Source: Desulfovibrionaceae bacterium
GTDB lineage: Bacteria; Desulfobacterota; Desulfovibrionia; Desulfovibrionales; Desulfovibrionaceae
Assembly (NCBI GenBank): GCA_015233395.1
Contig: JADFXV010000033.1
Coordinates: forward strand, 1 to 34,826
Direction: 5' to 3'
DNA: 34,826 nucleotides
The notes beneath the pieces are model-generated. The model worked only from the letters and a program-made list of their open reading frames with translations. It ran no database searches and was not told where the DNA came from. How positions within the stretch are numbered: position 1 is the stretch's first letter; each line of letters begins with the position of its first letter. Of the stretch, positions 1 to 34,826 are shown piece after piece. The position numbers and the translations under genes were made by a program.

Positions 1-21
1 GTGTCCCCTGGGACCCCGTTA

Positions 22-95
22 CAAAAACTTTTATTCCCGGAGGCAGGCGCTTGGCGCGTAGCGGCAAGCGCCTGCGTCCGGGAAACAGGTTTTTG
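22..95. repeat. Large imperfect inverted repeat (hairpin)
   Basis: Arms of about 31 nt face each other around an 11-nt loop (54-64). Both contain GCAGGCGCTTG or its complement and end in CAAAAAC/GTTTTTG. The right arm ends in a short T-run, so it could terminate plus-strand transcription from a gene left of the window. No gene can be supported in 1-219; the stretch holds this hairpin and the left arm of the repeat around the ABC ATPase gene. Confidence 0.75.
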
Positions 96-121
96 AAAAG
101 GGTCGAGGGGGATATTATTTA

Positions 122-189
122 CCGAGAGGGTCCGGGGGGTTCAACTGCGAGTTGCGAAGGGTCTTCCTTCGCTTACTCGCAGTTAATCC
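122..189. repeat. Left arm of 67-bp inverted repeat flanking the ABC ATPase gene
   Basis: This segment is the reverse complement of 1008-1074 apart from one extra G and one substitution. Each arm is itself a hairpin: AACTGCGAGT near 142 pairs with ACTCGCAGTT near 186, with CGAAGG/CCTTCG inside. The two arms bracket a single gene. Confidence 0.85.
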
Positions 190-219
190 TCCTCTGGACG
201 CCGGAGGCATTGCATCGCC

Positions 220-1014
220 ATGGCCGAATCGATCATTCGCATTGAGAATCTGCATAAGTCCTTTCAGGGCCAGCCGGTGCTAAACGGCGTGAACCTGTCC
301 GTCCCGGCCGGGGGGATCACCGTGGTCATCGGCCTGAGCGGCGGCGGCAAGAGCGTGTTGCTCAAGCACATCATCGGGCTTTTGCAGCCCGATTCCGGGG
401 AAATCTACATCGCGGGCCAGGCGCTCTCCGGCCTGGCTGCGGCGGCGCGCCACGCCCTGCGCCGCAAGTGCAGCTACATGTTCCAGGGAATGGCGCTTTT
501 CGACTCGCTGACCGTGTTCGACAACGTGGCCCTGCCGCTGCGCGAGAAAACACGGCTCGCCAAGGCCGCGATCGCGGAGCGGGTGATGGAAAAAATCGAA
601 CGCCTGGAACTCGGGCAGATCGCCGGGAAATATCCCTCGCAGATCTCCGGCGGCATGCAAAAACGCGTCGCCCTGGCCCGGGCGCTGATCACCGAACCGG
701 AAATCGTGCTCTTCGACGAACCGACCACGGGCCTCGATCCGCTGCGCAAAACCGCCGTCCTGAACCTGATAACCCAATCCAAAAACCAATTCGGCTTCAC
801 CGCCATCCTGGTCAGCCACGATATCCCCAGGGTGTTCGGCGTGGCCACGCGGGTGGCCATGCTCAGCGACGGCCGCATCGTATTCGAAGGCTCGCCCGAA
901 GAAGCGCGGCAAGCGAACACCCCGGCCCTGAAAGAATTCCTGCTCGCCGGCCCCGGGGAACCCTCCGGGGGCCAAAGGGGCGCCGCCCCTTTGGAAACCC
1001 CACCGGGGGATTAA
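220..1014 (+). CDS. mlaF: ABC transporter ATP-binding protein, MlaF-like
   Basis: Cytoplasmic ATPase of a lipid transporter of the Mla/Ttg2 type, which moves phospholipids between the outer and inner membranes of Gram-negative bacteria. The 264-residue product has a Walker A of the MlaF form (GLSGGGKS), a Q-loop region FQGMALFDSLTVFDNVA, the signature ISGGMQKRVALARAL, Walker B with FDEPTTGLDP, and an H-loop VSHD. ATG at 220 follows GGAGG at 203-207. No mlaE or mlaD partner lies downstream, and 1-219 is non-coding, so partners are either further left or elsewhere. About the last 20 residues (GPGEPSGGQ...) are encoded by an intergenic repeat cassette rather than by conserved MlaF sequence. Family assignment is firm; the Mla role is inferred from motif wording. 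Confidence 0.88.
   Translation: MAESIIRIENLHKSFQGQPVLNGVNLSVPAGGITVVIGLSGGGKSVLLKHIIGLLQPDSGEIYIAGQALSGLAAAARHALRRKCSYMFQGMALFDSLTVFDNVALPLREKTRLAKAAIAERVMEKIERLELGQIAGKYPSQISGGMQKRVALARALITEPEIVLFDEPTTGLDPLRKTAVLNLITQSKNQFGFTAILVSHDIPRVFGVATRVAMLSDGRIVFEGSPEEARQANTPALKEFLLAGPGEPSGGQRGAAPLETPPGD
961..1010. repeat. Palindromic intergenic cassette (CCAAAGGGGC type) inside the gene end
   Basis: The segment runs CCTCCGGGGGCCAAAGG, a short GC loop, then CCTTTGG and CCCACCGGGG. It matches non-coding copies near 4744 and 6888. Here it is read as the C-terminal codons of the ABC ATPase. Confidence 0.75.
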
Positions 1015-1074
1015 CTGCGAGTAAGCGAAGGAAGACCTTCGCAACTCGCAGTTGAACCCCCCGGACCCCCTCGG
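1008..1074. repeat. Right arm of 67-bp inverted repeat flanking the ABC ATPase gene
   Basis: Reverse complement of 122-189 with one indel and one substitution. It overlaps the stop codon of the ATPase gene at 1012-1014. Confidence 0.85.
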
Positions 1075-1167
1075 CAGGGGACACGGTCAAGCCCCTTGCC
1101 ATGGGGGTCTGGGGGCGATTATCGCCCCCAGCGGGGTCCAGGGGCGGAGCCCCTGGCCGTCGGAGGC
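1075..1167. repeat. Tandem GC-rich hairpins between convergent genes
   Basis: Contains CTGGGGGCGATTATCGCCCCCAG and CCAGGGGC/GCCCCTGG hairpins and ends in CGGAGGCG just before the hemW stop. The layout resembles 4783-4883 and 26477-26586. It may serve as a bidirectional transcription stop for the converging ABC ATPase and hemW genes, although no T-tract is present. Confidence 0.65.
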
Positions 1168-1171
1168 GCCC

Positions 1172-2365
1172 TCAATTGTCGAAGGTCGGCATCAGGCGTT
1201 CGATGATGGTGTTGGACACGAGCATGCCGGCGCGCGACAGGCGCAGGTGTCCGTTTCGGATGCGGATGAGTTCGTGTTGCCGCAGGGCTTGGATCACGGC
1301 CGCGTTGCGTCGCAGCAGGTCCGCGCCGGTGGCGGCGTTGTAGTCTTTGATGGACAGTCCCCGGGTCATGCGCAGTCCGAGCATGAGTTTTTCCCGGGCC
1401 GCGTCTTGGCGCGACAGGGGCGCGGATTCTCGTCCCAGCGCGCCCGTTTGCGCCGCTTTGGCGTAGGCCGCCAGAACTCCCGGATTTTCCCAGCGCGCTC
1501 CGCTCATGGTGGACACGGCCGAGGGTCCAAGTCCCAGGTAATCCCCGCCTTCCCAATAATTCAAGTTATGCCGGCTTTGGTAGCCCATGCGGCAAAAGCT
1601 CGAGATCTCGTATTGCAGGTAGCCCGAGTCTTCCAGCAATTCACCGCCGTTTAAGAACATTTTGGCTTGTTCGTCTTCGCCCGGCAGGGCGATTTCACCG
1701 GAATCGGCCATGGCCGCAAGCGGCGTTGCGGGTTCCAGGGTCAGGCCGTAGCAGGAGAGGTGTTCCGGCCGCATGCGGATCACCCGGCGCAGGCTGTCCA
1801 GCCACAGGCGCAGGCGCTGCCCGGGCAGGCCGAAGATCATGTCCACGCTGACATTGGAAAAGCCGGCCTGTCTGGCGGCGGCGTAGGCCAACACGGCTTG
1901 TTTGGCCGTATGGGGCCGGCCGAGCAGTTCCAGGGTCTCGTCGGACAGGCTTTGGATTCCGAGGCTCAGGCGGTTCGCGCCGAGCCGGATGAGGTTGCCG
2001 GCGGTTTGGAGGTCGAGCGAATCCGGGTTGGCCTCGACGGTGAATTCCATGCCCGGGGCGAAGGCGAAGCTTTTGGCCAGTTCGCGCACGATCGGTTCCA
2101 TGGCCCAGGCGGGCAGCATGCTCGGCGTGCCGCCGCCGATGTACAGGGTGGCCGGGCGCAGATCCGGATGGGTGGCGCGGCGCAGTTTGATTTCCGCGAT
2201 CACCGCGCGCTGATAGATTGCGGCCGCCTCCATGGTGAAGACCTGGGAGGAGAAGGCGCAATAGCGGCATTTGGCGCGGCAGAACGGGACGTGGAGGTAG
2301 AGGCCCGGGCCCGCGTGCGAGGTCCGGCTATGGCTTTTGGCTGTTTTTGTTGTTTTGGCCGGCAC
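1172..2365 (-). CDS. hemW: HemW-like radical SAM protein (heme chaperone family)
   Basis: Radical SAM enzyme of the HemW/HemN-like family. HemW proteins bind heme and are thought to deliver it to respiratory enzymes; many were once annotated as oxygen-independent coproporphyrinogen oxidase. The 397-residue product carries YLHVPFC followed by C29-x3-C33-x2-C36 for the [4Fe-4S] cluster, YIGGGTPS (SAM-binding glycine motif), EANPDS, SLGIQS, DMIFGLPGQ and a C-terminal HemW-type winged domain. The length fits the family. The likely start is GTG at 2365, since the cluster motif leaves little room for a later one; it overlaps the end of the upstream gene by 38 bp, suggesting coupled expression. HemW is preferred over true HemN because the protein is about 60 residues shorter than HemN. 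Confidence 0.87.
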   Translation of the reverse strand: MPAKTTKTAKSHSRTSHAGPGLYLHVPFCRAKCRYCAFSSQVFTMEAAAIYQRAVIAEIKLRRATHPDLRPATLYIGGGTPSMLPAWAMEPIVRELAKSFAFAPGMEFTVEANPDSLDLQTAGNLIRLGANRLSLGIQSLSDETLELLGRPHTAKQAVLAYAAARQAGFSNVSVDMIFGLPGQRLRLWLDSLRRVIRMRPEHLSCYGLTLEPATPLAAMADSGEIALPGEDEQAKMFLNGGELLEDSGYLQYEISSFCRMGYQSRHNLNYWEGGDYLGLGPSAVSTMSGARWENPGVLAAYAKAAQTGALGRESAPLSRQDAAREKLMLGLRMTRGLSIKDYNAATGADLLRRNAAVIQALRQHELIRIRNGHLRLSRAGMLVSNTIIERLMPTFDN

Positions 2366-3269
2366 TTGGCGCGCCTTTGCGCGGCGCGGGGCCGCCGCGT
2401 GCGTCGGTTGCGAAGGGAATGAAGCTGGACAGCAGCCCGGCGCAATGGCAGTCGGATTCGTAGGTTTTCGAATATTCCAGCCGGGAGCGCAGGCAGCTCG
2501 TCAGGCCGTTTTCCAGGATCACCCAGACCTCGCCGTACCCCAGGCAGATGAAATTGCCGCTCACGGTCCCCAGTTTCATGGTCGCCGGTTCGCCGAGGAT
2601 CCGGCGCACCGCGTCGTCGCTCATGCCCCGGCGGATGTTGGCCGAGGCCGAAGCGGCGGTGGTCTCCATCGCGCCCATGATCTTGCGGCGCTCGGCGGCG
2701 GCCCTGGAGAAGTCGGCGTACTCCTCCTGGCCGTTTTCGCCAGTCAGGCCAGTCGCGCCGGTCGCGCCGGCGGCATCGGAGCCTGCCAGGGCGAGCGCCA
2801 GAGTGTCCTTGGCGTCGGCTTCACGCTGCGCGGCGGCGAGTTTGCGCCGCAGCGCCGGGTTGGCGGCGATTTCCTTGATCTTGGCCGCGAGCGCGTCCGG
2901 ATCGGCGGCGGCCTTGAGTTTGATCGCGGCCCGGGCAGATCCCCCCGTTTCCGCGAATTCCTTCCCGTCGATTTCCGGCGCCAAAAGACCGGCGGCCACG
3001 GCGCGGTAGTCCTGCCTGGCCAGCTCCGGATTTTGCTTGCCGAGGGTCTTCTCCATGGCGGCCGCGGCGTTGTCCAGGAGATTGATCCTGGCCGCCGTAA
3101 AACAGCGCGAAAGCAGCGAATCCTTGGTGTCGCCCGTAGCGGCCGGGCAGGTCGCCTCGCCGGTGAACACGGTCTGCACGGCGGGCCGCCGGTCGAGCTG
3201 GGCGGCCAGGGCCGGGAGCGCCAGGGCGGGCAGCAGGCCCAGGGCTATGATCAAACGGCGTAGCGTCAT
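2328..3269 (-). CDS. Secreted protein with BamE/SmpA-like domain, function unknown
   Basis: I do not recognise a named gene. The 313-residue product begins with a signal peptide (TLRRLIIALGLLPALALPAL, cleavage after an ALA motif), so it is exported. An Ala/Lys-rich helical middle is followed by a short collagen-like Gly-x-y stretch (GATGATGLTGENG, about 168-180). Residues about 213-265 contain RRGMSDDAVRRILGEPATMKLG and GEVWVILENGL, which resembles the BamE/SmpA fold (GMS..V...LG.P followed by strands). There are several Cys near the C-terminus (YESDCHC). ATG at 3269 is preferred over GTG at 3278 because AAGG lies 9-12 nt upstream of it. The gene overlaps hemW by 38 bp. It is not BamE itself: too long and lacking an obvious lipobox. 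Confidence 0.7.
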   Translation of the reverse strand: MTLRRLIIALGLLPALALPALAAQLDRRPAVQTVFTGEATCPAATGDTKDSLLSRCFTAARINLLDNAAAAMEKTLGKQNPELARQDYRAVAAGLLAPEIDGKEFAETGGSARAAIKLKAAADPDALAAKIKEIAANPALRRKLAAAQREADAKDTLALALAGSDAAGATGATGLTGENGQEEYADFSRAAAERRKIMGAMETTAASASANIRRGMSDDAVRRILGEPATMKLGTVSGNFICLGYGEVWVILENGLTSCLRSRLEYSKTYESDCHCAGLLSSFIPFATDARGGPAPRKGAPSAGQNNKNSQKP

Positions 3270-3590
3270 GGGGATCACCTTGTCTGCGCGCAGTGTAGCC
3301 TGACCATTCGGTCAATGCAATGAATGCAATAATGGGGCCTGCGCGGACTTTTATTCGCCCCCGGTTTTGTATAGAGTGCAAATGGGAGCGGAAAGCGGCC
3401 GCGCGCGCCCTTCCCTTTCCCCGGCGCGGCAGCCCGGCGCGAGGCGGGAAAATCGCGTTCCAAGAAATATACTGCCTGTCCGACCATGCCCTGGCGCGCA
3501 GGAAACCCTTCTTGGACGCGAAAATCACACGAAGAAACAAGGAAAACGCAAGCACTGATTCGCGCATAACATCTAGTAACGGAGCGGACC
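3270..3590. other. Divergent intergenic region without recognised gene
   Basis: About 320 bp between the BamE-like gene (minus) and ald (plus), so it must hold promoters for both. AATGCAAT occurs twice at about 3313-3332. I see no convincing -35/-10 pair, hairpin or small ORF. Confidence 0.5.
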
Positions 3591-4697
3591 ATGATCGTTG
3601 GCATTCCCAAGGAAATCAAGGCTCAGGAAAACCGGGTGTCCATGACCCCGGGAGCGGTCTCGGCCCTGGTTCGGGCCGGCAACGAAGTGGTCGTGCAGCG
3701 CGGCGCGGGCACGGGCAGCGGCCTGCCCGACGCCGAGTACAAAGCCGCCGGGGCCAGGCTCGCCTCGGCCGAGGCCGCCTGGAAAGCCGATCTGGTCGTC
3801 AAGGTCAAGGAGCCCGTGGCCAAGGAATACCGCTATCTGCGGCCGGGATTGACGCTTTTCACCTACCTGCACCTGGCGGCATGCGAGGAACTCGCCCACG
3901 AATTGATGCGCGCCAAAGTCACGGCCATCGCCTATGAAACCGTAACCGGCCCGGACGGCCATCTGCCGCTGCTCACCCCCATGAGCGAAGTGGCCGGACG
4001 CATGGCCCCGCAGGTCGGCGCGTTCTATCTGGAAAAATGGCTCGGCGGCCGGGGCATCCTGCTCGGCGGCGTGCCGGGCGTGGCCCCGGGCTCGGTGGTC
4101 ATTCTCGGCGGCGGCGTGGTCGGCGTCAACGCCGCCAAAATCGCCCTCGGCCTCGGCGCGCAGGTCACCATCCTCGACATCAGCCACAACCGGCTGCAAT
4201 ACTTGGACGACGTCTTTGGCGGCCGGCTCGTCACCCTGGCCTCCAACGAACCCAATATCCGCAAGGCGGCCTCGTTCGCGGACCTGCTCATCGGCGCGGT
4301 GCTCATCACCGGCGCCAAAGCCCCAAGGCTCATCACCCGCGAGATCCTCTCCACCATGAAACAGGGCTCGGTGATCGTCGACGTCTCGGTCGACCAGGGC
4401 GGCTGCGTGGAAACCATCAAACCCACCACCCACAAAGACCCCGTCTATACCGTGGACGGCGTGCTGCACTACGGCGTGGCCAATATGCCAGGCGCCGTGC
4501 CGCGCACCTCGACCTTCGCCCTGGTCAATCAAACCCTGCCCTACGCCCTGCGCCTGGCGAAGGACGGACTGAGCGCCCTGCGCGCCGACCCGGGACTGGC
4601 CCAGGGACTGAGCACCCACCAAGGCGCCCTGACCTGCCCCGCCGCCGGCGAAGCCCTCGGCGTCAAAGCCGTCACCCCCGAGGCGGCGCTGCGCTGA
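3591..4697 (+). CDS. ald: Alanine dehydrogenase
   Basis: NAD-dependent alanine dehydrogenase, interconverting L-alanine with pyruvate plus ammonia. The 368-residue product aligns from end to end with the family (usually about 371). It starts [20 protein letters not shown], with R15 in the substrate site, K73 in VKVKEP and H94 in FTYLHLAA as the expected catalytic residues. The nucleotide-binding loop is [14 protein letters not shown] near 165-178, and [10 protein letters not shown] is the usual late motif. ATG at 3591 is preceded by GGAG at 3579-3582. The gene stands alone between a divergent gene and a repeat-filled convergent region. In a sulfate reducer it would allow growth on alanine or nitrogen assimilation; that role is inferred. 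Confidence 0.95.
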
Positions 4698-4743
4698 CGG
4701 CCTCGGGGCTGCGCCCGCAGCCGCAGCCGCAGCCGCGTCCGCG

Positions 4744-4883
4744 CCCTCCGGGGGCCAAGGGGCTTTGCCCCTTGGATCCCCACCGGGGGCGATGATCGCC
4801 CCCGGACCCCCGCGTCAGGGGACACGGCCGAGCCCCTGACGCGGGGGTCCGGGGGGCATCATGCCCCCCGGCCGCCGGAGGCG
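4744..4883. repeat. Chain of four GC-rich hairpins between convergent genes
   Basis: Four palindromes follow each other: CCAAGGGGC/GCCCCTTGG (4755-4775), CCGGGGGCGATGATCGCCCCCGG (4783-4805, symmetric), GGACCCCCGCGTCAGGGG paired with 4833-4850, and GGGGGGCATCATGCCCCCC (4851-4869). It fills the gap between ald and thi4. The first unit is the same cassette as at 961 and 6888. Confidence 0.8.
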
Positions 4884-4886
4884 AGC

Positions 4887-5675
4887 TTATCGCAGCCGCG
4901 CGTCGATTTCGCCGGCGACTTTTTCGCCGGAGAGCAGCATGCCGCCGAAGATCGGCCCCATGCGGTAGGAGCCGTGGCTGGCGTTGGCGGCCATGCCGGC
5001 CACGTACAGGCCGGGGAAGATTTCGCGGGTGTTTTTGACCGTGTTGGTCTCGGCTGCTTCCGCCCACATCGACTGTTCGCCTTCGATGCCGCCCGAGGGG
5101 GTGTCCAGCTTCACGCCGTTTTTGCGCACCAGGGTCTTGAGCACCTCGACCGCGTGGCCGGTGCATTCGATCACGTATTTGCAGTGCAGGACAAGAGGAT
5201 CGACGTGCAGCCCGGCCATTTCCACGGGCGTGGAATTGATCACCAGGCCGGTGATCCGTTTGACGCCGTCCACCTCGCGCAGGACCACGTCCTCGACGCT
5301 CAGGCAGTTGAACACCTCGGCCCCGGCCAGGCAGGCCTTGGAGGCCAGGGTGGTGGTCGCGGCCACGGCGTCTACCGTATAATACTCGTCGCGGTAGTGT
5401 TTGGGCGCAAGTCCGGCCCGTTCCAGGACGTGTTTGCTCGACTCCTGCACGACGATGAAATTGAACGTCATGCCGCCGCCCCACATGCCGCCGCCGATGG
5501 AGAGCTTGCGCTCGAAAATCGCAACCTTGTGGCCGCGTTCGGCCAGAATCCAGGCGGCGGTGAGCCCCGACGGCCCGGCGCCGACGATGGCCACGTCCAG
5601 ATCCAGGCAGCGTTTGAATTTCGCGAAGTATTCGTCGACAATCGCCTCGGTGATGATCCGTTCGTTCAAAGACAT
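4887..5675 (-). CDS. thi4: Thiamine thiazole synthase THI4, probably sulfide-dependent type
   Basis: FAD-fold thiazole synthase that builds the thiazole half of thiamine from NAD and glycine. The 262-residue product has the dinucleotide-binding motif VAIVGAGPSGLTAA (28-41), FERKLSIGGGMWGGG and the C-terminal GPIFGGMLLSGEKVA. At the position of the yeast sulfur-donating Cys (SCMDPN context) it has H157 in GLHVDPL. In characterised archaeal THI4 enzymes His here goes with catalytic, iron-dependent use of free sulfide, rather than single-turnover self-sacrifice. ATG at 5675 is chosen over upstream starts because GAGGG precedes it and the protein then begins MSLNERIITEAIV as in relatives. It lies 55 bp after the YfcE-like gene and is probably in the same operon. 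Confidence 0.9.
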   Translation of the reverse strand: MSLNERIITEAIVDEYFAKFKRCLDLDVAIVGAGPSGLTAAWILAERGHKVAIFERKLSIGGGMWGGGMTFNFIVVQESSKHVLERAGLAPKHYRDEYYTVDAVAATTTLASKACLAGAEVFNCLSVEDVVLREVDGVKRITGLVINSTPVEMAGLHVDPLVLHCKYVIECTGHAVEVLKTLVRKNGVKLDTPSGGIEGEQSMWAEAAETNTVKNTREIFPGLYVAGMAANASHGSYRMGPIFGGMLLSGEKVAGEIDARLR

Positions 5676-5730
5676 GCAACCCTCGCGCGGTAAGACGTTG
5701 ACGCGACAATCTCGACCAAAAAGGTAGACT

Positions 5731-6234
5731 TTACGCGAAAGCGCCGTGCCGGTCAATTCGGTGCAGCTCGATGCGGGGGGCATGGCCCCGGATGAGGGTC
5801 ACGAAGGCGAGCGACGGCTCTCCGTGCACTATTTCCAGGCTGCCCGGATTGAGCAGGGTCACGCCGCGATACTCTTCCACTGCGGCGACGTGGGTATGGC
5901 CGTAGCAGATCAGGTCGTAGCCCGGGCCGAAGGCTTCGGCCACGCGCCTGGCCACGCCGGATTTGCTCCCGAAGCCGTGGCTGACGCCGATGCGCACTCC
6001 TTCCAACTCCACGGCGAGCGTGGACGGCAGATCGCCGCCCGCCCAGTGGACGTCCATGTTGCCGGCCACGATATGCGGGCTTTGGTGCTGCATCAGGTAA
6101 TGCAGCAGGCCCGCGCCGGAAATGTCGCCGCAGTGGATCAGGGCGTCGGCCGGGGCGAGATGGCGCGCGTACACCCGCTCGAACCAGGCCGAAGGCTCGT
6201 CGAGATGCGTGTCGGAAATCACCGCCAGGCGCAT
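5731..6234 (-). CDS. YfcE/MJ0936-type metallophosphodiesterase
   Basis: Small calcineurin-like phosphodiesterase of 167 residues. Metal-binding motifs of the family are visible: AVISDTHLD at the N-terminus (D-x-H), HCGDISGA (GD), GNMD (GN-D/H), GVSHG (H) and YGHTH (GHTH). These enzymes bind two divalent metals and hydrolyse phosphodiesters; the physiological substrate is unknown. ATG at 6234 follows AAGGAG, and that Shine-Dalgarno overlaps the stop codon of the upstream HD gene (gap 2 bp), so the two are translationally linked. The long ORF extending upstream on this frame is a shadow of the HD gene. Confidence 0.88.
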   Translation of the reverse strand: MRLAVISDTHLDEPSAWFERVYARHLAPADALIHCGDISGAGLLHYLMQHQSPHIVAGNMDVHWAGGDLPSTLAVELEGVRIGVSHGFGSKSGVARRVAEAFGPGYDLICYGHTHVAAVEEYRGVTLLNPGSLEIVHGEPSLAFVTLIRGHAPRIELHRIDRHGAFA

Positions 6235-6236
6235 GG

Positions 6237-6872
6237 CTACTCCTTCGCCTCGCCGCCGTTCTTGCGCGACCACCAGGATTTGTGCGGGCCGAAAAACCAC
6301 CACTCGGTGTGATCGGTGTCGATCACCGCCCGGGCGAGCTCGCGCGCCGCGTCCGTGCGCAGCCTCTCGAGGGAACATTCGATCCACTTGCGCGCGTAGG
6401 GATTGCCCAGGTCCTGCCGCTCCTTGAGATTGACGATCAGGTCCAACTGGTCGGCGTCCTGGGCCAGCCTGGCTTCGGCCGTCCGGCTCGCTTCCAGTTC
6501 GTGAAACAAGGGCAAAACGTCGTCCTCCAGGCCGGTGCCGGACAAGGCGTCGCGCAAGGCGCGCTCGGAGTCGCACCGGTTGTAGAGCTTGTTGACGTAG
6601 TTGAAGTCGCCGGTCCTGGCCTCGGGCAGGTCGTGGAACAGACACAGCATGGCCGTTCGAAACGGATCGGCCCCGGCCATCTTGGCCAGGACGAATCCAA
6701 TCAGGGCGGTGCGAAAGGAATGCTCGGCCACATTCTCGCCGCCCGAACCCAGAAACTGGTACCCGGTGCGCGGCGTGCGACGCAACATGCCGGCCTCGAA
6801 CAAAAAATCGGCCAGCCGCGTCATCGTGTCGCGCCCGCCTAAATTACCCTCGGGATCGATCTCGCCTGTCAT
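6237..6872 (-). CDS. HD-domain hydrolase (YfbR/HD_3-like nucleotidase)
   Basis: HD-superfamily metal hydrolase of 211 residues. It carries NVAEHSFRTALIG (first His), LFHDLPEARTGD (HD pair) and QDADQLDL (late Asp), in the order and spacing of the HD_3 group that includes YfbR-type 5'-deoxynucleotidases. A nucleotidase role is therefore likely but not proven. The start is taken as ATG 6872 (MTGEIDPEGN); ATG 6824 (MTRLADFLFEAG) is a reasonable alternative. A longer reading frame up to 7025 would translate a palindromic repeat cassette and is rejected. First gene of a probable HD-phosphodiesterase-thi4 operon. Confidence 0.82.
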   Translation of the reverse strand: MTGEIDPEGNLGGRDTMTRLADFLFEAGMLRRTPRTGYQFLGSGGENVAEHSFRTALIGFVLAKMAGADPFRTAMLCLFHDLPEARTGDFNYVNKLYNRCDSERALRDALSGTGLEDDVLPLFHELEASRTAEARLAQDADQLDLIVNLKERQDLGNPYARKWIECSLERLRTDAARELARAVIDTDHTEWWFFGPHKSWWSRKNGGEAKE

Positions 6873-6887
6873 GGATATGCGCCTTTG

Positions 6888-6976
6888 GCGGCCAAGGGGC
6901 TTTGCCCCTTGGAACCCCACCGGGGGGATGACCCCCAATTGCCGGGGCTTTCCCCCCGGACCCCCTCGACAAGGGG
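6888..6976. repeat. Palindromic intergenic cassette
   Basis: Copy of the CCAAGGGGC/GCCCCTTGG-plus-CCCACCGGGG cassette (6893-6923), followed by GCCGGGGCTTTCCCCCCGG and CCCCCTCGACAAGGGGGG. It sits upstream of the HD gene. Confidence 0.7.
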
Positions 6977-7041
6977 GGTGGTTAATTTTTGCCAGCATCG
7001 TAAAAGATTTTCTCTTGAACTCCATTCAACACACTTGATTT

Positions 7042-7084
7042 CGGGCGGCTTTGATTTTCGCTGCGCGAAAATCAAAGCCGCCCG
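7042..7084. terminator. Perfect 20-bp hairpin with 3-nt loop
   Basis: CGGGCGGCTTTGATTTTCGC (7042-7061) is exactly complementary to 7065-7084 around TGC. A TTTTTT run follows 9 nt later on the plus strand. No plus-strand gene ends here, so it may act as an insulator between argJ and the HD operon; exact role unknown. Confidence 0.55.
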
Positions 7085-7109
7085 GTATGAAGTTTTTTGA
7101 AGGGGGTTC

Positions 7110-7141
7110 GGGGGGAACTTTTTTTCAAAAAAGTTCCCCCC
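7110..7141 (-). terminator. Probable terminator of argJ
   Basis: GGGGGGAACTTTTTT (7110-7124) pairs perfectly with 7127-7141 over a 2-nt loop. It lies 15 nt beyond the argJ stop. The A/T half of the stem supplies the U-run in either direction. Confidence 0.7.
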
Positions 7142-7155
7142 GATTTCTTCTCCCT

Positions 7156-8352
7156 CTACGAGCGGTAGTCGGCGTTGATGTTGACGTATTCGTGCGTGAG
7201 GTCGGAGGCCAGCAGGACGTATTCGCCGGGTCCTTCTCCCAGGTTGACGGTGACGGCGATTTCCTTGCGCCGCATGATCGGCGCGAGCAGGCTGTCGAGG
7301 TCGCCGGCCGCCGGCACGCCTCTGGCGAAGACGGTGATTCCGCCGATGGCCAGGCTGGCTTTATCCGGATCGAATTGCGCGCCGCTGCGGCCCAGGGCGG
7401 CGACGATGCGTCCCCAGTTGGCGTCTTCGCCGAAGAAGGCGGTTTTGACCAGGGGCGAGTGGCCCACGGCCCGGGCGGCCTGTTCGGCCTGGAGATTGTC
7501 TTCGGTTCCGACGACCTGGACGCGCAGGATTTTGGTGCCGCCTTCGGCGTCCTGGACGATCATGAAGGCCAGGGCCTGGCAGACTTCGGCCAGGGCGCCG
7601 GCCAGGGCCAGACGACCTTGTTTGGACTGGGTCGAAAGTCCGGACGCGCCGTTGGCCAGGGCGAGCACGCAGTCGTTGGTGCTGGTGTCGCCGTCCACGG
7701 TGATGCTGTTGAAACTTTGGTCCACGGCGCTTGCGAGCGCTTCGCGCCACCAGTCCGGATCGACTTCGGCGTCGGTGACCACCAGGCCGATGAGGGTGGC
7801 CATATCCGGGCAGATCATGCCCGCGCCTTTGGCCATGCCGAGGATGCGGGCCTGTTTTTTGCCCAGGCTGACGCTTCCCCAGGCCAATTTGGGGAAGGTG
7901 TCGGTGGTCATGATCGCTTTGGCGGTTTCGATCGGTCCGGATTTGCCCAGGTTCGCGGCCAGTTCGGGCAAGGCTTTTTTCCAGGCGTCCATATTGAGTT
8001 GCGGCCCGATGACGCCGGTCGAGGCGGGCAGGATTTCGCCGGTTTTGAGCCCCGTGGCCTTGGCGGCGAGTTTGAGCGTTTCGCGGCAATTGACGATGCC
8101 GTCGCGTCCCGTGCAGGCGTTGGCCTGGCCGGCGTTGATCAGGAGCGCCCGGGCGGTTTGCGAGGCCTTGAGCGCCTCGGCGGCGACGATCACGGGCGCG
8201 GCCTGGAACAGATTGCGGGTGAAGACGCCGGCGGCCGAGGCCGGGCGGTCGCTGACGATCAGGGCCAGATCGTCGCGTCCCTGGTATTTGAATCCGGCGG
8301 CCGCGACGGCGAAGGAAAATCCCTCGGGAACGGGGATGATATCGGTGGACAT
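7156..8352 (-). CDS. argJ: Arginine biosynthesis bifunctional protein ArgJ
   Basis: Ornithine/glutamate N-acetyltransferase. It moves the acetyl group from N-acetylornithine to glutamate, recycling it in arginine synthesis; bifunctional forms also use acetyl-CoA. The 398-residue product contains the ArgJ self-cleavage region KGAGMICPDMATLIG near residue 180, where the precursor is cut before Thr to give alpha and beta chains with Thr as nucleophile. LTTDTFPK-like (IMTTDTFPK), DGDTSTND and EDANWGRI are further family motifs, and the protein ends in EYVNINADYRS. ATG at 8352 follows GAGGAGG. Single gene, followed by a strong hairpin terminator. Whether it is mono- or bifunctional cannot be read from sequence. 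Confidence 0.95.
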   Translation of the reverse strand: MSTDIIPVPEGFSFAVAAAGFKYQGRDDLALIVSDRPASAAGVFTRNLFQAAPVIVAAEALKASQTARALLINAGQANACTGRDGIVNCRETLKLAAKATGLKTGEILPASTGVIGPQLNMDAWKKALPELAANLGKSGPIETAKAIMTTDTFPKLAWGSVSLGKKQARILGMAKGAGMICPDMATLIGLVVTDAEVDPDWWREALASAVDQSFNSITVDGDTSTNDCVLALANGASGLSTQSKQGRLALAGALAEVCQALAFMIVQDAEGGTKILRVQVVGTEDNLQAEQAARAVGHSPLVKTAFFGEDANWGRIVAALGRSGAQFDPDKASLAIGGITVFARGVPAAGDLDSLLAPIMRRKEIAVTVNLGEGPGEYVLLASDLTHEYVNINADYRS

Positions 8353-8677
8353 GGCGGCCTCCTCGGGCGGCGGGGATCGCGAAAGGGCTTTCGGGCGTGC
8401 CCGGGCGCGGTCTCGGATTGCGAGCAGCCGATGGTGTACCGTGAATCGAGCTCATTGTAAAATTCCCACTGCGCTGATTTGTTTATCAATACCGGATTGG
8501 AGCCGGCATTGGTCCGCGCGCGCCGCCAGGGGTCCGTGCGCGGGGCAAGCAGGTTGCAAGGGTGGCGAAGGGGAAAAAATTGCCCTTCCCGGAAAGCTCG
8601 TAAAATATCATCATGCTGGAATAGTTCGATTAAATTTTGGAACGCCTTTTGTAAGCAAGTCGGCCGAGGAGAAAAAA
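8353..8677. other. Divergent intergenic region argJ / fliK
   Basis: About 325 bp with no supported gene. It must contain the argJ promoter (minus) and the promoter of the flagellar operon (plus), for which a sigma54-like site at 8638-8653 is the best candidate. Confidence 0.5.
8638..8653 (+). promoter_or_regulatory. Candidate sigma54 (-24/-12) promoter of fliK-flgD-flgE
   Basis: TGGAACG, four bases, then TTGTA. The consensus is TGGCACG-N4-TTGCA/T, so there are two mismatches, one in the usually invariant GC of the -12 element. The expected start site would lie just upstream of the GAGGAG ribosome site at 8667. Mid-class flagellar genes in this group are often sigma54-dependent. Confidence 0.35.
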
Positions 8678-10654
8678 ATGCTCTTACAACCCTCGCAAGC
8701 ACACCTCGACGGCATCCTTTCAGGAATGGGTCTGTTGCACTCTGGGGCCGCCGCCGCTTCCTCCTCGCCTTTTTTTGCGGGCATTTTGCAACATCAACTC
8801 CAGCTCGCTTCCGGCGTGACCGGGGCGTTTGGCGTGCAGGGCGCGGTTTCCGGCGGCGATAGCGGGGCCGCTCAGGGGAAGGGGGCCAATCAGTCCGCCG
8901 GGGCGCCCCTGCATTCGGTCCTGGCCCAGACGGCCGCGGCCGGCGCAACGCCCCAGTTCAACCTGCATCAGCTGCAAATGACCCAAGAGGATTTCGCCTC
9001 GCTGACGCCGGGGCTTTCCAAGCTCGGCTTCACGGATCAGGAGATATCGGACCTTGGGGCCAAGATCGGCTCGGACCAGGGCCTGACCTGGGGCCAGTTC
9101 GGCCAGGCGGTGCGAACGAAGACCAGCGGCCAGTCCACTCCGGACACCTTCAGCGCCGACGAAAAATTGCGCCTGAGCTCGCTGTTGAACAAGCTCGGCT
9201 TCTCGCCGACCGACGCCCAAAAGGCGGTGGACGGCCTGCAGCTCAGCGGCCCCCAGGCGGCCTTGGCGAGTTTGCTGCAAAATCCGCAAGCGGCGGCGGA
9301 AGGCTCCGCTCAGCAGAAAGGCTCGGGCTCGACCTCCGCCGACAGCCTGCTTGGCGGATCCGATAAAAGTTTTTGGTCCAGCCTTCCGGATAAATTAAAT
9401 CCCACGCCCCAGAACCAATCCGTGAGCGTAAGCCAGAGCGAGTTCGCCTCCCTGGCCAAGGCGATGAGCCTGCCCACCCAGGTTACGGACGCCGTGGCCA
9501 AGCTTTACGCCGCAAACGGCGGCAAGGACGTTCCTCTTTCCCAGATCAAGGACGCCCTGGCGCAGTCCCAAGGTCAAAACGGACAGGCGTCCGGAAGCGG
9601 CGATTCGCTTTTGTCCTTCAAGCAGCTGGTCAATCAGACCGTCGACACCGCTCAGGAACGGGCGGCGATTTGGGCGCAGTCCTCGTCGCAGCAAAACCCG
9701 GCGGGTCAGCCCGACGCAAAGGAATACAAGCGCGAAGTCGTCCGGACGGTGGAAAAGGTTCTCAGTTCGTTTGAAAGCGGCCCGGACGGCCCCAAAGCCA
9801 CCCAGAGCGCGGCCGCCGCGGCCCAGGGTCAGGCGAAAAACCAGCAGGGTCAGCCGGCGGCTCAAAGCGCGACGCAAAACGCGGCGCCCGGGGCCAAGTC
9901 CCAGGTCAACGGACCGAATTTGCCAAGCCAGCCCGGCGCCCAGAATCCCGGCAACGAGCTGTCCCAGGGCTTTACCCAAAATCAGGGCAAAAATTCCGGG
10001 TACGACGCCAAATCCGGCGAGAGCGCGCTGGCCAAGGCCGTCCAGACAGCCGAGAATTCAAGCGTATCCGCCCTCAAGAACGAATTCCAGGGCCTGATGG
10101 CCCAGCCGCAGACGGCGGGAACGGGCGGCGCGGCCGGGACCAACTCGACGTCGGGCGCGTTTGCGGGCTCTTCGCCGGGCGCGGAAAATTTTTCCAGGGC
10201 CGAGGCGCTCGAGCAGGTCCAAAACGGCATATTGCGCAATCTCGGCCAGGGGACCAAGCAACTGACCCTGGAACTGACGCCCGAAAATCTGGGCAAGCTC
10301 AACATCGTGCTGCAGGTGCGCAACAGCGAGCTGACGGCCACGATCAAGTCCGACAACGCCGAAACGTCGCATATCCTCAACCAGAATCTGGCCCAGCTCA
10401 AGGACAGCCTTGAGCAGCAGGGCCTGACCGTGGCCAAGCTCGACGTGCAGACCAGCCTCGCGGAAAACGGCATGAGCTCGAACTGGAGCGGGCAGGACGC
10501 CCACAACGAATCCCAGACCCAGCGTGAGACCATGCGGCAGAATCTGGTCGCGGCCCGCATGGGCCAGCTCGGCGGCGACGGCTTGGCCCAGGACATGCAA
10601 AGTATGGGGAACGGGGCAATAATTTCCCATACCGGACTCGACATTTTCGCCTAA
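8678..10654 (+). CDS. fliK: Flagellar hook-length control protein FliK
   Basis: Exported ruler that sets hook length and switches the flagellar secretion apparatus from hook to filament substrates. The 658-residue product has a long Gln/Ser/Ala-rich low-complexity body, as usual for FliK, and a conserved C-terminal Flg_hook domain at about 510-615: [19 protein letters not shown], a hydrophobic stretch through [14 protein letters not shown], and [17 protein letters not shown]. Two repeated helical segments earlier ([18 protein letters not shown] and [17 protein letters not shown]) may be internal duplications. ATG at 8678 follows GAGGAG; the open frame continues far upstream only as a shadow of argJ. 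Followed 10 bp later by flgD. Confidence 0.9.
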
Positions 10655-10664
10655 GAGGTACGCC

Positions 10665-11393
10665 ATGAGCACCACCGCAACATCACAAATGACCTACACC
10701 TCGCCGCTGCTCGGCAAGGCGGAACAATCCGCCGCCGCCAACGCGGCCAGCGCGAAAGCCGCGGCGACCAATGGCACCCTCGGCCAGAACGACTTTCTGA
10801 AACTGCTGGTCACCCAGCTCCAACAGCAAGATCCGCTCAATCCCATGGACGACCAGGCGTATGTGGCCGAGCTCGCCCAATTCTCGAGCCTGGAGCAGCT
10901 CACCAACATCAATACCGGCATCACGACCATGACCACGTCCATCAATTCCCAGGGCCAGGTCAACGCGGTCGGCATGATCGGCAAGGACGTCACGGCGGCC
11001 GGCAATTCCATCCTCAAGAGCGGCTCGACCATCACCCCGATCTCCTACACGCTTCCCAGCGCGGCCACCTCGGTCCAGGCCAACATTCTCGACTCCACCG
11101 GCAACGTCGTGAAGACCGTGAACATCGGCGCCCAAAACGCCGGAACGTACAAGATCTCCTGGGACGGCACGGACTCCGGCGGCAATACCGTAAGCGACGG
11201 AACCTACACCTTCACCCTGGCCGCGCAAGGCGCCGGCGGCACGGCCCTGAACGTGACCCCCCAGATCAGCGGAACGGTCACCGGGGTGCAAAGCAGCAAC
11301 GGAACGTACCTGCTGAACCTGTCCAACGGCCAGCAAGTCAGCATGCTCGGCGTAACGAGCGTGAACAACCCGACCACTTCCACTTCGTCCTAA
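10665..11393 (+). CDS. flgD: Flagellar hook assembly (capping) protein FlgD
   Basis: Scaffold that sits at the tip of the growing hook and guides FlgE assembly; it is secreted and not kept in the finished flagellum. The 242-residue product shows the family signature [21 protein letters not shown] and [16 protein letters not shown] in the first 90 residues. The central region has the FlgD Ig-like repeat ([20 protein letters not shown] followed by [20 protein letters not shown]), and it ends in a short beta domain with [16 protein letters not shown] at 10665 follows AGAGGT. Second gene of fliK-flgD-flgE; the spacing shows a single operon. Confidence 0.95.
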
Positions 11394-11421
11394 GGCCGAG
11401 TGGTGAACAAGGAGGCATGAA

Positions 11422-13062
11422 ATGGGTATCTGGAGTTCAATGTGGACAGGCGTTACCGGCCTGCTTGCCACCAGCGAAAAGATGAGCGTCATCGGCAACA
11501 ACCTGGCCAACGTCAACACCGTGGGCTACAAGACCCAAAATACGCTCTTTGAGGACATGATCAGCCAGAACGTCAGCACCGGCGCGGGCACGGGCCAGAT
11601 CGGCCTGGGCGTGCGGGTCGCCGCCATCAGAAACGACATGAGCCAGGGTTCGCTGCAGACCACCACCAGCAGCACCGACCTGGCCATCGGCGGCAACGGC
11701 TTCTTCATCGTCAGAGCCCCGAACACCAGCACGGACTACTATACCCGCGCGGGCAGCTTCCTGTTCAACAAGGACGGCCAATTGGTCGACAGCAACAACG
11801 ACGTCGTGCAGGGCTGGAAAGTGGACACCAACCGGGTGCAACAGCTGGAGGCCCAAAACCAGCCGATCAGCCAGGTTCCGATCGAGGGAGCGCTGGGCGA
11901 CGTCCAGATGAGCCAGTTCACCCTGAAGGCCAGGCCGACCAGCCTGCTGACCATGATCGCCAACCTCGATTCCACCGCGACCTCGGCTTCGCCCAACGCG
12001 ACCAATCCGCTCTTCGGCCTGGAACAGAACTACCATTACACCTCGAACTCCAGCTCGGCCATCGCCGGGACCGCTTTCGACTACAGCTCGTCCCTGAAGG
12101 TCTACGACCAGAACGGCGCCACCCACACCGCCACCATCTATTACGACAAGGTGAGCAATTCCGGAGGCAAGGCGTATTGGGACTTCATCGTCACCGTCCC
12201 CGGCTCGGACGACGGACGCACCATCGGCGGCGTGAAGATGTCCTCGACCTCCCAGGCCGGCCTGCTCATGACCGGCACCCTGACCTTCGACGCCTCCGGC
12301 GACCTGATCAACGAGAGCGCCTACACGCTGCAAAGCAATGCGACGCCCACGACCGGCGCCAACGGCTCGTCTTTCGCCCTGAGTCAGTGGACTGCGGCCA
12401 AGGTGTCCAACGGCTACCCGCTGTGCACGGCCAACTTCAAGCAGGTGTCCGGCGCCAGCGGCACCAAGTCGACCAACGCCGTCTCCTTCGGCGTCAACCT
12501 GGGACTGAGCAATTTAAACGGCTGGCAAGCGGGCGCGGCCTCCAACGCCCAGGCGGCTCAGGACTACTACTGGGCCAACCCCACCAACAAGTTCGGCGCG
12601 ATCCAGGGCTTTAACCCGGCCACCACGGTCACGGGCAACAACGTCACCACCAACTACGCCACGTCGTCCTCCACCACCTACGCCAGCCAGGACGGTTACG
12701 CTCCGGGCCTGCTCCAAAGCGTCAGCGTGGACACCAACGGCGTGCTCAGCGGCACATTCTCCAACGGCCAAAACCAGCAACTGTTCGTGATCGGACTGGC
12801 GAACTTCACCAACCAGTGGGGCCTGCGGCGCGAAGGAAACAACCTCTTCTCCGCGACGCTCAACTCCGGCCAGGCCCTCACCAACCGGCCGAACACCGGC
12901 GGCCTGGGTTCGATCTCCTCCGACACCCTGGAACAGTCCAACGTGGACATGGCCACGCAGCTGGTGGACATGATCACCACCCAGAGGGCCTTTGAAGGCG
13001 ACTCCAAGGTCATCACCACGGCAGACACCCTGATCTCCGAGCTGATCCAGCTCAAGAGATAG
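11422..13062 (+). CDS. flgE: Flagellar hook protein FlgE
   Basis: Structural subunit of the flagellar hook. The 546-residue product has the N-terminal rod/hook signature (GVTGLLATSEKMSVIGNNLANVNTVGYK, here split: residues about 11-38), the LAIGGNGFFIV segment, and the C-terminal helical motif with ALTNRPNTGGLG, ISSDTLEQSNVDMATQLVDM and ITTQRAFEGDSKVI typical of hook and rod proteins. It is longer than the roughly 400 residues of the enteric protein because of an expanded Ser/Thr/Asn-rich surface region (about 170-430). ATG at 11422 follows AAGGAGG. Last gene of the operon, closed by a clear terminator at 13087. Confidence 0.95.
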   Translation: MGIWSSMWTGVTGLLATSEKMSVIGNNLANVNTVGYKTQNTLFEDMISQNVSTGAGTGQIGLGVRVAAIRNDMSQGSLQTTTSSTDLAIGGNGFFIVRAPNTSTDYYTRAGSFLFNKDGQLVDSNNDVVQGWKVDTNRVQQLEAQNQPISQVPIEGALGDVQMSQFTLKARPTSLLTMIANLDSTATSASPNATNPLFGLEQNYHYTSNSSSAIAGTAFDYSSSLKVYDQNGATHTATIYYDKVSNSGGKAYWDFIVTVPGSDDGRTIGGVKMSSTSQAGLLMTGTLTFDASGDLINESAYTLQSNATPTTGANGSSFALSQWTAAKVSNGYPLCTANFKQVSGASGTKSTNAVSFGVNLGLSNLNGWQAGAASNAQAAQDYYWANPTNKFGAIQGFNPATTVTGNNVTTNYATSSSTTYASQDGYAPGLLQSVSVDTNGVLSGTFSNGQNQQLFVIGLANFTNQWGLRREGNNLFSATLNSGQALTNRPNTGGLGSISSDTLEQSNVDMATQLVDMITTQRAFEGDSKVITTADTLISELIQLKR

Positions 13063-13086
13063 CCCGCGAAAAAGGATCAAACTCCC

Positions 13087-13116
13087 GGGCGCGGCCGCAA
13101 GGCCGCGCCCTTTTTT
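13087..13116 (+). terminator. Intrinsic terminator after flgE
   Basis: Stem GGGCGCGGCC (13087-13096), loop GCAA, stem GGCCGCGCCC (13101-13110), then six T. It lies 24 bp after the flgE stop and ends the hook operon. Confidence 0.93.
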
Positions 13117-13187
13117 ATCGGCTCGCGGGCGCAAAACCGCGCCAGTGATTTTTTTCCCGCACACCCCCCTTTGGGATATTGCCATGT

Positions 13188-13199
13188 TACAAATTTGTA
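13188..13199. promoter_or_regulatory. 12-bp perfect palindrome upstream of the NifA-type regulator
   Basis: TACAAATTTGTA is symmetric and lies in an AT-rich pocket 76 bp before the regulator start. It could be an operator, perhaps for autoregulation; this is inference from symmetry and position only. Confidence 0.3.
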
Positions 13200-13274
13200 G
13201 TGTAGAAGCAACGACGCCTCGGGCAACGTCCGGCCCGGACGCCACCATTTTTCCCAAGGATCGATCCACGGACC

Positions 13275-14813
13275 ATGAAAAACGTCGGCGAACTTGAACT
13301 CAAGGTTCTCTACGAAATCAGCCAGATCATCGGCCAGGCCCTGGATCTCGAACAGAACCTGAAGTCCATCCTGTCTGTTCTCTCGGAATCTTTGGCCATG
13401 AAACGGGCCACGGTCACGTTGATCGACGACGAAACCAACCAGTTGGTCATCCGCGCCTCGCACGGACTGACTCCCGAAGAAAAAGACCGGGGCGTCTACC
13501 GCCTGGACGAAGGCGTCACCGGCCGCATCTTCCAGACCGCCAAACCCTATTTCGTGCCGGACATCAGCCGCGAACCGCTGTTTTTGGACAAGACCCGCTC
13601 GCGGCGCCTGGAAAAGGACAAAATTTCCTTCATCGGCGTGCCCATCATGCTCAAGGGCCAACCCATCGGCGTGCTCAACGTGGACCGCCTCTTCGGCCAG
13701 GACGTCTCCTTCGAGGAGGACATCCGCTTTTTGACCATCGTGGCCACGCTCATGAGCCAATTTTTGAGCCTGCACCTCCAGATCAAGGCCCGCGAAGAAG
13801 TCCTGCGCCGCGAAAACCTGTCGCTGCGCCTGAAACTCTCCAAGAGCTACCAGCGTTTTTTCATCGTCGGCAAAAGCGCGCCCATGATCCAGGTGCACCA
13901 GATGATCGAGAAGGTCTCGCCGACCAAGGCCACCGTCCTGCTCCTTGGCGAATCCGGCACCGGCAAGACCCTGACCGCGCGCATCATCCACGAGCTCTCG
14001 GACCGGGCCAGATTCCCCTTCATCAAGGTCAATTGCGCCTCGATTCCGGAAACCCTGCTGGAATCGGAACTGTTCGGCTACGAAAAGGGGGCGTTCACCG
14101 GGGCGGTCTCCTCCAAGCCCGGCCGGTTCGAAGAAGCGGACAAGGGCTCGATTTTTCTCGACGAGATCGGGGAATTGCCCCAGGGCATCCAGGCGAAACT
14201 GCTGCGCTTTTTGCAAGAACGCGAATTCGAGCGCCTGGGCGGCAACAAGACCAGGAAGGTGGACGTGCGCATCATCGCCGCCACCAACCGGGATCTGACC
14301 GAAGCCGTGTCCGAGGGCAAATTCCGCGAAGACCTCTTCTACCGCATCAACGTCTTCCCGATCCGCGTGCCGGAGCTGCGCGAGCGCCGCGAGGACATCC
14401 CGGCCCTGCTCAACCACTTTCTCGACAAGATCAACCGGGAATACGGACGGCGGCTCTTTTTCACCCCCAAGGCGCTCGACGCCCTGGTGCGCTACAATTG
14501 GCCTGGCAACGTGCGGGAAATGGAAAATCTGCTGGAGCGGCTTTCGATCATGATCGAAGGCGAAAAAATCGATCTCGAGGATATCCCGACCTACTTCTTT
14601 TTGCCCATGCCCAAACAGGAGCCCGGCCCCCGGGAGGACTCCTCGGTCAGTCTCAAGGACATGGAACGCCGGGAAGTGGTCTCGGCCCTGGAACGCCACG
14701 GCTGGGTGCAGTCCCGGGCCGCCCGCGAACTGGGCCTGACCCTGCGGCAGATGGGCTACCGCATCAAAAAGTTCGACCTGGAAGGACTGATCAACGAACG
14801 CCGTCGCGGCTGA
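13275..14813 (+). CDS. NifA-type sigma54-dependent transcriptional activator (GAF-AAA+-HTH)
   Basis: Activator that uses ATP to open promoters bound by sigma54-RNA polymerase. The 512-residue product has an N-terminal GAF sensor domain (about 20-165), an AAA+ domain with Walker A GESGTGKT (about 224-231), the sigma54-contacting loop GAFTGA (about 271-276), Walker B IFLDEIGEL and the R-finger region, and a C-terminal Fis-like helix-turn-helix (HGWVQSRAARELGLTLRQMGYRIKKF). The HTH wording is close to NifA proteins. No nitrogenase genes lie nearby, while flagellar genes lie just upstream, so the true regulon is uncertain. There is no CheY-like receiver. ATG at 13275 has only a weak ribosome site (AAGGA at 13256-13260). 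Confidence 0.88.
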   Translation: MKNVGELELKVLYEISQIIGQALDLEQNLKSILSVLSESLAMKRATVTLIDDETNQLVIRASHGLTPEEKDRGVYRLDEGVTGRIFQTAKPYFVPDISREPLFLDKTRSRRLEKDKISFIGVPIMLKGQPIGVLNVDRLFGQDVSFEEDIRFLTIVATLMSQFLSLHLQIKAREEVLRRENLSLRLKLSKSYQRFFIVGKSAPMIQVHQMIEKVSPTKATVLLLGESGTGKTLTARIIHELSDRARFPFIKVNCASIPETLLESELFGYEKGAFTGAVSSKPGRFEEADKGSIFLDEIGELPQGIQAKLLRFLQEREFERLGGNKTRKVDVRIIAATNRDLTEAVSEGKFREDLFYRINVFPIRVPELRERREDIPALLNHFLDKINREYGRRLFFTPKALDALVRYNWPGNVREMENLLERLSIMIEGEKIDLEDIPTYFFLPMPKQEPGPREDSSVSLKDMERREVVSALERHGWVQSRAARELGLTLRQMGYRIKKFDLEGLINERRRG

Positions 14814-14858
14814 AAACGAAGAAGAAAAACCAAGAGAATCCGGGGAAAACCCCTTTGC

Positions 14859-15878
14859 TCACAAAGGGCCGTTCCCCCGATTTTCCGGCCTTTCCCGCTC
14901 AAACCACCGCCGCGCCCGGCGGTTGATCCAGAAAAAAATGCCGTAGGCCGTCAGCCACACCAACGCCACCGCGACCCAGCCCACGTTTTGCGCGCTCATG
15001 GCCGCGAGCCCCACCGCAAGTTGAAACAGTCCGTACCCGGCCGCGACCTTCCAATGGGCAACGGCGCCCTGGTTGGCGAGCAATTGGTACAGATGGCGGC
15101 GATGGGCCATGGTCAGGCGTTCGCCGTCGCGCCGCCGGACCAGGATCGTGGTCGTCGCGTCGGCGTAAAAAGGAAAGAAAAAGGCGGCGGCCACGGCCAG
15201 GCCGGCCGGATCGCCGGACAAGCGGATGGCCAGGACGGCAAAGAGAAATCCGAGCAGCACGCTGCCGGCGTCGCCCATGAACACCCGGGCGCGCGGGACG
15301 TTGAAAGGCAAAAATCCCAGGCAGGCGCAGGCCGGGGCCAGGGCCGCCAAGGCCAGGGCCGGCTGGCCAAGCGACAGCGCCCGGAAAAAAAGCAGGCCAA
15401 AACCGGTGAGTCCGGTGACCCCGGCGATGCCGTTCACGCCGTCCATGAAATTTGTGAAATTGGCCGTGGCGACCACAAAAACCACCAGGATCAGATACCC
15501 GGGCAGGGCGAGCAACTCCGGCTGGCCAGACTGGCTCAGCTGGTCAAACGGGCCGGCCAGGGCGGCGGCGACCGCGGGCGCGGCGCAGGCGAATTGCACG
15601 GCGAGCCGCACGGCCGGAGAAAGGTCGAAGCGGTCGCCGGCCAGGCTCACCAGCGACACCGCGACCGCCGGCAGCCATATAAGCCAGGAAAGACCGGAAA
15701 CGATCGAGACCAGGGCGACGGCGGCGAGGATGCCCACGCCCCCGCCCTTGGGCACGACGCCGACATGGGAACTGCGGTCGCCGGCCGCGTCCAGAAGACC
15801 GGCCGCGCCGCCGAAGCGGGCCACGGCCCAGGCCCCGGCCGCGCCCAAAACGATCGAAACACAAGCCCAAAAGATCAT
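14859..15878 (-). CDS. WecA/WbpL-type polyprenyl-phosphate sugar-1-phosphate transferase
   Basis: Integral membrane enzyme of glycosyltransferase family 4 (MraY/WecA/WbpL). Such enzymes start O-antigen or other surface glycans by attaching a sugar phosphate to undecaprenyl phosphate on the inner face of the membrane. The 339-residue product is made of about ten hydrophobic segments and shows the diagnostic cytoplasmic motifs: GDRSSHVGVVPKGGG near the start, NFTNFMDGVNGIAG, ARVFMGDAGSVLLGF and the HRRHLYQLL basic loop. ATG at 15878 is chosen because a GGAGG lies upstream and the protein then begins in the first membrane helix; the longer upstream frame is Arg/Pro-rich and unlike the family. 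Sugar specificity cannot be read. Confidence 0.88.
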   Translation of the reverse strand: MIFWACVSIVLGAAGAWAVARFGGAAGLLDAAGDRSSHVGVVPKGGGVGILAAVALVSIVSGLSWLIWLPAVAVSLVSLAGDRFDLSPAVRLAVQFACAAPAVAAALAGPFDQLSQSGQPELLALPGYLILVVFVVATANFTNFMDGVNGIAGVTGLTGFGLLFFRALSLGQPALALAALAPACACLGFLPFNVPRARVFMGDAGSVLLGFLFAVLAIRLSGDPAGLAVAAAFFFPFYADATTTILVRRRDGERLTMAHRRHLYQLLANQGAVAHWKVAAGYGLFQLAVGLAAMSAQNVGWVAVALVWLTAYGIFFWINRRARRWFERERPENRGNGPL

Positions 15879-16180
15879 CGCCGGCAGTCCCTCCAAACCC
15901 TGGCGCCGTCGCTTGGACGACGTCTCCCCTTGCCCGTGACCGTTGACCGCAAAACGCGGATTTGGGCGGGTCGAGTCCGCCTGCGGCGGCGCGGGCGTAA
16001 GTAGCACGGCCCATGCCGGGCGGGCAAGAGCGGCGGGGGCGCGCCCGGGAGGCCGGGGACGGCGGCGGGGCTTGACGATTATCGTTCCAGGTCTTACGAA
16101 AAATAGCGCCGGGAATTTCCGGAAACGGCGGCCGCCGGCCAATCCGGCCGGCGCGAACCCCAAGCGGGGGAGGAGCGGTC
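15879..16180. other. Divergent intergenic region, WbpL-like gene / cheY
   Basis: About 300 bp, very GC-rich, with no supported gene. It must drive both flanking genes. The only promoter-like pair seen is TTGACG at 16072 with TACGAA at 16095. Confidence 0.45.
16072..16100 (+). promoter_or_regulatory. Candidate sigma70 promoter for cheY-cheD
   Basis: TTGACG (16072-16077), 17-bp spacer, TACGAA (16095-16100), 80 bp before the cheY start. The -35 match is good and the -10 is weak. Confidence 0.3.
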
Positions 16181-16609
16181 ATGCTGCGCATACTCATCGC
16201 CGAGGACAGCGATTTCCAGCGGCTGCACCTCAAAAAGATCCTGTCCGAATACGGCGACTGCGACCAGGCCGAGAACGGCGAGGCGGCCGTGGAACTGGCG
16301 CGCCGGGCGCTTGCCTCGGGCGCGTTCTACGACCTGATCGTCATGGACATTCTCATGCCCGGGACCGACGGGCACGCGGCCCTGAAAAAAATCGTGGAAA
16401 TGCAACAGGCGGCGGGTATCGGCCCGGACAAGCTGGCCAAGGTCATCATGCTCTCGTGCCTGAGCGATCCCGAAAACATCCTGACCGCCCAATTCAACGA
16501 AGGCGCGGACATCTACATCACCAAGCCCTACGAGCCGGAAATCGTGGTGGAAAGCCTGGCGAACTTGAATCTCATCGACAATCCCGCCGACAGCCTCGAT
16601 TCGCAATGA
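16181..16609 (+). CDS. CheY-like single-domain response regulator
   Basis: Stand-alone receiver domain of 142 residues that is phosphorylated by a histidine kinase and acts by protein contact rather than DNA binding. Acidic pair E8/D9 (IAEDSD), phospho-acceptor D56 (DLIVMDILMPG), Ser in the switch position (MLSCLSD) and the conserved Lys in ITKPYEPE are all present. ATG at 16181 follows GGGGGAGGAG. Its stop overlaps the cheD start in an ATGA, so the two are co-translated. A chemotaxis role is inferred from that partner; no kinase gene is nearby. Confidence 0.9.
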   Translation: MLRILIAEDSDFQRLHLKKILSEYGDCDQAENGEAAVELARRALASGAFYDLIVMDILMPGTDGHAALKKIVEMQQAAGIGPDKLAKVIMLSCLSDPENILTAQFNEGADIYITKPYEPEIVVESLANLNLIDNPADSLDSQ

Positions 16610-17115
16610 AAACTCTGCTCGCGAGCAATCCCAACATCGAGACGCATTTCCTGGGCGTCGGCGAAGGCCGGATTTTCCGCCAGCCCACCCTGTCCCAAAC
16701 CGTGCTCGGCTCCTGCGTCAGCGTGACTTTTCATTGCCCGCGCCTGGAACTCGGGGGCATCACCCACGCCCTGATGCCGGTTTGGAGCGACTACGAATCG
16801 CGCATGGACGAAAGCGTCCGGTACAAATTCGTGGATTCCGGAATCGAAGGGATATACGAACTCTTCGCGAACCAAGGCGCGAGGCTCGCTGAAATCGAAT
16901 GCAAGGTCTTCGGCGGCGCCACCTCCAGCTTTATCTCCCAACTGAGCGTCGCCCAGAAAAACGTCAAAACCGCCTTTGAAACGCTCACCCGCCTGAAACT
17001 GCGCATCGCCGCTTCCCACGTCGGCGGCAGCCAGGGGCGCAAACTCTTCTTCTTCAGCAACTCCGGCGACGTCTTCGTCAAGTACCTAAAAACAATGAAC
17101 AACAACTGTAAATAG
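16606..17115 (+). CDS. cheD: Chemoreceptor glutamine deamidase CheD
   Basis: CheD deamidates glutamines in chemoreceptors and, in several bacteria, aids adaptation together with CheC or CheY. The 169-residue product has the catalytic Cys C37 in VLGSCVSV and His H54 in GGITHALMP, spaced as in the family, and the late VGGSQGRKLFFFSNSGDVFVKYL segment. The start codon overlaps the cheY stop by 4 bp. A longer frame upstream is a shadow of cheY. An isolated cheY-cheD pair suggests a receptor-adaptation module separate from a main che operon. Confidence 0.88.
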   Translation: MKTLLASNPNIETHFLGVGEGRIFRQPTLSQTVLGSCVSVTFHCPRLELGGITHALMPVWSDYESRMDESVRYKFVDSGIEGIYELFANQGARLAEIECKVFGGATSSFISQLSVAQKNVKTAFETLTRLKLRIAASHVGGSQGRKLFFFSNSGDVFVKYLKTMNNNCK

Positions 17116-17224
17116 GACCAGGGGCCGCGCCTTTTCCGGACTCCCGCGCGGGGCTTCGCCCAGGCCCCCGGGCCTCGACGGGGCATCCGAAGTATTGCAG
17201 CGAAACAGGCTTTTTTCGGCCTCG

Positions 17225-18166
17225 TTACTTCCTGATCTTCTCCTCATTCTCCAAAAACCACCGGTAGGTGTCCGCCAGGCCTTCGGCCAGACCGGTTTGG
17301 GCGGTCCAGCCGCGCTCGGACAGCCGTGAGACGTCCAGGAGTTTGCGCGGCGTCCCGTCGGGCTTGCCGGCGTCGAAGGCGACCGCGCCCGCATAACCGA
17401 CGGTTTGTTTGACCAGTCCGGCCAGTTCCTTGATGGTCAATTCCCGTCCCGTGCCGATATTGACGATTTCTTCCTCGTCGTAGTTGTGCAGGCAGAACCA
17501 GGAGGCGTCGGCCAGGTCGTCGACGTGCAGGAATTCTCGCTTGGCGCTGCCCGTGCCCCAGATGGCGACTTCGGGCGCGCCCGATATTTTCGCTTCGTGG
17601 AAGCGGCGGATCAGGGCCGGCATGACATGGGAATCGTTTTCCACGAAGTTGTCGCCCGGGCCGTAGATGTTGGTCGGTTGCAGGCAGATGGCGCGGAAGC
17701 CGTATTGCCGCCGGTAGGCCTGGCACATTTTAACGCCGGCGATCTTGGCCACGGCGTACCATTGATTGGTCGGCTCAAGCGCCCCGGTCAGGAGGTGTTC
17801 CTCCTTCATGGGCTGGGGGCAGAATTTGGGGTAGATGCAGGAGGAGCCGAGGAACACGAGTTTTTTCACCCCGGCGCGCCAGGCCCCGTCGATGACGTTG
17901 GTCTGGATGAGCAGGTTGTCGCGGATGAAGTCGGCCGGATAGGCGTTATTGGCGTGGATGCCGCCGACCTTGGCGGCGGCGAGGTAGACGTAGTCCGGCC
18001 GGACCGAGGCGAAGAAGTCGCGGGTGGCGGCCTGGTCGGTCAGGTCGAGTTCGGCGTGGCTTCGGGTGATGATCTGGTCCGGCCATTCGCGCCGGGCGCG
18101 GCGGATGAAGGCCGAGCCGGCCAGGCCCCGGTGTCCGGCGACAAAGATGGCGCCTTTGGTGAGCAT
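17225..18166 (-). CDS. fcl: GDP-L-fucose synthase
   Basis: NADPH-dependent epimerase/reductase that converts GDP-4-keto-6-deoxymannose to GDP-L-fucose for surface glycans. The 313-residue product is an SDR protein with the nucleotide loop VAGHRGLAGSA (9-19), the family landmark AAKVGGIHAN, catalytic Ser in GSSCIYP (about 108-109), Y137 and K141 in WYAVAK, and QPTNIYGPGDNF. ATG at 18166 follows AAGGA. No GDP-mannose 4,6-dehydratase gene is adjacent in the window, so its partner must lie elsewhere. Confidence 0.93.
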   Translation of the reverse strand: MLTKGAIFVAGHRGLAGSAFIRRARREWPDQIITRSHAELDLTDQAATRDFFASVRPDYVYLAAAKVGGIHANNAYPADFIRDNLLIQTNVIDGAWRAGVKKLVFLGSSCIYPKFCPQPMKEEHLLTGALEPTNQWYAVAKIAGVKMCQAYRRQYGFRAICLQPTNIYGPGDNFVENDSHVMPALIRRFHEAKISGAPEVAIWGTGSAKREFLHVDDLADASWFCLHNYDEEEIVNIGTGRELTIKELAGLVKQTVGYAGAVAFDAGKPDGTPRKLLDVSRLSERGWTAQTGLAEGLADTYRWFLENEEKIRK

Positions 18167-18254
18167 ATCGTGTCCTTGCCGCGGGATTTTGCGCGTGCGT
18201 CGCGGACTTGTCATGAACGGGAGCATCGTGCTTGAAAAGCCGCGCTCCGGACAA

Positions 18255-18289
18255 TAAAAAAGCCGGGAAGCAAGCTCCCCGGCTTTTTT
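18255..18289 (-). terminator. Terminator between ferredoxin and fcl
   Basis: AAAAAAGCCGGG...AGC pairs with GCT...CCCGGCTTTTTT with one mismatch. It lies just past the ferredoxin stop and is symmetric enough to work both ways. Confidence 0.88.
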
Positions 18290-18305
18290 ATGCGCTTTGA
18301 GCCAA

Positions 18306-18817
<512 letters not shown>

Positions 18818-19492
18818 TTATTCCCCGTCCCGGCGCAAGGCGATTTCAGCCAGGGCGTTAAGCGCCGCGCAGGCCAGGGCGGTGCCGCCCTTGCGGCCGG
18901 CGACGGTGATGTAGGCGACGTCCGAACGGGCCATGAGCAATTCCTTGGACTGCGCGGCGTTGACAAAGCCCACGGGCATGCCGACGATCAGGGCCGGCGG
19001 CGGCGCTCCGCCGTCGATGCGTTCGAGCAGGCGCATCAGCGCGGTCGGGGCGTTGCCGATGACGAAAATTTTGTCCTGGGGCTGTTCCAGGGCCTTGTCC
19101 ACGGCGTAGACGCTCCGGGTGCGGCCGGCGGAAACGGCTCTGGCGCTCACGCCCGGGTCGCCGATGAAGCATGCGCTTTTCGCCTTGAGCGCCAGCAGGC
19201 GCCGCGCCGGGATGCCGGCTCGGCCCATTTCGGTGTCGGTGACCACCAGACAGCCCTCGCGCAGGGCGGCGACACCCGCGCTGACGGCATTGGGGTGGAA
19301 GCGGACGAGTTCAAGCAGTTCGAAGTCGGCCGAGGCGTGGATCATGCGACGCACGATTTCCCACTGGTGACCGCCGTACGGCCGGGGCCGGGGCGTCTCC
19401 GCCTCGATGATGGCCAGGGAACGGTTTTCGATGTCCTGGGGCGAAAGTTCGGGCATCAGTCCCGGGCGCCCGGGGTGCTTGGAGCGCGGCAC
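18818..19492 (-). CDS. cobH: Precorrin-8X / cobalt-precorrin-8 methylmutase
   Basis: Moves the C-11 methyl group to C-12 to give (cobyrinate) hydrogenobyrinate in cobalamin synthesis. The 224-residue product holds the active-site His in MIHASADFE (H52), MGRAGIPARR, GNAPTALMRLLE and VGMPVGFVNAAQSKELL, all standard for CobH/CbiC. In an anaerobe the cobalt-early (CbiC) reaction is the likely one. GTG at 19492, preceded by GAGG and overlapping the moaC stop region, is chosen; ATG at 19456 (MPELSPQD) is an alternative. It is the last gene of the rpoZ-dnaJ-moaC-cobH run and has no other cob genes beside it. Confidence 0.92.
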   Translation of the reverse strand: MPRSKHPGRPGLMPELSPQDIENRSLAIIEAETPRPRPYGGHQWEIVRRMIHASADFELLELVRFHPNAVSAGVAALREGCLVVTDTEMGRAGIPARRLLALKAKSACFIGDPGVSARAVSAGRTRSVYAVDKALEQPQDKIFVIGNAPTALMRLLERIDGGAPPPALIVGMPVGFVNAAQSKELLMARSDVAYITVAGRKGGTALACAALNALAEIALRRDGE

Positions 19493-20005
19493 TCAGGCAA
19501 CCTCGTCGTCGGGACCCGGAGTGTAGCCCGCGGCTTGGAACGGGCCGCTTTTGCCGCCGCTTTTGAAGAGCAGGCGCACCTCGCCGATCACGATGTCTTT
19601 TTGGACCGCCTTGCACATGTCGTACAGGGTCAGGGCGGCCACGGCGGCGGCGGTCATGGCCTCCATCTCCACTCCGGTCGCGGCCTCGGTGGCGGCCCGG
19701 GCGGTGACCACGACCGTGGCGGCCGGGGCGTCGAAGCTGAAATCCACGTCGGCGTGGGTCAGCGGCAGCGGATGGCACAGGGGGATGAGTTCGGCGGCCT
19801 TTTTGGCGGCCATGATTCCGGCCAGGCGGGCCGCGCCCAGAGCGTCGCCCTTGGGCAAGGCCCTGGCGGCCAGCAAGGAGTAAGTTTCCGGATTCATGAC
19901 CACCGTGGCCCGGGCCACGGCCATGCGCCTGGTCGCGGCCTTGCCGCCGACATCGACCATGCGGGCGCGGCCGTCCTTGCCGATATGGCTGAAATCGCCG
20001 GCCAC
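19493..20005 (-). CDS. moaC: Cyclic pyranopterin monophosphate synthase MoaC
   Basis: Second enzyme of molybdenum cofactor synthesis, converting the MoaA product to cyclic pyranopterin monophosphate. The 170-residue protein contains [27 protein letters not shown] and [11 protein letters not shown], the active-site motifs of MoaC. Start is GTG at 20005, 3 bp after the dnaJ stop. Sulfate reducers use molybdenum or tungsten cofactors in formate dehydrogenases; this explains its presence but not its position behind dnaJ. Confidence 0.95.
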
Positions 20006-20008
20006 GGC

Positions 20009-21118
20009 CTAGCTGCCCATGGCCTTGTCTTTGGCCTTCTTAAAGAAATTTTTGACTTTCTTGAGCGGCTTTTCTTCTTCGAGCTTGGCGAATTCGCGCA
20101 GGAGTTCTTCCTGGCGCTTGGTGAGATGGCTTGGAGTGGCGACCAGCACCTCGACCAGCAGGTTGCCGCGCTGGTTGCGGCCGAGCACCGGCAGGCCAAG
20201 CCCTCGCAAGGAAAAGACCTCGTGGGAGCGGGCGCCCTTGGGGATCTCCATGGACTCGGTCCCCTCCAGGGTGGGTATCTCGATCTTGGCTCCGAGGGCG
20301 GCCTGCACCATGGAGATCTCGGTAGTGTACACGAGATCCTGGCCTTGGCGGCGAAAAACCTCGTCGGCTTCGACCGAAATGACTACGTAGAGATCGCCGG
20401 GGGGGCCTCCGTGGGCTCCCTGTTCTCCCTCGCCGCGCAGCCTGAGCCGCGCGCCGTCGTCCACGCCGGCCGGGACGCGCACGGAGAGTTCCCGGGTTTC
20501 CTGGGTGGCGCCCCGGCCCAGGCAGCGCGGACAGGGCTGGGCGATGACCGAGCCCTGGCCCCGGCAAATCGGGCAGGACACGGCGATGCGGAAAAAGCCC
20601 TGGGTCTGGTGGACCTGGCCGGTCCCGCCGCATTGGCGGCAGCTTTCGGGCTTGGTGCCGGCTTTGGCCCCGCTGCCGCCGCAATCGGCGCAGGCCACGT
20701 TCTTGGGAATCTTGAGCGTGACCTGGACGCCCTTGGCCGCGTCGCGGAAGGAAACCGTCAGGTTGTAGCGCAGGTCGCCGCCGGCCTGGGGCCTGGGGCC
20801 GCGCCGGGTCTGGCCGAAGCCGAAGAACTCGCCGAAGATGTCGGAGAAAGTGGAAAAAACGTCCTCGGCCGAGGAAAAGCCGCCAAACCCCGTGTCGCCC
20901 AGGGCGTCGAAGCCGAAGCGGTCGTACCGGGCGCGTTTTTGCGGATCGCGCAGAACCTCGTAGGCCTCGGCCGCCTGCTTGAACTTGGATTCGCTCTCGG
21001 AATCCCCGGGATTGCGGTCGGGATGGTATTTCAGGGCCTGCTGGCGATACGCCTTTTTAATTTCCTCTTCCGAGGCCTCGCGCGCCACGCCGAGTACGTC
21101 GTATAAGTCCTCTCGCAT
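20009..21118 (-). CDS. dnaJ: Chaperone protein DnaJ
   Basis: Hsp40 co-chaperone that stimulates the DnaK ATPase. The 369-residue product has the J-domain with HPD (YHPDRNPGD), a Gly/Phe-rich linker (FGGFSS...FFGFG), four zinc-finger repeats ([32 protein letters not shown]) and the C-terminal substrate domain ([13 protein letters not shown]). It ends in a Lys-rich tail ([13 protein letters not shown]). ATG at 21118 lies 2 bp after the rpoZ stop. No CIRCE or sigma32-like element is seen; transcription probably comes from the rpoZ promoter. Confidence 0.95.
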
Positions 21119-21120
21119 GG

Positions 21121-21339
21121 CTATTTGTCGACGATGATGCCGGCCTCTTCGATGGACTGGGCGGGAAGCACCTTGCCGGCGGCGATTTCACGCAGGGCCG
21201 TGACCGCTTCCTTGTTGCCGCTGGAAATCAGGGGCTCGTAGCCTTCGCGGTATTGCTTGACGCGCTTGATGGCCATCTGGACGATCAAAAAGCGATTGTC
21301 GACCTTTTGCAGGCAGTCTTCGACGGTAATTCTGGCCAT
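21121..21339 (-). CDS. rpoZ: RNA polymerase omega subunit
   Basis: Small RNA polymerase subunit that helps fold and hold beta-prime and contributes to the ppGpp site in proteobacteria. The 72-residue product begins [20 protein letters not shown] and contains MAIKRVKQ, the family core; length fits. ATG at 21339 follows GGAGG. First gene of a tightly packed operon with dnaJ, moaC and cobH. Confidence 0.95.
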
Positions 21340-21425
21340 GAGGCCTCCTTTGGAGACACGAATGCGAGATTGTTCAGGCCCGGCGCGGCCGCTTGGCCAT
21401 GAGGCCGAGTAAGAATGACGTCAAG

Positions 21426-21453
21426 TGGATAAGACGCCGCCCTGGGTTGTCAA
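21426..21453 (-). promoter_or_regulatory. Candidate sigma70 promoter of the rpoZ operon
   Basis: On the minus strand TTGACA (21448-21453), 16-bp spacer, TATCCA (21426-21431), about 90 bp upstream of the rpoZ start. The -35 is perfect and the -10 is weak. Confidence 0.35.
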
Positions 21454-21532
21454 GGGCGCTGCGGCGCACCAAAAAAATCCCGGGCTAGCCGAAACAAAAT
21501 CCATTATCCTGGACCATGGACGCCGTCAAGGA

Positions 21533-22789
21533 CTATTTGGAGGATGATCCCGGTCCCGGCGCCGACTGAATGAAAAATCCGGGCGCAAGGCCGGGGTGAT
21601 CGCAGGCGAGCGTCAGGCGCACTCCGGGGTGGGCCAGGCCGACGCGCTCCCCCATGTCGTTTTCCAGGCGGTAGCCGCCGGGCGCGAGCACCGGACGCGA
21701 CAGCCCGGGCAGGACCAGCCTGACCGGCAAGGACGCGTCCCAGCGCGCCTTGACCGCGACCGTGAACCGGCCGCCGCCGCCCTCCTCGACGCGGCCCAGA
21801 ACGGTACGGGCCGAGGCAGCGTCCGCCTCGCGCCAGCGCAGCCGCCTGGGCAGAAACATGCCCGAGGACAGCGCCCGGCTCCCCAGCCCCGCCAGTTCGT
21901 CCAGATACAGACCGGGCCGGAAGCGGCCGGCGGCCAGATCGTTCAGGGCGGTGCGGTAGACGTCCGCCGTCAGAGCCACGTAGCCGGCGCTTTTGGCCCG
22001 GCCTTCGATTTTCAACGCCGCCACGCCGCTGCGCGCGAGCCAGGCCAAAACCGGCGCCAGACATAAATCCTCGGCGGCCAGGAGCGCCGCGTACCCGTCC
22101 TGCTCTTCGAAGACTTCCCAGGTCACGGCCCCGGGCCGGCTTTCTTCCTCCAGAGCCAGGCCCACGACCCGGTAGCGATACCGGCAGGGATGGGCGCATT
22201 CTCCCCGGTTGGCGTTTCTGCCGAGCAGCCGGGTCGAAAGCTGGCATTGGCCGGAAACCGCCAGGCACATGGCCCCGTGGACGAAAATCTCGCAGGCGGC
22301 GTCCGGGACGGCGCGCAGGATCCGGCGCACCTGGACCAGGGTCAGCTCCCGGGCCAGATTGATCCGCGCGGCCCCAAGCCCGGTCCAGAACCGCACCGCC
22401 TCGGAACTGGCCGTATTGGCCTGGGTGGAGAGATGGATCGGAATGGCCGGGGCGTATCGCCTAGCCAGGCGGAACACGCCCGGATCGGCGACGATCAGGG
22501 CCGCCGGGCGTTGCGCGGGCGCCATCGCGGCCAGCGCGCCAAGCCGCTCGCGCAGCTCGCAAAGGTCGGTCTCGCGAGCGATCGCGTTCAGGCAATAATA
22601 GACCCGGGCGCCGTACTCGCGCGCTTTGACCACGGCGGCCGCAAGCGAGGCGAGATCGAAACCGGGCGAGGCGGGTCGCAGCGAATGGCCCTCCCCGCCC
22701 AGGTAGACGGCGTGCGCCCCGTAGCGCAGGGCGGCGTCCAGGCGAAGCGGGTCTCCGGCCGGGCACAAGAGTTCGGGCAGGCGCGTCAC
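21533..22789 (-). CDS. U32 family protein (TrhP/RlhA-like)
   Basis: Member of the former peptidase U32 family. Characterised relatives are [4Fe-4S] proteins acting in RNA or ubiquinone hydroxylation (TrhP/YegQ, RlhA, UbiU/V) rather than as proteases. The 418-residue product has the family signature EIFVHGAMCLAVSGQCQLS (167-185). C175, C182, C198 and C202 are spaced for an iron-sulfur site, followed by RGECAHPCRYRY. LKIEGRAKSAGYVA and the C-terminal beta domain also fit. Start ATG at 22789 overlaps the stop of the PHP gene (ATGA), so the pair is translationally coupled. Which substrate it uses is unknown. Confidence 0.85.
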   Translation of the reverse strand: MTRLPELLCPAGDPLRLDAALRYGAHAVYLGGEGHSLRPASPGFDLASLAAAVVKAREYGARVYYCLNAIARETDLCELRERLGALAAMAPAQRPAALIVADPGVFRLARRYAPAIPIHLSTQANTASSEAVRFWTGLGAARINLARELTLVQVRRILRAVPDAACEIFVHGAMCLAVSGQCQLSTRLLGRNANRGECAHPCRYRYRVVGLALEEESRPGAVTWEVFEEQDGYAALLAAEDLCLAPVLAWLARSGVAALKIEGRAKSAGYVALTADVYRTALNDLAAGRFRPGLYLDELAGLGSRALSSGMFLPRRLRWREADAASARTVLGRVEEGGGGRFTVAVKARWDASLPVRLVLPGLSRPVLAPGGYRLENDMGERVGLAHPGVRLTLACDHPGLAPGFFIQSAPGPGSSSK

Positions 22790-23643
22790 GCGGTCAGGCC
22801 GAGGGCGCGGCGTCTGGCCTTGAGCTCGCCCAGCACGGCGTACGGGACGCGCAGATCGCCCCGGCCGGCGCCGATGGCCGACTCGGGTTTGGGCGCGCCG
22901 TGAAAATCCGAGCCGCCGGAAACGCCCAGGTTCAGTCTGCCGGCCAGTTCCAGATACGCGGCCGTCTGGGACGGGGCGTGGTCGGCATAATAGGCCTCAA
23001 TGGCTTCAAGGCCCAGATCCATGAAGGCCCGGAGCCGCTTTTCCAGCGACAGCATGGACAGGCCCATGTAGATCGGATGGGCCAGGACCGGGGTGGCCCC
23101 CACCCGGCGCAACAGTCCAAGCGCCTCGGCCGCGGTCAGCGTTTTTTTGGGCACGTAGGCCAGACCCCGGCTGCCCAGGTATTTATCGAAGCATTCGGAA
23201 AAGCTGCGGCAAACGCCGCGATCGATGATCGCCTCGGCGATGTGCGGCCGTCCGACCGCCCCACCCGCCTTGGCCTGGACTTCCTCGTAGTCGATGCGGA
23301 TGCCGGCCCGGGCCAGTTGCTCCAGAATTTTGCGGTTGCGGGTGTGGCGGTGCTCGCGCAACTCGGCCAGGGCGCTGGAAAGAAGGCTTGGGCCGGCCGG
23401 AACCCAGAGCCCCAGAATGTGGATGCCCGCGCCCTCGCCTTCGACAGAGAGTTCGCATCCGGGGATGGCCTCGACGCCCGCCTCGCGCCCGGCGGCCAGG
23501 AATTCTTCCAGGCCGTCCACGGTGTCGTGGTCGGTCAGGGCCACGGCGGCGAGGCCGGCGCGCGCCGCCAGGCGGGCGACCACTCCGGGGGGATTGCTGC
23601 CGTCGGAAGCCGTGGAGTGGGTGTGCAGATCGACAAAGGCCAT
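22786..23643 (-). CDS. PHP-domain phosphoesterase (RNase AM/TrpH-like)
   Basis: Trinuclear metal phosphoesterase of 285 residues. The N-terminus MAFVDLHTHSTASDG supplies H-x-H, then LTDHDTVDG, IPGCELSVEG, VGRPHIAEAI, HPIYMG and GGSDFHG give the remaining metal ligands. Family members hydrolyse 3',5'-nucleoside bisphosphates or trim RNA 5' ends (RNase AM, formerly YciV/TrpH), which is the best guess here. ATG at 23643. Its end overlaps the U32 gene by 4 bp; pairing with an RNA-related U32 protein is consistent with RNA metabolism, but this is inference. Confidence 0.87.
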   Translation of the reverse strand: MAFVDLHTHSTASDGSNPPGVVARLAARAGLAAVALTDHDTVDGLEEFLAAGREAGVEAIPGCELSVEGEGAGIHILGLWVPAGPSLLSSALAELREHRHTRNRKILEQLARAGIRIDYEEVQAKAGGAVGRPHIAEAIIDRGVCRSFSECFDKYLGSRGLAYVPKKTLTAAEALGLLRRVGATPVLAHPIYMGLSMLSLEKRLRAFMDLGLEAIEAYYADHAPSQTAAYLELAGRLNLGVSGGSDFHGAPKPESAIGAGRGDLRVPYAVLGELKARRRALGLTA

Positions 23644-23773
23644 GGCCGGTCCTTGGGGCGCGGATTGGGGGAGGAGGCGCGACGGCCCCGGCCCCCGACG
23701 CTCGTATCGTTACGCCAGGTTCCACGGTTTTGTCGAGGGCAAAACGAAACAGCCGGGAAGGCTCGCAACGGAA

Positions 23774-23804
23774 GCGAAAAATTTCTTCATTTTCGCGCTC
23801 CCGG
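23774..23804. repeat. AT-core hairpin followed by CGCTCCCG
   Basis: GCGAAAA (23774-23780) pairs with TTTTCGC (23790-23796). The core is inverted relative to a near-identical element at 26144-26169, which carries the same CGCTCCCG flank. Confidence 0.5.
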
Positions 23805-23807
23805 CCC

Positions 23808-23835
23808 TAAAAATTCCACCCAGGGCGTCCGATAA
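23808..23835 (+). promoter_or_regulatory. Candidate sigma28 (FliA) promoter of the FlxA-like gene
   Basis: TAAA (23808-23811), 16 bases, TCCGATAA (23828-23835). The sigma28 consensus is TAAA-N15-GCCGATAA, so there is one mismatch and one extra spacer base. It lies 70 bp before the FlxA-like start. Confidence 0.5.
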
Positions 23836-23850
23836 GCACGATAGCCGAAG

Positions 23851-23885
23851 CGGCCTGAACCGGCCTGAACCGGCCCGAACCGGCG
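23851..23885. repeat. 10-bp direct tandem repeat
   Basis: CGGCCTGAAC repeats at 23851, 23861 and, with one change (CGGCCCGAAC), at 23871, followed by CGGCG. It lies in the 5' leader of the FlxA-like gene. Confidence 0.85.
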
Positions 23886-23904
23886 CGTGTCCACGGAGGA
23901 CGCC

Positions 23905-24387
23905 ATGAGCATCGGCGCCGGCGCCGTCATGCCCGCCGCGCTTGCGGGCTATACCCTGCCCGCGCCGGATGCGTCCGGGGCGGCTTGCGGCAGCCTGAAC
24001 CCGGGGGGCGATACGGTCACGCTTTCGGACGCGGCCAAGAACAAAAGCCAGACCCTGGCCAAGCCCAAGCAGCAGGCCGCCTCCTCGTCGTCCTCCGCGA
24101 CGTCTTCCTCGGCGTCTTCTTCGACTTCTTCCGCTTCAACGGATGCGGCGCAGGCTCTGCAGTCGGTAGAAAAACAGATCCAAAAGCTCAAGGAACAAAT
24201 CGCCCAGGTCGAGAAAGGCGATTTGCCGGCCAAGGAAAAAAACCAGCGCGTCCTGCTGCTCAACCAGCAGATGCTCCTTTTACAGGAAGAATTGGCCAAA
24301 CTCCAAGCGGCCAACGGTCCGCTGAATTACGGAGGCACGCCGATCACGGGGTTTGCCGACAGCCTGACCGGACAAGGCCGGTCCTGA
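23905..24387 (+). CDS. FlxA-like coiled-coil protein, function unknown
   Basis: A 160-residue protein with a Ser-rich linker (about 65-85) and a Gln/Lys/Glu coiled coil (ALQSVEKQIQKLKEQIAQVEK, NQQMLLLQEELAKL) that resembles FlxA-type proteins. The N-terminal GGDTVTLSDAAKNK motif recurs in secreted or flagellar proteins of this group, from memory. ATG at 23905 follows GGAGG; an upstream ATG at 23887 has no ribosome site. A sigma28-like promoter fits, because E. coli flxA is also sigma28-dependent. Molecular function is not known. Confidence 0.65.
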   Translation: MSIGAGAVMPAALAGYTLPAPDASGAACGSLNPGGDTVTLSDAAKNKSQTLAKPKQQAASSSSSATSSSASSSTSSASTDAAQALQSVEKQIQKLKEQIAQVEKGDLPAKEKNQRVLLLNQQMLLLQEELAKLQAANGPLNYGGTPITGFADSLTGQGRS

Positions 24388-24469
24388 GCCGTTCCCAAGC
24401 CGCTTGAGAAGCAAGGCGAAAGGGGGTAGACCGGGCCAGACAACGCGACCCTATCCCGTGGAGGAGCCC

Positions 24470-24673
24470 ATGGCCTTGCCGACCGATCTTTTAGACATTC
24501 TGGCCTGCCCCAAATGCAAGGGCGACTTAAGCCTCACCGAACCCGGCGACGGGCTGATCTGCCCGGCCTGCGGCGTGGTCTACGCCATCGTCGAAGACAT
24601 CCCGATCATGCTCGTCGAAGAGGCCGTGCCCCTTGGCGACTGGAAACAGGGTAAGCGTCCCGACCTGGGCTAG
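24470..24673 (+). CDS. Trm112-family zinc-ribbon-like protein
   Basis: A 67-residue protein matching the Trm112/YcaR family: LLDILACPKCKGDL, CPACGVVYAIVEDIPIML. Cys pairs CPKC and CPAC form a zinc-binding pair. In eukaryotes and archaea Trm112 activates methyltransferases; bacterial members are poorly understood. ATG at 24470 has GGAGG 6 bases upstream. It is followed after 24 bp by a glycosyltransferase, probably one transcript. Confidence 0.85.
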   Translation: MALPTDLLDILACPKCKGDLSLTEPGDGLICPACGVVYAIVEDIPIMLVEEAVPLGDWKQGKRPDLG

Positions 24674-24697
24674 CCAGCCCTGCCGAAGAAATTTTCC

Positions 24698-25744
24698 GTG
24701 GCGCGCACCTACGTCTATATCCCGCCCGTCAAACACACCGCCGGAGGCATCGCCGTCCTGTGCCGCCTGGCCGCCCGGCTATGCGCCCTGGGCTTCGATT
24801 GCGCCCTGGCCGCGCGCGACGCGTCCTGGCAAGCCCCGGACAATATCGAGGGTCTTGGCGACGTTGCGGTTGTCGAAGCCGGGCAAGCGCGCCCGGAAGC
24901 CGGCGACGTCTGGCTGGTCCCGGAAGGCTGGCCCACGGCCCTGGCCCCGGGGCTGGCCTCAAAGGCCCGGGTGGTCGTGTACTGCCAGAACTGGGCCTAT
25001 CTCCTTGCCAACCTGCCGGAGGCGCTCGTTAGGCATACCGCGGCCGTCTCCTGGCTTGCGGTCTCGCACCCGGTGGCCTGGCTCATGGAATACGCGCTTG
25101 GCGTGAGCGCGCCGGTGCTGCGCCCGGGCGTCGACCTCGGGCTTTTTCGCCCGCCCGCCGGCGGCCTTCCCGGCGGCAAGCCGCTCGGCGCTTCCGGGGA
25201 TACGCTCACGGTGGCCTACATGCCGCGCAAAAATAAAGCCCTGGCCGGACAAATCCGCGAGATTTTTTCCGCGCGCGCGCGCGCTCGCGGGACGTACGCC
25301 GACTGGCTTGAGATCAAGGACATGGACCAGGCCGGGGTGGCCGCGGCCCTGCGCCGGGCTCACATTTTTCTGGCCACCGGCTTTCCCGAGGGCTGTCCCC
25401 TGCCGCCGCTTGAGGCCATGGCCTGCGGTTGCCTGCCGGTCGGCTTTTCCGGCTTCGGCGGGCTCGATTACCTGCGCCAGATTTTCCCGGACGATTACCA
25501 ATCCTGGCTGCCCCCGCGCGAGGCGCCGTTTGGCGGCAACGCCGTTTTCACCGCCGACGCCGACTCGGTCGCGGCGGCCATGGCCCTTGAGCGCGCGGCG
25601 GCGCTTTGGCTGGATGACGGCCCTGTCCTGCGCCAGGCGCTCGAACAAGGCCAGGCGACCGCGCGGGCCTACGATACGGCCGCCTTCGCCGCATCGGTTA
25701 AGTCTCTCTGGACGGAACGTTTCTGGGAAAAACAACCGCAATAG
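24698..25744 (+). CDS. Glycosyltransferase, GT4-like
   Basis: A 348-residue GT-B glycosyltransferase. The donor-site motif FLATGFPEGCPLPPLEAMACGCLPVGF (split across about residues 222-248) has the E-x7-E-like arrangement of GT4 enzymes. The N-terminus TYVYIPPVKHTAGGIAVLCRLA is the acceptor-side glycine loop. It likely adds a sugar to a surface glycan or a protein. GTG at 24698 is taken as start; the ribosome site (GAAGAA) is weak. It is followed by a bidirectional terminator at 25791. Donor and acceptor are unknown. Confidence 0.82.
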   Translation: MARTYVYIPPVKHTAGGIAVLCRLAARLCALGFDCALAARDASWQAPDNIEGLGDVAVVEAGQARPEAGDVWLVPEGWPTALAPGLASKARVVVYCQNWAYLLANLPEALVRHTAAVSWLAVSHPVAWLMEYALGVSAPVLRPGVDLGLFRPPAGGLPGGKPLGASGDTLTVAYMPRKNKALAGQIREIFSARARARGTYADWLEIKDMDQAGVAAALRRAHIFLATGFPEGCPLPPLEAMACGCLPVGFSGFGGLDYLRQIFPDDYQSWLPPREAPFGGNAVFTADADSVAAAMALERAAALWLDDGPVLRQALEQGQATARAYDTAAFAASVKSLWTERFWEKQPQ

Positions 25745-25790
25745 CCCGGCGCGTGGCGGGAACCGGAGAAAGCCGGCAAGGCAAGCAGAC

Positions 25791-25818
25791 AAAAAAACCG
25801 CCCGAGGGCGGTTTTTTT
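25791..25818. terminator. Bidirectional intrinsic terminator
   Basis: AAAAAAA, CCGCCC, GA, GGGCGG, TTTTTTT. It separates the converging glycosyltransferase gene and the 71-residue small protein gene. Confidence 0.93.
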
Positions 25819-25843
25819 ATCGATCAAAAGGCGATCTGCCCGC

Positions 25844-26059
25844 TCAGACTGTCAAATACCCCGTGATCTGACCCTTGGGGCTGGTCTGAAAGGCGTTATT
25901 GACCGCATTGACCGTGCCCGGCGGATTGTACGGGGTTTGCTCGAAAGCCTGCATGGCCACGGTCTGGTTGTCGTAAGGCGTCAAGGACTTCGCCCCGGCC
26001 ACCGAGATATACCCGGTGGAATAGGCGACGCCCTGAAACGGCGTGGACTGGCTGCTCAT
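25844..26059 (-). CDS. Hypothetical 71-residue protein
   Basis: I do not recognise it. Composition is Gln/Thr/Tyr/Pro-rich with no charged clusters, signal peptide or membrane segment (MSSQSTPFQGVAYSTGYI at the start). ATG at 26059 follows GGAGGC. A possible promoter on the minus strand is TTGACT (26123-26128) with TATATG or TATGTA at 26100-26107. It is divergent from an 80-residue small protein, with a shared palindrome between them, and ends at a clean terminator, so it is probably a real gene. Confidence 0.6.
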   Translation of the reverse strand: MSSQSTPFQGVAYSTGYISVAGAKSLTPYDNQTVAMQAFEQTPYNPPGTVNAVNNAFQTSPKGQITGYLTV

Positions 26060-26099
26060 GGCGAGCCTCCGGAAAAGGACTTTGACTCTTTCGCCTAAG

Positions 26100-26135
26100 T
26101 ACATATAAATGTCCACAGGCGAAGTCAATATTGAC
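26100..26135. promoter_or_regulatory. Divergent control region with 12-bp palindrome
   Basis: GTCAATATTGAC (26124-26135) is a perfect palindrome that overlaps a minus-strand -35-like TTGACT (26123-26128). The -10-like element is at 26100-26107. Candidate operator for one or both small genes. Confidence 0.35.
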
Positions 26136-26143
26136 GGGAACAA

Positions 26144-26169
26144 GAAAATGAAGAAATTTTCCGCTCCCG
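26144..26169. repeat. AT-core element followed by CGCTCCCG
   Basis: GAAAATGAAGAAATTTTC is the reverse complement, less one base, of the element at 23776-23794. Both are followed on the plus strand by CGCTCCCG, so only the core is inverted. Confidence 0.5.
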
Positions 26170-26194
26170 TCACCATCCCCGCGGAGGCGAAACC

Positions 26195-26437
26195 ATGTCC
26201 CAGGACGGCCCGGTCATCCCCTCGCTGCCGTTGATGCAAAAACTCGATATCAGCATCGAAGCGGACAAGGCCGCCGCCGACGCCCGCGCCAAAACCTTCT
26301 CCAACGCCCGCAGCGCCCACGTAAACCCCGACAATTTCCCCCCCCACCCGCTCCCGCCGGCGCCGAAAATACCCGACCACCCCGTAGCGGACACGCCGGA
26401 AAAAAACACCGGCGCGGTCGTCGCCAAGTCGAGCTGA
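26195..26437 (+). CDS. Hypothetical 80-residue protein
   Basis: I do not recognise it. The first half is charged and helical (DISIEADKAAADARAKTF), and the second half is Pro-rich (NFPPHPLPPAPKIPDHP). No signal peptide or membrane segment. ATG at 26195 follows GGAGGCG, a good ribosome site. Divergent from the 71-residue gene and possibly co-regulated with it. Confidence 0.5.
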   Translation: MSQDGPVIPSLPLMQKLDISIEADKAAADARAKTFSNARSAHVNPDNFPPHPLPPAPKIPDHPVADTPEKNTGAVVAKSS

Positions 26438-26476
26438 CCCCCGCGCCCCCCGACGCCGTCGCCCTCCGGGAAACTC

Positions 26477-26586
26477 CTGCGCTGGGGCGATAATCACCCC
26501 GGCGGGGGTGCAGGGGGCAGCGCCCCCTGCCGGGGTCTAGAGGGCAACGCCCCCTGCCGGGGTCCAGGGGCGCTGCCCCTGGTCAC
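26477..26586. repeat. Tandem GC-rich hairpins downstream of exonuclease III gene
   Basis: Several palindromes in a row: CTGGGGCGATAATCACCCCGG-like, CAGGGGGCAGCGCCCCCTG, GGGGGTC-type repeats with AGGGGGC, and CCAGGGGC/GCCCCTGG at the end. CCCCCTGCCGGGGTC occurs twice as a direct repeat. Same layout as at 1075 and 4783. Confidence 0.7.
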
Positions 26587-27344
26587 AGGCGCAATTCCAG
26601 TCCGACCGGGCAATGATCCGAGCCCAGGACGCCGGGGTCGATCCAGGCCCGTTCGACTTTGTCTTTGAGTTCTTCGCTCACGAAAAAGTAATCGATGCGC
26701 CACCCGACGTTGCGCGCGCGCGCGTCGAAGCGGTAGGTCCACCAGGAATAGTGTCCGCCTTCGGGGGTGAACATGCGGAACGTGTCCAGGTAGCCGGCCT
26801 CGACGAAGGCGTCGAGCCAGGCGCGTTCGCTGGGCAGAAAGCCCGAGGTCTTTTCGTTTTCCCTGGGGTTTTTCAGGTCGATTTCCTTGTGCGCGGTGTT
26901 GAAGTCGCCGCAGACCACGATGGGTTTTGTCCGGCGCTTTTCCTGGGCGTATTCCAGAAACGCCCGGTAATACCCCATTTTGTAGTCCAGGCGCTCCGGG
27001 CTCATCTGGCCGTTGGGAAAGTAGACGTTAAAGAAGTAAAACTCCGGGTATTCCAGGAGGATCAGCCGTCCTTCGCCTTGATAGGCCGCCTGAGGCAGTT
27101 CGAGGGAGACGGAAAGCGGCGGCGTTTTATAGAGGCAGGCCACGCCGGAGTAGCCTTTTTTGACCGTGGCGCTGGACCAGACGGCTTCGTAGTCCGGGAG
27201 AGCCGCGAAATCCGCCTCGTGATGCGCCTGGAGTTTGGTTTCCTGCAGGGCGACGACGTCGGCTCCGCAGGCGGCGAGCCAGTCGTGAAACCCCTTGTTC
27301 GCGGCGGCGCGCAGTCCGTTGACGTTCCAGGAATACAGTTTCAT
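26583..27344 (-). CDS. xth: Exodeoxyribonuclease III / AP endonuclease
   Basis: DNA repair enzyme that cuts at abasic sites and degrades 3' ends. The 253-residue product has the endonuclease/exonuclease/phosphatase fold motifs in order: MKLYSWNVNGLRAA, LQETKL (metal Glu), GYSGVACL, NVYFPNG, VCGDFNTAH (catalytic D-x-N), WWTYR, WRIDYFFVS and the terminal GSDHCPV (catalytic Asp-His). Length fits the family. ATG at 27344 follows AAAGGA; a longer frame upstream is not needed. Stands alone. Confidence 0.93.
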   Translation of the reverse strand: MKLYSWNVNGLRAAANKGFHDWLAACGADVVALQETKLQAHHEADFAALPDYEAVWSSATVKKGYSGVACLYKTPPLSVSLELPQAAYQGEGRLILLEYPEFYFFNVYFPNGQMSPERLDYKMGYYRAFLEYAQEKRRTKPIVVCGDFNTAHKEIDLKNPRENEKTSGFLPSERAWLDAFVEAGYLDTFRMFTPEGGHYSWWTYRFDARARNVGWRIDYFFVSEELKDKVERAWIDPGVLGSDHCPVGLELRL

Positions 27345-27581
27345 GCATGGTTCCTTTGGCTGACCGGCCAGTCCGGGCCGGATCAACCTGGTGCTTCAGA
27401 TTGCCGGAGCGCGAAAATCCAGGGTCTATTTGTTCCCGTTCATATTGGGCCGATCAGCGGAAATTTTCAAGCCGCGCCCGCGCGCCCGGACACCGGGCGA
27501 GGTTGGCCAGCCCAGGCGAAACCACGGGTTTATGACCTCCGCTTTCGCTTTTTTCGTTGCAGCGCCAGGCGTCACGAATTG

Positions 27582-27610
27582 TTGACAAGGCGATTCAAGG
27601 GGTCTAGGTA
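27582..27610 (+). promoter_or_regulatory. Promoter of tRNA-Pro
   Basis: TTGACA (27582-27587), exact 17-bp spacer, TAGGTA (27605-27610). The tRNA begins 15 bp beyond the -10. The perfect -35 and correct spacing make this convincing despite the weak -10. Confidence 0.6.
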
Positions 27611-27624
27611 AGCGGTCCGCGTGT

Positions 27625-27701
27625 CGGGATGTAGCGCAGCCTGGTAGCGCACCTGAATGGGGTTCAGGGGGCCGGAGGTTCAAATCCTCTCATCCCGACC
27701 A
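27625..27701 (+). tRNA. tRNA-Pro (anticodon GGG)
   Basis: 77 nt fold into a full cloverleaf: acceptor CGGGATG/CATCCCG, D-arm GCGC/GCGC, anticodon stem CCTGA/TCAGG with loop ATGGGGT (anticodon GGG), T-arm GGAGG/CCTCT with TTCAAAT, and encoded ACCA. It reads Pro codons CCC and CCU. Its 3' end is the likely integration site of the element to the right. Confidence 0.95.
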
Positions 27702-27715
27702 CAAATTTCCCCAAG

Positions 27716-27757
27716 AAAATGGACCGGTTAACGCATAAAGTTGACTGGTCCATTTTT
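27716..27757 (+). terminator. Terminator after tRNA-Pro
   Basis: AAAATGGACCGGTTAAC (27716-27732), loop GCATAAA, and its complement 27740-27756 with two G-U pairs, ending in a T-run. 17-bp stem. The rest of 27702-28039 has no gene I can support and may carry integrase binding sites. Confidence 0.8.
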
Positions 27758-27974
27758 CGTTGCTGTCAACCTCCTGGTGAACCTTGTGTTGACCGCGATG
27801 TTGGAGAGAACTGTTTAAGCCCATGTAATCACTGAGTATGAAGGTGTATGGCCTGGAACAGTGTCAACCCCTGATTACCCTGGCGCTTCAGACACCCTCC
27901 TGCAAAACCTCCATACTTCCTCCAACACCGAATGAGACATGAGGTACGGGTTGCTGTTTCATTTTCTGTTGTCT

Positions 27975-28012
27975 TGAAAAATATTGAGGGAGGGACATTT
28001 CTGCCCCTCCCT
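27975..28012 (-). terminator. Terminator after the integrase gene
   Basis: AGGGAGGG (27987-27994) pairs with CCCTCCCT (28005-28012). On the minus strand the stem is followed by TCAATATTTTTC. It lies 28 bp past the integrase stop. Confidence 0.7.
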
Positions 28013-28039
28013 GTGCAGCTTGGTTCCCATGCGGTTCAG

Positions 28040-29071
28040 CTAGTCCAGCTCCGGCAGGAGGGCCGCAGCGCGTTCCTCGTCGCCGGGCATGATGTGCCCA
28101 TACCTGCCGAGGGTCATACTCGGATTCGCGTGCCCCATCATAGCACTGACCGTCCTCACCGACGCGCCCTTGGACAACAGGGTTGAGCAGAACAGGTGCC
28201 GGATATCATAGGAAATGATGTCGTCTGATATGCCAGCTTTCTTGCAAGCTGTCCTGAAGGCCTTGCTGATACGCTTCAATTGGCGTCCCTGGTATTCCAC
28301 TATGAACTCAGTTTGAGCCTCAGCTTTCTTGAGTTTGAGCTTTTCCAGGAACTTCGGGGACACCTTCACGCGTCTCCAGGCCTTGGTTTTCCTACCGTAG
28401 ACGCGGACGTAGCCGCTGTCCCAGTCCACGTGTTTCCACTTGAGGGCAAGCAACTCGGATTCGCCTGTGCGAACCCCGAGGTTGTACGCCACTTCGACAG
28501 CCCATGCGAGGTGCGGCGGAGCGACTTCGATGATCTTCTTCACGTCTTCGTGAGTAAGCTTGAAGTCCTTGGGCGCTTCCTTCCGCTTGGACCAAAGCTC
28601 CAGCGGGTTGCGGTTGATGATCCGGTGCCTGACAGCCCACTGAAACATGCATTTGATGTAGCTGAGGTAGCGATCAACGGTGATCGGCGAGCGCCCTTTG
28701 CGGATGCCGTGGATGAAGTTGACCAAGTATTGCTGGGTCAGTTGCTCAACCGGCACCACGGCTATCTCGGGCAGGATTTCCTTGTTCAGCGTGTGAGCGA
28801 ACTCGTCAACCCAGCGGGCTCGGCCAGCGGCCTTCTTGTCCTGGTGCCATGCGACAGCGATTTGATCCGCATAGACAGGCTGTCCCGGCTGAAACGGTAT
28901 CGATGAAGTCACCTCCTGGTTCTGGACCTTCTTCTTTTCCTTCACGGCCAGGTCAAAAGCCTTCGCTTCTGCGAGAGCGCCAGGACCATTGCCAAACGTC
29001 CGGTTCTGCTGCTTACCGTTTTCACGGTAGCGAACGAACACGGTGCCATTGGGGCGTTCATGAACGCTCAT
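28040..29071 (-). CDS. int: Tyrosine site-specific recombinase (integrase)
   Basis: Integrase of the element, adjacent to and reading toward tRNA-Pro, the usual arrangement for tRNA-targeted islands. The 343-residue product has an N-terminal arm-binding region, a core-binding SAM-like domain (about 65-160, SYIKCMFQWAVRHR) and a catalytic domain with R201 (GVRTGES), K230 (GRKTK), R291 in YDIRH, H314 (MGHANPSM) and the nucleophile Y324 (GRYGH). The first box-II His is replaced by Tyr (Y288), a variant known in the family. ATG at 29071 follows AAGGAGG. The excisionase-like gene ends 12 bp upstream, so the two share a transcript. Confidence 0.95.
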   Translation of the reverse strand: MSVHERPNGTVFVRYRENGKQQNRTFGNGPGALAEAKAFDLAVKEKKKVQNQEVTSSIPFQPGQPVYADQIAVAWHQDKKAAGRARWVDEFAHTLNKEILPEIAVVPVEQLTQQYLVNFIHGIRKGRSPITVDRYLSYIKCMFQWAVRHRIINRNPLELWSKRKEAPKDFKLTHEDVKKIIEVAPPHLAWAVEVAYNLGVRTGESELLALKWKHVDWDSGYVRVYGRKTKAWRRVKVSPKFLEKLKLKKAEAQTEFIVEYQGRQLKRISKAFRTACKKAGISDDIISYDIRHLFCSTLLSKGASVRTVSAMMGHANPSMTLGRYGHIMPGDEERAAALLPELD

Positions 29072-29083
29072 GAGCTGTCCTCC

Positions 29084-29326
29084 TTACAAGGGGATGGTTT
29101 GAATTTTCCGTTTGATCGGCTTCACCTCGGATGGCTTCTCCAGGAAGCACTGGGGATCGGCCATGAAAGCATCCAGGTCCGACTGTGCGAACCGGTTCTT
29201 GGCGGGGCCGCGACGAGGGATGCGGTACTTCGTCACAATTGTTCGGAAGTAATCGTAGTTGTAGTCCAGGTAGCTTGCAGCCGACTGCGTGGTGTGGTAA
29301 GGGCCAACGGGCCTGCTCTTGTCCAT
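29084..29326 (-). CDS. Excisionase-like helix-turn-helix protein
   Basis: 80-residue protein with a MerR/AlpA-like winged HTH: YHTTQSAASYLDYNYDYFRTIVTKYRIPRRGP then RFAQSDLDAFM (each part visible at residues about 10-55). This is the size and layout of excisionases and AlpA-type regulators that control integrase direction. ATG at 29326; the ribosome site is weak. It lies 12 bp upstream of int. Function as excisionase is inferred from this position. Confidence 0.7.
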   Translation of the reverse strand: MDKSRPVGPYHTTQSAASYLDYNYDYFRTIVTKYRIPRRGPAKNRFAQSDLDAFMADPQCFLEKPSEVKPIKRKIQTIPL

Positions 29327-29567
29327 GGAGTATGCTTAACACACTGAAATAGCATGTAAATTGTGCAAGATTGATCCTGCTAAGACCTTCAACACCTCAA
29401 TCGTCAACTCCTTCATGTGGGTAAAGAACTTCATCAGCGACCCAAGGGCCTGGGCTGCCGGAGCAAACTTTTTTCAAGGTTTTTGAAAATTATTTGGGGC
29501 AGGCGCGTTCGACGTTGACAAGGCACTGAAATTGTACATTGACAATCAATATCTGTTTCAATGAGAC

Positions 29568-29604
29568 ATAAAAAACGGCAAAAGACACTGAGTCTCCTGC
29601 CGTT
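29568..29604 (-). terminator. Second of two tandem terminators after the 45-aa ORF
   Basis: On the minus strand a 13-bp stem (29592-29604 with 29574-29586, two G-U pairs) with loop TCAGT is followed by a TTTTTT run (29570-29575). Confidence 0.8.
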
Positions 29605-29613
29605 CAAAGAGGT

Positions 29614-29654
29614 AAAAAAGAAAGGAAGCCACTCGTAAAGAGCAACTTCCCTTC
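29614..29654 (-). terminator. First of two tandem terminators after the 45-aa ORF
   Basis: On the minus strand GAAGGGAAGTTGCTC (29640-29654) pairs with GAGTGGCTTCCTTTC (29620-29634), 15 bp with several G-U pairs, loop TTTAC. It is followed by TTTTTT (29614-29619), 12 bp after the ORF stop. Confidence 0.85.
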
Positions 29655-29666
29655 CCGAAATACTCT

Positions 29667-29804
29667 TCAACGTTTTTTTCGAAGTACCTCATCAATCATG
29701 ATGACGACGACGACTTTCAACGTTTTAAAAAGTATTTCTCTGGCGAGTTGTGACTTTAATATTTGCTGAGCTACTCCTAAAGAAGCAGTCACCACTAAAG
29801 CCAT
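29667..29804 (-). CDS. 45-residue basic hydrophobic small protein, novel
   Basis: Too short for usual gene finders. The frame reads MALVVTASLGVAQQ, ILKSQLAREILFKTLK, VVVVIMIDEVLRKKR, ending in TGA. It is rich in aliphatic residues with net charge about +5 and a basic C-terminus. AAGGAGGT (29808-29815) is a near-perfect Shine-Dalgarno with correct spacing. The start codon sits in an 11-bp inverted repeat (AAAGCCATATG/CATATGGCTTT, arms 29833-29843 and 29797-29807) with the Shine-Dalgarno in the loop, so folding could block initiation. Two intrinsic terminators follow. Layout and composition recall type I toxin genes, but no homology is known to me and an antisense RNA is not evident. Not related in frame to its neighbours. 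Confidence 0.6.
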   Translation of the reverse strand: MALVVTASLGVAQQILKSQLAREILFKTLKVVVVIMIDEVLRKKR

Positions 29805-29843
29805 ATGACCTCCTTCTGCAAAAGGGTTTCGCCATATGGCTTT
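29797..29843 (-). promoter_or_regulatory. Start-codon-sequestering inverted repeat
   Basis: Perfect 11-bp arms AAAGCCATATG and CATATGGCTTT, 25 nt apart, enclose the AAGGAGGT site and contain the ATG of the 45-aa ORF. Upstream, TTTACT (29865-29870) with TATATA (29843-29848) is a possible promoter. If transcription starts at its nominal +1, the outer arm would be partly lost, so the repeat may instead act as a DNA operator. Confidence 0.6.
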
Positions 29844-30039
29844 ATATATCTTTACAAAAAGATCAGTAAAAAACAGATATGAATGACTAAAAGGACAAGT
29901 TGATCTTAGTCTTTATGAGACATTGTTAAACACAAGCTTTAAAGCAATTAATTATTAACGGAAAAGGAATCGACATGACATTGTCAAATTAACTCAAACA
30001 CCTTCGACACTATTGAGCTTGATTTAGTGCTTCGGCAGG

Positions 30040-30068
30040 GGGTGGAGGTGGTGGCGATGGTGGCGATG
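30040..30068. repeat. G-rich arm of long-range inverted repeat
   Basis: GGGTGGAGGTGGTGGCGATG followed by GTGGCGATG. It matches the complement of 30383-30411 at 27 of 29 positions. GG-runs could also form a two-tier G-quadruplex. Confidence 0.8.
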
Positions 30069-30172
30069 AAATTTGAAACCTATTTGTAAAATAAATTCAA
30101 AATAAAACATTATTCTTCTGTTTAGAACAAAAGAAATTTCTTTGATTTAGTTACAGGATTTCAATCTTCATT

Positions 30173-30337
30173 TTATGGAACAGATAGACATTCAAAGCAA
30201 TTATTATTATCAATAATCTCTAGAAAGATTTTATTATACTCCACTGCAAATAGGTATGACTCATGTTCTGCTTCTCTTTCTGGGGGAGGTGTTTTGATTT
30301 TCTTCTGTTGGGGAAGGGAACAGCATGTAATATTCAT
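30173..30337 (-). CDS. Possible 54-residue small protein
   Basis: Open frame beginning MNITCCSLPQQKKIKTPPPE and ending NNNCFECLSVP. It is framed by stops, has a protein-like acidic middle (EREAEHESYLFAVEYNKIF) and four Cys, two at each end. No good Shine-Dalgarno precedes ATG 30337, so translation is doubtful. It lies wholly inside the long-range inverted repeat. Not recognised. Confidence 0.3.
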   Translation of the reverse strand: MNITCCSLPQQKKIKTPPPEREAEHESYLFAVEYNKIFLEIIDNNNCFECLSVP

Positions 30338-30374
30338 TCACAAGGGTAAATGTATTTTGATTTTAAAATAACTT

Positions 30375-30485
30375 TTAAAAATCATCGCCACCACCGCCAC
30401 CATCTCCACCCGTTTTTTTATTTAATATTTTCATATGGTTAAAGTCTGGAATGGTATGAAGCACTAGCTCTTGTAGTGACGGCAT
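30375..30485 (-). CDS. Possible 36-residue Gly/Asp-tailed peptide
   Basis: Open frame MPSLQELVLHTIPDFNHMK followed by ILNKKTGGDGGGGGDDF, starting 39 bp after the ATPase stop on the same strand. The Gly/Asp tail is encoded by the C-rich (plus-strand) arm of the inverted repeat. A leader-like front and a Gly-rich tail recall peptide precursors, but no Shine-Dalgarno or modifying enzyme is present. Could be a chance frame through the repeat. Confidence 0.22.
   Translation of the reverse strand: MPSLQELVLHTIPDFNHMKILNKKTGGDGGGGGDDF
30383..30411. repeat. C-rich arm of long-range inverted repeat
   Basis: Complement of 30040-30068 at 27 of 29 positions, followed on the plus strand by a run of seven T (30413-30419). 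Confidence 0.8.
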
Positions 30486-30524
30486 AAGGGACAGTCGCAG
30501 GAGTGGCGCAGCGGGTGTAAAGGG

Positions 30525-32258
30525 TTAGATCGGGGTATTGCCGTGGGTCTTCTTCGTGAACGTCAGGAAGCGACCATTCTTGCGATTATCCGAGAACTTC
30601 AACAACCAGCCATTGACCTCCAGGACAGGTACATACTTCTTGAGGATCTTTGAGAACAATTGCGGGGTTGAAGGAATGTAATCTGCCGCACGATCCAGGG
30701 CCAGCACGTGATCCGAAAACGCTTGATGGCACTGGCTGACCGTTCCAGTAACCTCATGAAGACCTGTTCCTTCAAGAGCATCAAGGAAATCAATCAGCCC
30801 AAGGATAAACTTGTCGGCGGCGATGCTTGATCCATAGCCCCGGTCCATGGCTTGCTTCATGGCTTCCTGGGCTTTGGCTGCGCTGAAACCGTTCTTTTCT
30901 CCAATCTCTTCCGCAATCGCCGATATCCACAGGGCAAAGTCAGCCATTCTGGGGCGATGAGTGAGTTTCACCGATGGTAAACGTCTTATCGCTCCGCAAA
31001 GAACATTGAGCGCGCCTCCGAGGATACGGGGCTTGGCAGCTTCAAATTCGGACATAACTTCGGATTCATAACGTCTGTTTTCTTCACTAATCCGGCTAAG
31101 CTCGATGCTAATAGTTCTGTCCATCAAATCTTGAGCATCATAAGGAATGTTGATTCCCGTGATAATGATGGGCTTTTTGAATGAATACGTGATTACATCA
31201 TTATCAGTGTACAGTTTTTTCTTACCGAATCCGCCTCCAGTAGTCGCCACGCACAGAAGATTTTCGATGCCTTTGGGAAGACTGGAGAGGTTGTCGAAGA
31301 AGGGGACAGCAGACTGGTTAAGCAGCAATGCCAATTCGTCTTCTCTGCTGCGGATGTACATTCCGCCTTCAAGGGAAGGATCAACCAAACCCTTGAGCAT
31401 GGTTGCCTGGGTGGTCTTAGCCGAGCCCGCTGAACCATTGAGGCAGAGGATTGCGCGAGGGATGGTGGTAATAAAAGCGGCAATCACCCAGCAAGTGACT
31501 AGGATTTTATCGTACTCATTCTCAATATTCAAGAACGGCAAAAGTTCAAGGACGTTGCCGTTCGAATCAGGCAAGGGTAATGGCGAAGAATGGGGAAAGC
31601 GGATGAATTTACAATTGACAGTTTGCGTTAAAGCCCATCCGCTTCCATCGGCTACAACATAATATCCATCGCTTCGATTCAAGTCTAATATGAGTTTATG
31701 TCCATCAAAATGCATCCGGTTGTACAATTCAATCTTATTTCTTGAAAATCTAGCCAAACTTTCTGCAAGATAAACGGCATCATTTATAACCTTGCGTTCA
31801 GGAACAGACTTAAATTTCATTACAACGTGATATAATAAGTGGTCTTTAAACACTTGCGAATCAATGTGAAGATTGAGAGGTATATTATTATGCGTTATTG
31901 TCGCCATCGGCTCGCCAGCCTTCGACAAAAAAAGCTCTAGCTTGCTAACATAGTCGTATAAACAAGTTTCAGGGTTGCTTTTGGCTTTCTTGTCTTCATC
32001 GGCAACCTTGCCACTTGCAGCTGCGAAAGGATTGGCCCCTGGCACAGGCGCAGACCGGGTTGATTGTGTAGGCGTCACCGGCGGAGCCGACACGGGCATC
32101 GACACCGGCGGCGGTGCTTTTGCTGGCTGCGTCGAGCCTAGTTCAGGGGAGGCAACAGATTCCTTTCCATAGCTAGCGAAAGGATTGACAGTAGACCTCT
32201 TGGGCTCGGAAGGTTTTTTGAGTCCTTCCAAGACCTTGTCTAACTCACTATAGGACAT
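30525..32258 (-). CDS. Mobile-element helicase-like ATPase, no primase domain
   Basis: 577-residue ATPase of the kind found in primase-helicase proteins of phages and integrated elements. Residues 1-95 are disordered and Pro/Ser/Ala-rich, with NPFA twice. The central domain has a P-loop NGSAGSAKTT (about 274-283), a Walker B-like FFDNLSSLP (321-328), then TTGGGFGKKKLYTD (339-352) and DLMDRTISIEL (377-387). The set GSAKTT, FDNLS, TGGGF, LLDR-like is, from memory, diagnostic of this family. The C-terminal 130 residues look like a winged-helix region. The usual N-terminal primase/polymerase domain is missing. ATG at 32258 follows GGAGAG; the longer frame to 32297 lacks a ribosome site. It probably acts in replication of the excised element. 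Confidence 0.8.
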   Translation of the reverse strand: MSYSELDKVLEGLKKPSEPKRSTVNPFASYGKESVASPELGSTQPAKAPPPVSMPVSAPPVTPTQSTRSAPVPGANPFAAASGKVADEDKKAKSNPETCLYDYVSKLELFLSKAGEPMATITHNNIPLNLHIDSQVFKDHLLYHVVMKFKSVPERKVINDAVYLAESLARFSRNKIELYNRMHFDGHKLILDLNRSDGYYVVADGSGWALTQTVNCKFIRFPHSSPLPLPDSNGNVLELLPFLNIENEYDKILVTCWVIAAFITTIPRAILCLNGSAGSAKTTQATMLKGLVDPSLEGGMYIRSREDELALLLNQSAVPFFDNLSSLPKGIENLLCVATTGGGFGKKKLYTDNDVITYSFKKPIIITGINIPYDAQDLMDRTISIELSRISEENRRYESEVMSEFEAAKPRILGGALNVLCGAIRRLPSVKLTHRPRMADFALWISAIAEEIGEKNGFSAAKAQEAMKQAMDRGYGSSIAADKFILGLIDFLDALEGTGLHEVTGTVSQCHQAFSDHVLALDRAADYIPSTPQLFSKILKKYVPVLEVNGWLLKFSDNRKNGRFLTFTKKTHGNTPI

Positions 32259-32344
32259 ACTCTCTCCGGCATGTCCGCTGCGCACACTCCTATTCAACTG
32301 TCAAAGAACAGCTGGTGGGCGATAAATGCCAGTCCAGCAAGTGC

Positions 32345-32373
32345 TAGATAGTCATTACCCTTGGACTTGTCAA
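32345..32373 (-). promoter_or_regulatory. Promoter of the ATPase gene
   Basis: On the minus strand TTGACA (32368-32373), exact 17-bp spacer, TATCTA (32345-32350), about 80 bp upstream of the start codon. Confidence 0.55.
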
Positions 32374-32896
32374 CAATTTAATGAAAAAATAGACTCTATT
32401 TTTTTGTAGACGAGGCGCGGCGATGTGTATAGCAACATCACGTAACTCGTTTAGATGTGCATTTTTACAGTTGCTACTGCATGCATATCATGCGTATTTA
32501 TGTGTATTATACATCATGCAACATTAATATAAGTCTCATACACCTCATACACCTACTTCATACAGGTGGCGCAAGTCACTGAGTATTCCATGGTGATCAT
32601 GGCAATTAACTATCTAAGATTCCGAGAAAAGGTGAATGTCCCACCATGGGCCTGAAGGAGGACCACCCCGGATGGTTGATGCCAGGGGAGAGACCACTCA
32701 ACGAACAGTCACCGCCAACTTGATGAGCCAGAGCGGAACTTGATTCTGCCTGCATAGCACTGTTCAAAGCAAATGAGGTCTAGGTTCACCCGTTTTAGGT
32801 GACTCCACACTAATCCCTTTTCGGCTGCAGGGTGATTCTCATTAAAACAAATTGGAAGGAGGAGTCACAGCGCAACTCTTGCTGTGACTCCCCTTT
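32374..32896. other. Non-coding control region, possible origin of the element
   Basis: About 520 bp without a supported gene. 32460-32570 is AT-rich with repeated short words (ATCATGC twice, TCATACACC twice in tandem at 32536-32553, then TTCATACAGG), and CCATG/CATGG at 32588-32602. 32600-32760 is more GC-rich with only short frames. A hairpin closes it at 32861. Confidence 0.5.
32384..32404. repeat. A/T palindrome next to the ATPase promoter
   Basis: AAAAAATAGA, C, TCTATTTTTT: perfect 10-bp arms around one base. Just upstream of the -35; possible operator or unwinding site. Confidence 0.5.
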
Positions 32897-32898
32897 TT
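32861..32898. terminator. Hairpin downstream of the HTH/AbrB-like gene
   Basis: GGAGTCACAGC (32861-32871), 9-nt loop, GCTGTGACTCC (32881-32891). A TTTTT run follows on the plus strand; on the minus strand the tail is only TCCTTCC. It lies next to the minus-strand gene stop. Confidence 0.65.
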
Positions 32899-33316
32899 AA
32901 CCTTCACTCGGTAAGCTGTCGGAGAATTCGTCTTGGTCGAATTGGCCAGTGCCAATGCCAGTCCGAGTGAGAATGATTTGCTCCTTCTCATCATCGAACT
33001 CCATGCGAAATTCGGTATGCTCGGGATATTCGATCCCGGCGGCCTTGAGCTTGGAGAAGCTCATCTTGATACCGTGTTTCGTGAGCCTGACCTGAGTCGA
33101 GCTACGTTCATATAATCCAGGCAGGGACATCAGGTTCTGCGATTCGACTGAAAGTCGCATCAAGTGCTGCCGTAAGCTCTGCATTGAGCTTAGGCCCAGT
33201 TCCTTCTTTGCCTCCATGGCCGGAACGCCTTCTTCGCACAGTTGGCGAAGCTTGGTCGGATTGTACTTGCTCTCCATCACCTGCTTTTTGATCTCGGAAG
33301 AGATTTTCTTCGCCAT
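32897..33316 (-). CDS. Predicted DNA-binding protein, N-terminal HTH plus AbrB-like domain
   Basis: 139-residue protein not recognised as a named gene. Residues 10-60 are basic and helical (IKKQVMESKYNPTKLRQLCEEG, KELGLSSMQSLRQHLMRL) and look like a helix-turn-helix. Residues about 74-118 (TQVRLTKHGIKMSFSKLKAAG, then EFRMEFDDEKEQIILTR) have the strand-turn-strand pattern of an AbrB/SpoVT swapped hairpin, as in antitoxins and transition regulators. ATG at 33316 follows AGGAGGT. A promoter with TTCACC/TATATA lies 40-68 bp upstream. Likely a regulator of the element; no toxin gene is adjacent. Confidence 0.6.
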   Translation of the reverse strand: MAKKISSEIKKQVMESKYNPTKLRQLCEEGVPAMEAKKELGLSSMQSLRQHLMRLSVESQNLMSLPGLYERSSTQVRLTKHGIKMSFSKLKAAGIEYPEHTEFRMEFDDEKEQIILTRTGIGTGQFDQDEFSDSLPSEG

Positions 33317-33355
33317 TTTAGATACCTCCTGGGAATTGTTTCCTTGGAATATCTC

Positions 33356-33384
33356 TATATAGAATGGCTAAATATCACGGTGAA
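33356..33384 (-). promoter_or_regulatory. Candidate promoter of the HTH/AbrB-like gene
   Basis: On the minus strand TTCACC (33379-33384), 17-bp spacer, TATATA (33356-33361), 40 bp before the start codon. Confidence 0.45.
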
Positions 33385-33457
33385 ATAATGGTAAAAATTC
33401 CATCTCTAATCGTCATCCCCCTTTAAACGCGCATATTTCGCTCCTCCTGCCCGTTTT

Positions 33458-33477
33458 GGGGTTTGGGGTAGTAGGGG
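33458..33477 (+). other. G-run cluster, quadruplex candidate
   Basis: GGGG TTT GGGG TAGTA GGGG within 20 bp, with a further GGGGG at 33506. It is followed by TGGGGGTG/CACCCCCA (33505-33534) and GGGCC/GGCCC hairpins. The 280 bp between the two flanking genes holds no other supported gene. Confidence 0.5.
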
Positions 33478-33596
33478 TCAAAATTTTGGAAAACTCGCAG
33501 GATTGGGGGTGTTCTGCGCGAAATCCACCCCCAGGGCCAGGCCCCCAAGGGTGGACAATTGGAGGGAGGGGAAAGCGGAGGACAATAAGACCTATT

Positions 33597-33980
33597 TTAG
33601 CGATCCGACGGAAGGCAAATCGTCATGCATGGTTTCCCGGCGCCATCGGGTCCTATCTCTGCAAAAAGCTCTACCTTATCATGGTGTCCATGGCGCATAA
33701 GAAACAAGACATCAAAGAACAGCATCGGCTCATTTTTATTGGATGAGATGGCAACTTTCAGCATGTGCAGCACATCATGAAGTCTGCCTCGTGCTGACTG
33801 CCCTTCTCCTTCCAGTCCAGGTGGTGGGTTAATATATTCGTGAAATAAATTGTCTGATACTGCGACTGGTATCTTGAAGCCACTTTCTTTAGCCTCTTGA
33901 GTGATGTCGACAAGGACACCGTCATCAAGCGCTTGTTTTCTGGAGTAGCTAAAGATAAGTTTGAAGTTGTCGAAGCTCAT
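33597..33980 (-). CDS. DUF6573-like protein
   Basis: 127-residue protein of unknown function. The start KLIFSYSRKQALDDGVLVDITQEAKESGFKIPVAVSD (in parts, residues 7-43) matches, from memory, the DUF6573 family common on plasmids and integrative elements. A conserved HEY/PPPG region and a C-terminal strand-rich part with LFAEIGPDGAGKPCMTICLP follow. ATG at 33980 follows GGAGG. The opposite-strand frame over it is a shadow. Its presence supports the view that this region is a mobile element. Confidence 0.7.
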   Translation of the reverse strand: MSFDNFKLIFSYSRKQALDDGVLVDITQEAKESGFKIPVAVSDNLFHEYINPPPGLEGEGQSARGRLHDVLHMLKVAISSNKNEPMLFFDVLFLMRHGHHDKVELFAEIGPDGAGKPCMTICLPSDR

Positions 33981-34083
33981 AAGGAATCCTCCAGGGTAGG
34001 GGTTTTGAATCCTGAAGGGTATCCTCGGGCTTGCGCAATGGTCACGGGGTGATTGGGTGGACAGGGCCAGTGCTCATCGTGCG

Positions 34084-34118
34084 ATTTCGGTTGACCGAAA
34101 TTTTCAGATATCCATCTG
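34084..34118. promoter_or_regulatory. Two adjacent palindromes, candidate operators
   Basis: ATTTCGGT-TG-ACCGAAAT is an 18-bp perfect palindrome, followed 3 bp later by CAGAT-ATCC-ATCTG. They lie 104-138 bp upstream of the DUF6573-like gene. Confidence 0.4.
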
Positions 34119-34338
34119 TTTTAAATCGCTTAATTCGGACTTTTCAAGTTGTTGAGATGAATCGTCACGGCTGCTTCGATTGAGAATGGTCATGAGTATT
34201 TTGTGAATCATAATTCTTGATGAATGGTGAAGTCATTTTAATTGTCCGTTTCATTCTCTTTGACTGGGCTGAATATTTTCTAAAGTTTGACTCTAAACAT
34301 GGTGCATAAGGCCATTCCGATTTCACCGTATGATGCAC

Positions 34339-34390
34339 TCTGCCGTTCTCAAAACTCGGCTATACAACTATGAATCTCAAGAACGGCAGA
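34339..34390. repeat. 11-bp inverted repeat downstream of the 76-aa gene
   Basis: TCTGCCGTTCT and AGAACGGCAGA, 30 nt apart, no T-run. The word CTGCCGTTC also occurs in the terminator hairpin at 29597-29605. Confidence 0.5.
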
Positions 34391-34405
34391 TGCGCATGTA
34401 GTCTC

Positions 34406-34636
34406 TTAAGGTTGATTTGATTTAACGGCGTGCATTACATCAAATAGATGTTTTGGAGATAAATAGTCGCAGAGCAGTTCTCTCAAATCTGTGACTGATA
34501 TGAGTTTAACACCCTGACAATTGTCTTTTAAGATCATCATGATTTGGTTCGTTGTCGATTCTTCAACTTCTCCAGAAATCATTTCCCTGATTTTGTCGAT
34601 TTCCAGTAGTTCAAATGTGAACGCATTAGATTCCAT
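34406..34636 (-). CDS. Hypothetical 76-residue protein
   Basis: Not recognised. Acidic, helical and cytoplasmic in appearance (MESNAFTFELLEIDKIREMI at the start), with no signal peptide or membrane segment. ATG at 34636 follows AGGAGG, an excellent ribosome site; the frame continues to 34696 but without one. It belongs to the integrated element by composition. 34637-34826 holds its promoter region, where I see nothing certain. Confidence 0.6.
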   Translation of the reverse strand: MESNAFTFELLEIDKIREMISGEVEESTTNQIMMILKDNCQGVKLISVTDLRELLCDYLSPKHLFDVMHAVKSNQP

Positions 34637-34826
34637 TGACGTCCTCCTGTGTTTAGGGTTGTTGCCATGGGTAAGCCAATTTGTTAATTGAATCATAGAA
34701 GAGACCCCTGCGCAATTTCCGAGACCTGTTGTCTTTCCTGTCTCTCACGGGATTTTGCGCCCAACGGAATCCAATTTCGCATGATCCGTTCCAATTTCAC
34801 CCGTTTGCATCGCTCGCGAACGATTT

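What the first reader, a model, noticed from the sequence alone, without database searches (positions are those of the whole stretch)
29568..29870. Self-contained 45-residue protein unit with start-codon hairpin and twin terminators
Seen: AAGGAGGT Shine-Dalgarno, ATG inside a perfect 11-bp inverted repeat, 45 codons, TGA, then two intrinsic terminators each with a T-run, all on the minus strand within an otherwise empty AT-rich stretch. The product is aliphatic and basic. Such economy suggests a real monocistronic gene whose translation or transcription is controlled by the repeat. Type I toxins and small membrane-active proteins of mobile elements are the closest analogy; this is inference.
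Basis: partly seen in the sequence, partly recalled or inferred. Interest (0 to 1): 0.62.

Follow-up and report, generated by a model that had tools for sequence, protein, structure and literature searches.

The report
Small cationic peptide gene beside recombinases

Summary
In detail: Shine-Dalgarno, ATG inside a perfect 12-bp inverted repeat, 45 codons, TGA and two terminator-like hairpins lie on the minus strand. It is not chance. Eighteen loci in 13 genomes of one family (the two that could be named are Pseudodesulfovibrio and Desulfovibrio) encode related 31-45-residue, hydrophobic, cationic peptides in integrative elements. In 17 of 18 the gene lies upstream on the same strand of a tyrosine recombinase or xis-int module. 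The frame is under coding selection (0 of 1000 shuffles). A predicted helix joins codons near the peptide core to the bases after the stop, beside a terminator (own versus swapped arms: 6 of 20,000). An anti-Shine-Dalgarno motif recurs in 10 of 13 loci of subfamilies I, III and IV.

No curated family fits convincingly. Best reading: a self-silenced, type-I-toxin-like peptide (about 0.4). No antisense RNA or toxicity was shown, so it is not filed as a type I system.

The parts
29667..29804 (-). 45-codon gene (with TGA), product MALVVTASLGVAQQILKSQLAREILFKTLKVVVVIMIDEVLRKKR
29808..29815 (-). Shine-Dalgarno AAGGAGGT
29812..29825 (-). short anti-Shine-Dalgarno hairpin (CCUUU paired with GAAGG), the recurrent part of the leader (motif in 10 of 13 loci of subfamilies I, III, IV)
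29833..29844 (-). outer arm of the perfect 12-bp repeat (stem not formed in L014, L015, L016)
29796..29807 (-). inner arm of the repeat, contains the ATG
29846..29853 (-). AGATAT box (AAAGATAT), shared with other genes of the elements; presumed promoter element
29767..29791 (-). P2: predicted hairpin inside codons 5-13 (covariation not significant)
29726..29738 (-). P3 5' arm in the ORF (GAAATACTTTTTA), predicted
29657..29669 (-). P3 3' arm, stop codon and bases just after it (TGAAGAGTATTTC), predicted
29618..29656 (-). P4: conserved terminator hairpin directly beside P3
29573..29605 (-). second terminator-like hairpin; contains AACGGCA (29604-29598) and TGCCGTT (29580-29574); the AACGGC part is read here as an upstream site of the xis-int promoter
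29548..29556 (-). second AGATAT box (ACAGATATT) between the gene and xis-int
29084..29326 (-). small xis-like gene (HTH_17 only at E 0.048, below its cut-off); relatives in L095, L097 and L098
28040..29071 (-). tyrosine integrase of the element, beside tRNA-Pro(GGG) 27625-27701
33349..33356 (-). AGATAT box before the 139-aa gene 32897-33316 of the same element

Best explanation
A genuine protein gene of an integrative element makes a 45-residue hydrophobic, cationic peptide. Its mRNA starts near the AGATAT box and folds so that the Shine-Dalgarno is trapped by a neighbouring CCUU segment, while the 3' half of the frame is locked by a helix to the bases after the stop, beside the terminator. 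The transcript would therefore be stable but poorly translated. When the fold is opened (processing, a helper factor, or a change in the element's state) the peptide is made and acts on the host cell, most likely at the membrane, to hold or defend the element. It works like a type I toxin. Shown: the conserved frame, the peptide family, the place beside the recombination genes, the shared box. Predicted with comparative support: the RNA folds. Inferred: transcription start, silencing, release, toxicity and membrane action.
For: Coding selection: frame 0 similarity 2.22 against 1.01 (sd 0.27) in column shuffles, 0 of 1000, on five of six subfamily I sequences. 18 loci in 13 genomes with a shared core (SKxAREILK, a hydrophobic run, then basic residues in most). 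Net charge +2 to +10. RNA: full-length folds z -2.5 to -8.9 in 13 of 13 loci of subfamilies I, III, IV (60 shuffles each); full RNA below synonymous-codon resampling in 6 of 6 subfamily I loci, z -1.9 to -3.0, 1-12 of 300 as low; P3+P4 pairing and covariation on five sequences reached by 0-1 of 500 shuffles for 4 of 5 measures, 32 of 500 for the fifth; own P3 arms -10.87 kcal/mol against -8.06 permuted, 6 of 20,000, ten sequences. Anti-SD motif next to the SD in 10 of 13 loci. SD trapping by a nearby anti-SD and a non-translatable primary transcript are described as typical of type I loci, the latter as a major hallmark, in PMC6733600 (passages read).
Against: No antisense promoter above shuffles in 8 loci, so no antitoxin is known. 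Hydrophobicity is borderline for a transmembrane helix and the helical moment is no better than shuffles; AlphaFold2 leaves the VVVVIMID stretch non-helical at low confidence. Subfamily II lacks the structured frame (full RNA z -0.6 and +1.1). In P3 itself 6 of 9 pairs never vary and one has changes on both sides; most of the covariation is in the terminator. P3 length alone is weak against synonymous resampling: 30-671 of 2000 as good; L015's P3 segment is not special (78 of 300). P2 covariation is not significant. SD accessibility is only a tendency: 0.20-0.37 in 6 of 6, but 10 of 25 control genes are as low, the ATG is not less accessible than in controls, and other RNA ends give 0.02-0.67. 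The place beside the recombinase suggests a recombination-linked role equally well.
Confidence: 0.4

Rival explanations
1. A non-toxic accessory peptide of the recombination module: made together with the recombinase and xis-int genes, it modulates integrase, excision or another element protein.
For: In 17 of 18 loci the gene lies upstream on the same strand of a short tyrosine recombinase or xis-int, in subfamily II with the 127-aa gene between. The same AGATAT box precedes both in subfamilies I, III and IV.
Against: Very hydrophobic and only 31-45 aa, unlike usual directionality factors (recalled); xis-like genes are present separately in the window, L095, L097, L098 and L127; it has its own terminator; in G342 (L021/L150) the gene stands without recombinase or integrase hit in 19 kb.
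Confidence: 0.3
2. A leader ORF: translation of the small frame decides termination at P4 and so expression of the downstream recombination genes.
For: The order ORF, terminator, recombination genes recurs; P3 spans the end of the frame and abuts P4.
Against: A separate AACGGC site and AGATAT box lie between the terminator and the recombination genes in 11 of 11 loci (and in L148, L149); the peptide core is conserved between subfamilies whose RNA differs.
Confidence: 0.12
3. A structured non-coding RNA in which the frame is incidental.
For: Strong folds and P3/P4 pairing.
Against: Coding test 0 of 1000; frame open in 18 of 18 member loci; the length change in L016 is whole codons; the peptide core is shared with subfamily II, whose frame is not structured.
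Confidence: 0.05

Closest known systems
AapA/IsoA type I toxin-antitoxin loci of Helicobacter (PMC6733600, PMC8309996; passages read)
   Same: Short hydrophobic peptide with a basic C-terminus; highly folded mRNA; Shine-Dalgarno hidden by nearby anti-SD; long-range pairing that involves the 3' end of the mRNA.
   Different: No antisense RNA found; the 3' pairing here joins codons to the bases after the stop rather than to the Shine-Dalgarno; no toxin match in PDB sequences or Pfam/NCBIfam; recurrent link to recombinase genes.
Membrane-associated type I toxins in general (TisB, Ldr, Fst, Ibs; as reviewed in PMC8309996, passages read)
   Same: Under 60 residues, hydrophobic, mostly a cationic C-terminal part.
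   Different: No clear transmembrane helix by hydropathy; no toxin family among Pfam matches up to E 10 (HMMER's filters drop most weak ones); toxicity untested.

Membership tests
type I toxin-antitoxin | small protein gene under 60 codons | tested here: met
   31-45 residues in 18 loci; coding selection for subfamily I
type I toxin-antitoxin | antisense RNA antitoxin | tested here: inconclusive
   no sigma-70-like antisense promoter above shuffles in 8 loci; but the sense promoter was not found by that scan either, and trans-encoded RNAs were not searched for
type I toxin-antitoxin | poorly translatable primary transcript with hidden Shine-Dalgarno | tested here: inconclusive
   predicted folds only: GGAGG unpaired 0.20-0.37 in 6 of 6 (10 of 25 controls as low), GGAG 0.02-0.67 in 13 loci; anti-SD motif in 10 of 13
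type I toxin-antitoxin | membrane helix of the product | tested here: inconclusive
   best 19-residue hydropathy 1.04-1.86; helical moment not above shuffles
type I toxin-antitoxin | growth inhibition on overexpression | not testable with these tools
   needs an experiment
known toxin families in Pfam, NCBIfam, PADLOC | profile match | tested here: not met
   no toxin family for the small peptides; the only matches listed for them are weak and unrelated (PF13558 E 0.2, NF007909 E 0.032)
phage protein families (PHROGs) | profile match | tested here: inconclusive
   8 of 10 without match; L005 phrog_37825 E 0.0039, L015 phrog_38012 E 0.062, both of unknown function
described RNA family | Rfam match at gathering score | tested here: not met
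   window: tRNA only; 8 related loci: none

The most novel reading that the evidence does not exclude
A previously undescribed family of type-I-toxin-like peptides is built into the recombination control region of integrative elements and tied to it by a shared promoter box. Its mRNA carries a distinct lock, a helix between codons of the peptide core and the bases after the stop, stacked on the terminator, so that peptide output is linked to the element's integration state.
Probability: 0.25. Interest if true: 0.68.

Novelty: new variant of a known kind. Interest (0 to 1): 0.52.

Why it matters
Genes of 30-45 codons are usually missed by annotation. Here a family recurs at one place in integrative elements of sulfate reducers, with peptide and, in part of it, RNA under selection, so it is directly testable. 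If toxic, it would show how such elements hold their host and would add a new mRNA lock to type I control. If not toxic, it is an overlooked small partner of a recombination module. It also shows that a sequence-and-structure RNA model can find members that a protein profile missed.

Tried and rejected
Start-codon repeat as the conserved control element: rejected, since the stem does not form in L014, L015 and L016. Second hairpin as a second terminator: it may terminate, but it is in 1 of 13 loci; only its AACGGC part recurs. P2 hairpin: predicted in all six subfamily I folds, but covariation is at shuffle level and L006/L015 use another register; kept only as a possibility. P3 helix length against synonymous resampling alone: weak, 30-671 of 2000 as good in six loci, with a codon pool taken from the same genes. 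Amphipathic helix: not above shuffles. Viral contigs: 243 and 68 pattern stretches, none confirmed as relatives; 51 contigs with the leader motif, best profile hit E 4.1 (table cut but sorted by E-value). The genome pattern scan gave 6 contigs, of which 2 (L076, L080) are members and 4 are not.

Weak hits dropped: 6 of 17 matches, 15 of 26 matches (five read; nine only scanned for a box, SD, ATG and frame, a scan that would miss GTG starts; one in G134 not examined), 2 of 17 (L144, L145). L149 (E 0.02) was kept on its architecture and a GTG start. L123 and L127 were found by the RNA model and use an ATG 11 nt after GGAGG; a 16-codon overlapping frame starts nearer in L123. Because some members were accepted on the box architecture, '18 of 18 have the box' is partly circular. 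The class search covered the same number of genomes (348) as the order search and added nothing. L021 is an exception to the genomic place: no recombinase, integrase or 127-aa gene hit in the 19 kb around it. A 25-nt copy of the tRNA-Pro anticodon arm on contig C153 was tested as the far end of the element: the element's typical genes were not found there, so unresolved.

One control was faulty: the L006 arm was taken from the wrong repeat; corrected.

Full report
What was checked. The described features are present at the stated coordinates. The repeat is 12 bp, perfect, and holds the ATG in its inner arm. The RNA from 29844 to 29612 on the minus strand is far more stable than dinucleotide shuffles (z -7.5).

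Where it lies. The window is one whole contig of a 3.37-Mb genome. Right of tRNA-Pro(GGG) at 27625-27701 comes an integrative element: a tyrosine integrase (28040-29071), a small xis-like gene (29084-29326), the small gene, a 577-590-aa gene, a 139-aa gene, a DUF6573 gene and a further small gene, all on the minus strand. The contig ends before any far end of the element was seen.

A family, not a single case. A protein search of 149 genomes of the family gave matches in 12 at E up to 1; besides the window itself two stood out, L005 (E 6.5e-5) and L006 (E 0.013), and a weak one in G148 later proved a member. A profile over 348 genomes of the order added L014, L015 and L016, and weaker hits there proved to be a second, 31-residue subfamily, L020-L024. 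A covariance model of the 3' part of the RNA, run over the order's 348 genomes, found a third group that the protein profile had missed, L112-L114, plus L123 and a second G148 locus, L127. A joint profile over 50 chosen genomes added L148 and L149. The total is 18 loci in 13 genomes, all labelled family f1 like the window. Two can be named through contigs of the same length with the same peptide: Pseudodesulfovibrio sp. STD2_191 (L076) and Desulfovibrio sp. STF2_139 (L080). A draw of 395 genomes from the phylum gave no convincing member beyond the window's family (two weak matches inside frames of 280 and 1415 codons); this used the earlier profile A5, not the final one.

The peptide. Subfamily I has 45 residues in five of six members and 38 in L016; II has 31; III has 37-38; IV has 35-37. 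The shared core reads roughly S-K-x-A-R-E-I-L-K, a hydrophobic run of V/I/L, and in most members a basic end; in subfamily I the run is followed by I-[DN]-E. Net charge is +2 to +10. Five of the six subfamily I frames (L016 left out for its gap) score 2.22 in mean BLOSUM62 against 1.01 (sd 0.27) for shuffled columns, 0 of 1000; the other five reading frames score lower and hold stops. Differences at codon positions 1, 2, 3 number 249, 193, 299 over 15 pairs, a mild coding pattern. Hydropathy is borderline for a membrane helix, and amphipathicity is no more than shuffles give. AlphaFold2 with six sequences gives helices 9-17, 19-28 and 39-44, mean pLDDT 74.7 and pTM 0.39, which is too weak to settle a fold.

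The RNA. In all six subfamily I folds the ATACT of the core codons pairs with the bases after the stop at probability 0.98-1.0, directly beside the terminator hairpin. On five sequences the P3+P4 structure has 95.9% of cells paired, four pairs with changes on both sides against 1.0 in shuffles (1 of 500), and a covariation score that 0 of 500 shuffles reach; sliding the partner by 1-3 columns drops pairing to 54-65%. Three of those four pairs are in the terminator; within P3 one pair changes on both sides, two on one side and six never vary. The better evidence for P3 comes from distant subfamilies: across ten sequences of I, III and IV the own arms pair at -10.87 kcal/mol on average against -8.06 when arms are exchanged, 6 of 20,000; with one sequence per close group 41 of 20,000, and with two subfamily II sequences added 11 of 20,000. 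Individual members differ: L112 and L123 do no better than several cross pairs, and L020 shows no such helix. Full-length RNAs of 13 loci of I, III and IV have z from -2.5 to -8.9. Given the same protein, synonymous resampling folds the full RNA less well in all six subfamily I loci (1-12 of 300 as low) but not in II (78 and 263 of 300); L015's P3 segment alone is not special (78 of 300).

The leader. A CCUU-type segment lies a few bases upstream of the Shine-Dalgarno and can pair with it in 10 of 13 loci of I, III and IV, not in L123, L127 or L149; folds use it in the window, L005, L006, L015 and L112, L014 uses another hairpin and L016 has little. Mean unpaired probability of GGAGG is 0.20-0.37 in six of six subfamily I loci, against a median of 0.45 for 25 other genes of these elements, 10 of which are as low; the ATG is not less accessible than in controls. 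With other RNA ends the values spread from 0.02 to 0.67. This is a tendency and not a proof. The window's 12-bp repeat strengthens it locally.

The promoter side. An [ACT]NAGATAT box stands upstream of all 18 genes (16, L148 and L149 in the sequences of the same call). It is 47-50 nt before the ATG in 9 of 11 loci of subfamilies I, III and IV listed there, 65 nt in two, and 117-119 nt in subfamily II. A second box follows the gene in those 11 of 11 loci, with AACGGC 45-49 nt before it; in L149 the distance is 50 and in L148 46 by eye; the five subfamily II loci have neither within 420 nt. Boxes also precede the 127-139-aa gene in the window, L020 and L022-L024. The stricter A[AGT]AGATAT form does not occur in window positions 1-27600, but that part has 64% G+C against 47% in the rest, so this is a weak control. 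No sigma-70-like promoter stands out on either strand. The box is inferred, not shown, to be a promoter element. The window's second hairpin contains the AACGGC site; TGCCGTT to pair with it is present in 1 of 13 loci, so I read it mainly as part of the next gene's control region.

The neighbours. In 17 of 18 loci the next recombination gene, a short tyrosine recombinase or xis-int, lies downstream on the same strand, in subfamily II after the 127-aa gene. The exception is L021: no recombinase or integrase hit in 19 kb around it.

How it most likely works. A stable transcript is made from the box, translation is held back by the anti-Shine-Dalgarno hairpin, and the 3' half of the frame is tied to the region after the stop beside the terminator. 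Release yields a hydrophobic cationic peptide that acts on the host cell. This is how type I toxin mRNAs are described: trapping of the Shine-Dalgarno by an anti-SD up to 11 nt away and a non-translatable primary transcript as a major hallmark (PMC6733600, passages read); toxins under 60 residues, hydrophobic, often with basic C-termini (PMC8309996, passages read). Membership is not claimed: no antitoxin, no toxicity, no family match. The frequent neighbour, a recombinase or xis-int module, makes a recombination-linked accessory peptide the main rival.

Novelty. No family in Pfam, NCBIfam, PADLOC, Rfam or PDB fits convincingly (the one PDB match has E 0.4); PHROGs gave two weak matches of unknown function. 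Not every member went through every library. Paper searches (listings only, apart from passages of the two papers named) showed no description of this family; the library lacks most subscription journals.

Noticed in passing
window 30040-30095 and 30356-30411: 56-nt G-rich inverted repeat (80%) around 260 nt of AT-rich DNA, before the 577-aa gene; a similar pair stands in L014 (1874-1918 and 2228-2272). Possibly a replication origin.
   Followed up: partly
window 29548-29556, 29846-29853, 33349-33356 and related loci: A shared AGATAT box precedes several genes of these elements, with AACGGC 45-50 nt before the box of the recombination genes: an element-wide control system without an evident sigma-70 promoter.
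   Followed up: partly
window 31534-31562 and 34341-34388: Further pairs of AACGGCA in opposite orientation; 12 matches in the whole window against 5.7 expected.
   Followed up: no
L099 14407-15291, L095 14522-15478: Related elements carry a queuine tRNA-ribosyltransferase-like protein (phrog_887 E 4e-15; PADLOC DpdA only E 0.007) and a radical-SAM-like protein (just below the Pfam cut-off), which might mean modified element DNA.
   Followed up: no
L096 587(+), L098 16401(-): Other small genes behind AGATAT boxes: 54-56 residues, two CxxC pairs (zinc-ribbon-like) and a hydrophobic end.
   Followed up: no
L020, L022 leaders: Subfamily II has a long hairpin (GAGCAAGGCCCTTGGCTT...) between box and Shine-Dalgarno instead of the structured frame.
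   Followed up: no
window 29833-29837 and related leaders: An ATG, mostly as CAATG or CATGG, recurs 16-18 nt after the box start in about 9 of 13 leaders (by eye); in L016 this upstream ATG is in frame with the gene.
   Followed up: no
L105 1501-1525 (contig C153 of the window's genome): A 25-nt near copy (96%) of the tRNA-Pro anticodon arm without a tRNA gene; could be an attachment-site remnant.
   Followed up: partly
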